DNA of 64,000 bases, from assembly GCF_003634935.1 (NCBI RefSeq), contig NZ_RBXO01000001.1, forward strand, positions 6,659,501-6,723,500, written 5' to 3'. This DNA is from Saccharothrix australiensis (lineage in GTDB: Bacteria; Actinomycetota; Actinomycetes; Mycobacteriales; Pseudonocardiaceae). A program made the translations under genes and the position numbers. Within the stretch, counting starts at the first letter, position 1. The number at the start of each line of letters is the position of its first letter. Positions 1 through 64,000 of the stretch are shown here, piece after piece. The notes under the pieces were generated by a model that did not search any database, had not been told where the DNA came from, and saw only the letters and a list, made by a program, of their open reading frames with translations.

Positions 1-2389
<2,389 letters not shown>

Positions 2390-4633
2390 TCACTGCGCCG
2401 CGGAGTCGGCCGGCACCGCGTCCCCGGCCTGTTCCGGCGCGGCGGCGGTCGGCGCGGCGGCCTCGTCCTCGTCGACCAGGACCAGGCTGATCTTGCCGCG
2501 CTGGTCGATGTCGGCGATCTCCACGCGGAGCTTGTCGCCGACCTTGACGACGTCCTCGACCTTGCCGACGCGCTTGCCGTTGCCCAGCTTGGAGATGTGG
2601 ATCAGGCCGTCCTTGCCCGGCAGCAGCGAGACGAACGCGCCGAACGCCGCGGTCTTCACCACGGTGCCGAGGAACCGCTCGCCCACCTTCGGCAGCTGCG
2701 GGTTGGCGATGGCGTTGATCAGGCCGATCGCGGCCTCGGCCGACGGGCCGTCCGCCGCGCCGACGTAGATCGTGCCGTCGTCCTCGATGGAGATGTCGGC
2801 GCCGGTCTGCTCGGTGATCGAGTTGATCATCTTGCCCTTGGGCCCGATCACCTCGCCGATCTTGTCGGTCGGGATCTTCACCGACGTGACGCGCGGCGCG
2901 AACGGGCTCATCTCGTCCGGGCGGTCGATGGCCTCGGCCATGACCTCCAGGATGGTCAGGCGGGCGTCGCGGGCCTGGCCCAGCGCCGCGCCCAGCACCT
3001 CGGACGGGATGCCGTCGAGCTTGGTGTCGAGCTGGAGCGCGGTCACGAACTCCTTGGTGCCGGCGACCTTGAAGTCCATGTCGCCGAACGCGTCCTCCGC
3101 GCCGAGGATGTCGGTCAGCGCGACGTACTCCGTCTTGCCGTCGACCTCGTCGGACACCAGGCCCATCGCGATGCCCGACACCGGCGCCTTGAGCGGCACG
3201 CCCGCGTTGAGCAGCGACATGGTGGACGCGCAGACCGAGCCCATCGAGGTGGAGCCGTTGGAGCCCAGCGCCTCGGAGACCTGGCGGATCGCGTAGGGGA
3301 ACTCGTCGCGCTTGGGCAGCACGGGCACCAGGGCCCGCTCGGCCAGCGCGCCGTGGCCGATCTCGCGCCGCTTGGGCGAGCCGACGCGGCCGGTCTCACC
3401 GGTGGAGAACGGCGGGAAGTTGTAGTGGTGCAGGTAGCGCTTGTGCGTCTCCGGGGACAGCGAGTCGATCTGCTGCTCCATGCGCAGCATGTTCAGCGTG
3501 GTGACGCCCAGGATCTGGGTCTCGCCGCGCTCGAACAGCGCCGAGCCGTGCGCCCGCGGGATCAGCTCGACCTCGGCCGACAGCGACCGGATCTCGGTGA
3601 GGCCGCGGCCGTCGATGCGGACCTTGTCGCGCAGGATGCGCTGCCGCACCAGCTTCTTGGTCAGCGAGCGGAACGCCGCGCCGATCTCCTTCTCCCGGCC
3701 CTCGAACCGCTCGGCCAGGCCCTCCAGCACCGACGCCTTGACCTCGTCGATGCGGGACTCGCGCTCCTGCTTGCCCGCGATGGTCAGCGCCTGCGCCAGG
3801 TCGGCCGCGCCGGCCTCCTCGACGGCCGCGAACGCGTCGTCCTGGTAGGCCGGGTAGGTCGGGAACTCGGCGGTCTCCTTCGCGGCGCGCGCCGCGAGCT
3901 CGGCCTGCGCGTCGCACAGCACCTTGATGAACGGCTTGGCCGCCTCCAGGCCCGCCGCCACGACCTCCTCGGTCGGCGCCTGCGCGCCCTCGGCGACCAG
4001 GTCGACGACCTGCTCGGTCGCCTCGGCCTCGACCATCATGATGGCGACGTCGTCACCGACCACCCGGCCGGCGACGACCATGTCGAACACGGCCTTCTCC
4101 AGCTGCTCGTGGGTGGGGAACGCCACCCACTGGCCCTCGACCAGCGCCACCCGGACGCCGCCGATGGGGCCGGAGAACGGCAGGCCGGCGAGCTGCGTGG
4201 ACGCGGACGCGGCGTTGATGGCCACGACGTCGTACAGGTCGGCGGGGTTCAGGCTCATCACCGTGATGACGACCTGGATCTCGTTGCGCAGACCGTCCAC
4301 GAAGGACGGGCGCAGCGGCCGGTCGATCAGGCGGCAGGTCAGGATCGCGTCGGTCGACGGGCGACCCTCGCGGCGGAAGAACGAGCCGGGGATGCGGCCC
4401 GCGGCGTACATGCGCTCCTCGACGTCCACCGTGAGGGGGAAGAAGTCGAAGTGCTCCTTGGGGTGCTTCGACGCCGTCGTCGCCGACAGCAGCATCGTCT
4501 CGTCGTCCAGGTAGGCGACGACCGAGCCGGCCGCCTGGCGGGCCAGCCGGCCCGTCTCGAAGCGGATGGTGCGCGTGCCGAACCGACCGTTGTCGATCAC
4601 GGCCGAAGTCTCGTGGACCTCGAGTTCCGTCAT
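2390..4633 (-). CDS. pnp: Polyribonucleotide nucleotidyltransferase / guanosine pentaphosphate synthase
   Basis: PNPase degrades RNA phosphorolytically from the 3' end and in actinomycetes can also add 3' tails and make pppGpp. The 747 residues contain the duplicated RNase PH fold (RRFxxREGRPS-type segment near residue 85; second core around 340-560). A KH domain with IGPKGKMIN follows near 600, then a C-terminal S1 domain (about 650-725) and an acidic, Ala-rich tail. The ATG start has a weak leader. It follows rpsO after 230 bases containing a long hairpin, the classic rpsO-pnp arrangement, and leads directly into the M16 peptidase gene. Confidence 0.97.
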
Positions 4634-4821
4634 GTGTTCCTACTCCTCGTCACACGGGACGCCGCGGGTACGGGCGCGGGGTCGCGGTACGGACGAGGCC
4701 GGTCTTCGATCGAAGTCCCCTGGGAGGCGAATCGGCCAGGGGGCCACTACCGAGGACCGGCGGACTGTCGTCCCGTTGCGCCGCGCGCGTGCGCGTCCCT
4801 CTTCTTTGTCGCGTTGCGTCG

Positions 4822-4861
4822 CGCCGAGGGGGAGCGACCGGCCGGTCACTCCCCCTCGGCG
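4822..4861 (-). terminator. Long hairpin in the rpsO-pnp intercistronic region
   Basis: A perfect 13-bp stem (4822-4834 with 4849-4861) begins four bases after the rpsO stop codon. Its 14-base loop is itself a nearly perfect palindrome (4836-4847). There is no U-tract on the minus strand. It could be a partial terminator, or an RNase processing site separating rpsO from pnp as in other bacteria (inference). Confidence 0.75.
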
Positions 4862-4865
4862 GCTG

Positions 4866-5135
4866 TCACCTGCGCAGGCCCAGTCGCGAGATGAGCGACC
4901 GGTAGCGCTGGATGTCCACCTTCTGGAGGTAGTTGAGCAGCCGGCGGCGACGGCCGACCAGCAGCAGCAGGCCACGACGCGAGTGGTGGTCGTGCTTGTG
5001 CTGCTTCAGGTGCTCGGTCAGGTCCGCGATCCGCTTGCTCAGCAGCGCGACCTGCGCCTCGGCCGAACCGGTGTCCGTGTCGTGGACGCCGTACTCGGCG
5101 AGGATGGTCTTCTTTTCCTGGGTGGTCAGTGCCAC
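4866..5135 (-). CDS. rpsO: 30S ribosomal protein S15
   Basis: The 89-residue protein is the usual S15 length, with the family sequence [15 protein letters not shown] at the N-terminus and the 16S rRNA-binding [20 protein letters not shown] region in the middle. Translation starts at GTG; a GAGGAG element lies about 10 bases upstream. It binds 16S rRNA in the platform of the small subunit. It lies upstream of pnp in the same orientation, separated by a strong hairpin. Confidence 0.98.
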
Positions 5136-5260
5136 GTTCCCGCTACTCCTCGGTACCTCGGTGTGTGTTCCGTGCGGCCCCCGTCGCCGGGGGTAGCCGG
5201 TCATGGCCGCCACGGACCGCAGCCAGACCCAACTGTCGAGGCTACCAGTAGTCGCCGCGC

Positions 5261-5728
5261 TCAGTCGTTTGGCGTGGTCAAGGGCACCCGCTGGAGCACC
5301 TCGTACCCCCCGCCCGGCCGGCTGCGCACCAGCGCCACCTCCGCGACGGTCCACTCGCGACCGGTGAACTCCACGCGCGGCCAGCGCGGCCGGCGGTGGC
5401 GCGAGCGGGCGACCGTCAGGTGTGGACGCCAGTCCGGGTCCGCCCCCGCCGCCTCGGCCAGCGGGCGCAGCGGGCCCTCGACCCCGACCCACAGGACGCC
5501 GGGGAACGCGCCGCTGCCGGCCAGCCGCACGGTCGGCGCGGGCAGGCCGCGCAGCCCGTCGAGCAGCCCCGCGGGCTCCGCGTGGTCGCCGTGGAAGCGG
5601 AGCGTGACGTGCCAGCGCTCGGGGTCGCTCCACCTCAGGTCCGGGCGCGCGGCGCGCAGCGGGCGCAGGGCGCCTGCCAGCTCGGCGACCACCGGCCCCG
5701 GCGGGAAGACGCCCGTGAACAGCCTCAG
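5261..5728 (-). CDS. thpR: 2H phosphoesterase / RNA 2',3'-cyclic phosphodiesterase
   Basis: This belongs to the ThpR/LigT 2H family, which opens 2',3'-cyclic phosphates on RNA ends. The two catalytic HxT motifs are visible as HVTLRF (H40) and HLTVAR (H103). The family N-terminus (M)RLFTGVFPP is reached only if translation starts at a CTG (5728-5726) that shares bases with the TGA stop of the upstream HTH gene; no ATG/GTG/TTG fits in frame there. With this start the protein has 155 residues, slightly short for the family. The next in-frame start (GTG at PVVAE) would delete the first strand. Confidence 0.85.
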
Positions 5729-6210
5729 GGGACGCGGCCCTTGCCCGCGCGGCGCAGCAGGTCCGCCAGCGCCGGGAAGTCCTCGCGCAGCACGTCGGCC
5801 GCCTGGGACAGCTCGCGCTGGTCGGCGATGCGGCGCAGGAACGGGAACACCACGGCCTCGTCGTCCGCGCCGTTGACCGGCAGCGAGTCGCGGCTGACCG
5901 TGGGCTTGGACTCGCGCACCTCGTCCAGCGCCCGCTGGAGCGCGTCCGGCGCGCCGGTGGCCACGTCCGGGGTGAGGACCTTGCGCTCCAGCATGATCAT
6001 CCGGGCCAGCACGGACGGGTTGCCGATCTTCGCGCGGCGTCCGCTCATCACCTGGCTGAGCATGGGCGCGCTGATGCCCAGGACGTCCGCCAGCTGCGCC
6101 TGCGACACGTTGAAAGCGACCACCAACCGGCGCACCCGGTCCCCCAAGGGCTCCCCGTACCACTCGCGCTGCAACGCGAGGTTGCGCTGGACGATCTTGT
6201 GGTCCTCCAC
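5725..6210 (-). CDS. XRE-type helix-turn-helix DNA-binding protein
   Basis: The 161-residue protein has a Cro/C1-type HTH around residues 36-60 ([20 protein letters not shown]) preceded by a basic helix. The C-terminal half is helical with no recognised domain. I chose the GTG giving VEDHKIV, with a GAGAGG element upstream; a longer frame exists (to 6297) but crosses the ribF terminator. Similar proteins sit near ribF/truB in other actinobacteria; the target is unknown. Its stop overlaps the CTG start of thpR, so the two are likely co-translated. Confidence 0.85.
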
Positions 6211-6271
6211 CTTCGCCTCTCCCCTGCCCGGCCGACGTGACCGGCATCTTGCCAGGTAAGCAGCACCCGCA

Positions 6272-6304
6272 TGACGCGTTCCACCCAGCTGGTGCAACGC
6301 GTCA
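6272..6304 (-). terminator. Terminator of ribF
   Basis: A perfect 9-bp stem (6272-6280 with 6296-6304) has a further CACC/GGTG pair inside it. It overlaps the ribF stop codon and lies upstream of the HTH gene, so it probably separates the two transcription units. Confidence 0.65.
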
Positions 6305-7240
6305 CGCGCCGTCCGCCGGCAGGATGCCCCGCGTTTCCGCGACGTCCCGGCGCATCTGCTCCAGCAGCGCCTCGACGGTGTCGAACCGCTCCATGCCGCG
6401 CAGCCGGGCCACGAAGTCCAGGGCGACCCGCTGGCCGTAGAAGTCCTCGTCGACGTCGAGCACGAACGCCTCGACCCGCCGCTCCCGCCCGGAGAACGTC
6501 GGGTTGGTGCCGACGGACACGGCCGCCCTCAGCCGGCGCCCGTCGGAGTGCACGAACCAGCAGGCGTAGACGCCGTCGGCGGGCACCGCCGCGAACCGCG
6601 CGGTGGACAGGTTCGCCGTGGGGAAGCCCAGCTCCCGGCCCCGTCCGTCGCCGCGCACGACGATCCCCTCCAGCCGGTGCGGGCGGCCCAGCGCCTGCGC
6701 GGCGGCCCCCACGTCGCCGGCGTCGATGCACGCCCTGATGTAGGTGGACGAGTACGTCACCCCGTCGTCGGTCACCAGATCCGCCCCCTCGGTACCGAAC
6801 CCGAACCGCTGTCCCAACGCGCGCAGCAGGTCGACGTTGCCCGCGGCCCGGCTGCCGAACGTGAAGTTCTGGCCGACCACCACGGAGGCGACGTGCAGGC
6901 GCTCCACCAGCACCTCGTGCACGAACTCGGCGGCGGGCATCCGCGACAGCTCGACGGTGAACGGCAGGACGCAGAACACGTCCACGCCGAGGCGCTCCAC
7001 CAGTTCGGCGCGCCGCCGCAGGCTGGTCAGCTGGGCCGGGTGGCTGCCGGGCCGCACGACCTCCGACGGGTGCGGGTCGAACGTCATGACGACGGACGGG
7101 ACGTCCCTGGCGGAGGCCGACTCGACGGCCCGGCCGATGAGCGCCTGGTGCCCCCGGTGCACGCCGTCGAACACCCCGATCGTCACGACGCACCGACCCC
7201 AGCCACCGGGGAGGTGCTCCAACCCACGCCACCGCTGCAC
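6302..7240 (-). CDS. ribF: Bifunctional riboflavin kinase / FAD synthetase
   Basis: RibF phosphorylates riboflavin to FMN and adenylylates FMN to FAD. The 312-residue protein begins with the actinobacterial VQRWRGLEHLP segment. The FAD-synthetase nucleotidyl-transfer motif GVFDGVHRGH follows at about residues 22-31, with TFDPHP and YSSTYIR in the same domain. The riboflavin kinase domain comes next, with GRELGFPTANL near residue 205. The start is the GTG aligned with family N-termini. No FMN riboswitch is visible upstream. Confidence 0.96.
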   Translation of the reverse strand: MQRWRGLEHLPGGWGRCVVTIGVFDGVHRGHQALIGRAVESASARDVPSVVMTFDPHPSEVVRPGSHPAQLTSLRRRAELVERLGVDVFCVLPFTVELSRMPAAEFVHEVLVERLHVASVVVGQNFTFGSRAAGNVDLLRALGQRFGFGTEGADLVTDDGVTYSSTYIRACIDAGDVGAAAQALGRPHRLEGIVVRGDGRGRELGFPTANLSTARFAAVPADGVYACWFVHSDGRRLRAAVSVGTNPTFSGRERRVEAFVLDVDEDFYGQRVALDFVARLRGMERFDTVEALLEQMRRDVAETRGILPADGA

Positions 7241-7276
7241 GGTGAGCAGCCTACGTGGCCGGGAGAGGACCGGTCC

Positions 7277-7320
7277 CCGGCGGGCGAGGGGCCCGGCGGC
7301 GGCGCGCGGGCGCCCGCCGG
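7277..7320 (-). terminator. Hairpin between the small membrane protein gene and ribF
   Basis: A 10-bp GC-only stem (7277-7286 with 7311-7320) with a 24-base loop lies 44 bases downstream of the stop of the preceding minus-strand gene. No U-tract follows. Function as a terminator is inferred from position. Confidence 0.4.
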
Positions 7321-7363
7321 AACCGCGCGGCACGGCCGGTCCGGCGCGCCGCGGGCCCGCGCC

Positions 7364-7741
7364 TCACCGGCCCCGCTCGTGGCGGACGTCGCGGCCCGCC
7401 TGGTGGACGGTGCCGCCGTCGCGGGCGGTGGCGTTCTGGTTGACCGTCGACCCGGAGTCGATCGTCACGGAGCCCAGCGAGCCCGCCTGCACCACCCCGC
7501 CGTGCACCGTGCCGCTGACGATGTTGCGCACGTCCGCGGGCCGGTCCGGCGGGTGCTGCCGCTGCCGCTCGGAGCGCCGCGCCGCGAGGCCGACGCCGAC
7601 GCCCGCCGCGGTGAGCAGCACGACGCCGCCCCAGGTCCAGGGGTTGTCCCCGTGGTCGGTGGCCAGGTTGACCACGACCCCGGTGGCCGAGGCCACGACG
7701 CCGGCCGCGGTCGGCCACACCCATCTCGCCATGCCCACCAC
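7364..7741 (-). CDS. Two-helix membrane protein with amyloid-signalling-like C-terminus
   Basis: The predicted protein has about 125 residues. Residues 8-25 and 37-53 are hydrophobic segments around a short DHGDNPWTW loop, followed by a basic stretch. The soluble tail contains VSGTVHGGVVQAG (about residues 76-88) and, further on, GGTVHQAGRDV. Such N-x-V-x-G-x-V-x-G-x-V-V-Q-A-G patterns recur in actinobacteria and resemble the beta-arch motifs called bacterial amyloid signalling sequences (BASS), found on NLR-like proteins and their effectors. The assignment here is by eye. The start could be GTG 7741, GTG 7738 or ATG 7732; none has a convincing ribosome site. It sits seven bases after the truB stop, so it is probably in the truB transcript. 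Confidence 0.7.
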   Translation of the reverse strand: MVGMARWVWPTAAGVVASATGVVVNLATDHGDNPWTWGGVVLLTAAGVGVGLAARRSERQRQHPPDRPADVRNIVSGTVHGGVVQAGSLGSVTIDSGSTVNQNATARDGGTVHQAGRDVRHERGR

Positions 7742-7748
7742 GGTAGGG

Positions 7749-8645
7749 CTATCCGGCCGGCGTGAGAACCACCAGCGGCTTGGCGATCGGGCCCTCGTCC
7801 CTCGCCAGCGCCACCACGTGCCCGTCGGGGCCGAAGACGCCGTAGGTGCCGTCCAGGCCGCCCGCCGCCAGGCGCTGCCCGTGGGACAGGGCGACGGCCT
7901 CGCGGGGCGCGATCTCGCGGCGCGGGAACGCCTTCGCGACCGCCGCGTCCAGGTCCAGCGACAGGCCGGGCGACTCCTCCAGCCGCGCCAGCGTCCGCGC
8001 CACCCGCAGGTCGAACGGGCCGACGCGGGTGCGGCGCAGCGCCGCCAGGTGGCCGCCCACGCCGAGGTCCGCCCCCAGGTCGCGGGCCAGCGCCCGCACG
8101 TAGGTGCCGGACGAGCACTCCACCATCACGTCCAGCTCGGTGGCGTCGCCCTCGCGGCGGATCGACAGCACGTCGAACCGGTGCACCGTCACCGGCCGCG
8201 CCGGGATCTCCACCACCTCGCCGTCGCGGACCCGCGCGTAGGCGCGCTTGCCGCCGATCTTGACCGCGCTGACCGCGCTGGGCACCTGCTGGATGGGGCC
8301 GGTGAGCTTCGCCACGGCCGCCCGGATGGCGTCCTCGGGCACCCCGGAGGCGTCCGCGGTGGACAGCACCTCGCCCTCGGCGTCGTCGGTGGTGGTGGCC
8401 GAGCCGAGGCGGATGGTCGACAGGTACGCCTTGCTGTCCAGCGCCAGGTGGCCGAGCAGCTTCGTCGCCCGCTCCACGCCGAGCACCAGCACGCCGGTCG
8501 CCATCGGGTCGAGCGTGCCCGCGTGCCCGACCTTCCGGGTGCCGAGGATGCGGCGGACCCTCGCCACCACGTCGTGGGAAGTCATGCCGTCCGGTTTGTC
8601 GACGACGACGAGACCTGGCTGCACAGCGGAAGATGATGCGGACAC
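7749..8645 (-). CDS. truB: tRNA pseudouridine(55) synthase
   Basis: TruB converts U55 in the tRNA T-loop to pseudouridine. The 298-residue protein has the catalytic motif HAGTLDPMATG with the nucleophile Asp46, the KAYLSTIRLG strand, and the SSGTYVRALARDLG motif in the second half. The ATG start sits just after the MFS gene (11-base gap), suggesting read-through from the exporter genes. The C-terminal small domain is of PUA-like length. Confidence 0.96.
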   Translation of the reverse strand: MSASSSAVQPGLVVVDKPDGMTSHDVVARVRRILGTRKVGHAGTLDPMATGVLVLGVERATKLLGHLALDSKAYLSTIRLGSATTTDDAEGEVLSTADASGVPEDAIRAAVAKLTGPIQQVPSAVSAVKIGGKRAYARVRDGEVVEIPARPVTVHRFDVLSIRREGDATELDVMVECSSGTYVRALARDLGADLGVGGHLAALRRTRVGPFDLRVARTLARLEESPGLSLDLDAAVAKAFPRREIAPREAVALSHGQRLAAGGLDGTYGVFGPDGHVVALARDEGPIAKPLVVLTPAG

Positions 8646-8656
8646 GACCGGTCATC

Positions 8657-9976
8657 TTAAGCATCGGCCAGGACGTCCCACCGGCGGCGACGCAACTGCA
8701 CCGGCACGCGCTCCCCGCGCCGCTCGGCGGCGAACACCGCGGCCCGCGCCCGCCGCCACCACACGACCGTGCGCCACACACCCGCCACCAGCACGGCAAC
8801 CACGGCCAGGAAGGCGATCCGGTACGCCTGCGGCGCGTCCGCGCCGCGCGCCAGGTCGAGCACCACGCCGACCGCGAGGGCGTAGAACGTGATCGCCGCG
8901 AACCCGCCGACGTTCGCCACGCCGGTGGCCGTGCTCACGCGGTGCAGCGGGTTGTAGTCCCGCACCAGCGCGAACGCCACCCCCGACGCCGGGCCGCCGA
9001 CGGCGAGCACCCCGAACACCGCGTACAGCACGCCCGGCGGCAGCACCCCGCCCGGCCACCCCAGCAGCACCGCCCAGCACACCAGCGCCGCGGCGAGGTA
9101 GCAGCCGACGATCGGCATCCGCCACTCGGGACGGCGCGCCATCACCGCGCCGGACACCGGGCCGGCCACGATGCCCACCACGACCAGCAGGCTCAGCACC
9201 GCCGACGCCTCCGGCCGGCTCATGCCCTGCGCCTCGACCAGGTACGGGAAACCCCACAGCAGGCCCAGCAGCGCGGGCGTCGACATGCACGTGAAGTGCA
9301 CCCAGAACCCGAGCCGGGTGCTGGGTTCGCGCCACGCCGCCGAGACCCGCTTGGCGACCGTGCGCAGCGGCACGCTCTCCGGTGGCGGCGGCGGCACGCC
9401 GTCGGGCGCCTCCCGCACCCGCCAGGCGACGACCAGCGCGTAGCCGGCCGTCGCCGCGCCCGCGACGAGGAACGCCACCGTCCACCCGGCGCTCTGGAGC
9501 AGCAGCGTCAGCGGCAGCGTGGCCAGGAGGTTGCCCGCGCCGCCCAGCGCGGCGGACAGCGACATCACGACGGTGAACCGGCGCGGCGGGAAGTGCGCGG
9601 CGGCCAGGCGCAGCACGCTGACCCACGTCATGGCGTCGCCGACGCCGAGCACGGCCCGCGCCGCGAGCCCCACCGGGTACGAGGTCGCCAGCGCGAACAG
9701 CAGCTGGCCGACGCCCATCAGCAGCGCGGCGGCGGTGAGCACCCGGCGCGGCCCGAAGCGGTCCACCAGCAGGCCCGTCGGCACCTGCATCACCGCGTAC
9801 AGGCCGATCTGGAGCACGGTGAACGTGCCGAGCGCGGCGGGGCCGACGGCGAAGCGGTCGGCGGCTTCCAGCCCGGCGACGCCGAGCGACGTGCGGTGGA
9901 ACAGGGCGGCGACGTAGACGACGACGGCGGTTGACCAGACCAGCCACGCGCGTCGCGTGGCGCGATCGACCGGCAA
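8657..9976 (-). CDS. MFS transporter
   Basis: The 439-residue protein has twelve hydrophobic segments and the MFS motif-A-like GLLVDRFGPRR between helices 2 and 3. A Pro-rich loop lies in the central cytoplasmic region and a basic tail ends the protein. The N-terminus (AALFHRTSLGVAG) resembles nitrate/sugar-type MFS members, but the substrate cannot be assigned. Translation starts at TTG with a good GAGGAG ribosome site. A perfect 12-bp palindrome lies 56 bases upstream. Its stop is 11 bases before truB. Confidence 0.85.
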   Translation of the reverse strand: MPVDRATRRAWLVWSTAVVVYVAALFHRTSLGVAGLEAADRFAVGPAALGTFTVLQIGLYAVMQVPTGLLVDRFGPRRVLTAAALLMGVGQLLFALATSYPVGLAARAVLGVGDAMTWVSVLRLAAAHFPPRRFTVVMSLSAALGGAGNLLATLPLTLLLQSAGWTVAFLVAGAATAGYALVVAWRVREAPDGVPPPPPESVPLRTVAKRVSAAWREPSTRLGFWVHFTCMSTPALLGLLWGFPYLVEAQGMSRPEASAVLSLLVVVGIVAGPVSGAVMARRPEWRMPIVGCYLAAALVCWAVLLGWPGGVLPPGVLYAVFGVLAVGGPASGVAFALVRDYNPLHRVSTATGVANVGGFAAITFYALAVGVVLDLARGADAPQAYRIAFLAVVAVLVAGVWRTVVWWRRARAAVFAAERRGERVPVQLRRRRWDVLADA

Positions 9977-10032
9977 GGCGGGCTCCTCGGGTCTCCGTGC
10001 GGCGGCACTACCTCCACCGGAAACACTTGCCC

Positions 10033-10044
10033 ATTGTTAACAAT
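10033..10044. promoter_or_regulatory. Palindromic operator candidate ATTGTTAACAAT
   Basis: This is a perfect 12-bp palindrome in the short gap between the MATE gene and the MFS gene, AT-rich in a very GC-rich context. Position and symmetry suggest a dimeric repressor site controlling the MFS-truB unit. No regulator gene is adjacent. Confidence 0.45.
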
Positions 10045-10059
10045 TTCGGTAGGTGCGCC

Positions 10060-11358
10060 TCACCACACCGCGCCCACCCGCGCCCACCTGCCGGAACGCG
10101 TCCGCACCAGCAGCGTCGCCAAGCGCAGCGCCATGAACGCCGACAGCCCGGACCAGACGCCCACCAGCCCCCAGTCGAACGCCAGCGACGCCCACACCAG
10201 CGGCAGGAACCCGACCGCCGCCGCCAGCAGCGTGGCGCTGCGCAGGAACTTCGCGTCGCCCGCGCCGAGCAGCACACCGTCCAGCGCGAACACGACACCG
10301 GCGATCGGCTGCAACGCCACGAAGAACCACCACGCGTGCGGCACCTCGCCCAGCACCTGCGGGTCACCGGTGAACAGCGGCGGCACGACTCCCGACAGCG
10401 CGGCGAACACCGCGCCGAGCACGAGCCCGAACCCGAGGCCGTAACCGGTGACCTGCCACGCGAACCGCTTCGCCTCGTCCTGCCGGTGCGCGCCCAGCGC
10501 CTGCCCGACGATGGCCTGCGCGGCGATCGCCAGCGAGTCCAGCACCAGCGCCAGGAACGTCCACAGCTGGAGCACGATCTGGTGCGCGCCCACCGCGCCG
10601 ACCGACGTCCGGGCGGCCACCGACGCGGCCGAGACGAAGCACGCCTGGAACGCGAGGCTGCGCAGCACCAGGTCGCGGCCGAGCCCGAGCTGGGCCCGCA
10701 TCGCCGCCGGCCGCGGGCGCAGCGGCACGCCCTCGGCGAACAGCGCGCGGAAGAACAGGCACGCCGACACGACCTGCGCCACGACGTTCGCGACCGCGCT
10801 GCCTTCCAGCCCCCACCCGGCGACGTGCACCAGCAGCGGGCACAGCACGGCCGACAACCCGTTGCCGAACAACACGTAGCGCAACGGCCGAACCGTGTCC
10901 TCGACCCCGCGCATCCACCCGTTGCCGGCCATCGTCACCAGCACGAACGGAGCGCCGAACAACGCGATCCGCAGCCAGGAGACGGCCTCGGCGGCCACCT
11001 CGCCACCGGCCAGCACCCGCGCGGCGGGCGCGGCGAGCACCTGCCCCAACCCGATCACCAGCACACCGACGGCCAGGGCCAGCCAGGTCGCCTGGACGCC
11101 CTCCTGCACCGCGTCGGCCCGGCGGCCCGCGCCGAACAAGCGGGCGGCGCGCGCCGTCGTGCCGTAGGAGAGGAAGGTGAGCTGCGAGGCGACCTGTGTG
11201 AACAACACGCCGCCCAGCGCAAGCCCGGCCAACGGCAACGCGCCGAGGTGCCCGACGACGGCCGTGTCCACCAACACGTACAACGGCTCGGCGGCCAACA
11301 CACCCAACGCGGGCACGGCCAACCCCAGAACCCGCCGCGCGGGCACGCGCTCGCTCAC
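10060..11358 (-). CDS. MATE family efflux transporter (DinF-like)
   Basis: The 432-residue polytopic protein has the MATE architecture, two six-helix lobes, with family-like segments PLYVLVDTAVVGHLG near the N-terminus and GAGDAKFLR in the C-terminal lobe. These antiporters export cationic compounds. The GTG start (VSERVPARR) is supported by GGGAGGAG about six bases upstream. The position after the DHH-phosphoesterase gene matches dinF in mycobacteria. Here the two are separated by the 11.4-12.3 kb palindrome block, so it is probably transcribed independently. Confidence 0.9.
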   Translation of the reverse strand: MSERVPARRVLGLAVPALGVLAAEPLYVLVDTAVVGHLGALPLAGLALGGVLFTQVASQLTFLSYGTTARAARLFGAGRRADAVQEGVQATWLALAVGVLVIGLGQVLAAPAARVLAGGEVAAEAVSWLRIALFGAPFVLVTMAGNGWMRGVEDTVRPLRYVLFGNGLSAVLCPLLVHVAGWGLEGSAVANVVAQVVSACLFFRALFAEGVPLRPRPAAMRAQLGLGRDLVLRSLAFQACFVSAASVAARTSVGAVGAHQIVLQLWTFLALVLDSLAIAAQAIVGQALGAHRQDEAKRFAWQVTGYGLGFGLVLGAVFAALSGVVPPLFTGDPQVLGEVPHAWWFFVALQPIAGVVFALDGVLLGAGDAKFLRSATLLAAAVGFLPLVWASLAFDWGLVGVWSGLSAFMALRLATLLVRTRSGRWARVGAVW

Positions 11359-11550
11359 ACCCACTCCTCCCAGACGCCCGGAGCAAACCCCGAACCGTTC
11401 AGAGCAGCCCCCGATCCACCCTCTCACGGGCCACCGACAATTCCGGCATACGCTCAGGTCAGCCCCTGTGCGACCCAGCACACACCGACCCCACCCCGAC
11501 ACCCACCACCACTCGCCTTCACCGCCCCCGCCCCGACCACTCACCCACCC

Positions 11551-11667
11551 GACCGATCCACCCGACCGATCCACCCGACCGATCCACCCGACCGATCCAC
11601 CCGAGCGATCCACCCGAGCGATCCACCCGACCCACCGACCCGACCCACCGACCCGACCCACCGACCC
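11551..11667. repeat. 13-bp minisatellite
   Basis: There are nine tandem units: four of GACCGATCCACCC, two with one substitution (GAGCG...), and three of GACCCACCGACCC. The unit length is not a multiple of three, arguing against coding. It lies between the MATE promoter region and the palindrome block. From 11359 to 11550 I see no gene. Confidence 0.9.
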
Positions 11668-11704
11668 GGCCGCCTGACCCGGCCGCCCCAGGCACACCAC
11701 GGCC

Positions 11705-11839
11705 GGCTGCGTGTCATCCCCGTACGGCCTGCCCGCAGGGCGACCACATTTTTCACAGGGGCGCAAGCACGCTTTTCGCTTGCGCCCCTGTGAAAAATGT
11801 GGTGGTCTTTGACAGGTCGTACGGGGATGACACGCAGCC
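11705..11839. repeat. Palindromic element 1 (long hairpin)
   Basis: The outer arms 11705-11726 and 11818-11839 are perfectly complementary over 22 bp. The inner arms 11743-11768 and 11778-11803 are perfectly complementary over 26 bp. They enclose the 9-base loop ACGCTTTTC. Between them lies an asymmetric internal loop, with CCTGCCCGCAGGG on the left and GGTCTTTGACAGG on the right. No convincing coding frame crosses it. It forms an inverted pair with the element at 12050-12175. Confidence 0.9.
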
Positions 11840-11840
11840 A

Positions 11841-12016
11841 AAGCTTTTCAAGCGCAGCGTGAAAAGCTTGCAAAGCTTCGAAGAAGCTTTGCCCCCATCC
11901 TTGGTGGCCTGCCCAGCGGCGAGCGCCCTTCTTTAAGCTTTGACCCGCTAAAACCGAAGAACTTCCGCACGGAAGGCGCCCGCACAAGCTTTAAAGAAGC
12001 GCTCGCCGCTGGGCAG
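11841..12016. repeat. Central nested palindromes of the 12-kb block
   Basis: Three hairpins follow one another. 11841-11850 pairs with 11860-11869 (10 bp); 11870-11879 pairs with 11883-11892 (10 bp, 3-base loop); 11909-11926 pairs with 11999-12016 (18 bp). The last has imperfect continuation of TTCTTTAAGCTT/AAGCTTTAAAGAA inside and a small CTTCCG-CA-CGGAAG hairpin at its tip. The sequence AAGCTT occurs six times in 151 bases, remarkable at this GC content. No gene is recognised. Confidence 0.85.
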
Positions 12017-12049
12017 ACCTCCGGGGAGGAAAAACAAAGACAAGGGCGT

Positions 12050-12175
12050 CGTGTTCTCCCCGCATGGCCTGTCAAAGACCACCACAGTCGGTCAGGGGGC
12101 GCAAGCGGTGAAGCGTGCTTGCGCCCCCTGACCGACTGTGGTTGCCCTGCGGGCAGGCCATACGGGGAGAACACG
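12050..12175. repeat. Palindromic element 2 (inverted, diverged copy of element 1)
   Basis: The outer arms 12050-12071 and 12154-12175 pair with one mismatch over 22 bp. The inner arms 12081-12106 and 12117-12142 pair perfectly over 26 bp around a 10-base loop. Read on the minus strand it has the same order of modules as element 1 (CCTGCCCGCAGGG side, GTCTTTGAC side, GGGGCGCAAGC next to the loop). The middle of the inner stem differs in sequence, yet both arms changed together. From 12176 to 12284 only a 17-base direct repeat (12186 and 12215) is seen. Confidence 0.9.
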
Positions 12176-12284
12176 AGACCAGAAGTCTGTGCTGCGCGGT
12201 GCTGTGTGCCCGGATCTGTGCTGCGCGGTGCAGTGGGCCCAGGTCGGTGCGGCGGCGTGCGGCGTCGGTGCGCGTGCGGTTCGG

Positions 12285-13271
12285 TCAGTTCGTCGCGACC
12301 GATTCCAGTGCGGTTCTCAGGTCGGCGAGCACGGACGAGGCTTCGCCCGTCGCCGTGAAGCCGGCCGCGAGTCGGTGCCCTCCGCCGCCGAGCCGTTGCG
12401 CCACCTCGCCCACGTCGACCCGGCTCACGGCCCGCAGCGACACCGACCAGTACGACGGGCGCAGTTCCTTCAGCACCGCCGCCACCTCGGCCTCCGACGT
12501 GGTGCGCACGAGGTCCACGACGCTCTCGACCTCCTCCGGGCGCAGGCCCTCCGAGTCCGCCAGCGTGACGACCGCGTGCACGAAGCCGAGGCCGCCGGCC
12601 GCCGAGCGGTCCAGCACCGCGCGGGCCAGCACCTTCGACAGCATCCCCAGGTAGCCGAACGGGTGGGAGTCCATCAGCGGCCGCGCCACCGCTTCCGCGT
12701 CGACGCCGGTCGCCAGCAGGCGCGCCGCCACCCGGTGGGTCTCCGGGCCGGCGTGGCGGAACGACCGGGTGTCGGTCACCAGGCCGGCGTAGAGGCACCG
12801 GGCGACGGGCTCGTCCAGCTCCACGCCGAGTTCGTCCAGCAGCCGCAGGACGACCAGCGCGGTCGCCTCGGCGGTCGCGTCCACCACGTTCACGGTCCCG
12901 TACCCGGGGTTGGACACGTGGTGGTCCAGCACGACGACCGTCCCCGCGCGCCCGACGCGATCCCCGAGCGGGCCGAGCCTGGCCACCGAGCCGGTGTCCA
13001 GGGCGACCAGCACCTCGGGCTCGGCGGGCACCTCGGCGGCCGGGACCAGCAGGCCCGCCGCGTCGAGGTCCCGCAGGGTCTCCGGCACCGAGTCCGGCGC
13101 GCCGAAGGACACCCGCACCGCCTTCCCCCGCCGGTGCAGGGCGAGGCCCAGGGCCAGCGCGCTGCCCAGCGCGTCCGCGTCCGGGTTGACGTGCGCGAGC
13201 AGCGTCACGTCGGAGGCGTCGGTCAGGGCGGCGGCTGCGGCCCGCAGGGGGGCGCTCAGGTCGTTGGACAC
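12285..13271 (-). CDS. DHH/DHHA1 phosphoesterase (NrnA-like oligoribonuclease / pAp phosphatase)
   Basis: The 328-residue protein has HVNPDADALGSALAL (about residues 27-41), the DHH motif LDHHVSNPGYG and the DHHA1 signature GGGGHRLAAG near the C-terminus. Relatives degrade nanoRNA, pAp or linear cyclic-dinucleotide products. It sits ten bases after rbfA, as in mycobacteria (Rv2837c, a c-di-AMP/pAp phosphodiesterase). The GTG giving VSNDLSAP is the only start consistent with the rbfA boundary; it lacks a strong ribosome site, suggesting coupling. Confidence 0.92.
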   Translation of the reverse strand: MSNDLSAPLRAAAAALTDASDVTLLAHVNPDADALGSALALGLALHRRGKAVRVSFGAPDSVPETLRDLDAAGLLVPAAEVPAEPEVLVALDTGSVARLGPLGDRVGRAGTVVVLDHHVSNPGYGTVNVVDATAEATALVVLRLLDELGVELDEPVARCLYAGLVTDTRSFRHAGPETHRVAARLLATGVDAEAVARPLMDSHPFGYLGMLSKVLARAVLDRSAAGGLGFVHAVVTLADSEGLRPEEVESVVDLVRTTSEAEVAAVLKELRPSYWSVSLRAVSRVDVGEVAQRLGGGGHRLAAGFTATGEASSVLADLRTALESVATN

Positions 13272-13281
13272 ACCGGGAACG

Positions 13282-13731
13282 CTAGTCGGCTTCGTCGGCC
13301 TCACGCGGAGGCTTGTACGGGTCCGCCTCGCCGGCGGGTTCGGCGCCGGACGCGATCCGGGCCACCTCCGCGTCCGCCTCGCGGGCGCGGGCCAGCAGCT
13401 CGTCCATCCGCCGCGCCTCGTCGGGCACGGTGTCGGTGACGAACGACAGGGTCGGCGTGAACCGCACGCCGGTCTGCTGGCCGACCATCGTGCGCAGCAC
13501 GCCCTTGGCCTTCTCCAGCGCCGCGGCGGCGCCCGCGAAGTCCGGCTCGGCGTCCAGCTTCTCGCCCAGCACCGTGTAGTAGACCGTCGCGTCGTGCAGG
13601 TCGCCCGTCACGCGCGTGTCGGTGATCGTCACCCGCGCCAGGCGCGGGTCCTTCACCTCGTGTTCCAGCGCGGAGGCCACGATCTGCGAGATCCGCTTGG
13701 CCAGCTTGCGCGCCCGTGCCTGGTCGGCCAC
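13282..13731 (-). CDS. rbfA: 30S ribosome-binding factor A
   Basis: The 149-residue protein carries the RbfA KH-like fold, with [25 protein letters not shown] at the N-terminus shown in family-typical spacing and [12 protein letters not shown] in the core. It assists 16S 5'-end maturation and cold adaptation. The acidic C-terminal tail (READEAD) is a usual actinobacterial extension. It lies in the infB-DUF503-rbfA-nrnA run. Confidence 0.95.
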
Positions 13732-13754
13732 GGCGCTCCCTCCTCCATCTGCAC

Positions 13755-13774
13755 AGCCGCCGTGAACGGCGGCT
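13755..13774 (-). terminator. Small hairpin after the DUF503 gene
   Basis: A perfect 7-bp stem AGCCGCC/GGCGGCT with a 6-base loop begins at the last base of the DUF503 stop codon. No U-tract follows; it is more likely a 3' mRNA stabiliser or attenuator between DUF503 and rbfA than a full stop. Confidence 0.4.
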
Positions 13775-14070
13775 CAGTCGTCCTCCGGCCCGACCAGCCT
13801 GTGGCGGGCGGAGAGCAGTTCCAGTTCGGGCCGTCCGGCCACCAGCCGCTCGCACGCGGCCAGGACGTCCCTGACATGCTCGGCGTCGGCCGCGACGGCC
13901 GCCACTCCGATCAGCGCGCGGCGGTGCAGGTCGAGGTGACCGGCTTCCGCCACGGCCACCTCGAACCTGCGGCGCAGTTCGGCCACCACGGGCCGCACCG
14001 CGGACCGCTTCTGCTTGAGCGAGTGGACGTCGCCGAGCAGCACGTCCAGCTCCAGGGCACCCACGTACAA
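13774..14070 (-). CDS. DUF503 (YlxP-like) protein
   Basis: This is a 98-residue protein with the family signature GALELDVLLGDVHSLKQKRS and a ferredoxin-like predicted fold. DUF503 genes accompany infB and rbfA in many Gram-positive genomes, and a role in ribosome maturation is suspected from this context only. The start is TTG (MYVGALELD), the position that fits family N-termini. Confidence 0.9.
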   Translation of the reverse strand: MYVGALELDVLLGDVHSLKQKRSAVRPVVAELRRRFEVAVAEAGHLDLHRRALIGVAAVAADAEHVRDVLAACERLVAGRPELELLSARHRLVGPEDD

Positions 14071-14092
14071 GTGTCGTCACCACGAGGTAGGA

Positions 14093-14123
14093 GGGGGCCG
14101 CCGCCACGACAGCGACGGCCCCC
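14093..14123 (-). terminator. Hairpin after infB
   Basis: A perfect 8-bp stem GGGGGCCG/CGGCCCCC with a 15-base loop lies 17 bases downstream of the infB stop. There is no U-tract, so termination may be partial, with the downstream DUF503-rbfA genes still co-transcribed. Confidence 0.5.
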
Positions 14124-14139
14124 GGTGTCCGAAGACGTC

Positions 14140-17100
14140 CTAGACGCGCGGCTTCTCGCGCATCTCGAAGGTCTCGATGACGTCGCCGACCTTCAGGTCG
14201 GCGTAGTTGCCGAGCGTCAGACCGCACTCGAAGCCCTCGCGGACCTCGGTCGCGTCGTCCTTGAACCGCCGCAGCGAGCTGACCGGCAGGTTCTCCTGGA
14301 CGACGTTGTTGTCGCGCAGCAGGCGGGCCCGCGCGTTGCGGCGGATCTCGCCCGACAGCACCATGCAGCCCGCGATCGTGCCGACCTTGGAGGACTTGAA
14401 GACCTCGCGGATCTCCGCGCGACCCAGCTGGACCTCTTCGTACTCCGGCTTGAGCATGCCCTTGAGGGCCTGCTCGATCTCGTCGATCGCCTGGTAGATC
14501 ACGGTGTAGTAGCGGACGTCCACGCCCTCGCGGTTGGCGAGCTCGGTCGCCTTGCCCTCGGCCCGGACGTTGAAGCCCAGGACGATGGCGCTACCCGCGA
14601 CGGCGAGGTTGATGTCGCCCTCGGTGATGCCGCCGACGCCGCGGTGGATGACCCGCAGCTCGACGTCGTCGCCGACCTCGATCTTCATCAGCGCGTCTTC
14701 CAGCGCCTCGACGGTACCGGAGTTGTCGCCCTTGATGATCAGCGTGAGGGAGCTGGTCTCCTTCAGGGCGGCGTCCAGGTCCTCCAGGCTGACGCGCTTG
14801 CGCCGCGCCGCGTTGGCGGCGTTGCGGGTGCGGGCCTGGCGGCGCTCGGCGATCTGCCGCGCGACGCGGTCCTCGTCGACGACGAGGAACGAGTCGCCCG
14901 CGCCCGGCACCGACGTCAGGCCGATGACCTGCACCGGGCGGGACGGCGTCGCCTCGGTGACGTCGTCGCCGTGCTCGTCCACCATGCGGCGGACGCGGCC
15001 GTAGGCGTCGCCGGCGACGATCGAGTCGCCGACCCGCAGCGTGCCGCGCTGCACCAGCACCGTGGCGACCGGGCCGCGGCCGCGGTCGAGGTGGGCCTCG
15101 ATCGCGACGCCCTGGGCCTCCATCGCCGGGTTGGCGCGCAGGTCCAGCGACGCGTCGGCGGTCAGCAGGATCGCCTCCAGCAGGCCGTCGATGTTGATGG
15201 CCTCCCGCGCCGAGATGTCGACGAACATCGTGTCGCCGCCGTACTCCTCGGCGACCAGCCCGTACTCGGTGAGCTGCTGGCGGATCTTGGCGGGGTTGGC
15301 CCCCTCCTTGTCGATCTTGTTGACCGCGACCACGATCGGCGCGTTGGCCGCCTGGGCGTGGTTGATCGCCTCCACCGTCTGCGGCATCACGCCGTCGTCG
15401 GCCGCCACCACGATGACCGCGATGTCGGTCGAGTTCGCGCCGCGGGCACGCATGGCGGTGAACGCCTCGTGACCCGGCGTGTCGATGAAGGTGATGAGGC
15501 GCGGGTCGCCCTCCAGCTCGGTGCGCACCTGGTACGCGCCGATGTGCTGGGTGATGCCGCCGGCCTCGCCCTCCGCGACCTTCGCCTTGCGGATGGTGTC
15601 CAACAGGCGCGTCTTGCCGTGGTCGACGTGACCCATGACGGTCACGACCGGCGGCCGGACCTCCAGGTCCTCCTCGTCGCCCGCGTCCTCGCCGTAGGTG
15701 ATGTCGAACGTGCCGAGCAGCTCGCGGTCCTCTTCCTCCGGGGACACGACCTGCACGTTGTAGTTCATCTCGGAGCCGAGCAGCTCCAGGATCTCGTCCG
15801 ACACCGACTGGGTCGCGGTGACCATCTCGCCGAGGTGGAACAACACCTGCACCAGCGAGGCCGGGTTGGCGTTGATCTTGTCGGCGAAGTCGGTCAGCGA
15901 GGCGCCGCGCGGCAGCCGGATGGTCTCGCCGTTGCCCTTGGGCAGGCGGACGCCGCCGACCGACGGCGCCTGCATGTTGTCCATGTACTCCTGGCGCTTC
16001 TGGCGCTTGGACTTGCGCCCGCGACGCGCCGGGCCGCCGGGGCGGCCGAACGCGCCCGCCGCGCCACCGCGACCGCCGGGGCCACCGGGACGACCGCCGC
16101 CGCCGCGGAAACCGCCGCCGCCGGCCGGTGCGCCACCGCCGCCACCGGGGCCACCGCGGAAGCCACCGCCACCGCCGCCACCACCGCCGGGACCGCCGCG
16201 GAAGCCACCGCCACCGCCGCCGCCACCGGGACCGCCGCGGAAGCCGCCACCGCCGCCACCGGGACGACCGCCGCCGCCACCGGGACCGCGACCGCCGCCG
16301 CCGGGACCACCGCCCGGACGGCCGCCGCCGCCGGGACCGGGCCGGTTGCCGGCCGGACGGCCCGGCATCATGCCGGGGTTCGGCCGGGGCGGCATGTTGC
16401 CGGGGTTGGGGCGCGGGCCGCCGGAGCCGGCGGAGCCGCCCGGACGGGGACCGGCCGGGCGCGGGTCGCCGGGCTTGGGCGCGTTGCCCCGGTCACCGCG
16501 GTCGCCGCGCTCGGGGCGGTCGCCCGGAGCGGACGGGCGCGGCGCCTGCGGGCGCGGCGCGGGAGCGCCGCCGCCGACGCCGAACGGGTTGTTGCCCGGA
16601 CGCGGCGGACGCGGGCCGGCGGGCTTGGGCGCCTGCGGCCTGGGCGGCACGACGGACGGGCTCTGCTGGGCCGCCGCGGGCTGCTGCGGCGACGGGCGGG
16701 GACCCGGCCGAGGACCGGCGGGCTTGGGCGCCTGCTGCGGCTGCTGCGGCGCGGGCGCCGGGGTCTGCTTCGCGGCGGGCGCGACCGGCTGCTGCGGCGC
16801 GGCCGGGGCCGCCGGGGCGGGCTTCGGCGCGGGCTGCTGCTGCTGCGGTGCGGGCTTGGGCGCCTGCGGCTTCGGGCCGGGCACCGGGCGCGGGCCGGGC
16901 TTGCCCACCGGTGCGGCGGGCCGGGGCGCCTGCTTCGCGTCGGCCGACGGCGCGGGCGCCTGCGGCTTCGGCGGCGCCGGGCGGGCGCCGGGCGGCTTGG
17001 GCTTGGCGTCGGACTTCGACGCGTAGGCGTCGCGGAGCCGCCGGGCCACGGGGGCCTCGACGGTGCTGGACGCGGACTTCACGTACTCGCCCTGGTCGGC

Positions 17101-17175
17101 GAGCTTGCTCAACAGTTCCTTGCTCGTGACGCCGAGCTCCTTGGCGAGCTCGTGCACGCGGGCCTTGCCTGCCAC
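14140..17175 (-). CDS. infB: Translation initiation factor IF-2
   Basis: IF-2 is the GTPase that places fMet-tRNA on the 30S subunit. The 1011-residue protein begins with the IF2N domain ([19 protein letters not shown]). A disordered Pro/Ala/Gln-rich and then Gly/Arg-rich linker of about 330 residues follows, including repeated [10 protein letters not shown] blocks (16080-16330). A second IF2N-like segment is followed by the G domain with GHVDHGKT at about residues 514-521, DTPGH and NKID, and then the beta-barrel and C-terminal fMet-tRNA binding domains. The linker is long even for an actinobacterium. It follows ylxR after 87 bases. Confidence 0.97.
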
Positions 17176-17262
17176 TGCACTCCTCTGGATGATGAGGCCG
17201 GCGGCAGTCCCGTCGACCTCGTCTTAACGTCGCGCGTTCATGTCTTCAGCTTCACGGCTGAC

Positions 17263-17607
17263 TCATGACGGGTCGACCTGCTTCCTTGCTTCCTGCGGGT
17301 CGCGGGGCGATCCCGCGACCTGTGTCCCCTGCTGCTCCAGGTGCCCGCGCACCGGTTCCGCGTCGAGCGGCCCCCGGACCCGGAAGGCCCTGGGGAACGC
17401 CCTTCGCTTCTCGGCCTCGCGGAGACAGCCCGGATCGGGGTGCAGCCATGCACCCCGGCCGGGCAGCCGTCGGCGGGTGTCCGGGACCACGGCCCCGTCC
17501 ACGACCACCACGCGCAGCAGCTCGGAAGGCGACGTCCGGGCGCGGCACCCGATGCACGTGCGAACCGGGCCGTTGTGCCCAGGAACCGATCCCCGACGTC
17601 GAACCAC
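17263..17607 (-). CDS. YlxR (DUF448) RNA-binding protein
   Basis: The gene lies between nusA and infB, as usual for YlxR. The protein shows the diagnostic RTCIGCRAR motif near residue 16, followed by LLRVVVVDG and GRGAWLHPDPGCL. A C-terminal extension of about 40 charged residues follows. The GTG start at 17607 is the only start that keeps the conserved Cys motif and does not overlap nusA. YlxR-family proteins bind RNA and influence RNase P or transcription. Confidence 0.9.
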   Translation of the reverse strand: MVRRRGSVPGHNGPVRTCIGCRARTSPSELLRVVVVDGAVVPDTRRRLPGRGAWLHPDPGCLREAEKRRAFPRAFRVRGPLDAEPVRGHLEQQGTQVAGSPRDPQEARKQVDPS

Positions 17608-17629
17608 TGAGAAGTCTATCCCCTGATGC

Positions 17630-18652
17630 TCAATCAGCCGAACCGGATGTCGCCGCACCCGCCGGCGCGGCCCCACCCGGGTCCGCGTCGCTGCGGATGT
17701 CGATGCGCCAGCCGGTGAGCCGCGCGGCCAGCCGGGCGTTCTGGCCCTCCTTGCCGATGGCGAGGGAGAGCTGGAAGTCCGGCACGACCACGCGCGCCGT
17801 CTTGGCGCGTTCGTCGAGCACCCGTACGGACACAACCTTGGCAGGTGACAGGGCATTCCCGACGAACGTGGCCGGGTCGTCGGAGTGGTCGATGATGTCG
17901 ATCTTCTCACCGGCCAGCTCGCTCATCACGTTCCGGACCCGCGCGCCCATCGGGCCGATGCACGCGCCCTTGGCGTTCACGCCGGCGACCGTCGAGCGGA
18001 CCGCGATCTTCGAGCGGTGACCTGCCTCACGTGCCACCGCGGGGATCTCCACGGTGCCGTCCGCGATCTCCGGCACCTCCAGCGCGAACAGCCTGCGCAC
18101 GAGGTTCGGGTGCGTCCGGGACAGCGTGATCTGGGGGCCGCGCGCGCCGCGCGACACGCCCACGACGTAGCACTTGATCCGCGAGCCGTGCTCGTACGAC
18201 TCGCCGGGCACCTGCTCGGCGGGCGGCAGGACGCCCTCGGTGTCGCCGATCTGCACCACGACCATGCCGCGCGCGTTGGCGCGGGCGTCGCGCTGCACGA
18301 CACCGCCGATGATCTCGCCCTCCTTGGCGGCGAACTCGCCGAAGGTGCGCTCGTGCTCGGCGTCGCGCAGGCGCTGGAGGATCACCTGGCGCGCCGTGGT
18401 GGCCGCGATCCGGCCGAACCCCTCGGGCGTGTCGTCCCACTCCTCGGCCACGGAGCCGTCCGGGCCCAGCTCCTGGGCCAGCACGCGCACGACCCCGGTC
18501 TTGCGGTCGATCTCCACCCGCGAGTGCGGGTGGTGCCCCTCGGTGTGCTTGTACGCGGTGAGCAACGCGGTCTCGATGGCTTCCAGCACGGTGTCGAAGG
18601 GGATGTCCTTGTCCCGCTCGATCGCCCGCAGTGCGGCGATGTCGACGTTCAC
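17630..18652 (-). CDS. nusA: Transcription termination/antitermination factor NusA
   Basis: The 340-residue protein has the N-terminal RNAP-binding domain ([14 protein letters not shown]), an S1 domain (about 130-200) and two KH domains with [12 protein letters not shown] and [19 protein letters not shown]. The C-terminal acidic repeats of enterobacterial NusA are absent, as usual in actinobacteria. The GTG start overlaps the rimP stop by four bases, indicating coupled translation. Confidence 0.97.
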
Positions 18653-19173
18653 TCCGACTCCTCCTCCGGGTGCGTGCCCTCCAGGAGCGCGAGCTCCTCG
18701 ACGGGCGGCTGCTTGAACTCGACTTCGACCACGGCGCGCTCGATCGAGTCGTACTCGACGCGGCGCAGCTCGCCCTTGACCAGCAGCACGACCCCGCTGT
18801 CGTCGGCCTCGCCGACGCGGCCGAACCACTCGACCCGGTCCGGCTGCTTGACCTTGACCAGGCGCAGCCTCGCGCGCTTCCAGTGGCGCGGCCTGGTCAG
18901 CGGCCGGTCGGCGCCCGGCGAGGTGACCTCAAGCGTGTACGGGCCCGCGATGAGGTGCTCGTGCGCGTCGAGCGCGGCGGACACGGCGCGGCTGGCGTCG
19001 GCGACCTCGTCGAGCCCGATGCCGTCGTCGCCGTCCACGACCACCTTCACCAGCCTGCGACGCCCAGCCTGGTTCACGTCGAGCGATTCGAGGTCGAAGC
19101 CGATGGCCTCCACCGCTGCCCGCACGACGGGTGCTAGCTGCGCGGCGAGTTCTCCGCGCGGCGGGCTGGACAC
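18649..19173 (-). CDS. rimP: Ribosome maturation factor RimP
   Basis: The 174-residue protein has the two RimP domains, with [20 protein letters not shown] at about 25-44 and the [14 protein letters not shown] motif near residue 88. It is required for 30S assembly. The GTG start has AAGGAG nine bases upstream. It is the first gene of the nusA operon. An upstream TAGTCT on the minus strand (near 19250) could be the -10 element. Confidence 0.95.
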
Positions 19174-19317
19174 GTGGTGACTCCTTTCGGGTGCAGAAGG
19201 GCACGGCAACCCCGGCCGACGCTGCACTCGCCGGCCGTTGGTCGCCCAGACTATCCCCTCCCGGACACGCCGCACGCCCCAGAGGCGGTCGGGGCGGCTC
19301 TGGCAGGATCGGCACCC

Positions 19318-19764
19318 GTGATCGGAAGAACGGCGCTCAGCAGGCGCGGCGTGCTGTTGGCGGTGGCCACCGCGCCACTGGCGGCGGCGTGCACCACACC
19401 ACCGCCCGCACCGCCGCCACCGGACCCGCTGGCGGACCTCGTCGTCGCGGCGCGGGCCGACGCGGCGCTGGCCACCGCCGTCGGCGCGGCCGAGACCGCG
19501 GCGGCGCGGTCGGAGCACGCCGCCCGGCTCCAGGCCGAGGTGGAGCGGGCGACGCCGAGGGTGCCCGGCGCGTCCTCGTCGCCCGCGCCGACGCCGTCCG
19601 CCGCGCCACCGCCCGCAGGCGCGACGCGGGAGGCGCTCGTCGCGGCGTTGCAGGCGGCGCGGAAGCAGGCGGGCGACCTGGCGGTGACGGTCCCGGCGCA
19701 CCGCGCCGGGCTGGTGGCCGCGGTGTCGGCCGGGTGCGCGAGCCTGGTGGAGGCGTTGTCGTGA
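19318..19764 (+). CDS. Predicted Tat-exported lipoprotein
   Basis: The 148-residue protein has twin arginines (residues 9-10) in a short n-region, a hydrophobic stretch and a lipobox LAAAC with Cys25, followed by a Pro-rich linker and an Ala-rich helical domain. It diverges from rimP and overlaps the next gene by four bases. This lipoprotein/DUF4439 pair appears opposite rimP in other actinobacteria; function unknown. The GTG start is placed by the signal peptide. Confidence 0.8.
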   Translation: MIGRTALSRRGVLLAVATAPLAAACTTPPPAPPPPDPLADLVVAARADAALATAVGAAETAAARSEHAARLQAEVERATPRVPGASSSPAPTPSAAPPPAGATREALVAALQAARKQAGDLAVTVPAHRAGLVAAVSAGCASLVEALS

Positions 19765-20189
19765 ACGTGGACGCGGTGCAGTCGGCGCTGGCCGCCGAGC
19801 ACGCGGCGGTGTGGACGTACGGGCTGGTCAGCGCGTTCGTGGCGCAGCAGGCGTCCGCCGTGGCGGAGGGGGCGAACGCCCACCGGGCGCGGCGCGACAC
19901 GACCGAGCGGTGGCTGCGCGACCAGGGCGCGGTGCCCTCGCCGCCCGCGCCCGCCTACCTGCCGCCCCAGCCGGTGGACAGCGCGGCGTCGGCGATCGCG
20001 GCGCTGATCTCGGTGGAGACGGACGCGTGCGCCGCCTGGCACGGCGTGCTGGAGCGGACCGACGACCAGGCGCTGCGGAAGTCGGCGCTGGACGCCCTGA
20101 CGACCTCGGCCGTCCGCGCGACCCGGTGGCGCAAGGCCGCCGGCGCGAGCCCGCTGCCCATCACCCTGCCGGGCAGGGCCGGCGGCTGA
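19761..20189 (+). CDS. Ferritin-like domain protein (DUF4439)
   Basis: The 142-residue protein consists of four predicted helices. Its AALAAEHAAVWTYGL-type first helix and AALISVETDACAAWHGVL third helix carry the Glu/His pattern typical of DUF4439 ferritin-like bundles. Whether metal is bound is unknown, since not all classical ligands are evident. Its GTG start overlaps the lipoprotein stop (GTGA), so the two are co-translated and may act together at the envelope. Confidence 0.85.
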   Translation: MNVDAVQSALAAEHAAVWTYGLVSAFVAQQASAVAEGANAHRARRDTTERWLRDQGAVPSPPAPAYLPPQPVDSAASAIAALISVETDACAAWHGVLERTDDQALRKSALDALTTSAVRATRWRKAAGASPLPITLPGRAGG

Positions 20190-20308
20190 GCCCACCCGCC
20201 GACCGCGCGGGCCGGGTGCCCGCCGCGCAGGACGGCCTCCTGCGCGGATCTCCCGCCGCAGGACCGACGCCCGCGCAGGACCGACACCCGTGCAGGGCGG
20301 CGTCCGGG

Positions 20309-20349
20309 CTGGGCCGACACCCGCGCAGGGCGAGCGGGCGTCGGCCCAG
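20309..20349. terminator. Bidirectional terminator between convergent genes
   Basis: A 16-bp stem with one mismatch (20309-20324 with 20334-20349) lies between the DUF4439 gene (+) and the Pro-rich membrane protein gene (-). The rest of the 259-base gap holds short GCGCAGGACCGAC-like repeats and no gene. Confidence 0.7.
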
Positions 20350-20448
20350 CGGTCGGGCGCGACGTCCCCGTGCGCCGGCTGTGCGGGCGTGTGCCGGGTG
20401 GTGCGGCCGGGCGCTGTCGGGCGACCGGGCGCACCGGCGTGGGCGGGC

Positions 20449-21585
20449 TCACCCCAGTTCGGGCACCAGCCGGAACGCGTCGGCGGAGATCCGCTTCATC
20501 AGCGCGACGTGCTCCTCCTCGGTGGGCGAGCGCTGCGCGGCGTCCGACTCGATGATGATCACGTCGCGGTCCTGCTGCCGCGCCGCGAAGCCCCCGGACC
20601 CCAGCGACCGCAGGCCGGGCACCTGCACCGCGCCGTCGCGGACCAGGTCGTTGACGTTGCCGGTGCCGTCCCGCGTGGTGAGGTCCTTCAGCTTGTTCGC
20701 GTCCGCGATCGTCTTCATCCGCACCACTGACACGGACGTGTAGACAGTTCGCCCGTCCGGGGTCTTGGTGGTGAAGAGCCCGCGCGTGAGCTGCTGGCAC
20801 GGCGTCGACGTCAGGAACGTCTTCGTCTCGCCGTACGCGTGCGCCGCGCACTGGCTGTCCTTCAGCGCCTCGGGCACCTGCGGCGCCCGCTCGAAGGCGA
20901 ACTCGCCGACCGGGGCCGACGTGGGCGACGGCGTGGGCTTCGGGTCGTCCTTGGGCATGACGACCAGCCACACCAGCCCCGACACGACGGCCACCCCGAG
21001 CAGGCCCAGACCGCGCAGGAGCCAGCTGCGCGACCCGTCGCGCACCCCGCCGCGCGACGGCGGGGTGCGCGGCGGTGGGGTGCGCGGCGGCGAGTTCAGC
21101 AGCGCGTCGAGTTGGCCGATCTCCGACGGCCGCATGCGGGCGGTGTCGGTGAGCCCCGGCGGCCCCGGAGGACGTCCGCCCAAGGCGCCCGACGGCGGCC
21201 CGACCGGAGCGCCCGTCGGCGGCTGTCCCGCCGGCGGGCCCGCCGGGAACCCGGCCGGCTGGACCGCCTGGGGTCCCGTGTGCGGACCGGTCCGCGCCCC
21301 GGCCGGTTGCCCCGCCGGGGAACCGGCCTGCGGGACCCCGTTCGGACCTGCCTGCGGACCCGCTTGCGCGACCTCGTGCGGACCCGCCTGCGGGACCCCG
21401 TTCGGGCCTGCCTGTGCGACGTGCGGACCCGCCTGCGGCATCCCGTGCGGACCGGTCCGCGGTCCTGTCGGCGAGCCCGTCGGGGGCCACACCGGAGGTC
21501 CCGCCGGCGGCTGCGCCGGGGGCGGGGCCGGGACGCGGGGTAACCGCTGCGTCACCTCTTCGGGTGTTTCGGGAGGAACCGACAC
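20449..21585 (-). CDS. Pro-rich one-helix membrane protein with extracytoplasmic domain
   Basis: Of 378 residues, the first 150 are a Pro/Gly/Ala low-complexity region with degenerate QAGPxxVPQAGP repeats. A transmembrane helix lies at about 190-208, followed by a Pro/Thr stalk and a C-terminal domain of about 150 residues with two cysteines (SQCAAHAYG, STPCQQLTRG). The domain resembles extracytoplasmic lipoprotein-like modules common in Pseudonocardiales, but I cannot name a family. Inferred topology is N-in, C-out. Confidence 0.8.
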   Translation of the reverse strand: MSVPPETPEEVTQRLPRVPAPPPAQPPAGPPVWPPTGSPTGPRTGPHGMPQAGPHVAQAGPNGVPQAGPHEVAQAGPQAGPNGVPQAGSPAGQPAGARTGPHTGPQAVQPAGFPAGPPAGQPPTGAPVGPPSGALGGRPPGPPGLTDTARMRPSEIGQLDALLNSPPRTPPPRTPPSRGGVRDGSRSWLLRGLGLLGVAVVSGLVWLVVMPKDDPKPTPSPTSAPVGEFAFERAPQVPEALKDSQCAAHAYGETKTFLTSTPCQQLTRGLFTTKTPDGRTVYTSVSVVRMKTIADANKLKDLTTRDGTGNVNDLVRDGAVQVPGLRSLGSGGFAARQQDRDVIIIESDAAQRSPTEEEHVALMKRISADAFRLVPELG

Positions 21586-21610
21586 AACCCGTCACGGTAA
21601 CGGACCGCCG

Positions 21611-22636
21611 TCAGGCGAGCGCTTCCAGCACGCGCTCGACGTCCTCCGCCGTGTTGTAGAGGTGGAACGCGACGCGCACCCGGCCGGCGCGCACCGACGA
21701 CCGCACCCCGGCCGCAGCCAGCCTCTCCCCCGACCCCGGCGGCAGCTCCAGCGACACGATGGCCGACCCCCGCGCGGGCAGCCCCAGGCCGGCCAGCAGC
21801 GAGTCGGCCAGCCCCACGTTGTGGTCGCGCACCGCCGCCAGGTCCAGCGACGCCAGGTAGGGCAGGGACACCGCCGCGCCGTGGTGCGCCAGCCACACCG
21901 GCGAGATGTCGAACCGGCGGGCGTCGGACGCGAGGCGCAGCGGCAGCCCGTACACCGCGGTCCAGGGGTCCTCGCCGGCCCACCAGTTGGCCGACACGGG
22001 CACGGCGCGCTCGACGCCGGCGGGCGAGCAGGCGAGCCACGCGGACCCGCGCGGGGCCATCAGCCACTTGTACCCGGCGGCGACGACCCAGTCCGCCCAC
22101 TCCAGCGACAGCGGCAGCCACCCGACGGCCTGCGTGGCGTCCAGCAGCACCGGCACGCCGGTCTCCCGCAGCCCGTCCAGGTCGGCGATCCGCCCGTCGG
22201 CGGACTGCACGACGCTCACGGCGACGAAGTCGTGGTCCGCCGCCGCCGACACGAGCGAGTCCAGCTCGACCTCGGTGACGCGCAGGCCGCGGGCCGCGAA
22301 GGGGAACGTGAGGGAGGTGAACTCGCCGCCGGCGACGAGGACCCGCGCGTCCGCCGGCAGCCCGGCCGCGACCTGCGCGACGAGCTGGGACACCGAGGCG
22401 CCGAGGGCGACCCGGTCGGTGGGCACGCCCACGAGCCTGCCGAACGCCTCGCGGGCGGTGGTGACCGCCGGGTCGGCCGTGGTCGGGGTGTCCTGGCCGG
22501 CGGCCCACCTCCGCACGGCCTCCGCGACGGCGGTCGCGGCGGGCGTGGGCGGGACACCGATGCTCGCCGTGTTGAGGTAGCCGGGGGGCACGTCGAACGA
22601 TGATCCGAATGCAGTGCGCATGGACCCATCAGACAT
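21611..22636 (-). CDS. Class V aminotransferase-fold PLP enzyme
   Basis: The 341-residue protein has the class V (SufS/kynureninase-like) fold, with YLNTASIG near the N-terminus, the Asp of VLLDATQAVG binding the PLP nitrogen and the Schiff-base lysine K190 in AAGYKWLMAPRG. It lacks the cysteine loop expected for a cysteine desulfurase, so isopenicillin-epimerase-like or transaminase roles are possible. An internal ATG at residue 6 is an alternative start. Confidence 0.88.
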   Translation of the reverse strand: MSDGSMRTAFGSSFDVPPGYLNTASIGVPPTPAATAVAEAVRRWAAGQDTPTTADPAVTTAREAFGRLVGVPTDRVALGASVSQLVAQVAAGLPADARVLVAGGEFTSLTFPFAARGLRVTEVELDSLVSAAADHDFVAVSVVQSADGRIADLDGLRETGVPVLLDATQAVGWLPLSLEWADWVVAAGYKWLMAPRGSAWLACSPAGVERAVPVSANWWAGEDPWTAVYGLPLRLASDARRFDISPVWLAHHGAAVSLPYLASLDLAAVRDHNVGLADSLLAGLGLPARGSAIVSLELPPGSGERLAAAGVRSSVRAGRVRVAFHLYNTAEDVERVLEALA

Positions 22637-22675
22637 GTCCGAAACCCGCCAGGTCCACCGAGTTGCCGACGATCC

Positions 22676-23167
22676 TCAGGCAGTGGCGGTCGTCGACGCC
22701 TTTTCGTCCGGCGTGGTCGCCTTGCGGCGGGCGTAGACCTGCTTGCGGACGCGGGCCACCACCGACCCGTCCTCGGCGAGCACGTCCACGGGGAACCAGC
22801 GGAGCGCCTTGCCCCCGTCGGCGGCCTGGGCGCGCAGGTCGGCGAGGTGCTCGTCGGTGAGCCGGAACTCGGCGTGCACGGTGCCGCGGCCCGGCCGCAC
22901 GAAGTCGATCTCGCCCGCCCGGTCCCAGACGACGTGGTCGCGCCCGAGGTGGTGCAGCACGAGCAGCATCCAGAACGGGTCGGTCATCGCGAACAGCGAG
23001 CCGCCGAAGTGCGTGCCCACGTAGTTGCGGTTGTACCAGCGCAGCCGCATCCGGACCCTGGCGTACCGGTAGTCGTCGGAGATCTCCACGACCCGGATGC
23101 CCGCGAACAGGAACGGCGGCCACAGGTTCATGCCCAACCGCAGACGTGATGCCTTCATGCGCGTCAT
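22676..23167 (-). CDS. DUF4442 hot-dog-fold protein
   Basis: The 163-residue protein has the DUF4442 pattern (NLWPPFLFAGIRV, YVGTHFGGSLFAMTDPF), a thioesterase-like hot-dog fold related to PaaI. The substrate is unknown, probably an acyl-CoA or lipid. It is encoded just upstream of the class V aminotransferase on the same strand (39-base gap). Confidence 0.85.
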   Translation of the reverse strand: MTRMKASRLRLGMNLWPPFLFAGIRVVEISDDYRYARVRMRLRWYNRNYVGTHFGGSLFAMTDPFWMLLVLHHLGRDHVVWDRAGEIDFVRPGRGTVHAEFRLTDEHLADLRAQAADGGKALRWFPVDVLAEDGSVVARVRKQVYARRKATTPDEKASTTATA

Positions 23168-23200
23168 GTTACCCGCCGGTAATGACGGGTCCGAGAGGTG

Positions 23201-23977
23201 TCAGCGCAGCACCACGACGTTACCCGTCACCCTGGCGGCGGCGGGCGAGCACAGGAACGCGATCACCGACGCGACCTCCTCCGGCCGGGCCACCGGGAAC
23301 CGCTCCCGCACCGCGTCGTTGACCCAGCCGGTGTCGGTCACCCCCGGCTTGACCATGTTCGCGGTGACGCCGTGCGGCGCGAGTTCCGCCGCCGCCGAGA
23401 GCGTGTAGTTGTCCAGCGCCGCCTTGGCCGCGCCGTAGGACACCTCGCCGGGGAACCCGCCCGGACCGCCCGAGGTGAGGCCGACGATGCGGCCCCAGTT
23501 GCCGCCGCGCGCCAGGTGCCTGCGGGCGAACTCGGCGATCAGCAGCGCGCCCGCCCGCGCGTCCACCGCGAACTGCGCGTCGAACGTCTGCGGCGTGACG
23601 GCCCGCTGCACCCGGCCGAAGTGGTCGGTCCGGTCGGCCAGGAACGTGTCCTGCACCCACCCGGACGCGTTGTTGACCAGCACGTCCACCGGGCCGAAGA
23701 GCCGTTCGGCGGTGTCGAACAGCAGCGCGGGCGCGCCGACGTCGGTCAGGTCGACCTCCAGGGCGTGCGCCTGGCCGCCCGACTCGGCGATCGCCTCGAC
23801 CACGGCGTCCGCGCCGCTCTCGCGGCTGGTGAAGTACTCGGGGGGCAGGCTCGGGTCCGGCGGGGGCGCGTAGCGCAGGAACGACAGGAGCACCCGGACC
23901 CCCTGCGCGGCGAGCGCCTTGGCCGTGGCGGCCCCGATGCCCTGGTTCGCCCCGGTGACGATGGCGGTGTGCGACAC
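23201..23977 (-). CDS. Short-chain dehydrogenase/reductase
   Basis: The 258-residue classical SDR has TGANQGIG (residues 8-15), NNASG, and the YGAAK (YxxxK) catalytic motif. An insertion (SFLRYAPPPDPSLPPEYF) after the second strand is seen in FabG-like actinobacterial members. Substrate unassigned. Divergent from the YjbQ gene with an 82-base gap. Confidence 0.9.
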   Translation of the reverse strand: MSHTAIVTGANQGIGAATAKALAAQGVRVLLSFLRYAPPPDPSLPPEYFTSRESGADAVVEAIAESGGQAHALEVDLTDVGAPALLFDTAERLFGPVDVLVNNASGWVQDTFLADRTDHFGRVQRAVTPQTFDAQFAVDARAGALLIAEFARRHLARGGNWGRIVGLTSGGPGGFPGEVSYGAAKAALDNYTLSAAAELAPHGVTANMVKPGVTDTGWVNDAVRERFPVARPEEVASVIAFLCSPAAARVTGNVVVLR

Positions 23978-24059
23978 GGTCCGGATACTGCCCGACCGCC
24001 CCCGACGAGGGCAGCCGGTTTCCGGCCGGTACGACGCGGGCCACCTAAGCTGATGGTCC

Positions 24060-24467
24060 ATGCGCAGTGAAGAGATCGAGGTGCACACCGGCTCGGACGA
24101 GGTCGTGCGCGACCTGACCCGCGCGTGCGAGCGGTTCCTGGAGGGCGTCGACGGCGACGGCCTGCTGCACGTCTGGGTGCCGCACGCCACGGCCGGCCTC
24201 GCGGTGCTGGAGACCGGCGCGGGCAGCGACGAGGACCTGCTGGCCGCCCTGGGCGACCTGCTGCCGCGCGACGACCGCTGGCGGCACCGGCACGGGTCGC
24301 CGGGCCACGGCCGCGACCACGTGCTGCCCGCGCTGCTGCCGCCGTACGCGACGATCCCGGTGCTGGGCGGTGTGCTCGCGCTGGGCACCTGGCAGTCGGT
24401 GTGCCTGGTCGACACCAACGTCGACAACCCCGTCCGCAAGGTCCGGTTGAGCTTCCTGGCGGGCTAG
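24060..24467 (+). CDS. YjbQ (UPF0047) family protein
   Basis: The 135-residue protein carries the UPF0047 features: HVWVPHATAGLAVLE, the HGSPGHGRDHVLPALL segment whose histidines form the conserved cluster, and the terminal GTWQSVCLVDTN strand. Some members complement thiamin phosphate synthase mutants, but the true role is unknown. The ATG start is clear. Confidence 0.92.
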   Translation: MRSEEIEVHTGSDEVVRDLTRACERFLEGVDGDGLLHVWVPHATAGLAVLETGAGSDEDLLAALGDLLPRDDRWRHRHGSPGHGRDHVLPALLPPYATIPVLGGVLALGTWQSVCLVDTNVDNPVRKVRLSFLAG

Positions 24468-24545
24468 CGGGCGGTGCGGCCGTCGGGCCCGGTCGAATTC
24501 CTCGGCGCGGCCCGTCGAGCGGAACCGGCGGGGTACGGTTTGGCC

Positions 24546-25673
24546 GTGACATACCCAGGTGACGGGCAGAGCGGTTGGGGCGGCCGGCCCGGCCAGGGCG
24601 ACCGGGGGCCGCACAACCAGGGCCACCCCCCGCAGGGACCTCGGGGCTACGGCCCGCAGCAGCCCGGATACGGGCAACCGGAGTACGGCCCGCAGCCGGA
24701 GTACGGCCCGCAACCGGGCTACGGCTACGGCACGCCGTCCGGCCACGGCGACCAGCCGGGGTGGGGCACTCAGCCCGGTTACGGTGACCAGGCCGGGCAC
24801 GGCGCCCCCGGTTACGGCGACCAGACCGGGTACGGCACGCCCGGTTACGGCGACCAGGCCGGGTACGGCGGCGGGTACGGCGGCCTCGGCGTGTTCTCCG
24901 GCGGCGACGAGCCACCGCCCCCGAAGCGCGCCGGCCGGATCTGGCCGGCCGTCGGCCTCGTCGTCCTGCTGCTCGTCGGCGGGGGCCTGACCGCGTTCTT
25001 CGTCACCCGCCCCGACGACGCGCGGCCCGCCGCCGACAGCGGCGCGCCGGACCCGAGCACCACGACCAGCGCCGCGAAGCCCACGACCACCACGAAGGCG
25101 GGCGGCCCGTCCTGCAAGCCGGGCAAGGCCGACTGGAACTGCCTGCCCGTGGAGAACCTGTCCTACAGCTACGACGTGCCCAAGGGCTGGTCGCCCAACC
25201 CCGGCGCGGCGGACGTCGAGGGCATGGACGGCGTCCGGCTCACCGGCCTCACCATCTACGGCGTGTACGAGTGCGGTGGCGCGCGGTACAACCGGGGCAG
25301 CACCGGCGGTGTGGTCGTGCCACAGGGCGACCTGACCGCGGTGGCCAAGGACTTCGCGCAGAAGCTCGGCACCCAGTACTACCGCGGCGGCAAGACGTTC
25401 GACGTCAAGCTCGGCGAGCCCAAGCCCGTCAAGGTGCCCAACGGCGCCAAGGCGCAGATCGAGGGCGTGCAGGTGGACGCCGCGGTCACCACCGCGGGCA
25501 ACGACTGCCTGGCCGCCAAGGGCATGGTCAAGGTCCTCGTCCTCAAGGGCGATCCGGGCCTGCACGTGTTCATGGCCAACGGCGACCTGGAAGGCGGCCC
25601 GGCCACGCCCAAGCCGGTCGCCGAGGCCGACCTCCAGGCGATGGTGGACTCCGTGAAGCCGCTGGCGGGCTGA
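24546..25673 (+). CDS. Gly/Tyr/Gln-rich one-helix membrane protein
   Basis: Of 375 residues, the first 120 are low complexity with repeated PEYGPQ and PGYGDQ units. A transmembrane helix (about 132-153) and a Thr/Lys stalk precede a C-terminal domain of about 220 residues with several cysteines (GPSCKPGKADWNC, YECGGARY, GNDCLAAKG). The architecture parallels the protein at 20449-21585. It likely faces the cell wall (inference). GTG start; no known family recognised. Confidence 0.82.
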   Translation: MTYPGDGQSGWGGRPGQGDRGPHNQGHPPQGPRGYGPQQPGYGQPEYGPQPEYGPQPGYGYGTPSGHGDQPGWGTQPGYGDQAGHGAPGYGDQTGYGTPGYGDQAGYGGGYGGLGVFSGGDEPPPPKRAGRIWPAVGLVVLLLVGGGLTAFFVTRPDDARPAADSGAPDPSTTTSAAKPTTTTKAGGPSCKPGKADWNCLPVENLSYSYDVPKGWSPNPGAADVEGMDGVRLTGLTIYGVYECGGARYNRGSTGGVVVPQGDLTAVAKDFAQKLGTQYYRGGKTFDVKLGEPKPVKVPNGAKAQIEGVQVDAAVTTAGNDCLAAKGMVKVLVLKGDPGLHVFMANGDLEGGPATPKPVAEADLQAMVDSVKPLAG

Positions 25674-25788
25674 TCGGGTGGCGTGCGCCGCCCCCGCCGC
25701 GCGAGTCCACTGTGGACCGGATCGCGGCGCGGTTCGGCGCGGCCGAGCGGGAAGCGACCGACCCAACCGAGGAGAGCGTGCGACTGCC

Positions 25789-26472
25789 GTGAACACGTTG
25801 GTGCTGTGGGACATCGACCTGACCCTGATCGACGCGCGCGGCCTCGGCCACAGCTGGTACCGCACGGCGCTCCACGCCGCGGCGGGGCTGGAACTCGTGC
25901 ACACGCCGAGCTTCCCCGGCCGCACCGAGCGCGCCATCACGCAGGAGCTGCTGACGCTGCACGCCCTCGAACCCACCGACGAGCTGATCGCCCGGCTGCA
26001 CGCGGAGCTGATCGAGGTGGCGACGCGGGAGCACACCCTGCTGCCCGAGCGGGGCCGTGCGCTGCCCGGCGCGCTGGAGGCGCTGGAGGCGCTGTCCCGG
26101 CAGCGGGACGTCGTGCAGTCGCTGGTCACCGGGAACCTGGTGGAGATCGCCAGGTACAAGCTCGCGGCGTTCGGCCTCGACGCGCACCTGGACTTCGACA
26201 TCGGCGGCTACGGCTCGGTCTCCGAGCACCGGCCGGAGCTGGTGCTGGAGGCCGTGCGGCTGGCGTCGGCCAAGCACGACAAGGAGTTCACGGCCGTCGT
26301 CATCGGCGACACGCCGCACGACGTGGACGCGGCGCTGCACCACGACGCGGTCGCGATCGGCGTCGCCACCGGGCGGAGCACCGCGGCGGAACTGCGCGCG
26401 GCCGGCGCGCACGTGGTGCTGGACGACCTGTCCGACACCGCCGCCGTCGTCAAGGCCGTGCTGCGGCGCTGA
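25789..26472 (+). CDS. HAD-superfamily hydrolase
   Basis: The 227-residue protein has HAD motif I WDIDLTLID (D8, D10), a helical cap, motif II SLVTGN, motif III lysine in the region after ARYK, and motif IV VIGDTPHDVDAA. It is a phosphoglycolate-phosphatase-like phosphatase of unknown substrate. The GTG start is weakly supported by a GGAG 13 bases upstream. Confidence 0.9.
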   Translation: MNTLVLWDIDLTLIDARGLGHSWYRTALHAAAGLELVHTPSFPGRTERAITQELLTLHALEPTDELIARLHAELIEVATREHTLLPERGRALPGALEALEALSRQRDVVQSLVTGNLVEIARYKLAAFGLDAHLDFDIGGYGSVSEHRPELVLEAVRLASAKHDKEFTAVVIGDTPHDVDAALHHDAVAIGVATGRSTAAELRAAGAHVVLDDLSDTAAVVKAVLRR

Positions 26473-26500
26473 TCGGCGCGCGACCCGGCCGGACGATGCC

Positions 26501-26539
26501 GGGGGAAGGGCCGCGCGGCTGCCGTGCGGCCCTTCCCCC
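26501..26539. terminator. Strong bidirectional terminator
   Basis: A perfect 14-bp stem (26501-26514 with 26526-26539) with an 11-base loop lies between convergent HAD (+) and proS (-). A 22-base direct repeat (26550 and 26585) follows. Confidence 0.85.
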
Positions 26540-26623
26540 CTTGCCCTCGCGGGTCTTCGTGCGACCGGTTGTCCTCGCCTCGCACGGGTCTTCGTGCGAC
26601 CGGTTGCCCGCCCTGCGCTGGTC

Positions 26624-28372
26624 TCAGCCGCGGACGAGGTCCAGCAGGTGCCGCACCGCCTCGTCCACCGGCACCTCGACGCGCTCGCCGGAGCGGCGGT
26701 CCTTGACCTCCACCAGGCCGTTGGCCAGGCCGCGGCCCACCACCAGGATCGTGGGCACCCCGACCAGCTCCGCGTCGGCGAACTTCACGCCGGGGCTGGC
26801 CTTGCGGTCGTCCAGCAGCACGTCCAGGCCCGCCGCCGACAGCTCGCCCGCCAGCCGCTCACCGCCCGCCAGCAGCGCCTCGTCCTTGCCCGCCACGACG
26901 ACGTGCACGTCCGCGGGAGCCACGTTGCGCGGCCACACGAGGCCGCGGTCGTCGTGGCTCTGCTCCGCGATCACCGCGACCAGGCGGGACACGCCGATGC
27001 CGTACGAGCCCATCGTGATGCGGACGGGCTTGCCGTCCGGCCCGAGGGCGTCCAGGCCGAACGCGTCCGCGTACTTGCGGCCGAGCTGGAAGATGTGGCC
27101 GATCTCGATGCCGCGCGCGGCGACGAGGACGCCCTTGCCGTCGGGCGACGGGTCGCCCTCGCGGACCTCCGCCACGTCGATCGTGCCGTCGGGCGTGAAG
27201 TCGCGGCCCTGCACCAGGTCCACCACGTGGTGGTCGACCTTGTCCGCGCCGGTGACCCAGGCCGTGCCGCGCACCACGCGCGGGTCGACCAGGTAGCGCA
27301 CGCCGTTCGCCTGGAGCGCCCCCGGCCCGATGTAGCCCTTGACCAGGAACGGGTGCCGCGCGAAGTCGGCCTCGTCCAGCATCGACACCTCGGCGGGCTC
27401 GACGGCCGCCTCCAGGCGCTTGAAGTCGACCTCGCGGTCGCCGGGCACGCCGATCGCCAGCAGCGTCGGTTCCGCCGCGCCGGGCTCGGTGAGCTTCACG
27501 AGGACGTTCTTGAGCGTGTCCGCCGCGGTGAACTCGCGGCCGAGGCCCGCGCGGTTGAGGAAGTCGACCAGGGACTCGATGGTCGGCGTGTCGGGCGTGT
27601 GGTGCACCTGCGCCGCGGGCTTGTCCTCGACGCCCTGCTCGGCGGGCGCCGCCGTCCGCACGGCCTCGACGTTCGCCGCGTAGTCCGACTCCGTGCTGCG
27701 CACGAAGGTGTCCTCGCCGGTGGGCGCGACCGCCAGGAACTCCTCCGACGCCGAACCGCCCATCGCGCCCGACGTGGCGGACACGATCACGTACTCCAGG
27801 CCGAGCCGGTCGAAGATGCGGATGTACGCCTCGCGGTGCCGCTGGTAGGACTCCGCCAGCCCTTCGTCGGCGAGGTCGAACGAGTAGGAGTCCTTCATGA
27901 CGAACTCGCGCCCGCGCAGGATGCCCGCGCGGGGCCGCGCCTCGTCGCGGTACTTCGTCTGGATCTGGTAGAGCGTGACCGGGTAGTCCTTGTACGAGGA
28001 GTACTCGCCCTTCACGGTGAGCGTGAACAGCTCCTCGTGGGTGGGGCCGAGCATGTAGTCGGCGCCCTTGCGGTCCTTGAGGCGGAAGACGTTCGGGCCG
28101 TACTCCGTCCACCGGTTGGTGGCCTCGTAGGGCTCCTTGGGCAGCAGCGCGGGGAACTGGATCTCCTGCGCGCCGATCGCGTCCATCTCCTCGCGCACGA
28201 CCTGCTCGATCTTGCGCAGCACCCGCAGCCCCAGCGGCAGCCACGAGTACCCGCCCGGCGCGACGCGGCGGACGTAGCCGGCGCGGACCAGCAGCTTGTG
28301 GCTGGGTACTTCGGCGTCGGCCGGGTCCTCGCGCAGCGTGCGCAGGAACAGCGACGACATCCTCGTGATCAC
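26624..28372 (-). CDS. proS: Prolyl-tRNA synthetase (bacterial type)
   Basis: The 582-residue class II synthetase begins [12 protein letters not shown] after a short GTG-initiated extension. It has motif 1 ([11 protein letters not shown]), motif 2 ([25 protein letters not shown]), an internal editing (YbaK-like INS) domain of about residues 220-400, motif 3 ([11 protein letters not shown]) and the anticodon-binding domain. AGGAG lies ten bases before the GTG. A longer frame reaching 28438 lacks support. No T-box is visible upstream. Confidence 0.97.
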
Positions 28373-28515
28373 GGTGGGTGCTCCTAGTGGCGCGGGTTGT
28401 GCGAGAAAGGGTAGTGAACGGGGTCTGGCCAGTTCCAACGGGTTCCGCGCGGCGACGGCGGCCGGTGCCGGCGACCGGTGGCGGTGCGGTGGCGCGGCGT
28501 CGGGCCGGGGTCTTC

Positions 28516-28532
28516 GTGCACGGACCGTGCAC
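28516..28532. promoter_or_regulatory. Inverted repeat in the proS/VOC divergent region
   Basis: GTGCACGG-A-CCGTGCAC is a perfect 17-base palindrome in the 270-base region between divergent proS and the VOC gene. It could be an operator for either. No other element or gene is evident in this gap. Confidence 0.4.
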
Positions 28533-28642
28533 GCGGCGAGCGGGGTGGCGGTGGCGGCCGGTCCGGTCCTGCCCGGTGGTGTCGGCGCAGGTCAACGTCG
28601 CGGCGGCGGCGGAGTGTCGGTGGTCGGGACTACCTTCCGGGC

Positions 28643-28993
28643 ATGACGTTCACCATCGGGATGATCACCATCGACACGACGGACCCGCGCAAGCTCGCGG
28701 ACTTCTGGACCAAGGCGCTGGGCACCGAGGTCGACCAGGACTACGGCGAGTTCGTCATGCTCGCGCCCGTCGGGGAGGGCGGCCTGCGCCTGGGACTCCA
28801 GCGCGTGGACGACGTGACGCCGGGGAAGAACCGGGTCCACTTCGACGCGCACGTGGCGGACCGGGCGGCGGAGGTCGCGCGGCTCGTGGGCCTGGGCGCG
28901 ACGGAGCTGGCCGAGCACACCGTGCCGGGCCTGTCGTGGACCGTGCTGGCCGACCCGGAGGGCAACCAGTTCTGCATCGGCCAGGCGGGCTGA
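28643..28993 (+). CDS. VOC (glyoxalase/bleomycin-resistance fold) protein
   Basis: The 116-residue protein shows the VOC pattern: GMITIDTTDPRKLADFW at the N-terminus and DPEGNQFCI at the C-terminus. Metal ligands are not fully identifiable, so the activity is unassigned. Followed by a terminator hairpin. Confidence 0.88.
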   Translation: MTFTIGMITIDTTDPRKLADFWTKALGTEVDQDYGEFVMLAPVGEGGLRLGLQRVDDVTPGKNRVHFDAHVADRAAEVARLVGLGATELAEHTVPGLSWTVLADPEGNQFCIGQAG

Positions 28994-29015
28994 CCTTCCC
29001 CTCCGCGCGTCGGCG

Positions 29016-29046
29016 GCGGAGGGCCGGTCAGCGGTCGGCCCTCCGC
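29016..29046 (+). terminator. Terminator after the VOC gene
   Basis: A perfect 11-bp stem GCGGAGGGCCG/CGGCCCTCCGC with a 9-base loop lies 23 bases past the VOC stop. Confidence 0.75.
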
Positions 29047-29181
29047 TCCGCCTCCGCCACCTCGCCGACACCGGCGGCCCGTCCGCGCACCGCCGCGGAA
29101 CCGGTCACCGCCGCTCGTGCGGTCGGCACCGCACGCACCGGCGGGCCGATGCCGCTGAACGGCGCATTAGGCTCCCCGGTC

Positions 29182-29916
29182 GTGCTGGTACTGCTCCCCC
29201 CGTCGGAGACCAAAGCGGTCGGTGGCGACGGCCCGCCGCTCGACCTCGGACGCCTCGCGTTCCCCGAGCCGCTCGACCCGGTGCGCGCCAAGCTGGTCGA
29301 CGCGCTGGTCGACCTGGCCGCCGACGTGCCCGCGAGCCTCGCCGTCCTCGGCCTGTCCGAACGCCAGGAGCAGGAAGTCCACCGCAACGCCGAACTGCGC
29401 ACGTCCCCCACGCTGCCCGCGCTCGACCGCTACACCGGCGTCCTCTACGACAACCTGGGCCTGAAGACGCTCACCAAGGCCGAGCGCTCACGAGCCGCGC
29501 ACCGGCTCGCCGTCGCCTCGGCCCTGTTCGGCGTGGTCGGCGGCGGTGACCCGATCCCCGCCTACCGGCTGTCCGGCGGCAGCGTGCTCCCGTCGGTGGG
29601 TCCGCTGGGCGGCCTCTGGCGCCCGGTGCTCGGGCCGGTGCTGGCGGGTGTCGACCTCATCGACCTGCGGTCGGCCCCGTACTCGTCGCTGGCGAAGATC
29701 CCCCACGCCATCACGGTGCGCGTGGTCACCGAGGACGCCGCCGGCCGGCGTCAGGCGGTCAGCCACTTCAACAAGGCGCACAAGGGCCTGCTGGCCCGCG
29801 CGATCGTGGAGTCGCGCGCGGAGGTGAAGTCCGTGCGGTCCCTGGTCCGGATCGCCGCCGCGGCCGGGCTCCGGCTGGAGCCGACCGCGGACCGGGCGCT
29901 CGACTTGATCGTCTGA
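29182..29916 (+). CDS. yaaA: YaaA family protein (peroxide stress)
   Basis: The 244-residue protein has the YaaA/DUF328 features: LLPPSETK at the N-terminus, YTGVLYDNLG, and HFNKAHKGLLARAI near the C-terminus. In E. coli YaaA limits free iron under peroxide stress. The GTG start (VLVLLPPSETK) matches family N-termini. Confidence 0.92.
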   Translation: MLVLLPPSETKAVGGDGPPLDLGRLAFPEPLDPVRAKLVDALVDLAADVPASLAVLGLSERQEQEVHRNAELRTSPTLPALDRYTGVLYDNLGLKTLTKAERSRAAHRLAVASALFGVVGGGDPIPAYRLSGGSVLPSVGPLGGLWRPVLGPVLAGVDLIDLRSAPYSSLAKIPHAITVRVVTEDAAGRRQAVSHFNKAHKGLLARAIVESRAEVKSVRSLVRIAAAAGLRLEPTADRALDLIV

Positions 29917-29937
29917 CCGCTCGTCGCTCCGACGTCC

Positions 29938-30090
29938 GACCGCTCGGCACTCCGGGCGACCGCTCGGCACCCCGGACGACCGCTCGGCACCCCGGACGAC
30001 CGCTCGGCGCCCCAGGCGACCGACATCCACCGGCTCGGCACTCCGGGCGACCGGCGGCCGACCGCTCGGCACTCCGGGCGGCCGACGACG
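29938..30090. repeat. 20-bp minisatellite
   Basis: Four tandem 20-bp units of the type GACCGCTCGGCACCCCGGAC (29938-30017) continue as degenerate copies to about 30090. No gene is seen from 29917 to 30254. Confidence 0.85.
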
Positions 30091-30218
30091 GGCCGTCCGG
30101 CACTCCGACCCGGCGGTCCGACCGGGCACCCCGGCCGGGGTGGCCCGACCGAGCGGGCGGTCGGTGTCGAGGGGGCCACCACAACAGGTGGCATTCATCG
30201 GGAAGTTTCTCGAAAAGT

Positions 30219-30251
30219 ACCTTCATGGTGAAGTTACTTTTCCATGAAGGT
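30219..30251 (-). terminator. AT-rich hairpin, terminator or attenuator
   Basis: A perfect 10-bp stem ACCTTCATGG/CCATGAAGGT with a 13-base loop lies just past the stop of the small minus-strand gene. It overlaps an alternative hairpin GAAAAGTA/TACTTTTC (30212-30219 with 30235-30242), so the two are mutually exclusive. Confidence 0.55.
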
Positions 30252-30254
30252 GAA

Positions 30255-30524
30255 TCAGGCCGTTGTCGTGCCGGATGAGCACCGCACGAGGTGGACGTCC
30301 GGGCCGAGCCCGCCAGGGGATCGCGCGCCCTCGACCTGGAGACGGTGGTCCGGGACGTGAGTGGTCGCAGCGCGCAGGTCGGCGACCGTGCGGGCGACAT
30401 CGCGGTCGTCGACATCGTGACTGCCCGTGAGCGGGGAGCCGAGTCGGGCGTGGCGGCGGTGGTTGCGTTCCAAGGCGTGGACGACGAGTCCCAGGACGAC
30501 GAGTACGACCAACGATGCGAGCAT
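30255..30524 (-). CDS. Small predicted membrane protein
   Basis: The frame encodes 89 residues: an N-terminal hydrophobic helix (LASLVVLVVLGLVVHAL, about 2-18) followed by a basic, soluble tail. It is divergent from the GlxA-type regulator, with an operator-like repeat between them, and ends at a hairpin. Both support a real gene, although the ribosome site is weak and no family is recognised. Confidence 0.55.
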   Translation of the reverse strand: MLASLVVLVVLGLVVHALERNHRRHARLGSPLTGSHDVDDRDVARTVADLRAATTHVPDHRLQVEGARSPGGLGPDVHLVRCSSGTTTA

Positions 30525-30550
30525 GGCCGTAACTATGCGACCGACGAGAT

Positions 30551-30600
30551 ACTGCCACCACTGGCAGTCGTGTCGTTGTTCGTCAAAATCCTGCCAGTTA
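30551..30600. promoter_or_regulatory. CTGCCA inverted repeats upstream of the GlxA-type regulator
   Basis: ACTGCCA-CCAC-TGGCAGT (30551-30568) is a perfect 7-bp inverted repeat. A further half-site CTGCCAGT follows at 30591-30598, only 13 bases before the regulator's ATG. This fits an autoregulatory operator that also covers the divergent small gene. Confidence 0.5.
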
Positions 30601-30610
30601 GGCTGCCGCC

Positions 30611-31570
30611 ATGCTCACCTCAGTCGCCGTGCCGGTGATCGACGGCGTCACGCCGTTCGAGTTCGGCGTGCTCTTCGAGGTCTTCGCCGTCGACCGCTCC
30701 GACGAGGGCGTGCCGCGGCTCGACTTCAAGCTGTGCGGCGAACGCCCCGGTGAGCCGGTCCGCATGGGCCTCGGGGCGTTCCTCGTCCCGGACCACGACC
30801 TGGACGCGCTGCACACCGCCGACCTGGTCGCGGTGCCCGCCTACGCCACCCACGACGGGTACCCGCCCGCGCTGGTGGACGCCATCCGCCGGGCCCGCAC
30901 GCTGCTGTCGGTGTGCAGCGGCTCGTTCCTGCTCGGCGTGGCGGGCCGGCTGGACGGCCGCCGCTGCACCACGCACTGGCGGTACGCCGACGAGCTGGCC
31001 GAGCGGTTCCCGGCGGCCCGCGTCGACCCGGACGTGTTGTTCGTGGACGACGGCGACGTCATCACCGGCGCGGGCACGGCGGCGGGCATCGACGCGTGCC
31101 TGCACGTCGTGCGGCGGGAGCTCGGCGCGGCCGTCGCGACCACCATCGCGCGGCGCATGGTCGTCGCGCCGCAGCGGGACGGCGGGCAGCGGCAGTTCAT
31201 CCGGCCGACCAGCGTCCGGGCGGACAGCCTCCAGCCGACGCTCGCGTGGATGCTCGACCGACTGGACACCGAGCACACCGTCGCGAGCCTGGCCGAGCAC
31301 GCGCGGATGTCCGAGCGGACCTTCGCCCGGCGGTTCGCGGCCGAGACGGGCACGACACCGCACCGCTGGCTGACCGCGCAACGCGTGCTGCGGGCGCGGC
31401 AGCTGCTGGAGGAGACGCGGCTGAGCGTGGAGGACGTCGCCCGGCTGTGCGGTTTCGGCACGGCCGCCCTGCTGCGGCACCACTTCAACGCCGTGGTCGG
31501 GCTGCCGCCCAAGGACTACCGCCGGTCGTTCGCGCACGACCACGCGGCCGTGGAGCCACCGGAAGCGTGA
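30611..31570 (+). CDS. GlxA-family transcriptional regulator (DJ-1/PfpI + AraC)
   Basis: The 319-residue protein joins an N-terminal DJ-1/PfpI-like domain, with the nucleophile-elbow-like SVCSGSFLLG near residue 100, to a C-terminal AraC DNA-binding domain (about 215-305: VASLAEHARMSERTFARRF and the second HTH VEDVARLCGFG). Such regulators sense small metabolites or amino-acid-like ligands. Targets are unknown; the divergent 30255-30524 gene is the obvious candidate. Confidence 0.93.
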   Translation: MLTSVAVPVIDGVTPFEFGVLFEVFAVDRSDEGVPRLDFKLCGERPGEPVRMGLGAFLVPDHDLDALHTADLVAVPAYATHDGYPPALVDAIRRARTLLSVCSGSFLLGVAGRLDGRRCTTHWRYADELAERFPAARVDPDVLFVDDGDVITGAGTAAGIDACLHVVRRELGAAVATTIARRMVVAPQRDGGQRQFIRPTSVRADSLQPTLAWMLDRLDTEHTVASLAEHARMSERTFARRFAAETGTTPHRWLTAQRVLRARQLLEETRLSVEDVARLCGFGTAALLRHHFNAVVGLPPKDYRRSFAHDHAAVEPPEA

Positions 31571-31621
31571 CCGAGCGCAGTTGCCTGTCACGACTCGTGA
31601 CGGTGCCGGCAGACTGAGCCA

Positions 31622-32140
31622 GTGAGCCCCGACACACCTCGCGCCGCCACGGGGGACGCGTCGGAAGACGACACGGTCACCCCCGCCACGTTGCGCGGCA
31701 TCACCGAGGACCTGGCAGCGGACGAGCTGGACGCGCCGGAGACGCTGAAACGCGTCTGGGCCGGCCTGTGCGCGGCGCGGCTGCTCGGGTTCCGCCTGGC
31801 CGCGTCCGGCCTGGGCAGGCTCCGCACCAACGCGGAGTCCGTCGAGCACCAGTTGGCCCAGGACCTGCGCACGACGGCGACGTTCGCCCGTGCGCCGCTG
31901 GTCCTGCCCACGCCCGCCGAACCCGCGCCGCTGTGCCCGGACGAGGTGGAGGAGGCGCTGGCGGCGCTGGTCGCGTTCAGCACGACCGCGCGCCGGCGGA
32001 TGCTGTCCTCCGCCCGGCTGGCCACGCAGTGGCACGACGAGCGGGTCCTGCGGCACGACTCGCTGGTGGTGGGCGAACTCGCGGCGGCCTGGCAGGGCCA
32101 CCGCAGGAGCTACCGGGTGGACCGCCGTTCCCGCCGTTGA
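31622..32140 (+). CDS. Conserved hypothetical helical protein
   Basis: This 172-residue protein, rich in Ala, Arg and Glu, is predicted all-helical with no signal peptide or membrane segment. No domain is recognised. The GTG start lies 51 bases after the GlxA-type gene, so the two may be co-transcribed. GC-skewed third positions support coding. Confidence 0.65.
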   Translation: MSPDTPRAATGDASEDDTVTPATLRGITEDLAADELDAPETLKRVWAGLCAARLLGFRLAASGLGRLRTNAESVEHQLAQDLRTTATFARAPLVLPTPAEPAPLCPDEVEEALAALVAFSTTARRRMLSSARLATQWHDERVLRHDSLVVGELAAAWQGHRRSYRVDRRSRR

Positions 32141-32344
32141 CGTGCCGGGCTCCGGTTCGCCGTCCCGGCGGGTCGCCTCGACCCGTGGTCCCGGCGGGCC
32201 GCCTCGACGACCCGGCGGTCCGCGGTCGGGACCGCTGGTCCGCGCCGGCGGATAAATCGGTTGCGCGCGGCCGGGGTGTCGGGCAGCCTGTCCGCGACCG
32301 TGATCGAGCGCCGGTTCCACGGCGGAGACGAGGAGGTGTCCCAC

Positions 32345-32401
32345 ATGGCTACAGCTGTCCGGGACGTGGCACCCACCCGTCCTCCCGCCCCGACCGCCTA
32401 G
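32345..32401 (+). CDS. 18-codon upstream ORF before the RIO kinase gene
   Basis: An ATG preceded at ideal spacing by GGAGG (32332-32336) opens an ORF encoding MATAVRDVAPTRPPAPTA that ends 58 bases before the RIO start. A -10-like GATAAAT at 32251-32257 lies upstream. Its Pro-rich end suggests a leader peptide that could stall ribosomes, but no attenuator is proven. Without it, 32141-32459 holds no other gene. Confidence 0.5.
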   Translation: MATAVRDVAPTRPPAPTA

Positions 32402-32459
32402 CGCGCCGACCACACGCGCCGGTGGGGCGGCCTCCTCCTCTTCTCCTGGAGCCCACCCA

Positions 32460-33509
32460 GTGCGCGAGCACGATCGTTTCGCGGACTTCGACGACGAGTC
32501 CGGCGAGTTCGACACCTCTTCCGACCACCCGTCCGCCGACTACGACGACTTCGGCTACGCCGACTTCGGTTACGACGACTTCGACCACGCCGACGACCTG
32601 GGCTGGCGCGCCAAGCGGCGCTCCCGGCGCGGCGACGACGAGCCCGCCCCGAACCGCCGGGGCCGGCTCACCGAGGAGGCCCGCGACCGCCTCGCCCAGC
32701 TGCGGGAGGACGCGCAGGTCGCGGACGTCCCCGACGGCGCGGACCGCTGGTCCACCTGGGGCGACGCCGACCAGGGACCGGAGCCGCGGCCCGAGTGGCT
32801 CGTCACCGAGCTGTCCGCGGTGGACCGCGAGCTCGGCATCCTCAAGACCGGCAAGGAGGCGGACGTCTTCCTGCTGGAGCGCGGGCTGCCCGGCACGGAC
32901 CGGTCGTGCCTGCTGGCGGCCAAGCGGTACCGCAGCAACGACCACCGGATGTTCCACCGCGACGCCGGCTACCTGGAGGGCCGCCGGATGAAGCGGTCGC
33001 GGGAGATGCGGGCGATCGAGAACCGCACGTCGTTCGGCCGCAACCTGATCGCCGAGCAGTGGGCGGTGGCGGAGTTCTCCGCGCTGGCGCGGCTGTGGCA
33101 GTTGGGCGCGCCGGTGCCCTACCCGGTGCAGCGGGCGGGGACGGAGTTGCTGCTGGAGTTCGTCGGCGTGGACGGTGCGGCGGCGCCCCGGTTGGCGCAG
33201 CTGCGGCCGGAGCCGGACGAGCTGCTGGACCTGTGGCGGCAGCTCGTGGACGCGCTGGGCGTGCTCGCCTCGGCGGGGATGGCGCACGGCGACCTGTCGG
33301 CGTTCAACCTGATGGTGCACGACGGCCGGCTGGTCGTGATCGACCTGCCGCAGGTGGTGGACGTGGTGGCGAACCCGCGTGGCGCGGAGTTCCTGGAGCG
33401 GGACGTGCGCAACGTCGCGGGCTGGTTCGCCTCGCGCGGCCTGCCGCCGGACGTGGGTGATCCGCGCGAGCTGACCGACCTGCTGCTGGATCACGCGGGG
33501 CTGCGCTGA
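32460..33509 (+). CDS. RIO-type serine/threonine protein kinase
   Basis: The 349-residue protein has an acidic, aromatic N-terminal region of about 65 residues (repeats such as YDDFGYADFGYDDF), a basic stretch, then a RIO kinase domain. The domain contains LKTGKEADVFL (phosphate-binding loop), the AAKRY lysine, the catalytic HGDLSAFNLMV and the metal-binding VIDLPQVVD. RIO kinases act in ribosome maturation in archaea and eukaryotes; the bacterial role is unknown. GTG start. Confidence 0.9.
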   Translation: MREHDRFADFDDESGEFDTSSDHPSADYDDFGYADFGYDDFDHADDLGWRAKRRSRRGDDEPAPNRRGRLTEEARDRLAQLREDAQVADVPDGADRWSTWGDADQGPEPRPEWLVTELSAVDRELGILKTGKEADVFLLERGLPGTDRSCLLAAKRYRSNDHRMFHRDAGYLEGRRMKRSREMRAIENRTSFGRNLIAEQWAVAEFSALARLWQLGAPVPYPVQRAGTELLLEFVGVDGAAAPRLAQLRPEPDELLDLWRQLVDALGVLASAGMAHGDLSAFNLMVHDGRLVVIDLPQVVDVVANPRGAEFLERDVRNVAGWFASRGLPPDVGDPRELTDLLLDHAGLR

Positions 33510-33570
33510 CCCGAGCGGTCGGGTGGCCGGTCTCGGCGGGTCGGGGCAGGGGACCGACCGCCGGGACCGG

Positions 33571-33770
33571 TCACGCCGGGGCGCGCTCGGGCCGGTCGCG
33601 TGGGTCCGCGCTGAGCACGGGCCTCACCAGGTCGGACGCGGTGGCGGCCGGCCTCCGCCGGTCGGTCGCCGGCCAGTGGTGGACGAGCGGTCCGAACAGC
33701 AGGTCGCGGGCGAGGTCCGGGTCGGCGCGGCGCACGCGCTCGCCCGCTTCGCCACCCGTGTGCGGGAGAA
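33571..33770 (-). pseudogene. Remnant of a TetR-type regulator C-terminus
   Basis: A minus-strand frame encodes RADPDLARDLLFGPLVHHW followed by a LVRPVL segment, closely matching the end of TetR regulators. No helix-turn-helix or N-terminal half exists upstream; the frame continues into unrelated sequence toward the helicase promoter. The rest of 33510-33800 shows nothing else. Confidence 0.45.
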
Positions 33771-33806
33771 CACCGCGGGAATTCGCAAGTGGGGCCGTTG
33801 ATCGGC

Positions 33807-33983
33807 TAGACTGAGTGGTGCATCGCCCGGCGGCGCAACAACCGTTCGCGGCCCCAGACCCAGCAGGTCGGCGGTGCTCCCAACCACTATCGGCGCACGA
33901 CAGCGCCGGGCCCGTCCTTGCGATTCGCGCCTGCGTCAAGGCAGAAGCAATCCCCGAGACGTGCCTTGTCCCGGAGGTTTGTT
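33807..33983 (+). promoter_or_regulatory. Promoter and long 5' leader of the DEAD-box gene
   Basis: TAGACT (33807-33812) fits a -10 element, giving a leader of about 165 bases before the TTG start. The leader lacks an ORF with a ribosome site. Long structured leaders are typical of cold-induced helicase genes; a temperature or autoregulatory role is inference. Confidence 0.4.
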
Positions 33984-35453
33984 TTGCCATCCATGTCCCA
34001 AGGCCGTACCGAGCGCCCGCAGTTCCGCAAGCCGCGGACGAGGCGTCCAGGCCAGGGCAACAACCGCCGTGCCCAGCCGGTGCTGGAGACGACGGTGCCG
34101 GATCACGTCGAGAGCACCCTGCCCGAGGGCCCGCTGCCCTCCTTCGCCGAGCTCGGCCTGGCCGACGAGCTGGTGCGCGCCCTGGAGCAGGGCGGCATCA
34201 CCGAGCCGTTCCCCATCCAGGCCGCGACCCTGCCCGACGCGCTGGCGGGCCGCGACCTGCTCGGCCGGGGCCAGACCGGTTCCGGCAAGACCCTCGCGTT
34301 CGGCCTCGCGCTGCTGTCCCGCCTCGCGGGCGGCCGCGCCAAGCCGCTGATGCCGCGCGCGCTGGTCCTGGTGCCGACGCGGGAGCTGGCCATGCAGGTC
34401 GAGGAGGCGTTGTCGCCGTTCGCGCGGGCCCTGGGCCTGTGGTGCCGGACGGTCGTCGGCGGCACCTCGTTCCCGCGCCAGATCGACGCGCTGCGCCGCG
34501 GCGTCGACCTGCTCATCGCCACGCCTGGCCGGTTGTCCGACCACGTGCGGCAGGGCACGGCCGACCTGTCCGAGGTGATGTTCACCGCGCTGGACGAGGC
34601 CGACCAGATGGCCGACATGGGCTTCATGCCGCAGGTCCGCGCGATCCTCGACCTGACCCCGCAGAACGGCCAGCGGCTGCTGTTCTCGGCGACGCTCGAC
34701 GGCGACGTCGACAAGCTGGTCCGCCAGTACCTGCACGACCCGGTGGTCCACTCGGTCGCGCCGCCCACCGGCAGCGTGACGACGATGGAGCACCACCTGC
34801 TGTTCGTGTCCGCCGAGGACAAGCAGTCCGTGGTGACCGAGGTCGCCGCCCGCGAGGGCCGCACGATCATGTTCGTGCGCACCAAGCACCACGTGGACCG
34901 GCTGGCGAAGAAGCTGCGGTCGGTGGGCGTCCACGCGGGCGCGCTGCACGGCGGCAAGGCGCAGAGCGCCCGGACCCGCGTGCTCGGCCAGTTCCGCGAG
35001 GGCACCACGCCCGTGCTGATCGCGACCGACGTGGCGGCGCGCGGCATCCACGTGGACGACGTGAGCCTCGTCGTGCACGTCGACCCGCCCGCCGACCCGA
35101 AGGACTACCTGCACCGGGCGGGGCGCACCGCGCGGGCAGGCCAGTCCGGCACGGTCGTGACGCTGGTGACGCACGACCAGCGGCGCGCGGTGCAGGGCCT
35201 GACGGCGCGGGCGGGCATCCGGCCGGCGTCGACCAAGGTCCGCCCCGGCGACGAGGACCTGGTCCGCATCACGGGTGCGCGCGTGCCCAGCGGCGTCCCG
35301 GTGACCGAGCCCGAGGTCCCGGTCCGGGTCCGGCGCGGTGGCCCGCGCCGGACCGGCGGCGGTCACGGTGGCGGTCACGGCGGTGGTTTCCGCGGTGGGC
35401 GGTCGTCCGACCGGGAGCGCGGCGGCCGTCCGCGCCGGGTGTCGCAGCACTAG
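33984..35453 (+). CDS. DEAD-box RNA helicase
   Basis: The 489-residue protein has the Q motif region (FPIQAATLP), Walker A GQTGSGKT, PTRELAMQ, DEAD in LDEADQM, FSATL, and the C-terminal HRAGRTARAG motif. It ends in a Gly/His/Arg-rich RNA-binding tail. The TTG start, six bases after GGAGG, is preferred; an in-frame ATG nine bases later is spaced too far. RhlE/CsdA-like role in RNA remodelling. Confidence 0.95.
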   Translation: MPSMSQGRTERPQFRKPRTRRPGQGNNRRAQPVLETTVPDHVESTLPEGPLPSFAELGLADELVRALEQGGITEPFPIQAATLPDALAGRDLLGRGQTGSGKTLAFGLALLSRLAGGRAKPLMPRALVLVPTRELAMQVEEALSPFARALGLWCRTVVGGTSFPRQIDALRRGVDLLIATPGRLSDHVRQGTADLSEVMFTALDEADQMADMGFMPQVRAILDLTPQNGQRLLFSATLDGDVDKLVRQYLHDPVVHSVAPPTGSVTTMEHHLLFVSAEDKQSVVTEVAAREGRTIMFVRTKHHVDRLAKKLRSVGVHAGALHGGKAQSARTRVLGQFREGTTPVLIATDVAARGIHVDDVSLVVHVDPPADPKDYLHRAGRTARAGQSGTVVTLVTHDQRRAVQGLTARAGIRPASTKVRPGDEDLVRITGARVPSGVPVTEPEVPVRVRRGGPRRTGGGHGGGHGGGFRGGRSSDRERGGRPRRVSQH

Positions 35454-35533
35454 TCACAGCTCGCGGGCACGTCCCGCTGAGCGCGTCTTGTGGGCGCGTT
35501 CCGCGGGCGGGTCCCGTGGGCGCGTTCCGCGCG

Positions 35534-35571
35534 GAAGCCGGTTCCCGGTCGGTCGACCGGGGGCCGGCTTC
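35534..35571 (+). terminator. Terminator after the DEAD-box gene
   Basis: A long stem GAAGCCGG-TT-CCCGGTCG / CGACCGGG-GG-CCGGCTTC sits about 80 bases past the helicase stop, followed by GTTTCG. The remaining gap to 35854 is degenerate GC-rich repeats with no gene. Confidence 0.75.
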
Positions 35572-35854
35572 GGCGTTTCGGGCGTCCGGGCGGGGTCGGG
35601 CCCGAGCAGGACCAGGGTCGAGCGGTGTCGGGGGCGCAGCGGATGTCGGGGCGCAGCGGGTGCCGGGTCCGGGCGGGGTCGGGTCGGGGCTGTGCCGAGA
35701 TCGAGCGGTGGCGGGCCTGAGTGATGGCGGCCCCGCGCGGTGGTCGCGGTCGGGTCGGCAGCGCGGCCGCCCCTCCGGCCGGGGGTGAACCCCACCTCCG
35801 AACGACCGGCCGACCCCAGTGATCACGAGCGCCGGGACGGCCACGCTCTACCGC

Positions 35855-36892
35855 ATGACGAAGACCTGGCACCGGCCGACCCTGTGGCTCACCGGCGCGA
35901 TGGCCGTGCTGACCCTGGTCAGCCTCGGTGGGCTGCTGTTCGACGGGCGCGAGTTGCAGGGCGCGCCGCTGTGGCTCAAGCCGTTCAAGTTCGCGGTGTC
36001 GCTGATGATCTACTCGGCGACGCTGTCGTGGATGGTGTCCTTGCCGCACAAGGGGAAGCGGTGGACGTCCGGTCTCACGACGTTGATCGCGGCGATCATG
36101 TTCGCCGATGTCGGGCTGATCGCGCTGCAGGCGGCGCGCGGCACGTTCAGCCACTACAACACCAGTGGCGACATCTGGAACCAGACCGTGCAGCAGATGT
36201 TCAAGTACACCATCCCGTTGATGTTCCTGGCGAACGTCGTGCTGGCCGTGGTGCTGTCGGTGCAGCGGTTCGCCGGCGGGGAGCGCGGCGCGGTGGCGGG
36301 CGACCGCGGCGCGGCGGGTGGTCCGCGCGGTGCCCTGGCCGGTCTGCGGGACGCCGCGACCCGCGCGGACCGGCCGACCATGTGGGCGGTGCGCACGGGT
36401 CTGTACCTGGCGGTCGTCGGCATGGGCCTCGGCTACCTGATGACCGCCCAGCTCGACAAGCGGGTGGAGACGCTGGACGCGGCGGGGCGCGCGGTGAAGC
36501 TGCGCGGCGGGCACAGCGTCGGCGTGCCCGACGGCGGTGACGGCCTGCCCGTGACGGCGTGGAGCACCACGGGCGGCGACCTGCGCATCCCGCACTTCGT
36601 CGGGATGCACGGCCTCCAGGTGATGATCCTGCTCGCGCTGGGCCTGACCCTGGTGGCGCTGCACGAGCGCGCCCGGCTGCGGCTGGTGCTCACCGCCGCC
36701 GCCGGTTACGCCGGGCTGCTGGCGCTGCTGACCTGGCAGGCGCTGCGCGGCGAGCCGCTGGTCGAGCCGAGCCCGCCGACGCTGGCCGCGTTCGCCTGCC
36801 TGGTCGCCGCCGTCGCCGTCGGGGTCGGGTGGGCGCTCAGGGCCGGACGGGCAGTTCCGCCGCCAGTCCGGCGACCGGTCCCACGACGATGA
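35855..36892 (+). CDS. Polytopic membrane protein of unknown function
   Basis: The 345-residue protein has about seven hydrophobic segments, with a charged loop in the middle (about 150-175) and a conserved-looking FSHYNTSGDIWNQTVQQMFKYT segment in an extracytoplasmic or cytoplasmic loop. No family is recognised. An alternative GTG start at 35819 adds 12 residues. Its end overlaps the convergent cysG-like gene by 56 bases. Confidence 0.8.
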   Translation: MTKTWHRPTLWLTGAMAVLTLVSLGGLLFDGRELQGAPLWLKPFKFAVSLMIYSATLSWMVSLPHKGKRWTSGLTTLIAAIMFADVGLIALQAARGTFSHYNTSGDIWNQTVQQMFKYTIPLMFLANVVLAVVLSVQRFAGGERGAVAGDRGAAGGPRGALAGLRDAATRADRPTMWAVRTGLYLAVVGMGLGYLMTAQLDKRVETLDAAGRAVKLRGGHSVGVPDGGDGLPVTAWSTTGGDLRIPHFVGMHGLQVMILLALGLTLVALHERARLRLVLTAAAGYAGLLALLTWQALRGEPLVEPSPPTLAAFACLVAAVAVGVGWALRAGRAVPPPVRRPVPRR

Positions 36893-38054
36893 TCGCGGGC
36901 GGGCGGACGCCGTGCGCCACGACGTCCGCCGCCAGCGCGTCCAAAGTGGACCGGACGACCCGCTGCGCGCGGGTGCTGCCCTCCTGGATCACCGACACCG
37001 GGGTGTCGCCGGGCCGCCCGGCCAGCAGGGCGGCGGCGAACGCGTCCGCCCGCTCGACGCCCATCAGGATCACGACGGTGCCGCGCAGGCGGGCCAGCGC
37101 GGACCAGTCCACGAGGCTGCGGGGGTCGTCCGGCGCGACGTGGCCGGACACGACGACCACCTCGTGCGCGACGCCCCGGTGCGTCACGGGCACGTCGGCG
37201 AGCGCGGGCACGCCGAACGCGCTGGTGACACCGGGCACGACGGTGACCGGCACACCGGCTTCGGCGCAGGCGATCAGCTCCTCGAAGCCGCGCCCGAACA
37301 CGTACGGGTCGCCGCCCTTGAGCCGCACCACGAACCGGCCCGCCTTGGCGTTGTCCACGAGGGTGGTGTTGATGAAGTCCTGGGTGGCGGCCCGCCCGTA
37401 GGGGATCTTGGCCGCGTCGACGACCTCGACGTGCGGCGGCAGTTCGTCCAGCAGCTCCTGCGGCGCGAGCCGGTCGGCCACCACCACGTCGGCGCGGGCC
37501 AGCAGCCGCCGCCCGCGCACGGTGATCAGGTCGGGGTCGCCGGGTCCGCCGCCGACCAGCGCCACACCGGCGGGCTGGTCGTGCTGGTCGCCGAGGGAGC
37601 CGTCGCGCAGCGCGGCGAGCAGCCCGTCGCGCACCGCCGCCGACCGCTTGTGCTGCCCGCCGGCGAGGACGCCGAGCAGGAGGCCGTCGTGCTCGCCCAC
37701 GGCGGGCGTGACGGCCGTGCCGCGCACCGCCACGTCGGCGCGGACGCAGAACACGCGCCGGGCGGTCGCGTCGGCGGTGACGCGGGCGTTGACCTCGGGG
37801 TCGGACGTGCAGGCCAGCACGTACCAGGCGTCGTCGAGGTCGCCTTCGGCGTACCGGCGGGCGTGCCACACCGCGCCGCCCGCGTCGACGATCCCCTGGA
37901 CCGCCGGTGTCACCTCGGGCGAGACGACCTCCACGAGGGCGCCGGAGGCCACCAGGCGCGGCAGCCGCCGCTGGGCGACCGTGCCGCCGCCCACGACGAC
38001 GACCCGCCGGCCGGCCAGGTCGAGGCCCACAAGGTAGTGCTGTTCACCGTGCAT
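36837..38054 (-). CDS. cobA: Siroheme synthase-like: precorrin-2 dehydrogenase + uroporphyrinogen-III methyltransferase
   Basis: The 405-residue fusion has an N-terminal CysG Rossmann domain (VVVVGGGTVAQRR, about residues 18-30) that oxidises precorrin-2. The SUMT domain follows from about 165 (VGGGPGDPDLITVRG, GDPYVFGRG, PGVTSAFGVPAL) and methylates uroporphyrinogen III at C2 and C7. It feeds both siroheme and cobalamin. ATG 38054 is preferred; a start at 38072 is possible. It lies downstream of the cob genes but is separated from them by a protease gene. Confidence 0.93.
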   Translation of the reverse strand: MHGEQHYLVGLDLAGRRVVVVGGGTVAQRRLPRLVASGALVEVVSPEVTPAVQGIVDAGGAVWHARRYAEGDLDDAWYVLACTSDPEVNARVTADATARRVFCVRADVAVRGTAVTPAVGEHDGLLLGVLAGGQHKRSAAVRDGLLAALRDGSLGDQHDQPAGVALVGGGPGDPDLITVRGRRLLARADVVVADRLAPQELLDELPPHVEVVDAAKIPYGRAATQDFINTTLVDNAKAGRFVVRLKGGDPYVFGRGFEELIACAEAGVPVTVVPGVTSAFGVPALADVPVTHRGVAHEVVVVSGHVAPDDPRSLVDWSALARLRGTVVILMGVERADAFAAALLAGRPGDTPVSVIQEGSTRAQRVVRSTLDALAADVVAHGVRPPAIIVVGPVAGLAAELPVRP

Positions 38055-38251
38055 GGGTAGAAGCATCCACATCAGACATGCCCTGTCCAACCGGGGTGCT
38101 TCACATCACCACCGGCTGCGGGGCGACGAAGTGGACGGAGACGCCGGGGGTGCCGGCGAGGTGGGCGGCGTGCGGTGGGCGGGAACGCCGGATCGCGGTG
38201 TCGGATCGGAACGCCGGGTTCCCGAAGGCGCCCGGCACCCGGTGGCGGACG

Positions 38252-38295
38252 ACCGCGCCCCGCGCCCGGTTGGTCCGCCGGGCGCGGGGCGCGGT
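38252..38295. terminator. Very strong hairpin after the S1 protease gene
   Basis: A perfect 18-bp GC stem (38252-38269 with 38278-38295) with an 8-base loop lies eight bases past the protease stop. Confidence 0.85.
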
Positions 38296-38302
38296 GCGCG
38301 GG

Positions 38303-39091
38303 TCAGGAGGCGATCTGCTGGGCCAGTTCGGCGTGGTAGGACGCGATCCGCGCGTACACGCCGGGGTAGCCGGCCGAGGCGCAGCCCTTGCCCCACGAGG
38401 TCGCGCCGATCAGCTTGCCGTTGACGACCATCGGGCCGCCGGAGTCGCCCTGGCAGGTGTCCGTGCCGCCCTGCGGGTAGCCGGCGCACACCATCGCCGT
38501 GCTGTTGTACTGCGGGTAGGACCGCTTGCAGCCGGTGTCGGCGATGACGGGCACGGTCGCCTTGAGCAGGTAGCGGGACGCGGAGCCGCCGGACGACGTG
38601 GCGCCCCAGCCGAGGACGGTGGCGTTGGTGCCCGCGGTGTAGAGGGCGGTGTCGGCCGGGGTGGCCAGCGGCAGGTAGGGCGAGGCGAGGTCGCGGTCCA
38701 GCGTCAGGACCGACACGTCGTAGCCGGCGGTCGCGGACCGGTAGCTCGGGTGGGTCCAGATGCGGGTGACGGAGGCGACGACGCCCGCGCTGCTCTGCTT
38801 GTCCTCGCGGCCCCAGACGACGCGGGTGGACGCCGGCGTCCGGCCGCGCGTGCAGTGGGCGGCGGTGACGACCTTGTCGGCCGACACCAAAGTGCCGCCG
38901 CAGAACTGGCCGCCGCTGGACGAGGCCAGGTAGACGGTCCACGGGTGGTCGGCGATCCGCGCGCGGGAACCGCCGACGACGAGCGGTGACACGTCGTCGG
39001 TCGCGGCGTTGGCGGGCGCGACGGTGAACAGCCCGACCGCGGCGACGGCCGCGGTCAGAGCGGTGATGAGGCGACGCAGGGTTTTCGCCAT
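38303..39091 (-). CDS. Secreted trypsin-like serine protease (S1)
   Basis: The 262-residue protein has a Sec signal peptide (cleavage near ANA-A30), a short propeptide ending at SPLVVGG, and the catalytic triad H79 (TAAHC), D125 (YDVSVL) and S217 (GDSGGP). Three disulfide pairs are apparent and the specificity pocket is trypsin-like (CQGDSGGP preceded by D211). It interrupts the cobalamin cluster and has a paralogue at 52284-53033. Confidence 0.95.
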   Translation of the reverse strand: MAKTLRRLITALTAAVAAVGLFTVAPANAATDDVSPLVVGGSRARIADHPWTVYLASSSGGQFCGGTLVSADKVVTAAHCTRGRTPASTRVVWGREDKQSSAGVVASVTRIWTHPSYRSATAGYDVSVLTLDRDLASPYLPLATPADTALYTAGTNATVLGWGATSSGGSASRYLLKATVPVIADTGCKRSYPQYNSTAMVCAGYPQGGTDTCQGDSGGPMVVNGKLIGATSWGKGCASAGYPGVYARIASYHAELAQQIAS

Positions 39092-39459
39092 CGGTGCGCT
39101 CGTTCCTTCCGGGCAGTGACGGAGGCGGCGTCGTTCCAGCTAGGACCAAGACCCCCTGGTGCGACAAGCACTCGGGGGTCGTTGACCGTTGACGGACCTT
39201 CGGTCCCGAAGCCGGATCGGGCCGGTGGCACAACGAAGTGCGGCCCTGCGCCCGGCGCGGCGGCGGAACGTTGCGGGAATGCCTCGGGCCACGCAGGTGC
39301 GCCGCGCAGGCCGAGCGCGCAACCGGACCGCGCAGGCCGGACCGCGCGAGTCGAGCGCGCGAGCCGGGCCGGGCAAGTCCACCGCGCAAGCCGGACTGGC
39401 GCAAGACGAGCGCGCGAGCCGGGCCGCGCAAGTCGAGCGCGCGACACGAGCACGCCGGT
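39092..39459. repeat. Gap with degenerate GCGCGAGCCGGGCCG repeats
   Basis: From about 39295 to 39455 the sequence is made of imperfect copies of a motif like CGCGCGAGCCGGGCCGCGC without a fixed period. No gene is evident. The protease promoter should lie in 39092-39180. Confidence 0.5.
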
Positions 39460-40719
39460 TCAGGTGCCGGCGACTCCGTTGACCCGCACGAGTTCCGCCC
39501 GCACCGGACCGGTCACCGTCGGCCCCGCGTCGGGACCCACGTACGCCACCGCCGCGCCCGCTTCGGCCAGTTCCACCGCGCCGTCGGCCCGCACCGCGGT
39601 CCCCGGCCGCAGCAGGTGCCGCACCCGCTCCACGCACTCGTCGGGGCCGACCACGACCGACGCGCGGCGGAGTTCGGCCTCCGCGCGCGGTGTCCGCTCG
39701 TCGGCGGCGCCCGGGCCGAGGCCGACCAGCGCCAGGCGTCCGCGCGGCAGGACGCGGGCCGCCGCCACGGTCACCGTCGCGCCCTTGACCTTCTCCACGG
39801 CCATCTCGACCCGGCCGCCGCCGGACAGCTCCATCGCGCCGCGCAGCGCCGCCGCCTCGGCCACGCTGGGTATGCCGATCGCCAGCTCCGCCGGGTTGGG
39901 CACCGGGATGACGGCCAGCTCCTCGCCGGAGTAGGCCAGCAGCGGCGCGGTCGTGGAGTCGTGCCAGAAACCCCAGTCCTCCAGGGCGTCCGCGATGCCC
40001 TGCTCGGCGACCTTGCGGTCCAGCGTGGCGAACGCCCGGATCGCGCGCAGGTCCAGCCCGCGCACCTCCAGTTCCGCGAGCGCCGCCGACACCGCCGACG
40101 CGGACACCCCGGTGCCGGAGCCGACGCCGACGACGAGGGTCCGGGGCACGAGGCGCAGGAGGTGGTCCGGTCGCGGGCCGGCGGGCACGCGGTCGTCCAG
40201 CAGCACGGTCCAGCCGGTGCCGTGCCCGCCGGTCACGACGTTGTCCGGCAGCGCGGGCAGCGGGAAGCCCAACGGGTTGGCCAGGTGCACCGGTTCGCCG
40301 TCGCGGACGGCCGCGCCGCAGGCGGCCAGGTCGCCGTCGACGGTCAGGTCGAGCAGTTCGACCAGTTCGTCCAGGGGCGAGGCCACCGAGGCGGACGTGA
40401 CGACCGCGGTGGTGTCGAGGAGTTCGCCGATGCGGCCGGCGAGCGCGCCGACGTCGCCGAGCAGGGCGACCGCGAAGCCGCTGTCCACGCACACGACGCC
40501 GGGGTCGGAGCGCTCGTCGCGCAGCAGCGGCGCGACGAGGCGGACGGCGGCGTCGGCGCCGAGGAAGAACACCGCCGCGCCCAGGCGCGGCCACAGGCGG
40601 CGCAGGGCCGGGCCGACGGGACCGTCCGGCACCACGGCGTCCGGTCCCAGGAATCCCGCGAGTTCGGCGGCGGCCCGCCGCCCGCGCTCGCCGGCGGCGA
40701 ACAACCCGATCACGCCCAC
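39460..40719 (-). CDS. cbiG: Cobalt-precorrin-5A hydrolase (CbiG) with a vestigial CobJ domain
   Basis: Of 419 residues, the N-terminal ~320 are CbiG: LGADAAVRLVAPLL, the HGTGW-type central region and VGVGSGTGVSASAV followed by the C-terminal CbiG domain. CbiG opens the ring A lactone and releases acetaldehyde. The last ~95 residues begin GRLALVGLGPGAADERTPRAE, the exact start of precorrin-3B C17-methyltransferase (CobJ). They end after about 95 residues instead of ~240 and lack the later SAM-binding motifs. The start is GTG. Confidence 0.88.
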   Translation of the reverse strand: MGVIGLFAAGERGRRAAAELAGFLGPDAVVPDGPVGPALRRLWPRLGAAVFFLGADAAVRLVAPLLRDERSDPGVVCVDSGFAVALLGDVGALAGRIGELLDTTAVVTSASVASPLDELVELLDLTVDGDLAACGAAVRDGEPVHLANPLGFPLPALPDNVVTGGHGTGWTVLLDDRVPAGPRPDHLLRLVPRTLVVGVGSGTGVSASAVSAALAELEVRGLDLRAIRAFATLDRKVAEQGIADALEDWGFWHDSTTAPLLAYSGEELAVIPVPNPAELAIGIPSVAEAAALRGAMELSGGGRVEMAVEKVKGATVTVAAARVLPRGRLALVGLGPGAADERTPRAEAELRRASVVVGPDECVERVRHLLRPGTAVRADGAVELAEAGAAVAYVGPDAGPTVTGPVRAELVRVNGVAGT

Positions 40720-40729
40720 GCCCTCCGCT

Positions 40730-41572
40730 TCACGACTTCCTCGTGCCCCACAGCACCGTCACGGGGTCGACGGCCAGCAGCGTCCCGCCGGTCAGGCGCG
40801 CCGCCGACAGCTGGCTGCCCGCCACCTCGTACCCGGCGTCGAGCAGCGCGTCCCGCGCGGGCACGACGTCCTCCAGGTCGGTGGTGGCGACGACGACCCG
40901 GCCGGCGCCGGACCGCGCGCAGCGCCGCACCGCGTCCGCGCCGCCGCCGCCGACGAACACCGCGTCGGGGCGGGGCAGGTCGGTCGCGTCGCCGAGCGGC
41001 GACTCGACGACGCGCACGTCGACGCCGTGCGCGGAGGCATTGGCGATGATCCGCACGCACTGCACCGGGTCCTGTTCGACCGCGACGACCGCCGCGCCGA
41101 GCCGGGCGCACTCGACGCCGATCGCGCCGGGGCCCGCGCCGACGTCCCACACCAGCACGCCGGGTCGGGGCGCGAGGCGGGCGAGGGCCAGCGCGCGGAC
41201 CTCGGCGGTGGCGACCATGCGGTCGCGGTGGGCGAAGTCGTCGTCGGGCAGCGCCCAGCCGCCCGCCGACGGCGCCCACGTGCCGTCGGCGACGCACAGC
41301 GCGAACCGGGGCGATGCCCAGCGCCGCACCACGGCGTCCGCCGGGTCCACTGTGGACAGACCGGTGTCGTCGGAGACCACGAGCGTCCGCCGCCACCCGG
41401 CGAGCCCGGCGGCGAGTTCGGCGGGGTCCGCGCCGGACACGGCGACGGCCGGGCGGGCGCGGCACACGTTCAGCGCGTGCCGCGCGCCCACCGCGGCGGC
41501 GTCGACCACGGTCACCGATCCCCACGACCGGCCGGCCTCGGCGAGGAACCCGTGCAGGGCGACGACGTCCAC
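40730..41572 (-). CDS. cobL: CobL-type protein with truncated CbiE and intact CbiT domain
   Basis: The 280-residue protein ends in a CbiT domain (about 110-280) with the SAM motif VWDVGAGPGAIGVECARLG and the FVGGGG motif: C15-methylation and C12-decarboxylation of precorrin-6B/8. Normal CobL has ~400 residues with a full CbiE methyltransferase in front. Here only its second half is recognisable (ALNVCRARPAVAV, AGWRRTLVVSDD), with no SAM-binding Gly-rich N-terminus. It begins one base after the cobM stop, leaving no room for the missing part. Confidence 0.85.
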   Translation of the reverse strand: MDVVALHGFLAEAGRSWGSVTVVDAAAVGARHALNVCRARPAVAVSGADPAELAAGLAGWRRTLVVSDDTGLSTVDPADAVVRRWASPRFALCVADGTWAPSAGGWALPDDDFAHRDRMVATAEVRALALARLAPRPGVLVWDVGAGPGAIGVECARLGAAVVAVEQDPVQCVRIIANASAHGVDVRVVESPLGDATDLPRPDAVFVGGGGADAVRRCARSGAGRVVVATTDLEDVVPARDALLDAGYEVAGSQLSAARLTGGTLLAVDPVTVLWGTRKS

Positions 41573-41573
41573 G

Positions 41574-42641
41574 TCAGGCGCGCTTGGTCTTCTTGGTCCG
41601 CGGCGTCGCGGGCTTCTTCGCGGTCGCGCGCGGCGTGGTGCTCGCCTGCACCGTCGCGGGCTTGCGCTTGGCCGCCGCCGCGACGGCCGGCTTCGGCTTG
41701 GGCTCGGCCGGCGCGTTCGCCGCGTCGTCGTCGGCGGTGGTGTCGGTGGCGTCCACCACCAGCGCCAGGCCCGGCGCGGGGTCCGCCTGCTCGGTCCGGG
41801 CGGGCGCGGCGCGGCGGGCGCGGGCGGACTCCTGCCAGTCGTGCACGGCCGACCACGCCGCGACCGACGCCGAGTCGCGGGACACGCGCGCCGCCCACCT
41901 CGACGGGCGGGCGCGCCGCACCGGCTCGTCGCCGGCCGCCGCGCGGCGGGCCGGGGTCTCCTTGAGCGCCTCGCCGACGAGGAACAGCGCGGTGCGGTAG
42001 AGCTTGTGCTCCTTCACGCACGCCTCCAGCCCGCCCAGGGTGGTCCGCGCGATCGTCTCGTCCGGCAGGGACACCTTGTAGGCGACGACGACGGGCGTGT
42101 CGTCGGGGTAGCCGCCGGCGCGCAGCCGCTCCACGATCCGGGCGGTCCGCGCGCCGGACGCGGAGATCGCCATCGTGGCGCCGTGCGCGGCGAACTCGGC
42201 CACGTGCTCGTCGCCGTCGGGCCCGGTCAGCACCAGCGACCGCGCCACCCCGGACGCGGTCAGCTCGCGGGCGACCGCCGCGCCCGCCGCCGACACCGCC
42301 GACACGCCGGGCACGACCTCGGTGTCCAGGCCCAGCTTCCGGCACGTGTCGTGCTGCTCGCGCAGGCCGCCCCACAGCGACGGGTCGCCCGCGTGCAGCC
42401 GCACCACCTTGAGCCTGCTCGCCGCCGCGCGCCGGTAGAGGTCGACGATTTCGGACTCGGGCACGCGGGAGAAGTCGACCAGCTCGGCGTCGGGGCGGGC
42501 GTGCTCGCGCACGCACGCGGCCTCCACGACGCTGGGCGCCCACACCACGACGTCGGCTTCCGCCAGGCGCCGCGCGCCCCGGAGGGTGATGAGATCGGCG
42601 GCACCGGGACCGGCGCCCACGAAGGAGACCCGACCAGTCAT
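41574..42641 (-). CDS. cobM: Precorrin-4 C11-methyltransferase with C-terminal basic tail
   Basis: The 355-residue protein: the first ~250 residues are CobM/CbiF (FVGAGPGAADLITLRGARRL, HAGDPSLWGGLREQ, PGVSAVSAAGAA). The last ~100 residues are a Pro/Ala/Lys-rich disordered tail ending in PRTKKTKRA, unusual for this enzyme. The ATG start has GGGAGC upstream. It is probably the first gene of the cobM-cobL-cbiG run. No riboswitch is visible in the 292-base gap upstream, which has repeats of GGCCCGCGTGGCTAC (42865 and 42923). Confidence 0.92.
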   Translation of the reverse strand: MTGRVSFVGAGPGAADLITLRGARRLAEADVVVWAPSVVEAACVREHARPDAELVDFSRVPESEIVDLYRRAAASRLKVVRLHAGDPSLWGGLREQHDTCRKLGLDTEVVPGVSAVSAAGAAVARELTASGVARSLVLTGPDGDEHVAEFAAHGATMAISASGARTARIVERLRAGGYPDDTPVVVAYKVSLPDETIARTTLGGLEACVKEHKLYRTALFLVGEALKETPARRAAAGDEPVRRARPSRWAARVSRDSASVAAWSAVHDWQESARARRAAPARTEQADPAPGLALVVDATDTTADDDAANAPAEPKPKPAVAAAAKRKPATVQASTTPRATAKKPATPRTKKTKRA

Positions 42642-42933
42642 CACAACTGCTCCCCACGACACGTGTACGGCTTGCCGGGGTGGGACGTTACCGCGCCGGC
42701 ACGCGCCGCTACCCGGCGGCCTCGGGCCGCACCGACCCGGCCACGTCCGCGCCCGCGAACCGCGCCGCGGACGCCGGGCGCGCGGGTGCGACACGTGGAC
42801 GCCACCCGGGGGCGGGGGCGCTCCCGCGCCGGCCCGCGTCGCCACCGGGTGGCCTCGGGCCGCCGGCCCGCGTGGCTACGGGGTGGTCCGGGGGGTCGCT
42901 ACCCGGTGGCCTCCGGCGGACCGGCCCGCGTGG

Positions 42934-44445
42934 CTACCCGGTGGCCCCGGCCCGTGCCGCACACGCCTGCGCGAACCGCACCACCGACGCCGGCGCGGAC
43001 GCCGGGTGCGTGTGCAGGTACGACGCGTGGACGCCGCCGAGCACGAACCCCTCCGCCACGGGCCGCCCGTCGTGGCCGCGCCACCGCCAGGCGGGCCGGT
43101 CGCCGGCGGGGGCGCTCAGCGCGGTGCGGTGGAACTCGTGGCCGGTGATCCGGGTGCCTTCGCGCGCGAGGACCGAGTCGACCGGCGCGACGGCGTCCCG
43201 GTAGCCCAGGGTCAGCCGCGGGGTCATCGAGCCGTCGGCGTCGAGCACGCCGCACATCGGCGCGCCGTCCAGCGAGCGCGCCAGGTACAGCAGGCCGCCG
43301 CACTCCGCGTGCACGGGCGCGCCGGACCGCGCGAGCGCGGCGACCTCGGCGCGCAGCCGGGCGTTGGCGGACAGCTCGGCCGCGTGCTGCTCGGGGAACC
43401 CGCCGGGCAGCACGAGCCCGGCCGTGCCCTCGGGCAGGCGCTCATCGCGCAGCGGGTCGACGACCACGACCTGCGCGCCGGCGGCGCGCAGCAGCTCCAC
43501 GTGCTCGGCGTAGCCGAAGGTGAACGCGGCACCGCCCGCGACCGCGACGACCGGCGACCCGGCCACCGGCGCGGTCCCGCGCCCCGACGGCCCGGCCACC
43601 GGCGCGATCCCGTCCGCCGGCGCGATCCCGGCCCCCGAGGACCCGGACACCGACGCGACGCCGTCCCCCGACGACCCGGCCGGCGCGATCCCGTCCGCCG
43701 GCAACCCCGACACCGACGCGATCTCGTCCGCCGGCGACCACGGCGGGACGGCGGGCGCTGGTGCGGCGGCGGCCAGCCGCCGCACCGCGTCGAGGTCCAC
43801 GTGCCGCGCCACCGCGGTGGCGATCGCGTCGACCGCCTCCAGCGCGGGCCGGCCGTGCTCGGCCGCCGTGACCAGCCCCAGGTGCCGGGACGGCAGGCCG
43901 AACCGGTCGTCGCGCGGCAGCACGCCCAGCACGTCGAGCCCGACCTCGGCGCACGCGCCGCGCAGTACCTGCTCGTGCCGCGCGGAGCCGACCTGGTTGA
44001 GCACCACGCCGCCCAGCCGCACGGTCGGGTCGTAGCCGCGGAAGCCGTGCAGCAGGGCCGCGAGGCTGCGGCTCTGGCCGCGCGCGTCGACCACGAACAG
44101 CACCGGCGCGGACAGCAGCTTGGCGACGTGCGCGGTGGACCCGACGCCCTCGGTGTCCACCCGCCCGTCGAACAGCCCCATGACGCCCTCCACCACGGCC
44201 AGGTCGCAGCCGCGCGCCCCGTGCGCGAACAGGGCGGGGACGCGGTGCTCGCCGACCATGACCGGGTCGAGGTTGCGGCCCGGCCGACCGGTGGCCAGCC
44301 CGTGGTAGCCGGGGTCGATGTAGTCCGGCCCGACCTTGAAGGGCGCCACCCGGTCGCCCGCGCGGCACAGCGCCGCCATGAGGCCGGTGGCCACGGTGGT
44401 CTTGCCGCTGCCCGACGCGGGCGCGGCGACCACCAGCCGGTTCAC
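42934..44445 (-). CDS. cobB: Cobyrinate / hydrogenobyrinate a,c-diamide synthase
   Basis: The 503-residue protein amidates the corrin ring at a and c. It has the ATP-binding domain (VVAAPASGSGKTTVATGL; DPGYH), an unusual linker of about 60 residues made of DGIAxVSGSS-like repeats (about 235-300), and the class I GATase domain with the catalytic Cys in VHAECGGLLYLA and the His motif near the end. The GTG start overlaps the cobO stop, so translation is coupled. Confidence 0.93.
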   Translation of the reverse strand: MNRLVVAAPASGSGKTTVATGLMAALCRAGDRVAPFKVGPDYIDPGYHGLATGRPGRNLDPVMVGEHRVPALFAHGARGCDLAVVEGVMGLFDGRVDTEGVGSTAHVAKLLSAPVLFVVDARGQSRSLAALLHGFRGYDPTVRLGGVVLNQVGSARHEQVLRGACAEVGLDVLGVLPRDDRFGLPSRHLGLVTAAEHGRPALEAVDAIATAVARHVDLDAVRRLAAAAPAPAVPPWSPADEIASVSGLPADGIAPAGSSGDGVASVSGSSGAGIAPADGIAPVAGPSGRGTAPVAGSPVVAVAGGAAFTFGYAEHVELLRAAGAQVVVVDPLRDERLPEGTAGLVLPGGFPEQHAAELSANARLRAEVAALARSGAPVHAECGGLLYLARSLDGAPMCGVLDADGSMTPRLTLGYRDAVAPVDSVLAREGTRITGHEFHRTALSAPAGDRPAWRWRGHDGRPVAEGFVLGGVHASYLHTHPASAPASVVRFAQACAARAGATG

Positions 44446-45056
44446 CACTCGATTCCCCTCTGCCCCTTCTGCCCCGCGTCCATCGGGTGCTTGACCTTGG
44501 TCATCTCGACCACCAGGTCGGCCGCCTCCACCAGGGCGGGCGGCGCGTGCCTGCCGGTGATCACGACGTGCTGGTGGCCGGGCCGGTCGCGCAGCGCCGC
44601 CACCACCTCGGCCACGTCGATCCAGCCCCAGTGCAGCGGGTAGGTGAACTCGTCCAGCACGTACAGGCCGTGCCGCTCCTCGGCCAGCCGGCGGGCGATC
44701 TCCCGCCAGCCCTCGCGCGCGGCGGCGGCGTGGTCGTCCTCGGTGCCCTGCTTGCGGGCCCAGGACCAGCCCTCGCCCATCTTGTGCCACTCGACGGGCC
44801 CGCCCTCGCCGGTCTGCTCGTGCAGCCTGCCCAGGGCGCGGAAGGCGGTTTCCTCGCCGACCTTCCACTTGGCGGACTTGACGAACTGGAACACGCCGAT
44901 GGACCAGCCCTGGTTCCAGCCGCGCAGCGCCAACCCGAACGCGGCGGTGGACTTGCCCTTCATCTCCCCGGTGTGCAGGAGGGTGAGCGGCCGGTTGCGC
45001 CGCTGCCTGGTGGTGAGCCCGTCGGCGGGCACGACGGACGGTTGTCCCTGGGGCAT
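44442..45056 (-). CDS. cobO: Corrinoid adenosyltransferase CobO
   Basis: The 204-residue protein adenosylates cob(I)alamin or its precursors. The P-loop LLHTGEMKGKSTAAFGLALR, the VLDEFTYPLHWGW motif and ITGRHAPPALVEAADLVVEM are typical of CobO/BtuR. ATG start with GGAG. It lies between the chelatase-like gene and cobB in a riboswitch-controlled operon. Confidence 0.95.
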   Translation of the reverse strand: MPQGQPSVVPADGLTTRQRRNRPLTLLHTGEMKGKSTAAFGLALRGWNQGWSIGVFQFVKSAKWKVGEETAFRALGRLHEQTGEGGPVEWHKMGEGWSWARKQGTEDDHAAAAREGWREIARRLAEERHGLYVLDEFTYPLHWGWIDVAEVVAALRDRPGHQHVVITGRHAPPALVEAADLVVEMTKVKHPMDAGQKGQRGIEW

Positions 45057-45064
45057 GGTGTCTC

Positions 45065-47086
45065 CTACGCGGCTCGTGCGGCGCGCACGACGCCCGCGAC
45101 CTGGTCGGCGGACAGTTCTTCCAGGCGCAGGCACACGCCGGCCAGCGCCTCGGCGACGCGCCCGGCCAGGCCGAGGCGCACGTGGCCGGACTCGCAGTCG
45201 ACGACCACGGAGGCCACCTCGTCGGCGGCCAGCAGCCCGGCGGCGCGCAGCGCGTCGCGCATCGGGTCGCCGCCGGTGGTGGTGGCGGTGGCGCGGCCGT
45301 CGGTGAGCAGCACCAGCAGCGGGCGGCGGCGCGGGTCGCGGACCCGTTCGACCTCCAGCACCCGCCGGGCGCGCAGCAGGCCGTCCGCGAGCGGGGTGCG
45401 CCCGCCCGTGCGCAGCCCGCGCAGCCGGGCCGCCGCCGCGTCCACGGAGTTCGTGGGCGGCAGCGCGACCTCCGCGCCGCCGCCCCGGAAGGTGATCACG
45501 CCGACCTTGTCGCGGCGCTGGTAGGCGTCGCGCAGCAGGGACACGACCGCGCCGCTGACCGCGGACATGCGCTGCCGGGCCGCCATCGAGCCCGACGCGT
45601 CGACCACGAACAACACCAGGTTGCTCTCCTTGCCCTCGCGGACCGAGCGCCGCAGGTCGGCACCGCGCAGCACCAGGCCGGGTCCGCTGCGGCCGCGGGC
45701 GGCCTGGAACGGTGCGGCGGCGGCGAGCGTGCCGACCAGGTGCAGCCCCGCACCGTCCACAGTGGACGAGCGGACCACGCGGCCGGTGCGGGCGCGGGCC
45801 CGCGAGCGCTTGCCCGGCGCGCCCTCGCCGACACCGGGCACCGCGAGCAGCCGCGTCCGGAACGAGGGCGCGGGGGTGTGCGAGCGCTCGCCGGTCGAGC
45901 CGTTGCCCGCCGGCCGGTCCTCGGGTGCGGGTCCGGCCCCGCCCGGCGGCAGGCCGCCCCCGTCACCGGGGCCGCCACCGCCGTCGTCGGGACCGTCCGG
46001 GCCGTCCGGGTCGTCGTCCGGGCCGTCGCCGGGGCCGTCCTCCGGGTGGTCGCCGGGGTCGCCGGGCTGCCGGGCGTGCTCCGCGCCCTGGCGCATGGCG
46101 TCGGTCAGCTGGTCCTCTTCGAGGCCGGGCTCGTCGAACGGGTCGCGCCGCTTGCGGTGCGGCAGGGCCAGCCGGACGGCGACCTCCACGTCCTGCTCGG
46201 CCACCTCGTCCGCGCCGCGCCACGCGGCGTGCGCGGTGGCCGTGCGCGCGACCACGAGGTCCGCCCGCATCCCGTCGACGTCGAACGCGGCGCAGACACC
46301 GGCGATGCGGCGCAGCTCGGCGTCGGGCAGCACGACACCGGGCAGGTGGGCGCGCGCGGCGACGATCCGCCGCGCCAGCGCCGCGTCCTCGTCGGCCCAG
46401 CGCGCGGCGAACCCGTCGGGGTCGGCCTCGTAGGCCAGCCGCCGCCGCACGACCTCCGCGCGCGTCGCCACGTCGCGGGCCGCCCGCACCGCCACGGTCA
46501 GGCCGAAGCGGTCCAGCAACTGGGGCCGCAGCTCGCCCTCCTCCGGGTTCATCGTGCCCACGAGCAGGAACGACGCCGCGTGCGACACCGACACGCCCTC
46601 GCGCTCGACGTGCGCCCGGCCCATCGCGGCGGCGTCCAGCAGCAGGTCGACCAGGTGGTCGTGCAGCAGGTTGACCTCGTCCACGTACAGCACGCCCCGG
46701 TGCGCGGCGGCCAGCAGGCCGGGCTGGTAGGCCCGCACGCCCTCGGTCAGCGCGCGCTCCAGGTCCAGCGAGCCGATCAGCCGGTCCTCGGTCGCGCCGA
46801 CCGGCAGCTCCACCAGCCGCGCCGGGCGGCGTTCGGACGCGGCGGCGTCGTGCGGCCCGTCCGGGCAGTCGACGGTCACGGCGGGGTCGCAGCCGAACCG
46901 GCAGCCCGCCACGACGTCCAGGGAGGGCAGCAACGCGGCCAGGGCGCGGACCACGGTCGACTTCGCGGTCCCCTTCTCCCCTCTGACCAGGACCCCGCCG
47001 ATGCCGGGGTGGACGGCGTTGAGCACCAACGCCGTGCGGAGGTCGTCGTGTCCGACGACGGCGGAAAAGGGGAAACGCGCGCCCAT
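45065..47086 (-). CDS. Mg/Co-chelatase-like AAA + VWA protein (ChlID type)
   Basis: The 673-residue protein fuses a BchI-like AAA+ domain (Walker [21 protein letters not shown]) to a Pro/Gly/Asp linker and a BchD-like VWA domain with MIDAS DASGSM near residue 510. Such proteins partner CobN in cobalt insertion. No cobN is in the window, so it must lie elsewhere. It is the first gene of the B12-controlled operon; ATG start preceded by GGAAGGA. Confidence 0.92.
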
Positions 47087-47141
47087 GCGGCGGTGTCCTT
47101 CCTCGGGTGTCCACGCCCGTGTCCGGTCCGGTGAGTTCGGG

Positions 47142-47253
47142 GGCCGAGTTCCTGACTCCCGGACCCACGCCCGGTCACAGTGGCGGGACCGTGCCGGATT
47201 CGCACCGGCTTCCTCGCGCACCCCTACAGCCAGGGCATCGTCGCACCTCGGCC
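47142..47253 (-). ncRNA. Adenosylcobalamin riboswitch
   Basis: On the minus strand the B12-box is essentially consensus: GAAGCCGGTGCGAATCCGG, then CACGGTCCCGCCACTGT, then GGGAGTCAGGAACTC. Closing stem P1 is GGCCGAG/CTCGGCC (47247-47253 with 47142-47148). The aptamer ends 56 bases before the ATG of the chelatase-like gene, so it should repress chlID-cobO-cobB when cobalamin is abundant. Mechanism (translation or termination) is not evident. Confidence 0.95.
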
Positions 47254-48166
47254 GGCGGGCTCCAAGTCCCCGGCGACCGCCGCCCGCGCGAGGGCCGTCA
47301 CACCGGGGCCTGCCCGGGGACGCCGACCGACCCCTCGGGCGGCCGGGCGGCGCGGTGCCCGGCGGTCCGGGCGGGCGGGTCGCGCGGGTGGCGGGTGACC
47401 GCCCGGCGGGACCGGCCTGACCTGCGTGATCGAGTCCGGCGGGCGGGTGCGCGGGCGGGTCGGCGCGGTGCCGCGCCCCGAGCGGGCGGCGGACGCCCGC
47501 ACGGGGTCGCGCGCCACCGGCCGGCAGGGCCCGGACCAGCGGCGGGGCCACCGGACGTGACCACGCTCTCGTCCGGTCGGCGGCCGGGCGCAGGCACGGC
47601 GTCCGACCGGCGCGGGCGCGGTGGCCGTTCGGCGCGGGCACGGTGGCCGTTCGCGGGCACGGTGGCCGTTCGGCGCGGGCGCGGTGCGGCGGGGCGGCAC
47701 GGCGGCGGGCGGGGCAGGCGGCGGGTCGTGGTCGCCGATCGGGCGGGATCGCCGGGCGCGGCGTGCGTTCGGCCACCCGAACCTCCCTCGGCCCAACCGG
47801 GCCCCTGGTCCGTACCGTGGCCGACAGCGGAGCCCGGACCGACGGCCGCCGGGGTGCTCCCCCGGCGCGGACCGCCGATCGCGTCCGGCTCGGCCCGGAG
47901 AGCGGCGCAGGCGGAGGCTGCCGCGGGCGGGGTCGGCAGCCTCCCCGTGCCGCTCGCCGCCCGGTGGGACGAGCGCCGGTCGGGCACGCCGATCCACGCG
48001 CCTCCTCGGAGCCGCACCCGCAGGTCTCGCCGCCGCACCGCACAGGGCGGGCAACCGACACGGGGGCCACCGACCGGCGCGAGGTGCCGCATCCGGGACG
48101 CGCGCCACCGACCGGCGGGCCCGGAACGCGCACCGGCCGGCGCCGCGATGCCGCCTGGAACAGGAG
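47254..48166. repeat. 913-base gap with a 22-bp minisatellite
   Basis: No credible gene is seen on either strand. A 22-bp unit repeats about 3.5 times at 47609-47690 (one unit shortened to 19 bp). The rest is very GC-rich with scattered short repeats. The promoter for the riboswitch operon should lie just beyond 47260. Confidence 0.6.
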
Positions 48167-49414
48167 CTACCGGCCGGCGCGGGCGACGCCGCGGCGTGCC
48201 GCGCCACCGCCGGGCACGTCTCCCGCCCCCCGCGCATCCGGCACCGGCTCGCCCGGCCCCCGCCCGTCCAGCCGCACCCGCACGCTCAGCGGCGCGCGGA
48301 ACGACAGCAGGCCCAGCATCGGCGGTTCGGCGTCGTCCGCCAGGCGCAGCACCGGGAACCGCTCGAACGTCTCCCGCAGCACCACCGCCGCCTCCAGCCG
48401 GGCCAGCCCGGCGCCCAGGCAGAAGTGCCTGCCGAACCCGAACGCGAGGTGCTGCCGCGAGTTCGCCCGCGCCGGGCACAGCCGCTCCGGCTCCGCGAAC
48501 ACCTCCGGGTCGGAGCCCGTGCCCGCGAGCATCAGCAGCAGGTGCGCGCCCGCCGGGACGGCCACGCCGGAGATCGTCACCGGCTCCGCCGCGACCCGCC
48601 GCCACGTGTTCACCGGCGGGTCGCGGCGCAGCACCTCCTCCACGACCCGTTCCGGCACACCCGGCTCCCCCAGCCGCGACCACAGGTCGCCCTGCCGCAG
48701 CACCGCGTGGAACATCGCGCACAGCAGCTGCGTCGTCGTCTCCTGGCCCGCGATGAGCAGGAAGTAGCACAGGCCGGCCGCCTCGCGCACCGGCACGTCC
48801 CGCAGCGCGCCGAACAGGTCGTCGCCGCGCGCCGCCCTGATCCGGCCGGTCAGCCACCGGTGGAACGCGGCGGCCGGCTCGGCCAGCGCGCGCTGCCGCG
48901 CCGGCGACGGGTTGCCCCAGAACAGCTCCAGGGACGCGGTGCTCCACGCCTTGAGCGCGGCCACGTCGACGTCCCGGATGCCCAGGACCTCCAGCAGCAC
49001 CACGGCGGGCAGGTCGCGCGCGAGCGCCGGGTGCAGGTCGGCGACCGGGCCGGTCAGCCCGGCTAGCCGGTCCCGCGCCAGTTCGGCGATCCGGGGGCGC
49101 ATCCCGGCCACGCGGGCGGGCGTGAGGAACGCGGCGACCAGGCGGCGCAGGCCGGCGTGCGTCGCGGTGCCGTTGTTGGCCAGCGTCGGCGGCAGCGAGA
49201 AACCCGCGCGCGCCAGCGACCGCAGCACCGGTGGCGCGATCGGGGTCACGGCGGTCAGCGCGTTGTCCGGGTGGAACCGCCGGGGGTCGGCGAGGATCGC
49301 CCGCACGTCCCGGTAGCGGCTGACCAGCCACAACCCGGTGCCCTCGTCCCGGTGGACCGGCGCTTCGGCGCGCAACGACCGCAGGTCGTCCGGTCCGTGC
49401 TGGAATAGGTCCAC
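48167..49414 (-). CDS. Cytochrome P450
   Basis: The 415-residue P450 has the I-helix AGQETTT, the K-helix ExxR region (EEVLRR), and the heme loop GFGRHFCLGAGLARLE. The C-terminus carries an extra ~30 Gly/Arg-rich residues. The GTG start leaves only 36 bases to divergent bioF, so promoters overlap. A BioI-like role in pimeloyl supply is possible from context but unproven. Confidence 0.93.
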   Translation of the reverse strand: MDLFQHGPDDLRSLRAEAPVHRDEGTGLWLVSRYRDVRAILADPRRFHPDNALTAVTPIAPPVLRSLARAGFSLPPTLANNGTATHAGLRRLVAAFLTPARVAGMRPRIAELARDRLAGLTGPVADLHPALARDLPAVVLLEVLGIRDVDVAALKAWSTASLELFWGNPSPARQRALAEPAAAFHRWLTGRIRAARGDDLFGALRDVPVREAAGLCYFLLIAGQETTTQLLCAMFHAVLRQGDLWSRLGEPGVPERVVEEVLRRDPPVNTWRRVAAEPVTISGVAVPAGAHLLLMLAGTGSDPEVFAEPERLCPARANSRQHLAFGFGRHFCLGAGLARLEAAVVLRETFERFPVLRLADDAEPPMLGLLSFRAPLSVRVRLDGRGPGEPVPDARGAGDVPGGGAARRGVARAGR

Positions 49415-49450
49415 GCGGGGACGGTAGCGGCAAGGTGCGACACTGCCGGC

Positions 49451-50644
49451 GTGAGTGTGAGCACAGACGTCGCGACCGGTCCGGAGTCGGTGTTCGACTG
49501 GATCGACACCCGCGCCGAGGCACGCGCCAAGGCCGGCCTGACCCGGCGCGTCCGGCCCCGGCCCGCCGGTTCCGCCGAGCTGGACCTGGCGTCCAACGAC
49601 TACCTCGGCCTGGCCCGCGACAAGCGCGTGACCGGCGCGGCCGCCGCCGCCGCGCTGCGCTGGGGGGCGGGGTCGACCGGTTCGCGGCTGGTCACCGGCT
49701 CCACCGAGCTGCACACCGAGCTGGAGTACGAGCTGGCGAACTTCTGCGGCGCGCAGGCGGCGCTGGTGTTCTCCTCCGGCTACGCCGCGAACCTCGGCGC
49801 GCTGACCGCGCTGTCCGGTCCGGGCACGGCGATCGTGGCCGACCAGCACATCCACGCCTCGCTGATCGACGGCACGCGGCTGTCCAAGGCCGACGTGGTC
49901 GCCGCCGGGCACCTCGACGTGCCGCAGGTCGCGCACGCGCTGGCGACGCGCGGCAAGCGGCGGGCGCTGGTGGTCACCGACTCGGTGTTCTCCGTCGACG
50001 GCGACCTCGCCCCGCTGGCCGAGCTGGCGGCGACGTGCCGCGCGCACGGCTCGGCGCTGGTCGTGGACGACGCGCACGGCCTCGGCGTCGTCGGCGAGGG
50101 CGGGCGGGGCGCGGTGCACGCCGCCGGGCTGGCGAAGGCGCCGGACGTGGTGACCACCGTGACGCTGTCCAAGTCGCTCGGCGCGCAGGGCGGCGCGGTG
50201 CTCGGGCCGAGCCGGGTGATCCGGCACCTGGTCGACACGGCGCGCACGTTCATCTTCGACACCGGTCTCGCGCCGGGCAGCGCGGCGGCGGCGCTGGCCG
50301 CGCTGAAGGTGCTGCGCGAGGAGCCGGACCGCCCCGCGCGTGCCCTGGACGTGGCGCAGGACCTGGCGTTCCGGTTGCGGGACAAGGGTTTCCAGGTCAA
50401 CACCCCGGCGGCGGCCGTGGTGTCGGTGCGGGCGCCGTCGCCCGAGGCCGCCGTAGCGTGGGCCGAGGCGTGCCGGGAGCGGGGCGTCGTCGTCGGCTGC
50501 TTCCGGCCGCCGTCGGTGCCCGACCAGGTGTCGCGCCTGCGGCTGACCGCGCGGGCCGACCTGACCGAGGCCGACGTCGACCGGGCCGTGCGGGTGATCA
50601 GCGAGACCGGCGCATCCGCAGGTGCGGTATCCCGTCCTCGATGA
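49451..50644 (+). CDS. bioF: 8-amino-7-oxononanoate synthase
   Basis: The 397-residue alpha-oxoamine synthase has SNDYLGLA, GSTGSRLVTG, DDAHGLGVVG and the PLP lysine in TLSKSLGAQGG. It condenses pimeloyl-ACP/CoA with alanine in biotin synthesis; other AOS activities cannot be excluded without bioA/D/B nearby. GTG start. Its 3' end overlaps the convergent GNAT gene by 47 bases. Confidence 0.92.
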   Translation: MSVSTDVATGPESVFDWIDTRAEARAKAGLTRRVRPRPAGSAELDLASNDYLGLARDKRVTGAAAAAALRWGAGSTGSRLVTGSTELHTELEYELANFCGAQAALVFSSGYAANLGALTALSGPGTAIVADQHIHASLIDGTRLSKADVVAAGHLDVPQVAHALATRGKRRALVVTDSVFSVDGDLAPLAELAATCRAHGSALVVDDAHGLGVVGEGGRGAVHAAGLAKAPDVVTTVTLSKSLGAQGGAVLGPSRVIRHLVDTARTFIFDTGLAPGSAAAALAALKVLREEPDRPARALDVAQDLAFRLRDKGFQVNTPAAAVVSVRAPSPEAAVAWAEACRERGVVVGCFRPPSVPDQVSRLRLTARADLTEADVDRAVRVISETGASAGAVSRPR

Positions 50645-51056
50645 ACTCCGACCCCTCGGGCGTGAACCCGAACGAGGCGTAGAAGCCGGCGACGTAGGTC
50701 TGCGCGTCCAGCACGCACGTCCGCCCGCCGACCTCGACCAGCGCCGCCTCGACCAGCCGCCGGCTGTAGCCGCGCCCACGCGCGGCGCGGGCCGTGCAGA
50801 CGCGCCCGATGCGGAACGTGCCGTCCGGCTCCTCCAGCAGCCGCAGGCACGCCACCGGCTCCGGCGACCCGTCCGGCTCCAGCCAGAAGTGCCTGGTGCC
50901 GGGGTCGAGGTCGCGGCCGTCCAGCTCCGGGTAGGGGCAGGACTGCTCGACCACGAAGACGTCGCCGCGCAGCTTGAGCAGGGCGTACAGCTGCCGGGGC
51001 GTCAGGTCCGCCGACCACGCGCGGCGCAGCGTGGCCGGGTGGGGATGCGAGCGCAC
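50598..51056 (-). CDS. GNAT acetyltransferase, ElaA-like
   Basis: The 152-residue protein shows the ElaA pattern: LYALLKLRGDVFVVEQSCPYPELDGRD and the acetyl-CoA motif RVCTARAARGRGYSRRLVEAAL. Substrate unknown. The GTG start fits family N-termini. Upstream 51057-51387 holds repeats and no gene. Confidence 0.9.
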   Translation of the reverse strand: MRSHPHPATLRRAWSADLTPRQLYALLKLRGDVFVVEQSCPYPELDGRDLDPGTRHFWLEPDGSPEPVACLRLLEEPDGTFRIGRVCTARAARGRGYSRRLVEAALVEVGGRTCVLDAQTYVAGFYASFGFTPEGSEFIEDGIPHLRMRRSR

Positions 51057-51149
51057 ACCGCTTTGGTACCACAGTCCCGGAATCCGGGTCGGTAGCAGCG
51101 GTCCCACGCGCGGTCGCGATCCCGGCGCGTGCGCTCGACGGTGCCGCGC

Positions 51150-51285
51150 GCTCGATGACGCCGACACCCGATGACGCCGGCACCCGATGACGCCGTGCCC
51201 TTGACGACGCCGCGCCCCTGATGACGCCACGCGCTGGATGACGCCGGGCGCTGTGACGCCGCGCCCTCGATGGTGCCGTGCGCGG
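51150..51285. repeat. Degenerate GATGACGCC repeat
   Basis: About seven imperfect copies of a 15-19-bp unit beginning (GA)TGACGCC occur with variable spacing. No gene is seen in 51057-51504. Confidence 0.7.
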
Positions 51286-51387
51286 TGGCCGCGGGCCCCG
51301 CTCGGCGGCTGCGACGAGCACCGGCACGTGCGGCCGCACGGCCTACCCCTCTACGCCGGGCAGCGGTGTCGCCACGAAACGTGACGA

Positions 51388-51455
51388 ACCGTCAACACGG
51401 GATCAAAACCGGAAGATTTGTTGTTAGTATCCCGTAGAGCCGAAGATTTGACGGT
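51388..51455 (+). promoter_or_regulatory. Nested inverted repeats around the LysE promoter
   Basis: ACCGTCAA (51388) pairs with TTGACGGT (51448) and, inside, ACGGGAT (51397) with ATCCCGT (51429). A TAGTAT -10-like box (51425-51430) lies within, and AAGATTTG occurs twice (51413, 51443). The AT-rich segment looks like an operator or structured leader for the exporter gene. Confidence 0.5.
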
Positions 51456-51504
51456 GTGTGCGACAGATCACGCTTGTCTGTCCGGAACCTGAGGGAGGGA
51501 AACC

Positions 51505-52116
51505 ATGCACCTGGACTTCACCCAGCTACCGACGTTCCTCATCGCGTGCGCGGTCGTCGTGCTGACGCCGGGTGTGGACGCGTTCCTCCTCCTGCGGACG
51601 TCCATGCGCGCCGGCACCAAGGCGGGCCTGTGGGCCCTGGCCGGCATCCACACGGCGGCGGCCTTGCAGGTCGGGTTGGTGATCTCCGGCCTCGGCGTCG
51701 TGATCGCGCGGTACCCGGCGGTGCTCACCGCGCTGAAGTGGATCGGCGCGGCCTACCTGTTCTACCTGGCGCTGAGCATCACGCGCGGCCTGCTGCGGCG
51801 GAACCAGGCCGTCGAGAGCGGCGAGGTCGCGGCGGACCGCCCGTTCCGGCAGGGGTTCCTGACCAACATCACCAACCCGAAGATGCTGCTGTTCAGCCTG
51901 GCGTTCCTGCCGCACTTCATCGGGACCGGCCACCCCGCCGCCCAGTTGACCGTGCTGGCGCTGGTCTTCCTGGCGATGGCGGCGGTCTGGGAGCTGCTCA
52001 TCGTGCTGGCCGCGAGCAGCATGGGCCGCCGGCTGCGCAAGCCGGGCGTGACCACCGCGCTCGACGCGGTGTGCGCGGCGGTGTTCCTGACCATGTCGGT
52101 CGGCCTGGTCGTCTGA
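51505..52116 (+). CDS. LysE/RhtB family amino-acid exporter
   Basis: The 203-residue protein has six hydrophobic segments and the family pattern VLTPGVDAFLLLRTSMRAGTKAG at helix 1-2 and NITNPKMLLF at helix 4. It exports amino acids or homoserine lactone-like molecules. ATG with GGGAGGG ribosome site. No LysG-type regulator is adjacent. Confidence 0.92.
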   Translation: MHLDFTQLPTFLIACAVVVLTPGVDAFLLLRTSMRAGTKAGLWALAGIHTAAALQVGLVISGLGVVIARYPAVLTALKWIGAAYLFYLALSITRGLLRRNQAVESGEVAADRPFRQGFLTNITNPKMLLFSLAFLPHFIGTGHPAAQLTVLALVFLAMAAVWELLIVLAASSMGRRLRKPGVTTALDAVCAAVFLTMSVGLVV

Positions 52117-52169
52117 CGACCTCCACCGGGCGGCTCGCCGAGCCGCCCGGCACCCGCGCCGGCAGTCGA

Positions 52170-52237
52170 ACCACACCACCGGTCCAACCACGCCACCGGT
52201 CCAACCACACCGCCGGTCCGACCACACCGCCGGTCGA
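52170..52237. repeat. 17-bp minisatellite
   Basis: Four tandem units of the type ACCACACCGCCGGTCCG lie between the LysE gene and the convergent S1 protease gene; a degenerate fifth follows. No terminator is otherwise obvious. Confidence 0.8.
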
Positions 52238-52283
52238 ACCACGTCGCCGAGCACCCGCGCCATCGGCCCGACCGCGCCGCCGG

Positions 52284-53033
52284 TCAGACCGCGTCGTGGA
52301 TCTGCCGGTCCAGTTCCGCCCGGTACGCCGAGATCCGCGAGTACACGCCCGGCTTCCCCTCACGGGCGCAGCCCTCGCCCCACGACGTCACGCCGATCAG
52401 CTTCCCGCCCGCGACCAGCGGACCGCCCGAATCGCCCTGGCACGTGTCCAGCCCGCCCTCGGGCACACCGGCGCACACCATCAGCTCGGGCTTGTACAAC
52501 GCGTAGGACTGCTCGCACGACTCGTCCGACACCACCGGCAGCCCCACCGCCATCAGGAACTGCGACATCGCGCCCTGCTCGGACGTGCGGCCCCAGCCGA
52601 ACGCCGTCGCCCGCGTCCCCGCCGCGTACAGCGCGTCACCCCCGGCCAGCTCCAGCGGCGTGCCGGGCGCGGCCCTCGTCAGCGTCAGCACCGCCACGTC
52701 GTGACCGCGGTCGGCCGTCACGTACTCCGGGTGGGTCCACACGTCGGCCACCGGCAGCGCGACGCCCCGCCGGGTGTCCCGCTTGTCCTCCCGGCCGACC
52801 ACGACCCGCGCCGTCTTCGGCGCGAGGCCGCCGGCGCAGTGCGCGGCGGTCACCACCTTCGTGGGCGCGACGAGCGTGCCGCCGCAGAACTGGTTGCCCT
52901 TCGAGTCCGTCAGGTAGACGACCCACGGGTAGTCCTCGACCGACACCCGTGAGCCGCCCACCACGCGCGGCTCGGCGGCCGCCACGCCACCGCCCAACGC
53001 CATCAGCACCAACACCAGCACACCGAGCCGCAC
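52284..53033 (-). CDS. Secreted trypsin-like serine protease (S1), paralogue
   Basis: The 249-residue protein has a signal peptide (1-20), mature start at RVVGGSRV, and triad H65 (TAAHC), D112 (HDVAVL) and S202 (GDSGGP). It closely resembles the protease at 38303 (shared GREDK, PGVYxRI). The start GTG is chosen because AGGAGG lies four bases upstream; the upstream TTG would include that site. Confidence 0.95.
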   Translation of the reverse strand: MRLGVLVLVLMALGGGVAAAEPRVVGGSRVSVEDYPWVVYLTDSKGNQFCGGTLVAPTKVVTAAHCAGGLAPKTARVVVGREDKRDTRRGVALPVADVWTHPEYVTADRGHDVAVLTLTRAAPGTPLELAGGDALYAAGTRATAFGWGRTSEQGAMSQFLMAVGLPVVSDESCEQSYALYKPELMVCAGVPEGGLDTCQGDSGGPLVAGGKLIGVTSWGEGCAREGKPGVYSRISAYRAELDRQIHDAV

Positions 53034-53129
53034 GGCCCCTCCTCTGATCAACAGCAGTGGTCAGAGACTAGCCAGAACGTACGACAGCCATGCGCCATTC
53101 AGCCTAACGGACCAGCGGGGCGCGTCACC

Positions 53130-54146
53130 TCACTCGCCGTTGAACTTCGACCGGACGCGGCCCGCCGCGCCGACCAGCGCGTCGCCCACCTCGTTGAGCA
53201 CCTTCACCAACGGGTCCTCGGACCGCTCGGCGGACTCCTTGTAGGACCGCGCCGCGCCCTTCAGGTCCTCGGTGAAGGTGGACGCGGGCCGGTCGTCCTC
53301 GCGCCGGGGGTAGGTGCCGGTCAGGATCTCCCGGTACTCCTCGCCCGCCGCCCACCGCTGGAGCTCGGCGGCCCGCACGACCGCCATCGGGTGGGTGCTC
53401 CGCCAGGTCTTGATCAGCTTGAGCAGGCTGTCGCGCACGTCCTCGACCTGCTCGTACTCCTTGGCCTGCTTGAGGAACTCGGACGTGTCCACCTGCGACA
53501 GGTCCATGCCGCCGGCGAGCGCCACGTGCACCCGCAGCGCCGCCGCCGGGTCCTGCGCGACCAGCAGCCCGGCCCGGTCGCAGCTCAGCTCGGTCTTGCG
53601 GTACCACTCGCGCAGCGCGGCGACCACCGCGCGCACCGCCCAGTAGCCGGCGGGCATCCAGCCCATGCCCTGCTGGATGTCGATCAGCCGGTGCAGGATG
53701 GTCTGGTACAGCGCGTGCCCGGACAGCACGTGGCCCATCTCGTGGCCGATGGCGAACCGCCGACCGTTGTTGTCCAACAACTCCAGCAAACCCGTGGACA
53801 GCACGATGAACGGCTTGTCGATGCCCAGCGTCCGCGAGTACACGCGGGGATCGCGCTGCACGAACATCTCCGGCACCGGGTCGACGTCCAGGGTCGCCGC
53901 CGCCTCCAGCCGCAGGCGGTCCAGTTCCGGGTACTGCTTGGGCCCCACGCGAATCGCGGAAGCCACGTAGCTCAGCCGCTCGCCCCGTTCGGCGAACGCG
54001 CCGGCCACCGCCTGCAGCACGGGTCCGATCCCCGGCACCGCGCGCAAGACCGCCAACGCCCCCCTGTCGACCGGGTGCTCGTACGCCCGCGGGCTGATGC
54101 CGGGGAAGCGGACGCGCGCCGTCGACCGCTCGATCTCGTCGCTCAT
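53130..54146 (-). CDS. M48 family metallopeptidase
   Basis: The 338-residue protein has the zinc motif HEMGH (H135, E136, H139) and a third ligand candidate E186 (TELSCDRAG). A moderately hydrophobic stretch (160-178) could insert in the membrane. A charged C-terminal tail follows. HtpX/Ste24-like quality control is the family role; substrate unknown. Confidence 0.9.
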   Translation of the reverse strand: MSDEIERSTARVRFPGISPRAYEHPVDRGALAVLRAVPGIGPVLQAVAGAFAERGERLSYVASAIRVGPKQYPELDRLRLEAAATLDVDPVPEMFVQRDPRVYSRTLGIDKPFIVLSTGLLELLDNNGRRFAIGHEMGHVLSGHALYQTILHRLIDIQQGMGWMPAGYWAVRAVVAALREWYRKTELSCDRAGLLVAQDPAAALRVHVALAGGMDLSQVDTSEFLKQAKEYEQVEDVRDSLLKLIKTWRSTHPMAVVRAAELQRWAAGEEYREILTGTYPRREDDRPASTFTEDLKGAARSYKESAERSEDPLVKVLNEVGDALVGAAGRVRSKFNGE

Positions 54147-54200
54147 ACCGACCAGAGTGCCACGGACGGGGGCCCGGCCTCCCCGGAAACGGTGACCGCG

Positions 54201-55148
54201 ATGCACACTGGCGCGATGACCGCAGACGTGCTCGGCGCCGACTACGAGACCCGGACGCTGCCGCTGGGCGGCGGTGGCGTCAGCGCGACGCTGGTCCGCC
54301 GCCGCGCGCGGCCCGCGACCAGGGGGGCCGTGCTGTACGTCCACGGTTTCGCCGACTACTTCTTCCAGGCGCACGTCGCCGAGCACTTCACCGCCCGCGC
54401 GTTCGACTTCTACGCCGTCGACCTGCGCGCGTACGGCCGTTCCCTGCGGCCCGGCGAAACCGCCAACTACGTGCCGGACCTGGCCGCGCACTTCGAGGAG
54501 ATCGACGCGGCGACGCGCGTGATCCGCGAGGAGGACGGGCACCGGCACCTGGTCCTGCTCGGCCACTCGACGGGCGGCCTCATCACCAGCCTGTGGGCGC
54601 ACGAGCGGCGCGCCGACGACGTGATCGACGCGCTGGTCCTCAACAGCCCCTGGCTGGACCTGGCCGAGCCGTGGCTCGTCCGCACCGTCGGCACGGCGCT
54701 GGTCCGGGTCGTCGGCCGCGTCGCGCCGAGGCTGGTGGTGAAGAAGGGGCTCGGCCCGGTGTACGGGGAGAGCATCCACGTCGACCACCACGGCGAGTGG
54801 GACTTCGACACGACGTGGAAGCCGATCGAGGCGTTCCCGGTGCTGGCCGGGTGGTTGCGGGCGGTGCGCCGGGGGCACGCGGCGGTGCACCGCGGCCTGG
54901 CCGTGGCGGCGCCGGTGCTGGTGCTGCACTCGGGGCGGAGCCACCTGCACGCGAAGAGGTGGTCTCCGGAGGCGATGACGGCGGACACCGTGCTGGACGT
55001 CGAGCACATGCGGCGGTGGGCGCCCCGGATCGGCCGGGACGTGACGCTGGTGCAGGTGGACAACGGGATGCACGACCTGTTCCTGTCCGCCGAGCCGGTC
55101 CGCAAGCGGGCGTTGGCCGAAGTGGACGAGTTCCTGGACGGGATCTAG
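54201..55148 (+). CDS. Alpha/beta hydrolase (lysophospholipase-like)
   Basis: The 315-residue protein has VLYVHGFADYFFQ (oxyanion region), the nucleophile elbow LGHSTGG (S123), and the late His in DNGMHDLFLS. It resembles monoglyceride lipases. The ATG at 54201 has GGAAA upstream; ATG 54216 is an alternative. A small CCCGAC-TCC-GTCGGG hairpin (55163-55177) follows the stop. Confidence 0.9.
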   Translation: MHTGAMTADVLGADYETRTLPLGGGGVSATLVRRRARPATRGAVLYVHGFADYFFQAHVAEHFTARAFDFYAVDLRAYGRSLRPGETANYVPDLAAHFEEIDAATRVIREEDGHRHLVLLGHSTGGLITSLWAHERRADDVIDALVLNSPWLDLAEPWLVRTVGTALVRVVGRVAPRLVVKKGLGPVYGESIHVDHHGEWDFDTTWKPIEAFPVLAGWLRAVRRGHAAVHRGLAVAAPVLVLHSGRSHLHAKRWSPEAMTADTVLDVEHMRRWAPRIGRDVTLVQVDNGMHDLFLSAEPVRKRALAEVDEFLDGI

Positions 55149-55195
55149 CGGTGTTGGATTTGCCCGACTCCGTCGGGCGGCTCGGCCGCCTGGTG

Positions 55196-55268
55196 GTCGG
55201 CAGCTCACGGGGCGAGTTGTGCCGATCGAAAAGCGTGATCGGCACAACTCGCGCCGTGAACTGCCGAC
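55196..55268. repeat. Palindromic element with the same loop as element 1
   Basis: Two 32-base arms (55196-55227 and 55237-55268) pair with two mismatches around the loop GAAAAGCGT. That loop is the exact reverse complement of the loop at 11769-11777. The stem sequence is unrelated. No coding frame is supported. Confidence 0.85.
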
Positions 55269-55278
55269 GCGGCCTCGC

Positions 55279-55364
55279 GGAGCGAGCAGGAGCGGAGCGA
55301 GCAGGAGCGGAGCGAGCAGGAGCGGAAGGGAACAGGAGCGGAGCGAGCAGGAGCGGAGCGAGCC
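55279..55364. repeat. 15-bp minisatellite
   Basis: Five units of GGAGCGAGCAGGAGC, one of them altered to 16 bp, plus a partial unit, follow immediately after the palindrome. Nothing else is seen before the methyltransferase stop at 55530. Confidence 0.85.
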
Positions 55365-55529
55365 AAGGGAAAGGATGGGGGCGAGCGGGGGGACGAGCGG
55401 GTGTGGGTGCGGCGGTGCTGTGGGTGGCGCGGGTGGGACCTGCGGTGGGCGCCGAGCGGTTCCCGGATGGCCGTTCCGGTCCACTTCGGACGGTGTTCGG
55501 CAGCGGGGCGTCGCGGACGGCGATAGCCG

Positions 55530-56330
55530 TCAGGGCTTGCGCCCCACGCCGACGTAGGCGCTGATGTAGGCGTCGTCGGAGTCCGGGCGCCACTCCGGCA
55601 GGGACACCACGCCCGGCTCCACCACGGTCAGGCCGGCGAAGAACGCGGCGATCTCGTCGCGGGGGCGCAGCGCCAGCGGGCTGTCGGTGCGGCGGTAGAT
55701 GGCCTGCACGCGCTCGCTGTCGTCCAGGGCGTCCTCCGGCACGCCTTCCAGGCTGCCGTGGGAGATCGCCAGGTAGCTGCCCGGCGGCAGGGCGTCCCGG
55801 TAGCGGGCCACCACCTCGTGCGGCCGGTCCGAGTCCGGCACGAAGTGCAGCAGCGCCACCATGAGCAGGCCGATGGGGCGGTCCGGGTCGAGCAGGCGGC
55901 GCACCTCGTCGTGGCCGAGGACGGCGTCCGGGTCGCGCACGTCGGCCTGGATCGCCGTCGCCAGCGGGTTGTCCGCCAGGAGGGCCGTGCTGTGGGCCAC
56001 CGCCACCGGCTCGACGTCCACGTAGACGACCCGCGCCGAAGGGGCGGCCTGCTGGGCGATCTCGTGCACGTTGCCCACCGTCGGGATGCCCGAGCCGAGG
56101 TCGAGGAACTGCTCCACCCCTTGCTCCAGCAGGTAGCGCACGGCCCGGCGCAGGAACGACCGGTTCGCCCGCGCCGCGCCGGACATGCCGGGGTAGATCC
56201 GCTCCACCGAGCGGGCGGCCTCGCGGTCGACCGCGAAGTTGTGCGAGCCGCCCAGGAAGTAGTCGTACATGCGGGCCGCGCTCGGGCGGTCCAGGTCTAT
56301 CGAGGACGGCACCCAGCCTGCCTGTTCCAT
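55530..56330 (-). CDS. SAM-dependent methyltransferase (DUF574 type)
   Basis: The 266-residue protein shows the DUF574 pattern: RPSAARMYDYFLGGSHNF near the N-terminus, SAM motif FLDLGSGIPT, VYVDVEPVAVAH. These are abundant in actinomycetes, with unknown substrates. ATG with GGGGAAG upstream. TTCCCG-GCG-CGGGAA (56374-56388) upstream could be an operator. Confidence 0.92.
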   Translation of the reverse strand: MEQAGWVPSSIDLDRPSAARMYDYFLGGSHNFAVDREAARSVERIYPGMSGAARANRSFLRRAVRYLLEQGVEQFLDLGSGIPTVGNVHEIAQQAAPSARVVYVDVEPVAVAHSTALLADNPLATAIQADVRDPDAVLGHDEVRRLLDPDRPIGLLMVALLHFVPDSDRPHEVVARYRDALPPGSYLAISHGSLEGVPEDALDDSERVQAIYRRTDSPLALRPRDEIAAFFAGLTVVEPGVVSLPEWRPDSDDAYISAYVGVGRKP

Positions 56331-56564
56331 GCGACTTCCCCTCGATGGCCTCGTCGGTGACAAAGCGTGATCGTTCCCGGCGCGGGAATGTGCCACAACC
56401 GCTGAACGCGCGGAAACGGCCCTCGATCGGGCGACACGACCCGGCCTGGCCGCGAGGTGCCGGAACGCGGCCACCGTCCCCGGACGACCGGTGCCCCCGC
56501 CGGAACCGGACGGACGGCCGCGATCGCCGGACCGCGCCGCCGAACCCGGATAGGCTGTGCCGGC

Positions 56565-57116
56565 ATGGTGACGGCGCTGGTGATCGTCGACGTGCAGGAG
56601 GCGCTGGTCCCGCTCGTCTGGCGCGGCGACGAGCTGGTCGACCGGATCTCGGCGCTGGCGCGCAGGGCGCGGCGGCACGGCGCGCCGGTGGTGGCGCTGC
56701 GGCAGGTCGGGCCCGCCGGCTCGGCGTTCGACCCCGACCACCCCGGCACGCGGCTCAGCCCGCGCCTCGGCCTCGGACCGGGCGACGTGGTGATCGACAA
56801 GACGGCGACCGACGCGTTCTACCGCACCGACCTCGCGGCGGTGCTCGCGGCGCGGGCCGTCGACACGGTCGTGCTCACCGGCCTGGCGACCGACTACTGC
56901 GTCGACGCGACCGCGCGGTCCGCGCTCAGCCACGGCCTGGACGTCGTGCTGGTCGCCGACGGGCACGCGCCGGCCGCCGACGGCGACCCGGAGGCGGGCC
57001 TCACCCCGGAGCGGATCGTCGACCGGCACAACCGCATCCTCGGCCGGGCCGTCCACCCCGGCGGCGTGCTGCGCGTGCGGCCGGCGGCGGAGGTCGTGTT
57101 CCCCGACCGGAGCTGA
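56565..57116 (+). CDS. Isochorismatase-family (nicotinamidase-like) hydrolase
   Basis: The 183-residue protein has the triad D9 (VIVDVQ), K79 (VIDKTATDAF) and C112 (ATDYCVDA). Nicotinamidase or another amidase role is likely. A TAGGCT -10-like box ends eight bases before the ATG, consistent with a leaderless mRNA. Confidence 0.9.
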   Translation: MVTALVIVDVQEALVPLVWRGDELVDRISALARRARRHGAPVVALRQVGPAGSAFDPDHPGTRLSPRLGLGPGDVVIDKTATDAFYRTDLAAVLAARAVDTVVLTGLATDYCVDATARSALSHGLDVVLVADGHAPAADGDPEAGLTPERIVDRHNRILGRAVHPGGVLRVRPAAEVVFPDRS

Positions 57117-57129
57117 CCGGCGGCGCGGG

Positions 57130-58002
57130 TCACGAGCGGCCGAACTCCAGCAGCGCGCCGGCGTCCCGGCCCCGCGCGGCGGCGGCGACGGCCAGCACCG
57201 GCGCGGCCACCCGGCACCAGTCGGCCAGCCGCTCGCCGTCGAACGCGGTGAGCGCCACCAGGTCGTCGATCCTGCCCGCCGCCGGCGCGGAGCCGTCGAG
57301 CACCCAGTCGACCGCGTCGAAGCACGGCTCGCCGACGCAGCTCTTCGGGTCGATCGCGACCAGGCCCCGCGCCGGACCGCAGTCCAGCAGGTTGCCGTAG
57401 TGCAGGTCGCCGTGCAGCAGCACCGTCTCGACCCGGCCGGCCACCAGCCGGTCCCGCAGCCGGCGCGCCCTGGCGAAGTCCTCGGGCAGCACCACGCCGG
57501 CCACGCCGGCGGACCCGAGCCTGGCCTCGGTGCGGACCAGGAACTGCTCGACGCCGTGCCCCAGCTCGCGGTCGACCACGTCGCGCGGTGCGGCCACCGC
57601 GCCGTGCAGGCCGGACAGCACGTCGGCCAGCTCGCGGGCGGACGGCGCGGTCACCGGCGCGCCGGGCAGCCGTTCGAGCAGCACCGCGCCGCGCTCGGGC
57701 GCGGACCGGAACACCGCGGGCACCCGCCCGCCCGGCTGGAACGCGCGCAGCACCCGGTCCTGCTCGGCGATCACGTCGGCCTGCGGCGACAGCTTGAGCA
57801 CCGCGTCGACGCCGGACCCGGTGACGCACGCGACGGCCAGCGAGGTCGACCCGTCGGCGAACGCGGCGCCCGGGGTGAGCCCCCACTCGGCGGCCAGCCG
57901 CTCGACGAGCGCGGGCGCGGCCCGCACCCAGTCGCGCACCTCCGGGCCGAACCGGCGGCGCAGCCGGTCGGCGAAACCGGGATCGACGACGAACTCCGAC
58001 AT
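57130..58002 (-). CDS. Aminoglycoside/hydroxyurea phosphotransferase-like kinase
   Basis: The 290-residue protein has the APH(6)-type pattern with catalytic HGDLHYGNLL near residue 198 and metal-binding IDPKSCVGEP. Family members phosphorylate streptomycin; here resistance is not implied, as many paralogues have unknown substrates. ATG start. Confidence 0.88.
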   Translation of the reverse strand: MSEFVVDPGFADRLRRRFGPEVRDWVRAAPALVERLAAEWGLTPGAAFADGSTSLAVACVTGSGVDAVLKLSPQADVIAEQDRVLRAFQPGGRVPAVFRSAPERGAVLLERLPGAPVTAPSARELADVLSGLHGAVAAPRDVVDRELGHGVEQFLVRTEARLGSAGVAGVVLPEDFARARRLRDRLVAGRVETVLLHGDLHYGNLLDCGPARGLVAIDPKSCVGEPCFDAVDWVLDGSAPAAGRIDDLVALTAFDGERLADWCRVAAPVLAVAAAARGRDAGALLEFGRS

Positions 58003-58140
58003 GGCGCCCACCGTAGGGCCGGGTCCACGACCGCCCAACGGGAATACCGGTCGCCTCGGGCACCCGCCGCCGGAGGTACCGCGCCCGCGCCGGATCGCTC
58101 AGGGCGAACGCCGGGTGGAAACAATCCACCGCTCACGTTG

Positions 58141-58161
58141 GTTGAGCCGGACAGACTCAAC
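58141..58161 (+). promoter_or_regulatory. HAIR-type operator (HspR) in front of lon
   Basis: TTGAG (58142-58146) and CTCAA (58156-58160) are separated by nine bases, matching the HspR consensus CTTGAGT-N7-ACTCAAG except for outer bases. It lies 15 bases before the lon ATG. HspR is known to repress lon in streptomycetes. Confidence 0.75.
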
Positions 58162-58175
58162 TTTGGAGGAACGAC

Positions 58176-60524
58176 ATGGGCGAGACGTTGGCGCTGCCGG
58201 TGCTGCCGCTGGACGACGTGGTCGTGCTGCCGGGCATGGTCGTCCCGATCCGGCTCACCGGTTCGGACGCCGCCGCCGAGGCCCGCGCCGCCGTCGAGGC
58301 CGCCTCCGCGGGCGGTGGCGAGGCGCGGGTCGTGCTGGTGCCCCGGCTGGACGGCAAGTACGCCAAGGTCGGCACGCTGGGCGTGGTCGAGCAGGTCGGC
58401 CGGCTGTCCGGCGGTGAGCGGGCGGCGGTCGTGCGCGGCACGGCGCGCGTCCGGATCGGCACCGGCACGACCGGGCCGGGCGCGGCGCTGTGGGTGGAGG
58501 CGACGGTCGCCGACGAGTCGCCCGTCGACGAGCGCACGCGCGAGCTGGCCCGCGAGTACCGGGCCCTGGTCACGACGATCCTCCAGCAGCGGGGCGCGTG
58601 GCAGGTGGTCGACTCGGTGCAGCAGGTGGACGAGCCGTCCGCGCTGGCCGACCTCGCCGGGTACGCCCCGTACCTGCGCGACGAGCAGAAGGTGTGGCTG
58701 CTGGAGACCAGCGACGTCGCCGAGCGGCTGGCGAAGCTGCTGGAGTGGGGCCGCGAGCACCTGGCCGAGCTGGACGTCGCCGAGACCATCCGCAAGGACG
58801 TCAAGGAGGGCGTCGAGCGGCAGCAGCGCGAGTTCCTGCTGCGGCAGCAGCTCGCCGCCATCCGCAAGGAGCTGGCCGAGCTGGACGGCAAGCCGGCCAC
58901 CGAGGAGCAGGACTACCGGGCGCGCGTCGAGGGGGCGGACCTGCCCGACCACGTGCGCAAGGCCGCGCTGGCCGAGGTCGACAAGCTGGAGCGCACCTCC
59001 GACCAGTCGCCGGAGACCGGCTGGATCCGCACCTGGCTGGACACCGTCCTGGGGCTGCCCTGGAACGAGCGGACCGAGGAGTCCTACGACATCGCGGGCG
59101 CGCGGGCCGTGCTCGACGCCGACCACGCCGGGCTGGACGACGTGAAGGAGCGCATCACCGAGTACCTGGCGGTGCGGCGGCGGCGGGCCGACCGGGGCCT
59201 CGGCGTCGTCGGCGGGCGGCGCAGCGGCGCGGTCCTGGCGCTGGTCGGCCCGCCGGGGGTCGGCAAGACGTCGCTGGGCGAGTCGGTCGCCCGCGCGATG
59301 GGGCGGAAGTTCGTCCGGGTCGCGCTGGGCGGCGTGCGGGACGAGGCCGAGATCCGGGGCCACCGCCGCACCTACGTCGGCGCGCTGCCCGGCCGGATCG
59401 CGCGGGCGATCGCCGAGGCGGGCTCGATGAACCCCGTCGTGCTGCTGGACGAGATCGACAAGGTCGGCGCCGACCACCGGGGCGACCCGACGGCCGCGCT
59501 GCTGGAGGTGCTGGACCCGGCGCAGAACCACACGTTCCGGGACCACTACCTGGAGGTCGAGCTGGACCTGTCGGACGTGGTGTTCCTGGCCACGGCCAAC
59601 GTCCTGGAGGCCATCCCCGGCCCGCTGCTGGACCGCATGGAGCTGGTGCGGCTCGACGGGTACACCGAGGACGAGAAGGTCACCATCGCCCGCGACCACC
59701 TGCTGCCCCGCCAGGTCGAGCGGGCCGGGCTGACCGCCGAGGACGTGGCGGTGTCCGAGGACGCGCTGCGCAAGCTCGCCGGCGAGTACACGCGGGAAGC
59801 CGGGGTGCGGCAGCTGGAGCGGTCCCTCGCGCGGGTGCTGCGCAAGATCACGGCGCGGGCCGCGCTGGACGAGGCCGCGCTGCCGGTGGCGGTGGACGTG
59901 CCGGACCTGCGCGGCTACCTGGGCTCGCCGAAGTTCACGCCGGAGTCGGCCGAGCGGACCGCCGTGCCGGGCGTGGCGACCGGGCTGGCCGTGACGGGCG
60001 CGGGCGGCGACGTGCTGTTCGTGGAGGCGTCGCTGGCCTCGCGCGGCACCGGGTCGGCCGGCGTCACGCTCACCGGCCAGCTCGGCGAGGTGATGAAGGA
60101 GTCGGCCCAGATCGCGCTGTCCTACCTGCGGTCGCACGACAGCCGGGCGGAAGCGCTCGCCGAGCGCGGCGTGCACATCCACGTGCCGGCGGGCGCGGTG
60201 CCCAAGGACGGCCCGTCGGCGGGCGTGACCATGACGACGGCGCTGGCGTCGCTGCTGTCCGGTCGCCCGGTGCGGTCGGACGTGGCGATGACCGGCGAGG
60301 TGTCCCTGACCGGCCGGGTGCTGCCCATCGGCGGCGTGAAGCAGAAGCTGCTGGCCGCGCACCGGGCGGGCATCACGACGGTGCTGCTGCCGCGGCGCAA
60401 CGAGCCCGACCTGGACGAGGTGCCCGAGTCGGTGCGCGAGGCGCTGACCGTGCACCTGGTGGGCGACGTGCGCGAGGTGCTGGAGATCGCGCTGGAGCCG
60501 GCGGCGGTGACGGCGGCGGCCTGA
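58176..60524 (+). CDS. lon: ATP-dependent protease La (Lon)
   Basis: The 782-residue protein has the LON N-domain, a coiled segment, AAA+ Walker A GPPGVGKT at about 358-365, and the proteolytic Ser in KDGPSAGVTM (about 681) with the Lys in GGVKQKLLAAHRAG (about 722). ATG with GGAGGA. Degrades misfolded and regulatory proteins; heat regulation via the HAIR site. Confidence 0.97.
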   Translation: MGETLALPVLPLDDVVVLPGMVVPIRLTGSDAAAEARAAVEAASAGGGEARVVLVPRLDGKYAKVGTLGVVEQVGRLSGGERAAVVRGTARVRIGTGTTGPGAALWVEATVADESPVDERTRELAREYRALVTTILQQRGAWQVVDSVQQVDEPSALADLAGYAPYLRDEQKVWLLETSDVAERLAKLLEWGREHLAELDVAETIRKDVKEGVERQQREFLLRQQLAAIRKELAELDGKPATEEQDYRARVEGADLPDHVRKAALAEVDKLERTSDQSPETGWIRTWLDTVLGLPWNERTEESYDIAGARAVLDADHAGLDDVKERITEYLAVRRRRADRGLGVVGGRRSGAVLALVGPPGVGKTSLGESVARAMGRKFVRVALGGVRDEAEIRGHRRTYVGALPGRIARAIAEAGSMNPVVLLDEIDKVGADHRGDPTAALLEVLDPAQNHTFRDHYLEVELDLSDVVFLATANVLEAIPGPLLDRMELVRLDGYTEDEKVTIARDHLLPRQVERAGLTAEDVAVSEDALRKLAGEYTREAGVRQLERSLARVLRKITARAALDEAALPVAVDVPDLRGYLGSPKFTPESAERTAVPGVATGLAVTGAGGDVLFVEASLASRGTGSAGVTLTGQLGEVMKESAQIALSYLRSHDSRAEALAERGVHIHVPAGAVPKDGPSAGVTMTTALASLLSGRPVRSDVAMTGEVSLTGRVLPIGGVKQKLLAAHRAGITTVLLPRRNEPDLDEVPESVREALTVHLVGDVREVLEIALEPAAVTAAA

Positions 60525-60574
60525 GCCCGAGGGCACGACCGCGGCGGCGGTGCCGGAGCGCCGCGTCGGCGGGT

Positions 60575-60601
60575 GGCCGGCCGCGAAAGGCGCGGCCGGC
60601 C
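60575..60601. terminator. Bidirectional terminator between lon and the binding-protein gene
   Basis: A perfect 11-bp stem GGCCGGCCGCG/CGCGGCCGGCC with loop AAAGG lies between convergent stops. Confidence 0.8.
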
Positions 60602-60603
60602 GC

Positions 60604-62304
60604 CTACCGCAGGTTGCACAGGTCCAGCGGCACGCCCTCGGGCGTCCGGCACGGCAGGTAGCCCGCGTCCTTCATCCGGACGCGGGCGTCGTCGTGCTCC
60701 CGCACGTAGCGCAGGAAGTGCGCCGACAGCGAGCCCTCCGCCGGCTGGGCCCGCGAGTAGAGGTACTCCACGGTCCAGAACGGGTAGCCGGCCTCGACAC
60801 CCGCCGCCGCGTCGAACACCTTCCCGCCCAGCGACAGCGCGGTCAGCCGGTTGGTCTTGCGGGCCTCCGCCACCGACGGCGCGTCGGCGTACCCGATCGC
60901 GCCCTCCACCGCGCCGATCTCCCGCACCACGTCGCCGTTCTTGTCCCGCTCGCACCGGATCACGCGGGCCTGCGGGTCGCGGTCGGGGTTGCGGCAGTCG
61001 TTGGAGGACAGCGCGCCCTCGGTCGTGCCGAGCACCCGGCGCTCGAACAGCTCGCGGGTGCCCGACTCGCTGCCCCGGCCGACGATCCGGATCGGCAGCG
61101 GGTCCCCGCCGCGCAGCTCGCTCCAGTCGGTGTAACGACCGGAGTACACGCCCTGCAACTGCTCCACGGTCAGCGTGTCCATGCCGACGGAGCTGTGCAC
61201 GACCACGTGGTAGACGACGATCGCGACCTGGTGCGCCACGACGTCGCCCGCGTCCTGCTTGCCGTCCGACAGCGCGAGCAGGGCGCGGTCCGGGTCGGCC
61301 GCCGCCACCGACCGCACGCCCGCGATGCTGCCGTTCGGCTCGGTGTCCACCACGGCCTCCGGGCACGCCTTCGCGTACTGCTCGGCGATGAGGTCCATCG
61401 TCGGCATGAACACGCTGGACCCCTCGACGCGCAACGTGCCCGCGCCGCACGCCACCGACGGGTCGCGGGTCTCCGGCGTCCACGCCAGCGTCAGCACGAG
61501 CACACCCGCCAGCACGGCCGCCAGGCCACCGGTCAACCGCGGCAGGGTGATGAACCGCTGCTGCCGCTCGTCGTGCAGCACGCCCACGCCGCCCAGGTGG
61601 CCCGTGATCTTGACCTCCTTGCCGATCTCGCCCGTCCGGTTGCTCTCCGGCTCCCGCAGCACCACCAGCAGCTTGAACTTCTGCTTGCGCTTGAGCCTGA
61701 GCCCGTCCAGGCGCACGCCGTGCCACACCGGCTCGGTCGACGCGCGCGAGCGGTCCCCGCCGGTGCGGAAGATGCGGGGCAGGCTCTGCGCCACGCGCTC
61801 GCGGACGGTCGGCAGGGAGGCCCGCACCTGGCTGGTGTCCTTGCCGAAGAACTGGAGGCTGCGCCGCACCTCCTCGCGCAGCTCCTCCGAACCTGCCTCC
61901 GACACCCTGGCGTTCCAGACGATGCGGTCGCCGAAGGTGAACGTCAGCGGCCGGTCGAAGTCGTCGGCGTCGATGTCGTAGTTGCCGTTGTTGCGCACCC
62001 GGATGACCACGATGCTCATCCGGTCCAGCACGCGCACCAGCTCCCGCAGCTGCGGGGCGTTGGCCTCGGTCCCGTCGTGCAACTGCTCGGGCCCGAGGCC
62101 GATCTTGGAGTTGTAGAGCACGCGGAACCCGACCCGCTTGCGGCGCACGAAGAGCCGGTCGATGACCGGGGCCGCGAACAGCAGCGCGATCGCGAGCGCC
62201 ACCGGCCCCGGACCACCGAGGAACTCCAGCGCGGATTGCAGGAACTGCACACCGAATTGTCGGTCGAGCCCCCGGCGGCGTTCTGCCCACCGCACGACGT
62301 TCAT
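60604..62304 (-). CDS. Membrane-anchored PstS-like substrate-binding fusion protein
   Basis: Of 566 residues, TM helix 1 spans about 30-49 and is followed by RRKR. Next comes a soluble domain (55-250) of beta-rich character, then TM helix 2 (257-275), then a phosphate-binding-protein-like domain (285-566) with VEGSSVFMP, NGSIAGV and GRGSESGTRELFE. Inferred topology puts the first domain in the cytoplasm and the binding domain outside. The ligand is unknown; no ABC permease is nearby. Confidence 0.82.
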   Translation of the reverse strand: MNVVRWAERRRGLDRQFGVQFLQSALEFLGGPGPVALAIALLFAAPVIDRLFVRRKRVGFRVLYNSKIGLGPEQLHDGTEANAPQLRELVRVLDRMSIVVIRVRNNGNYDIDADDFDRPLTFTFGDRIVWNARVSEAGSEELREEVRRSLQFFGKDTSQVRASLPTVRERVAQSLPRIFRTGGDRSRASTEPVWHGVRLDGLRLKRKQKFKLLVVLREPESNRTGEIGKEVKITGHLGGVGVLHDERQQRFITLPRLTGGLAAVLAGVLVLTLAWTPETRDPSVACGAGTLRVEGSSVFMPTMDLIAEQYAKACPEAVVDTEPNGSIAGVRSVAAADPDRALLALSDGKQDAGDVVAHQVAIVVYHVVVHSSVGMDTLTVEQLQGVYSGRYTDWSELRGGDPLPIRIVGRGSESGTRELFERRVLGTTEGALSSNDCRNPDRDPQARVIRCERDKNGDVVREIGAVEGAIGYADAPSVAEARKTNRLTALSLGGKVFDAAAGVEAGYPFWTVEYLYSRAQPAEGSLSAHFLRYVREHDDARVRMKDAGYLPCRTPEGVPLDLCNLR

Positions 62305-62365
62305 CCGGACTTCACGTGCCGGTCACACGACCGCGCACCACGTCACGCCGGGTGCCGCACCCCGC

Positions 62366-63196
62366 TCACGGCCGGGACGGCGACAGGTGGTCCTCCAGCG
62401 GGACCGGGATCAGCCCGTCCTGCTTGCACCGCTGGAGGAACGCGACGAAGTCCTCCACGAACGTCTGCCGGAAGTGCATCAGCACGATGTCGCCCCGGTT
62501 GAGCTTCCCGCCCGCCTGGAACTGCACGACGCCGTCGTTCACCGCCGCCGTCCACATCACCAGCGCGCGGAAGCCGCAGTCGGCCGCCGCGCGCCGGGTG
62601 GTGGCGTCGTAGTTGCCGAAGGGCGGGCGGAACAGCGTGGCGCGCGGGCCCAGCACGCCTTCGAGGTAGTCGGCGTTGCCGCAGATCTCCCGGCGCTGGA
62701 ACTCGTAGGACTTGCCCTGCAGGTTCGGGTGGGTCGCGGTGTGGGCGTGCACCCGCGCGCCCGCCTGGTCCCGCATCGCCTTGAAGTAGTCCGGCCCGCC
62801 GTCCTCCACGTGCTTGGTGTTGAGGAACAGCGACGGCCGGACGTTCGCCGACCGCATCAGCTCCAGCGCCGCCGGGTGCCGCACCGCGCCGTCGTCGATG
62901 GTGATGAACACGTACGGCTGGTCCGTCTCGATGCGCCGCACCACCGGCAGCAGCCCGTCGGCGGCGGCCGGCACCGCGGCCTGCGCCGTGCCGTACGGGT
63001 AGGGCGGCTGGAACACCGGGACGGTCGTGCCGCCGGGACCGGGCACCGCCGTCGGCGGCGTGGTCGTGGTGGCCGCCGCGGTCGTGGTCGCCGCCGCCGC
63101 GTCCGCCACCGGCGCGGGCTGCCGGGCCGGCTCGGGCGCGCACGCCGCGGTCGCGACGGCCAGGGCAGCGGCGACCGCCGCACCGATCTTTCGCAT
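62366..63196 (-). CDS. Polysaccharide deacetylase lipoprotein
   Basis: The 276-residue protein has a lipobox ending at ATAAC, a Thr/Ala/Pro linker and a NodB domain with TIDDGAV (motif 1), HTATHPNL (metal His) and RPPFGNYD. It probably deacetylates cell-wall glycan. ATG start. Confidence 0.9.
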   Translation of the reverse strand: MRKIGAAVAAALAVATAACAPEPARQPAPVADAAAATTTAAATTTTPPTAVPGPGGTTVPVFQPPYPYGTAQAAVPAAADGLLPVVRRIETDQPYVFITIDDGAVRHPAALELMRSANVRPSLFLNTKHVEDGGPDYFKAMRDQAGARVHAHTATHPNLQGKSYEFQRREICGNADYLEGVLGPRATLFRPPFGNYDATTRRAAADCGFRALVMWTAAVNDGVVQFQAGGKLNRGDIVLMHFRQTFVEDFVAFLQRCKQDGLIPVPLEDHLSPSRP

Positions 63197-63390
63197 GTCC
63201 GGAGTTCTCCCCTGGATCTGGCCCCCTGCGGAAATGTCGGGGGTCGTCCGCCCATTCTGCGGTGTCCCGACCAAACCTGATCACCGGTGACGGATCTGCG
63301 ACGCGGTTCACCCGACGATAGAGTCGATCACGCCGCGCGCCCGACCCCGTCGGGCACGCCGCGTTCCGGACCCAGTCGTGGAGGACTTCG

Positions 63391-63918
63391 ATGAGCCTTG
63401 AGCGCCCCGTCGCCCCGGACCCGTACTCGCTGCTGCCCGCCGTGGCGTCGTTCGAGGTGACCTCGACCGACGTGCGGGACGGCGAGCGCCTGCCCGACGC
63501 CCAGGTGCACTCGGGGGGCGACACGTCGCCGCAGTTGAGCTGGTCGGGTTTCCCCGAAGGCACGAAGAGCTTCACGGTCACCTGCTTCGACCCGGACGCG
63601 CCCACGCCGTCCGGGTTCTGGCACTGGGTGGCGGTGAACATCCCGGCGTCGGTCACCTCGCTGGACACCGGCGCGGGCGCGTCGGACGACGCGCTGCCGG
63701 GTGGCGCGTTCCACGTGCGCAACGACTACGGCACCCGCGCGTTCGGCGGTGCCGCGCCGCCCGAGGGCGACCCGGCGCACCGCTACTACTTCGTGGTGCA
63801 CGCGGTGGACGTGGCGGAACTGGACGTGACGCCGGACGCGTCACCGGCCGTGGTGAGCTTCAACCTGGCCTTCCACACGCTGGCCCGCGCCATCCTCACC
63901 CCGACCTACGCGAGCTGA
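63391..63918 (+). CDS. YbhB/YbcL family (PEBP-like) protein
   Basis: The 175-residue protein carries the PEBP pattern [39 protein letters not shown]-like ligand-binding strands and GPxxPxG-type loop near residue 130. Ligand unknown. ATG start. Confidence 0.92.
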
Positions 63919-63925
63919 ACCGGGA

Positions 63926-64000
63926 ATGAGCGCCTCGCGCGGCGGGTTGCAGCACGACGTGAGGCACTTCGACCTGGTCATCATCGGCACCGGTTCCGGC
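63926..64000 (+). CDS. mtr: Mycothione reductase (5' end)
   Basis: The 25 visible codons read MSASRGGLQHDVRHFDLVII followed by GTGSG, the FAD-binding start of mycothione reductase. GTG at 63960 is an alternative start. It continues past the window. Reduces mycothiol disulfide, an actinobacterial redox system. Confidence 0.8.
   Translation, partial: MSASRGGLQHDVRHFDLVIIGTGSG

Follow-up and report, generated by a model that had tools for sequence, protein, structure and literature searches.

Organization of the palindromic block

The window, which is the whole 64,000-nucleotide stretch of Saccharothrix australiensis DNA analysed, contains a palindromic block, whose core (11710-12175) consists of two ~200-nt units joined tail to tail. 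The flanking genes are assigned by Pfam to MatE, DHH/DHHA1 (nrnA-like), TruB and NusA, in agreement with the preliminary description, which placed the block between nusA/nrnA and MATE/truB. The block was also said to be much richer in A+T than its surroundings. This holds only in part, because GC is 0.57-0.69 across the block and 0.73-0.77 in the adjoining coding sequence. On its left side, the element is preceded by a spacer (11545-11700) full of 13-bp tandem repeats of the CCACCCGACCGAT type.

Unit A is of type 1 (TCATCC arm) and lies on the plus strand. It starts with a conserved 5' edge (GGCACACC..CGGCTG, 11691-11709), which is similar in most of the full-length copies compared and is replaced by a type 2 edge in L045. 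The last five bases of this edge lengthen the outer stem by pairing with CAGCC at 11835-11839. The four-way hairpin (11710-11834) is composed of the outer stem (11710-11731/11813-11834), a mini-hairpin with a C(GNA)G triloop, CCC(GCA)GGG (HP1, 11732-11740), the 26-bp inner stem (11743-11803, with the loop ACGCTTTTC at 11769-11777) and a second mini-hairpin, GTC(TTT)GAC (HP2, 11805-11813), the final base of which is shared with the outer arm. It is followed by a linker (11841-11892, plus strand) with two small palindromes, AAGCTTTTC..GAAAAGCTT and GCAAAGCTTCGAAGAAGCTTTGC, the number of which varies from copy to copy, and by the 3' module (CATCCTTGGTGGCCTGCCCAGCGGCGAGCGC, 11896-11926, plus strand), the 5' part of which is similar to the outer 5' arm of unit A itself. 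The structured centre of the pair (11927-11998) is assigned to neither strand. It occurs in either orientation among the copies and is inverted, as judged by eye, in L039, L041, L043 and L046. Unit B, of type 2 (TTCTCC arm), lies on the minus strand and contains the 3' module (11999-12029, CCTCCCCGGAGGTCTGCCCAGCGGCGAGCGC as read on this strand), the four-way hairpin (12050-12175) and a conserved 5' edge (12176-12202, GCACCGCGCAGCACAGACTTCTGGTCT as read on this strand), next to which is a degenerate repeat.

The two hairpins are inverted relative to each other, according to the inverted-repeat listing, and have the arms first described for them. The outer arms (11705-11731/11813-11839 and 12049-12071/12154-12176) are each 96% complementary, and the inner arms (11743-11768/11778-11803 and 12081-12106/12117-12142) form 26 bp with 100% complementarity, leaving loops of 9 and 10 nt. 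The asymmetric internal loop that was described is present and can also be read as the two triloop mini-hairpins.

Copy number and distribution

A 501-bp query detects 20 full-length or near-full-length matches in the host genome with 77-100% identity, and at least ~20 further partial or single-unit places, on scoring 40 of 88 first-look candidates. The host matches listed are all on the 7.81-Mb contig C1. Forty host loci were retrieved with their flanks, and alignment A2 contains 58 host units, which means that the unit is present ~60 times in the host genome. The host and its relatives were searched with R1, a covariance model of the unit built from 29 host units, by which unit A (L027:4021-4145) and unit B (L027:4361-4486:-) are scored at 136.0 and 137.2 bits, respectively. 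R1 matches are found in 22 of the 25 genus genomes (all but G007, G008 and G024), with 129 in the host and 76 to at least 141 in G006, G009, G010, G011, G016 and G023. These counts appear to take both strands of a palindrome, so that the units are about half as many. At the family level, R1 matches 39 of 200 genomes and 12 of 46 genera, under stricter filters and with at most 17 matches scored per genome. Further copies therefore exist in relatives and at non-homologous loci, and the original interpretation withstands the check that was set for it. The original observation is confirmed and is larger than first described. The ~60 occurrences in the host genome, the conserved 3' module and the structured pair centre could not be recognized in the preliminary description.

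An exact 26-base pattern matches only S. tamanrassetensis across 84,980 species genomes, from which the host records are perhaps excluded. Plasmid and phage records contain no DNA similar to window 11700-12180 at E 1e-5. An Rfam scan of window 11400-12500 gives 16 hits at E ≤10, mostly to microRNA models and none at gathering score. Among the open papers listed, none deals with repeats of this kind in Saccharothrix or Actinosynnema.

An assembly artefact is rejected as the source of the copies, because 20 copies of unlike sequence lie on one large contig and the single-contig genomes G006, G009 and G016 also carry units. In G010, units lie in the first few hundred bases of contigs C25, C26, C45, C59, C61, C70, C71, C103 and C122, and they probably break the assembly there. 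Simple outer-stem palindromes are rejected as ancestors, because an exact type 1 pattern occurs at just two host places and in none of five other genomes. A second hairpin family (TCGCGCCT..GATC, with 23-bp arms) is present at L040:7353-7407 and L064:529-583, the latter copy having the unit loop ACGCTTTTC and a weak R1 match (31.8 bits).

Anatomy of the unit

The unit consists, in this order, of a 22-bp outer stem, HP1, a 26-bp inner stem with a 9-10-nt loop, HP2, the outer 3' arm, a spacer and the 3' module. The four-way hairpin is ~125 nt long, and the whole unit with the 3' module is ~200 nt long. The unit set has 212 rows and 175 distinct sequences, four rows being places retrieved twice. 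By a triloop scan not limited to that loop, HP1 is C(GNA)G in 201 of the 212 rows (GCA in 144, GGA in 28, GAA in 27 and GTA in 2), and by triloop scan HP2 is C(TTT/TCC/TTC/TCT)G in 175 rows. C(GNA)G is an unusually stable DNA mini-hairpin. Among the 175 distinct units, the HP1 stems are of three kinds and the HP2 stems of four, as counted for G-N-A and T-first loops only (HP1 in 171 and HP2 in 145).

The 3' module has a consensus of roughly (C)(A/C)TCC..GG.GGYCTGCC..GGCGAG.. and is located mostly 8-75 nt downstream of the hairpin; the script does not find it in 29 of the 212 rows. Its 5' part agrees in type with the outer arm of the same unit. Among 168 distinct pairs, an ATC arm is accompanied by an ATC module in 62 and a CTC arm by a CTC module in 63, with no cross-matches; the remaining pairs comprise nine that have ATC or CTC arms and a module of neither class, and 34 with other arms. 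The similarity between own arm and module (6.51 in 97 distinct pairs) is above 300 of 300 shuffles (mean 6.04; 6.24 within genomes). Common descent of the unit types accounts for part of this matching.

Units in another genus (L233-L236) keep the C(GCA)G mini-hairpin and the GGCGAG module, while L232, L237 and L238 have no 3' module visible by eye. Collapsed units are found at L065, L229 and L230. The unit at L058:4015-4137 is a natural recombinant, in which the inner stem with its loop has the reverse orientation with respect to the mini-hairpins.

Fold and strand asymmetry

The fold z-scores of the window hairpins are −13.4 to −16.4 on both strands with RNA and DNA energies, and no shuffle is as good. 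In unit A, the two triloop mini-hairpins are favoured by DNA energies, and an imperfect internal stem by RNA energies. The mean HP1 probability for 150 units is 0.23 with RNA energies and 0.31 with DNA energies. The energies do not discriminate between RNA and DNA as the folded material.

The covariation of the stems, first noted between the two window hairpins, is borne out on 29 host hairpins. In these, 98.4% of the cells are paired, changes on both sides occur at 25 of 54 pairs (17 of 26 in the inner stem), and none of 500 shuffles is as good. Related sequences can surpass such shuffles; slid structures pair just 32-42% of the cells. A decayed coding gene is not supported, because the stems covary as pairs (reading frames being judged from the list of open reading frames only), and the description of the block as palindromic and non-coding with an upheld fold stands.

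The F strand is defined as the one that carries HP1, the C(GNA)G mini-hairpin, on its 5' side. The 175 distinct units contain 247 G-T/T-G and 26 A-C/C-A cells (124 and 25 once collapsed by context), with much of the excess concentrated in a few alignment columns. Because picking the better-scoring strand could bias this count, orientation was also fixed by the 3' module alone; of 212 places, 47 ambiguous ones were dropped, and five have the module opposite the better-scoring strand. With this orientation, there are 165 G-T and 20 A-C cells in 132 distinct units, and the columns number 30 for G-T and 11 for A-C in two alignments (sign test, p=0.004). G-T outnumbers A-C on one strand, and therefore the F-strand fold is the one kept. 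The fold of one particular single strand thus appears to be under selection, and strand-biased mutation could be an alternative source of the G-T excess. The earlier proposal, that the fold is maintained or copied as a hairpin, is supported in part. Maintenance is upheld, and the excess of G-T on one strand points away from strand-blind copying of a palindrome.

Variation between genomes

Ten of the 20 loci in G011 have an immediate neighbour gene in common with one of the 40 host loci, and five have both (host/G011: L038/L116, L040/L122, L041/L112, L043/L121 and L047/L106). Half of the G011 loci thus lie at host-shared neighbours, and movement is therefore not frequent. At 18 further host sites, the unit is present in G011 at 11 (adjacency of both neighbours not being established for L042, L044 and L063) and absent at 7, of which 4 have both neighbours adjacent. 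At the same 18 sites, G006 has the unit at 2, and 14 have no R1 match despite conservation of both neighbours. The short hairpin in the G011 spacer L204, the counterpart of the host unit site L056, stands alone and has arms like the outer stem.

The nrnA-MATE order is kept in all 25 genus genomes, and an R1 unit is located there in four of them, as a pair in the host and as single units in G006, G016 and G023. The corresponding spacer of G011 contains, as judged by eye, a truncated remnant of the unit, and decay may account for some of the absences, as exemplified by this remnant. In place of the element, the nrnA-MATE spacers L249, L253 and L259 of other genus members contain ~22-bp tandem copies like TTCTGAACGTAGGACACGCGCG, which belong to another repeat family.

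The similarity between host and G011 units at shared sites is 0.823 for type 1 (seven pairs) and 0.840 for type 2 (nine pairs), as compared with 0.804 and 0.843, respectively, for other units. The similarity of units within a genome (0.858-0.895) is higher than that between host and G011. Because units resemble each other within a genome more than they do at shared sites, concerted evolution is indicated. Transposition events and circles are not seen, nor are target duplications or exact insertion ends, the divergence of the spacers between species being too great for ends to be defined.

Placement of the units and their possible roles

Placement was analysed for the 40 host loci and 20 loci each from G011, G006, G016 and G010, chosen among the matches listed, with genes called by a simple GC3 script. 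A comparison set was formed by 297 further spacers of these loci, each 60 bp or longer. Three clusters, among them the outward-facing pair L173, were dropped because a called gene was missing on one side. The remaining 121 unit clusters lie in 63 convergent, 49 co-directional and 9 divergent spacers, while these numbers are 41, 147 and 109 for the other spacers. None of the 121 clusters overlaps a called gene. The orientation is tail to tail in 70 of the 71 counted pairs, and 50 clusters are single units, for which no partner scores above the model threshold. Rare head-to-head (outward-facing) pairs are L165 in G016 and L173 in G010.

The main alternative to a mobile element, possible although rather unlikely, is that the unit is a functional RNA. 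The F-strand transcript would then serve at gene 3' ends as a terminator, an mRNA stabilizer or an independent small RNA, and its own 3' end would be formed by the GGCGA-loop hairpin and a T-run. The strand-specific selection of pairing is consistent with this role, as are the many sites common to host and G011, the proximity of the units to gene 3' ends (the median distance is 106 nt for facing 3' ends, n=175, and 275 nt for facing 5' ends, n=67) and the many 3' modules that terminate like GGCGAGGACGCTTTT. However, of the 23 single units in co-directional spacers, 8 have the orientation of the adjacent genes and 15 the opposite one (p=0.21), an argument against a read-through 3'-UTR role. In addition, the units of L043, L046, L106, L120 and L039 are located, as judged by eye, past an apparent ordinary hairpin terminator, just 2 of the 18 host sites checked have a unit in G006, and no Rfam match is near gathering score.

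A role in chromosome architecture, in which a protein that recognizes junctions or hairpins would bind extruded four-way cruciforms in the part of the chromosome towards the origin, is unlikely. The four-way topology and the short triloops would suit such a role, and none of the 40 host loci is located in the 2.35-Mb stretch at 2.74-5.09 Mb, which lies opposite dnaA (0.33 Mb). This gap may merely mirror the positions of conserved genes, a location bias of that sort for core genes being described in a passage of PMC3469384. Moreover, a cruciform requires strand-symmetric selection of pairing, but the selection observed is not symmetric, and the sites differ between species.

Neutral palindromes, which would owe their perfection to template-switch (quasi-palindrome) correction and their shuffling to homologous recombination, with no selection on the fold, are very improbable. 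They could explain why the inner stems of the 58 host units fall into 25 kinds of separate and mostly perfect cassettes, why that of L058 is inverted and why the centres are mosaic. However, strand-blind correction should yield G-T and A-C in similar numbers instead of 165 and 20, and the conservation of the mini-hairpin loops and of the 3' module goes further than palindromy would require.

Candidate enzymes and comparison with known elements

PF01797 (Y1 HUH transposase, RAYT) is not detected in the host (G000), G006, G009, G010, G011 or G016, while the E. coli control is positive. It is present in 5 of the 25 genus genomes, with one match in G023. The reverse transcriptase domain RVT_1 is absent from the host, G006 and G009 and present in G010, G011, G016 and G023, and in 10 of the 25 genus genomes overall. 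RAYT and reverse transcriptase are rejected as the mobilizing enzymes, because the host has neither, and the analysis yields no other candidate for such an enzyme. The search for IS91-type Y2_Tnp gives no match, but the controls likewise give none. An autonomous element between the outward-facing units 4.2 kb apart in L162 (G016) was also rejected, because the frames between them resemble, by eye, ordinary secreted glycosidases.

MITEs and elements of the RU/ERIC/Correia type are 100-500 bp long and non-autonomous, and have inverted termini. The present element is like them in these three respects; no target duplication is definable for it, the spacers being too diverged. Integron attC sites and the ends of IS200/IS605 elements are recognized as folded single-stranded DNA, the strand being chosen by loop or extrahelical features. 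The present element would be like both in these features, but the Y1 transposase is missing from the Saccharothrix host.

The element would work most like a REPIN. According to passages of PMC3116915 and PMC8266576, a REPIN or REP doublet with its RAYT likewise has inverted mini-hairpins inside a long non-coding hairpin and is present in many extragenic copies; here, presence also varies between relatives. The authors of PMC3116915 state that compensatory changes are common in the spacer and that the doublet is the unit, and they propose a clover-shaped alternative fold; in the present element, HP1 and HP2 likewise flank a covarying inner stem. One strand is singled out in both cases, in REPINs by the transposase, which reads one strand (a passage of PMC8266576). 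Unlike REPINs, the present element has a ~125-nt unit with unlike mini-hairpins and a 3' module, forms tail-to-tail pairs of ~500 bp, and occurs in a Saccharothrix host without a Y1 transposase. GTAG is on neither strand of the two window units and is found on either strand, at any position, in 70 of the 212 unit rows; a CGTC tag is, by eye, not constant. Because the host and five other element-rich genomes lack PF01797 and no GTAG tag is constant, the element is not classed as a REPIN. As described in parts of PMC3733652, the CGTC and GTAG REP superfamilies consist, like the present family, of dispersed palindromes with frequent dimers, and the CGTC REPs are stated to have no transposase of their own. 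Their stems are 5-13 bp with loops of 2-20 nt, while the present element has 22- and 26-bp stems at a four-way junction. The main text of PMC3733652 contains none of the words actino-, saccharo- and streptomyces.

Proposed mode of propagation and significance

At a probability of roughly 50%, the units represent a family of non-autonomous, REPIN-like mobile elements of Pseudonocardiaceae moved in trans by an enzyme. As a single strand, the F strand of the ~200-nt unit would adopt the shape of a four-way junction, and in this folded form it would be copied in trans into spacers. Insertion would occur mostly near gene 3' ends, often as tail-to-tail pairs, and would be tolerated little or not at all in genes and in divergent promoter regions. 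Units once placed would persist and then decay through loss of parts. Recombination or gene conversion would probably be the process that homogenizes the units within each genome. A weaker suggestion is that the 3' module, by repeating the outer arm, might provide a second recognition or pairing site in excision or integration. More tentatively, and with little confidence, we propose that the elements move or act throughout the family as folded single strands via an enzyme outside the known Y1 HUH and reverse-transcriptase routes. The body recognized would be the four-way junction, with its C(GNA)G and C(TYY)G triloops, and excision and insertion would be guided by the outer 3' arm, which would pair by turns with two matched partners, the outer arm and the 3' module.

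Among the palindromic repeats of bacteria, those studied best are linked to RAYT transposases. The family described here is abundant, with structural selection apparent on one strand, and its host has no RAYT. It affects genome assembly, at least nine units lying at contig starts in G010, and it calls for caution in taking every conserved, covarying hairpin of these genomes for a riboregulator. It also offers many natural compensatory variants, with which the requirement for a folded strand can be tested.
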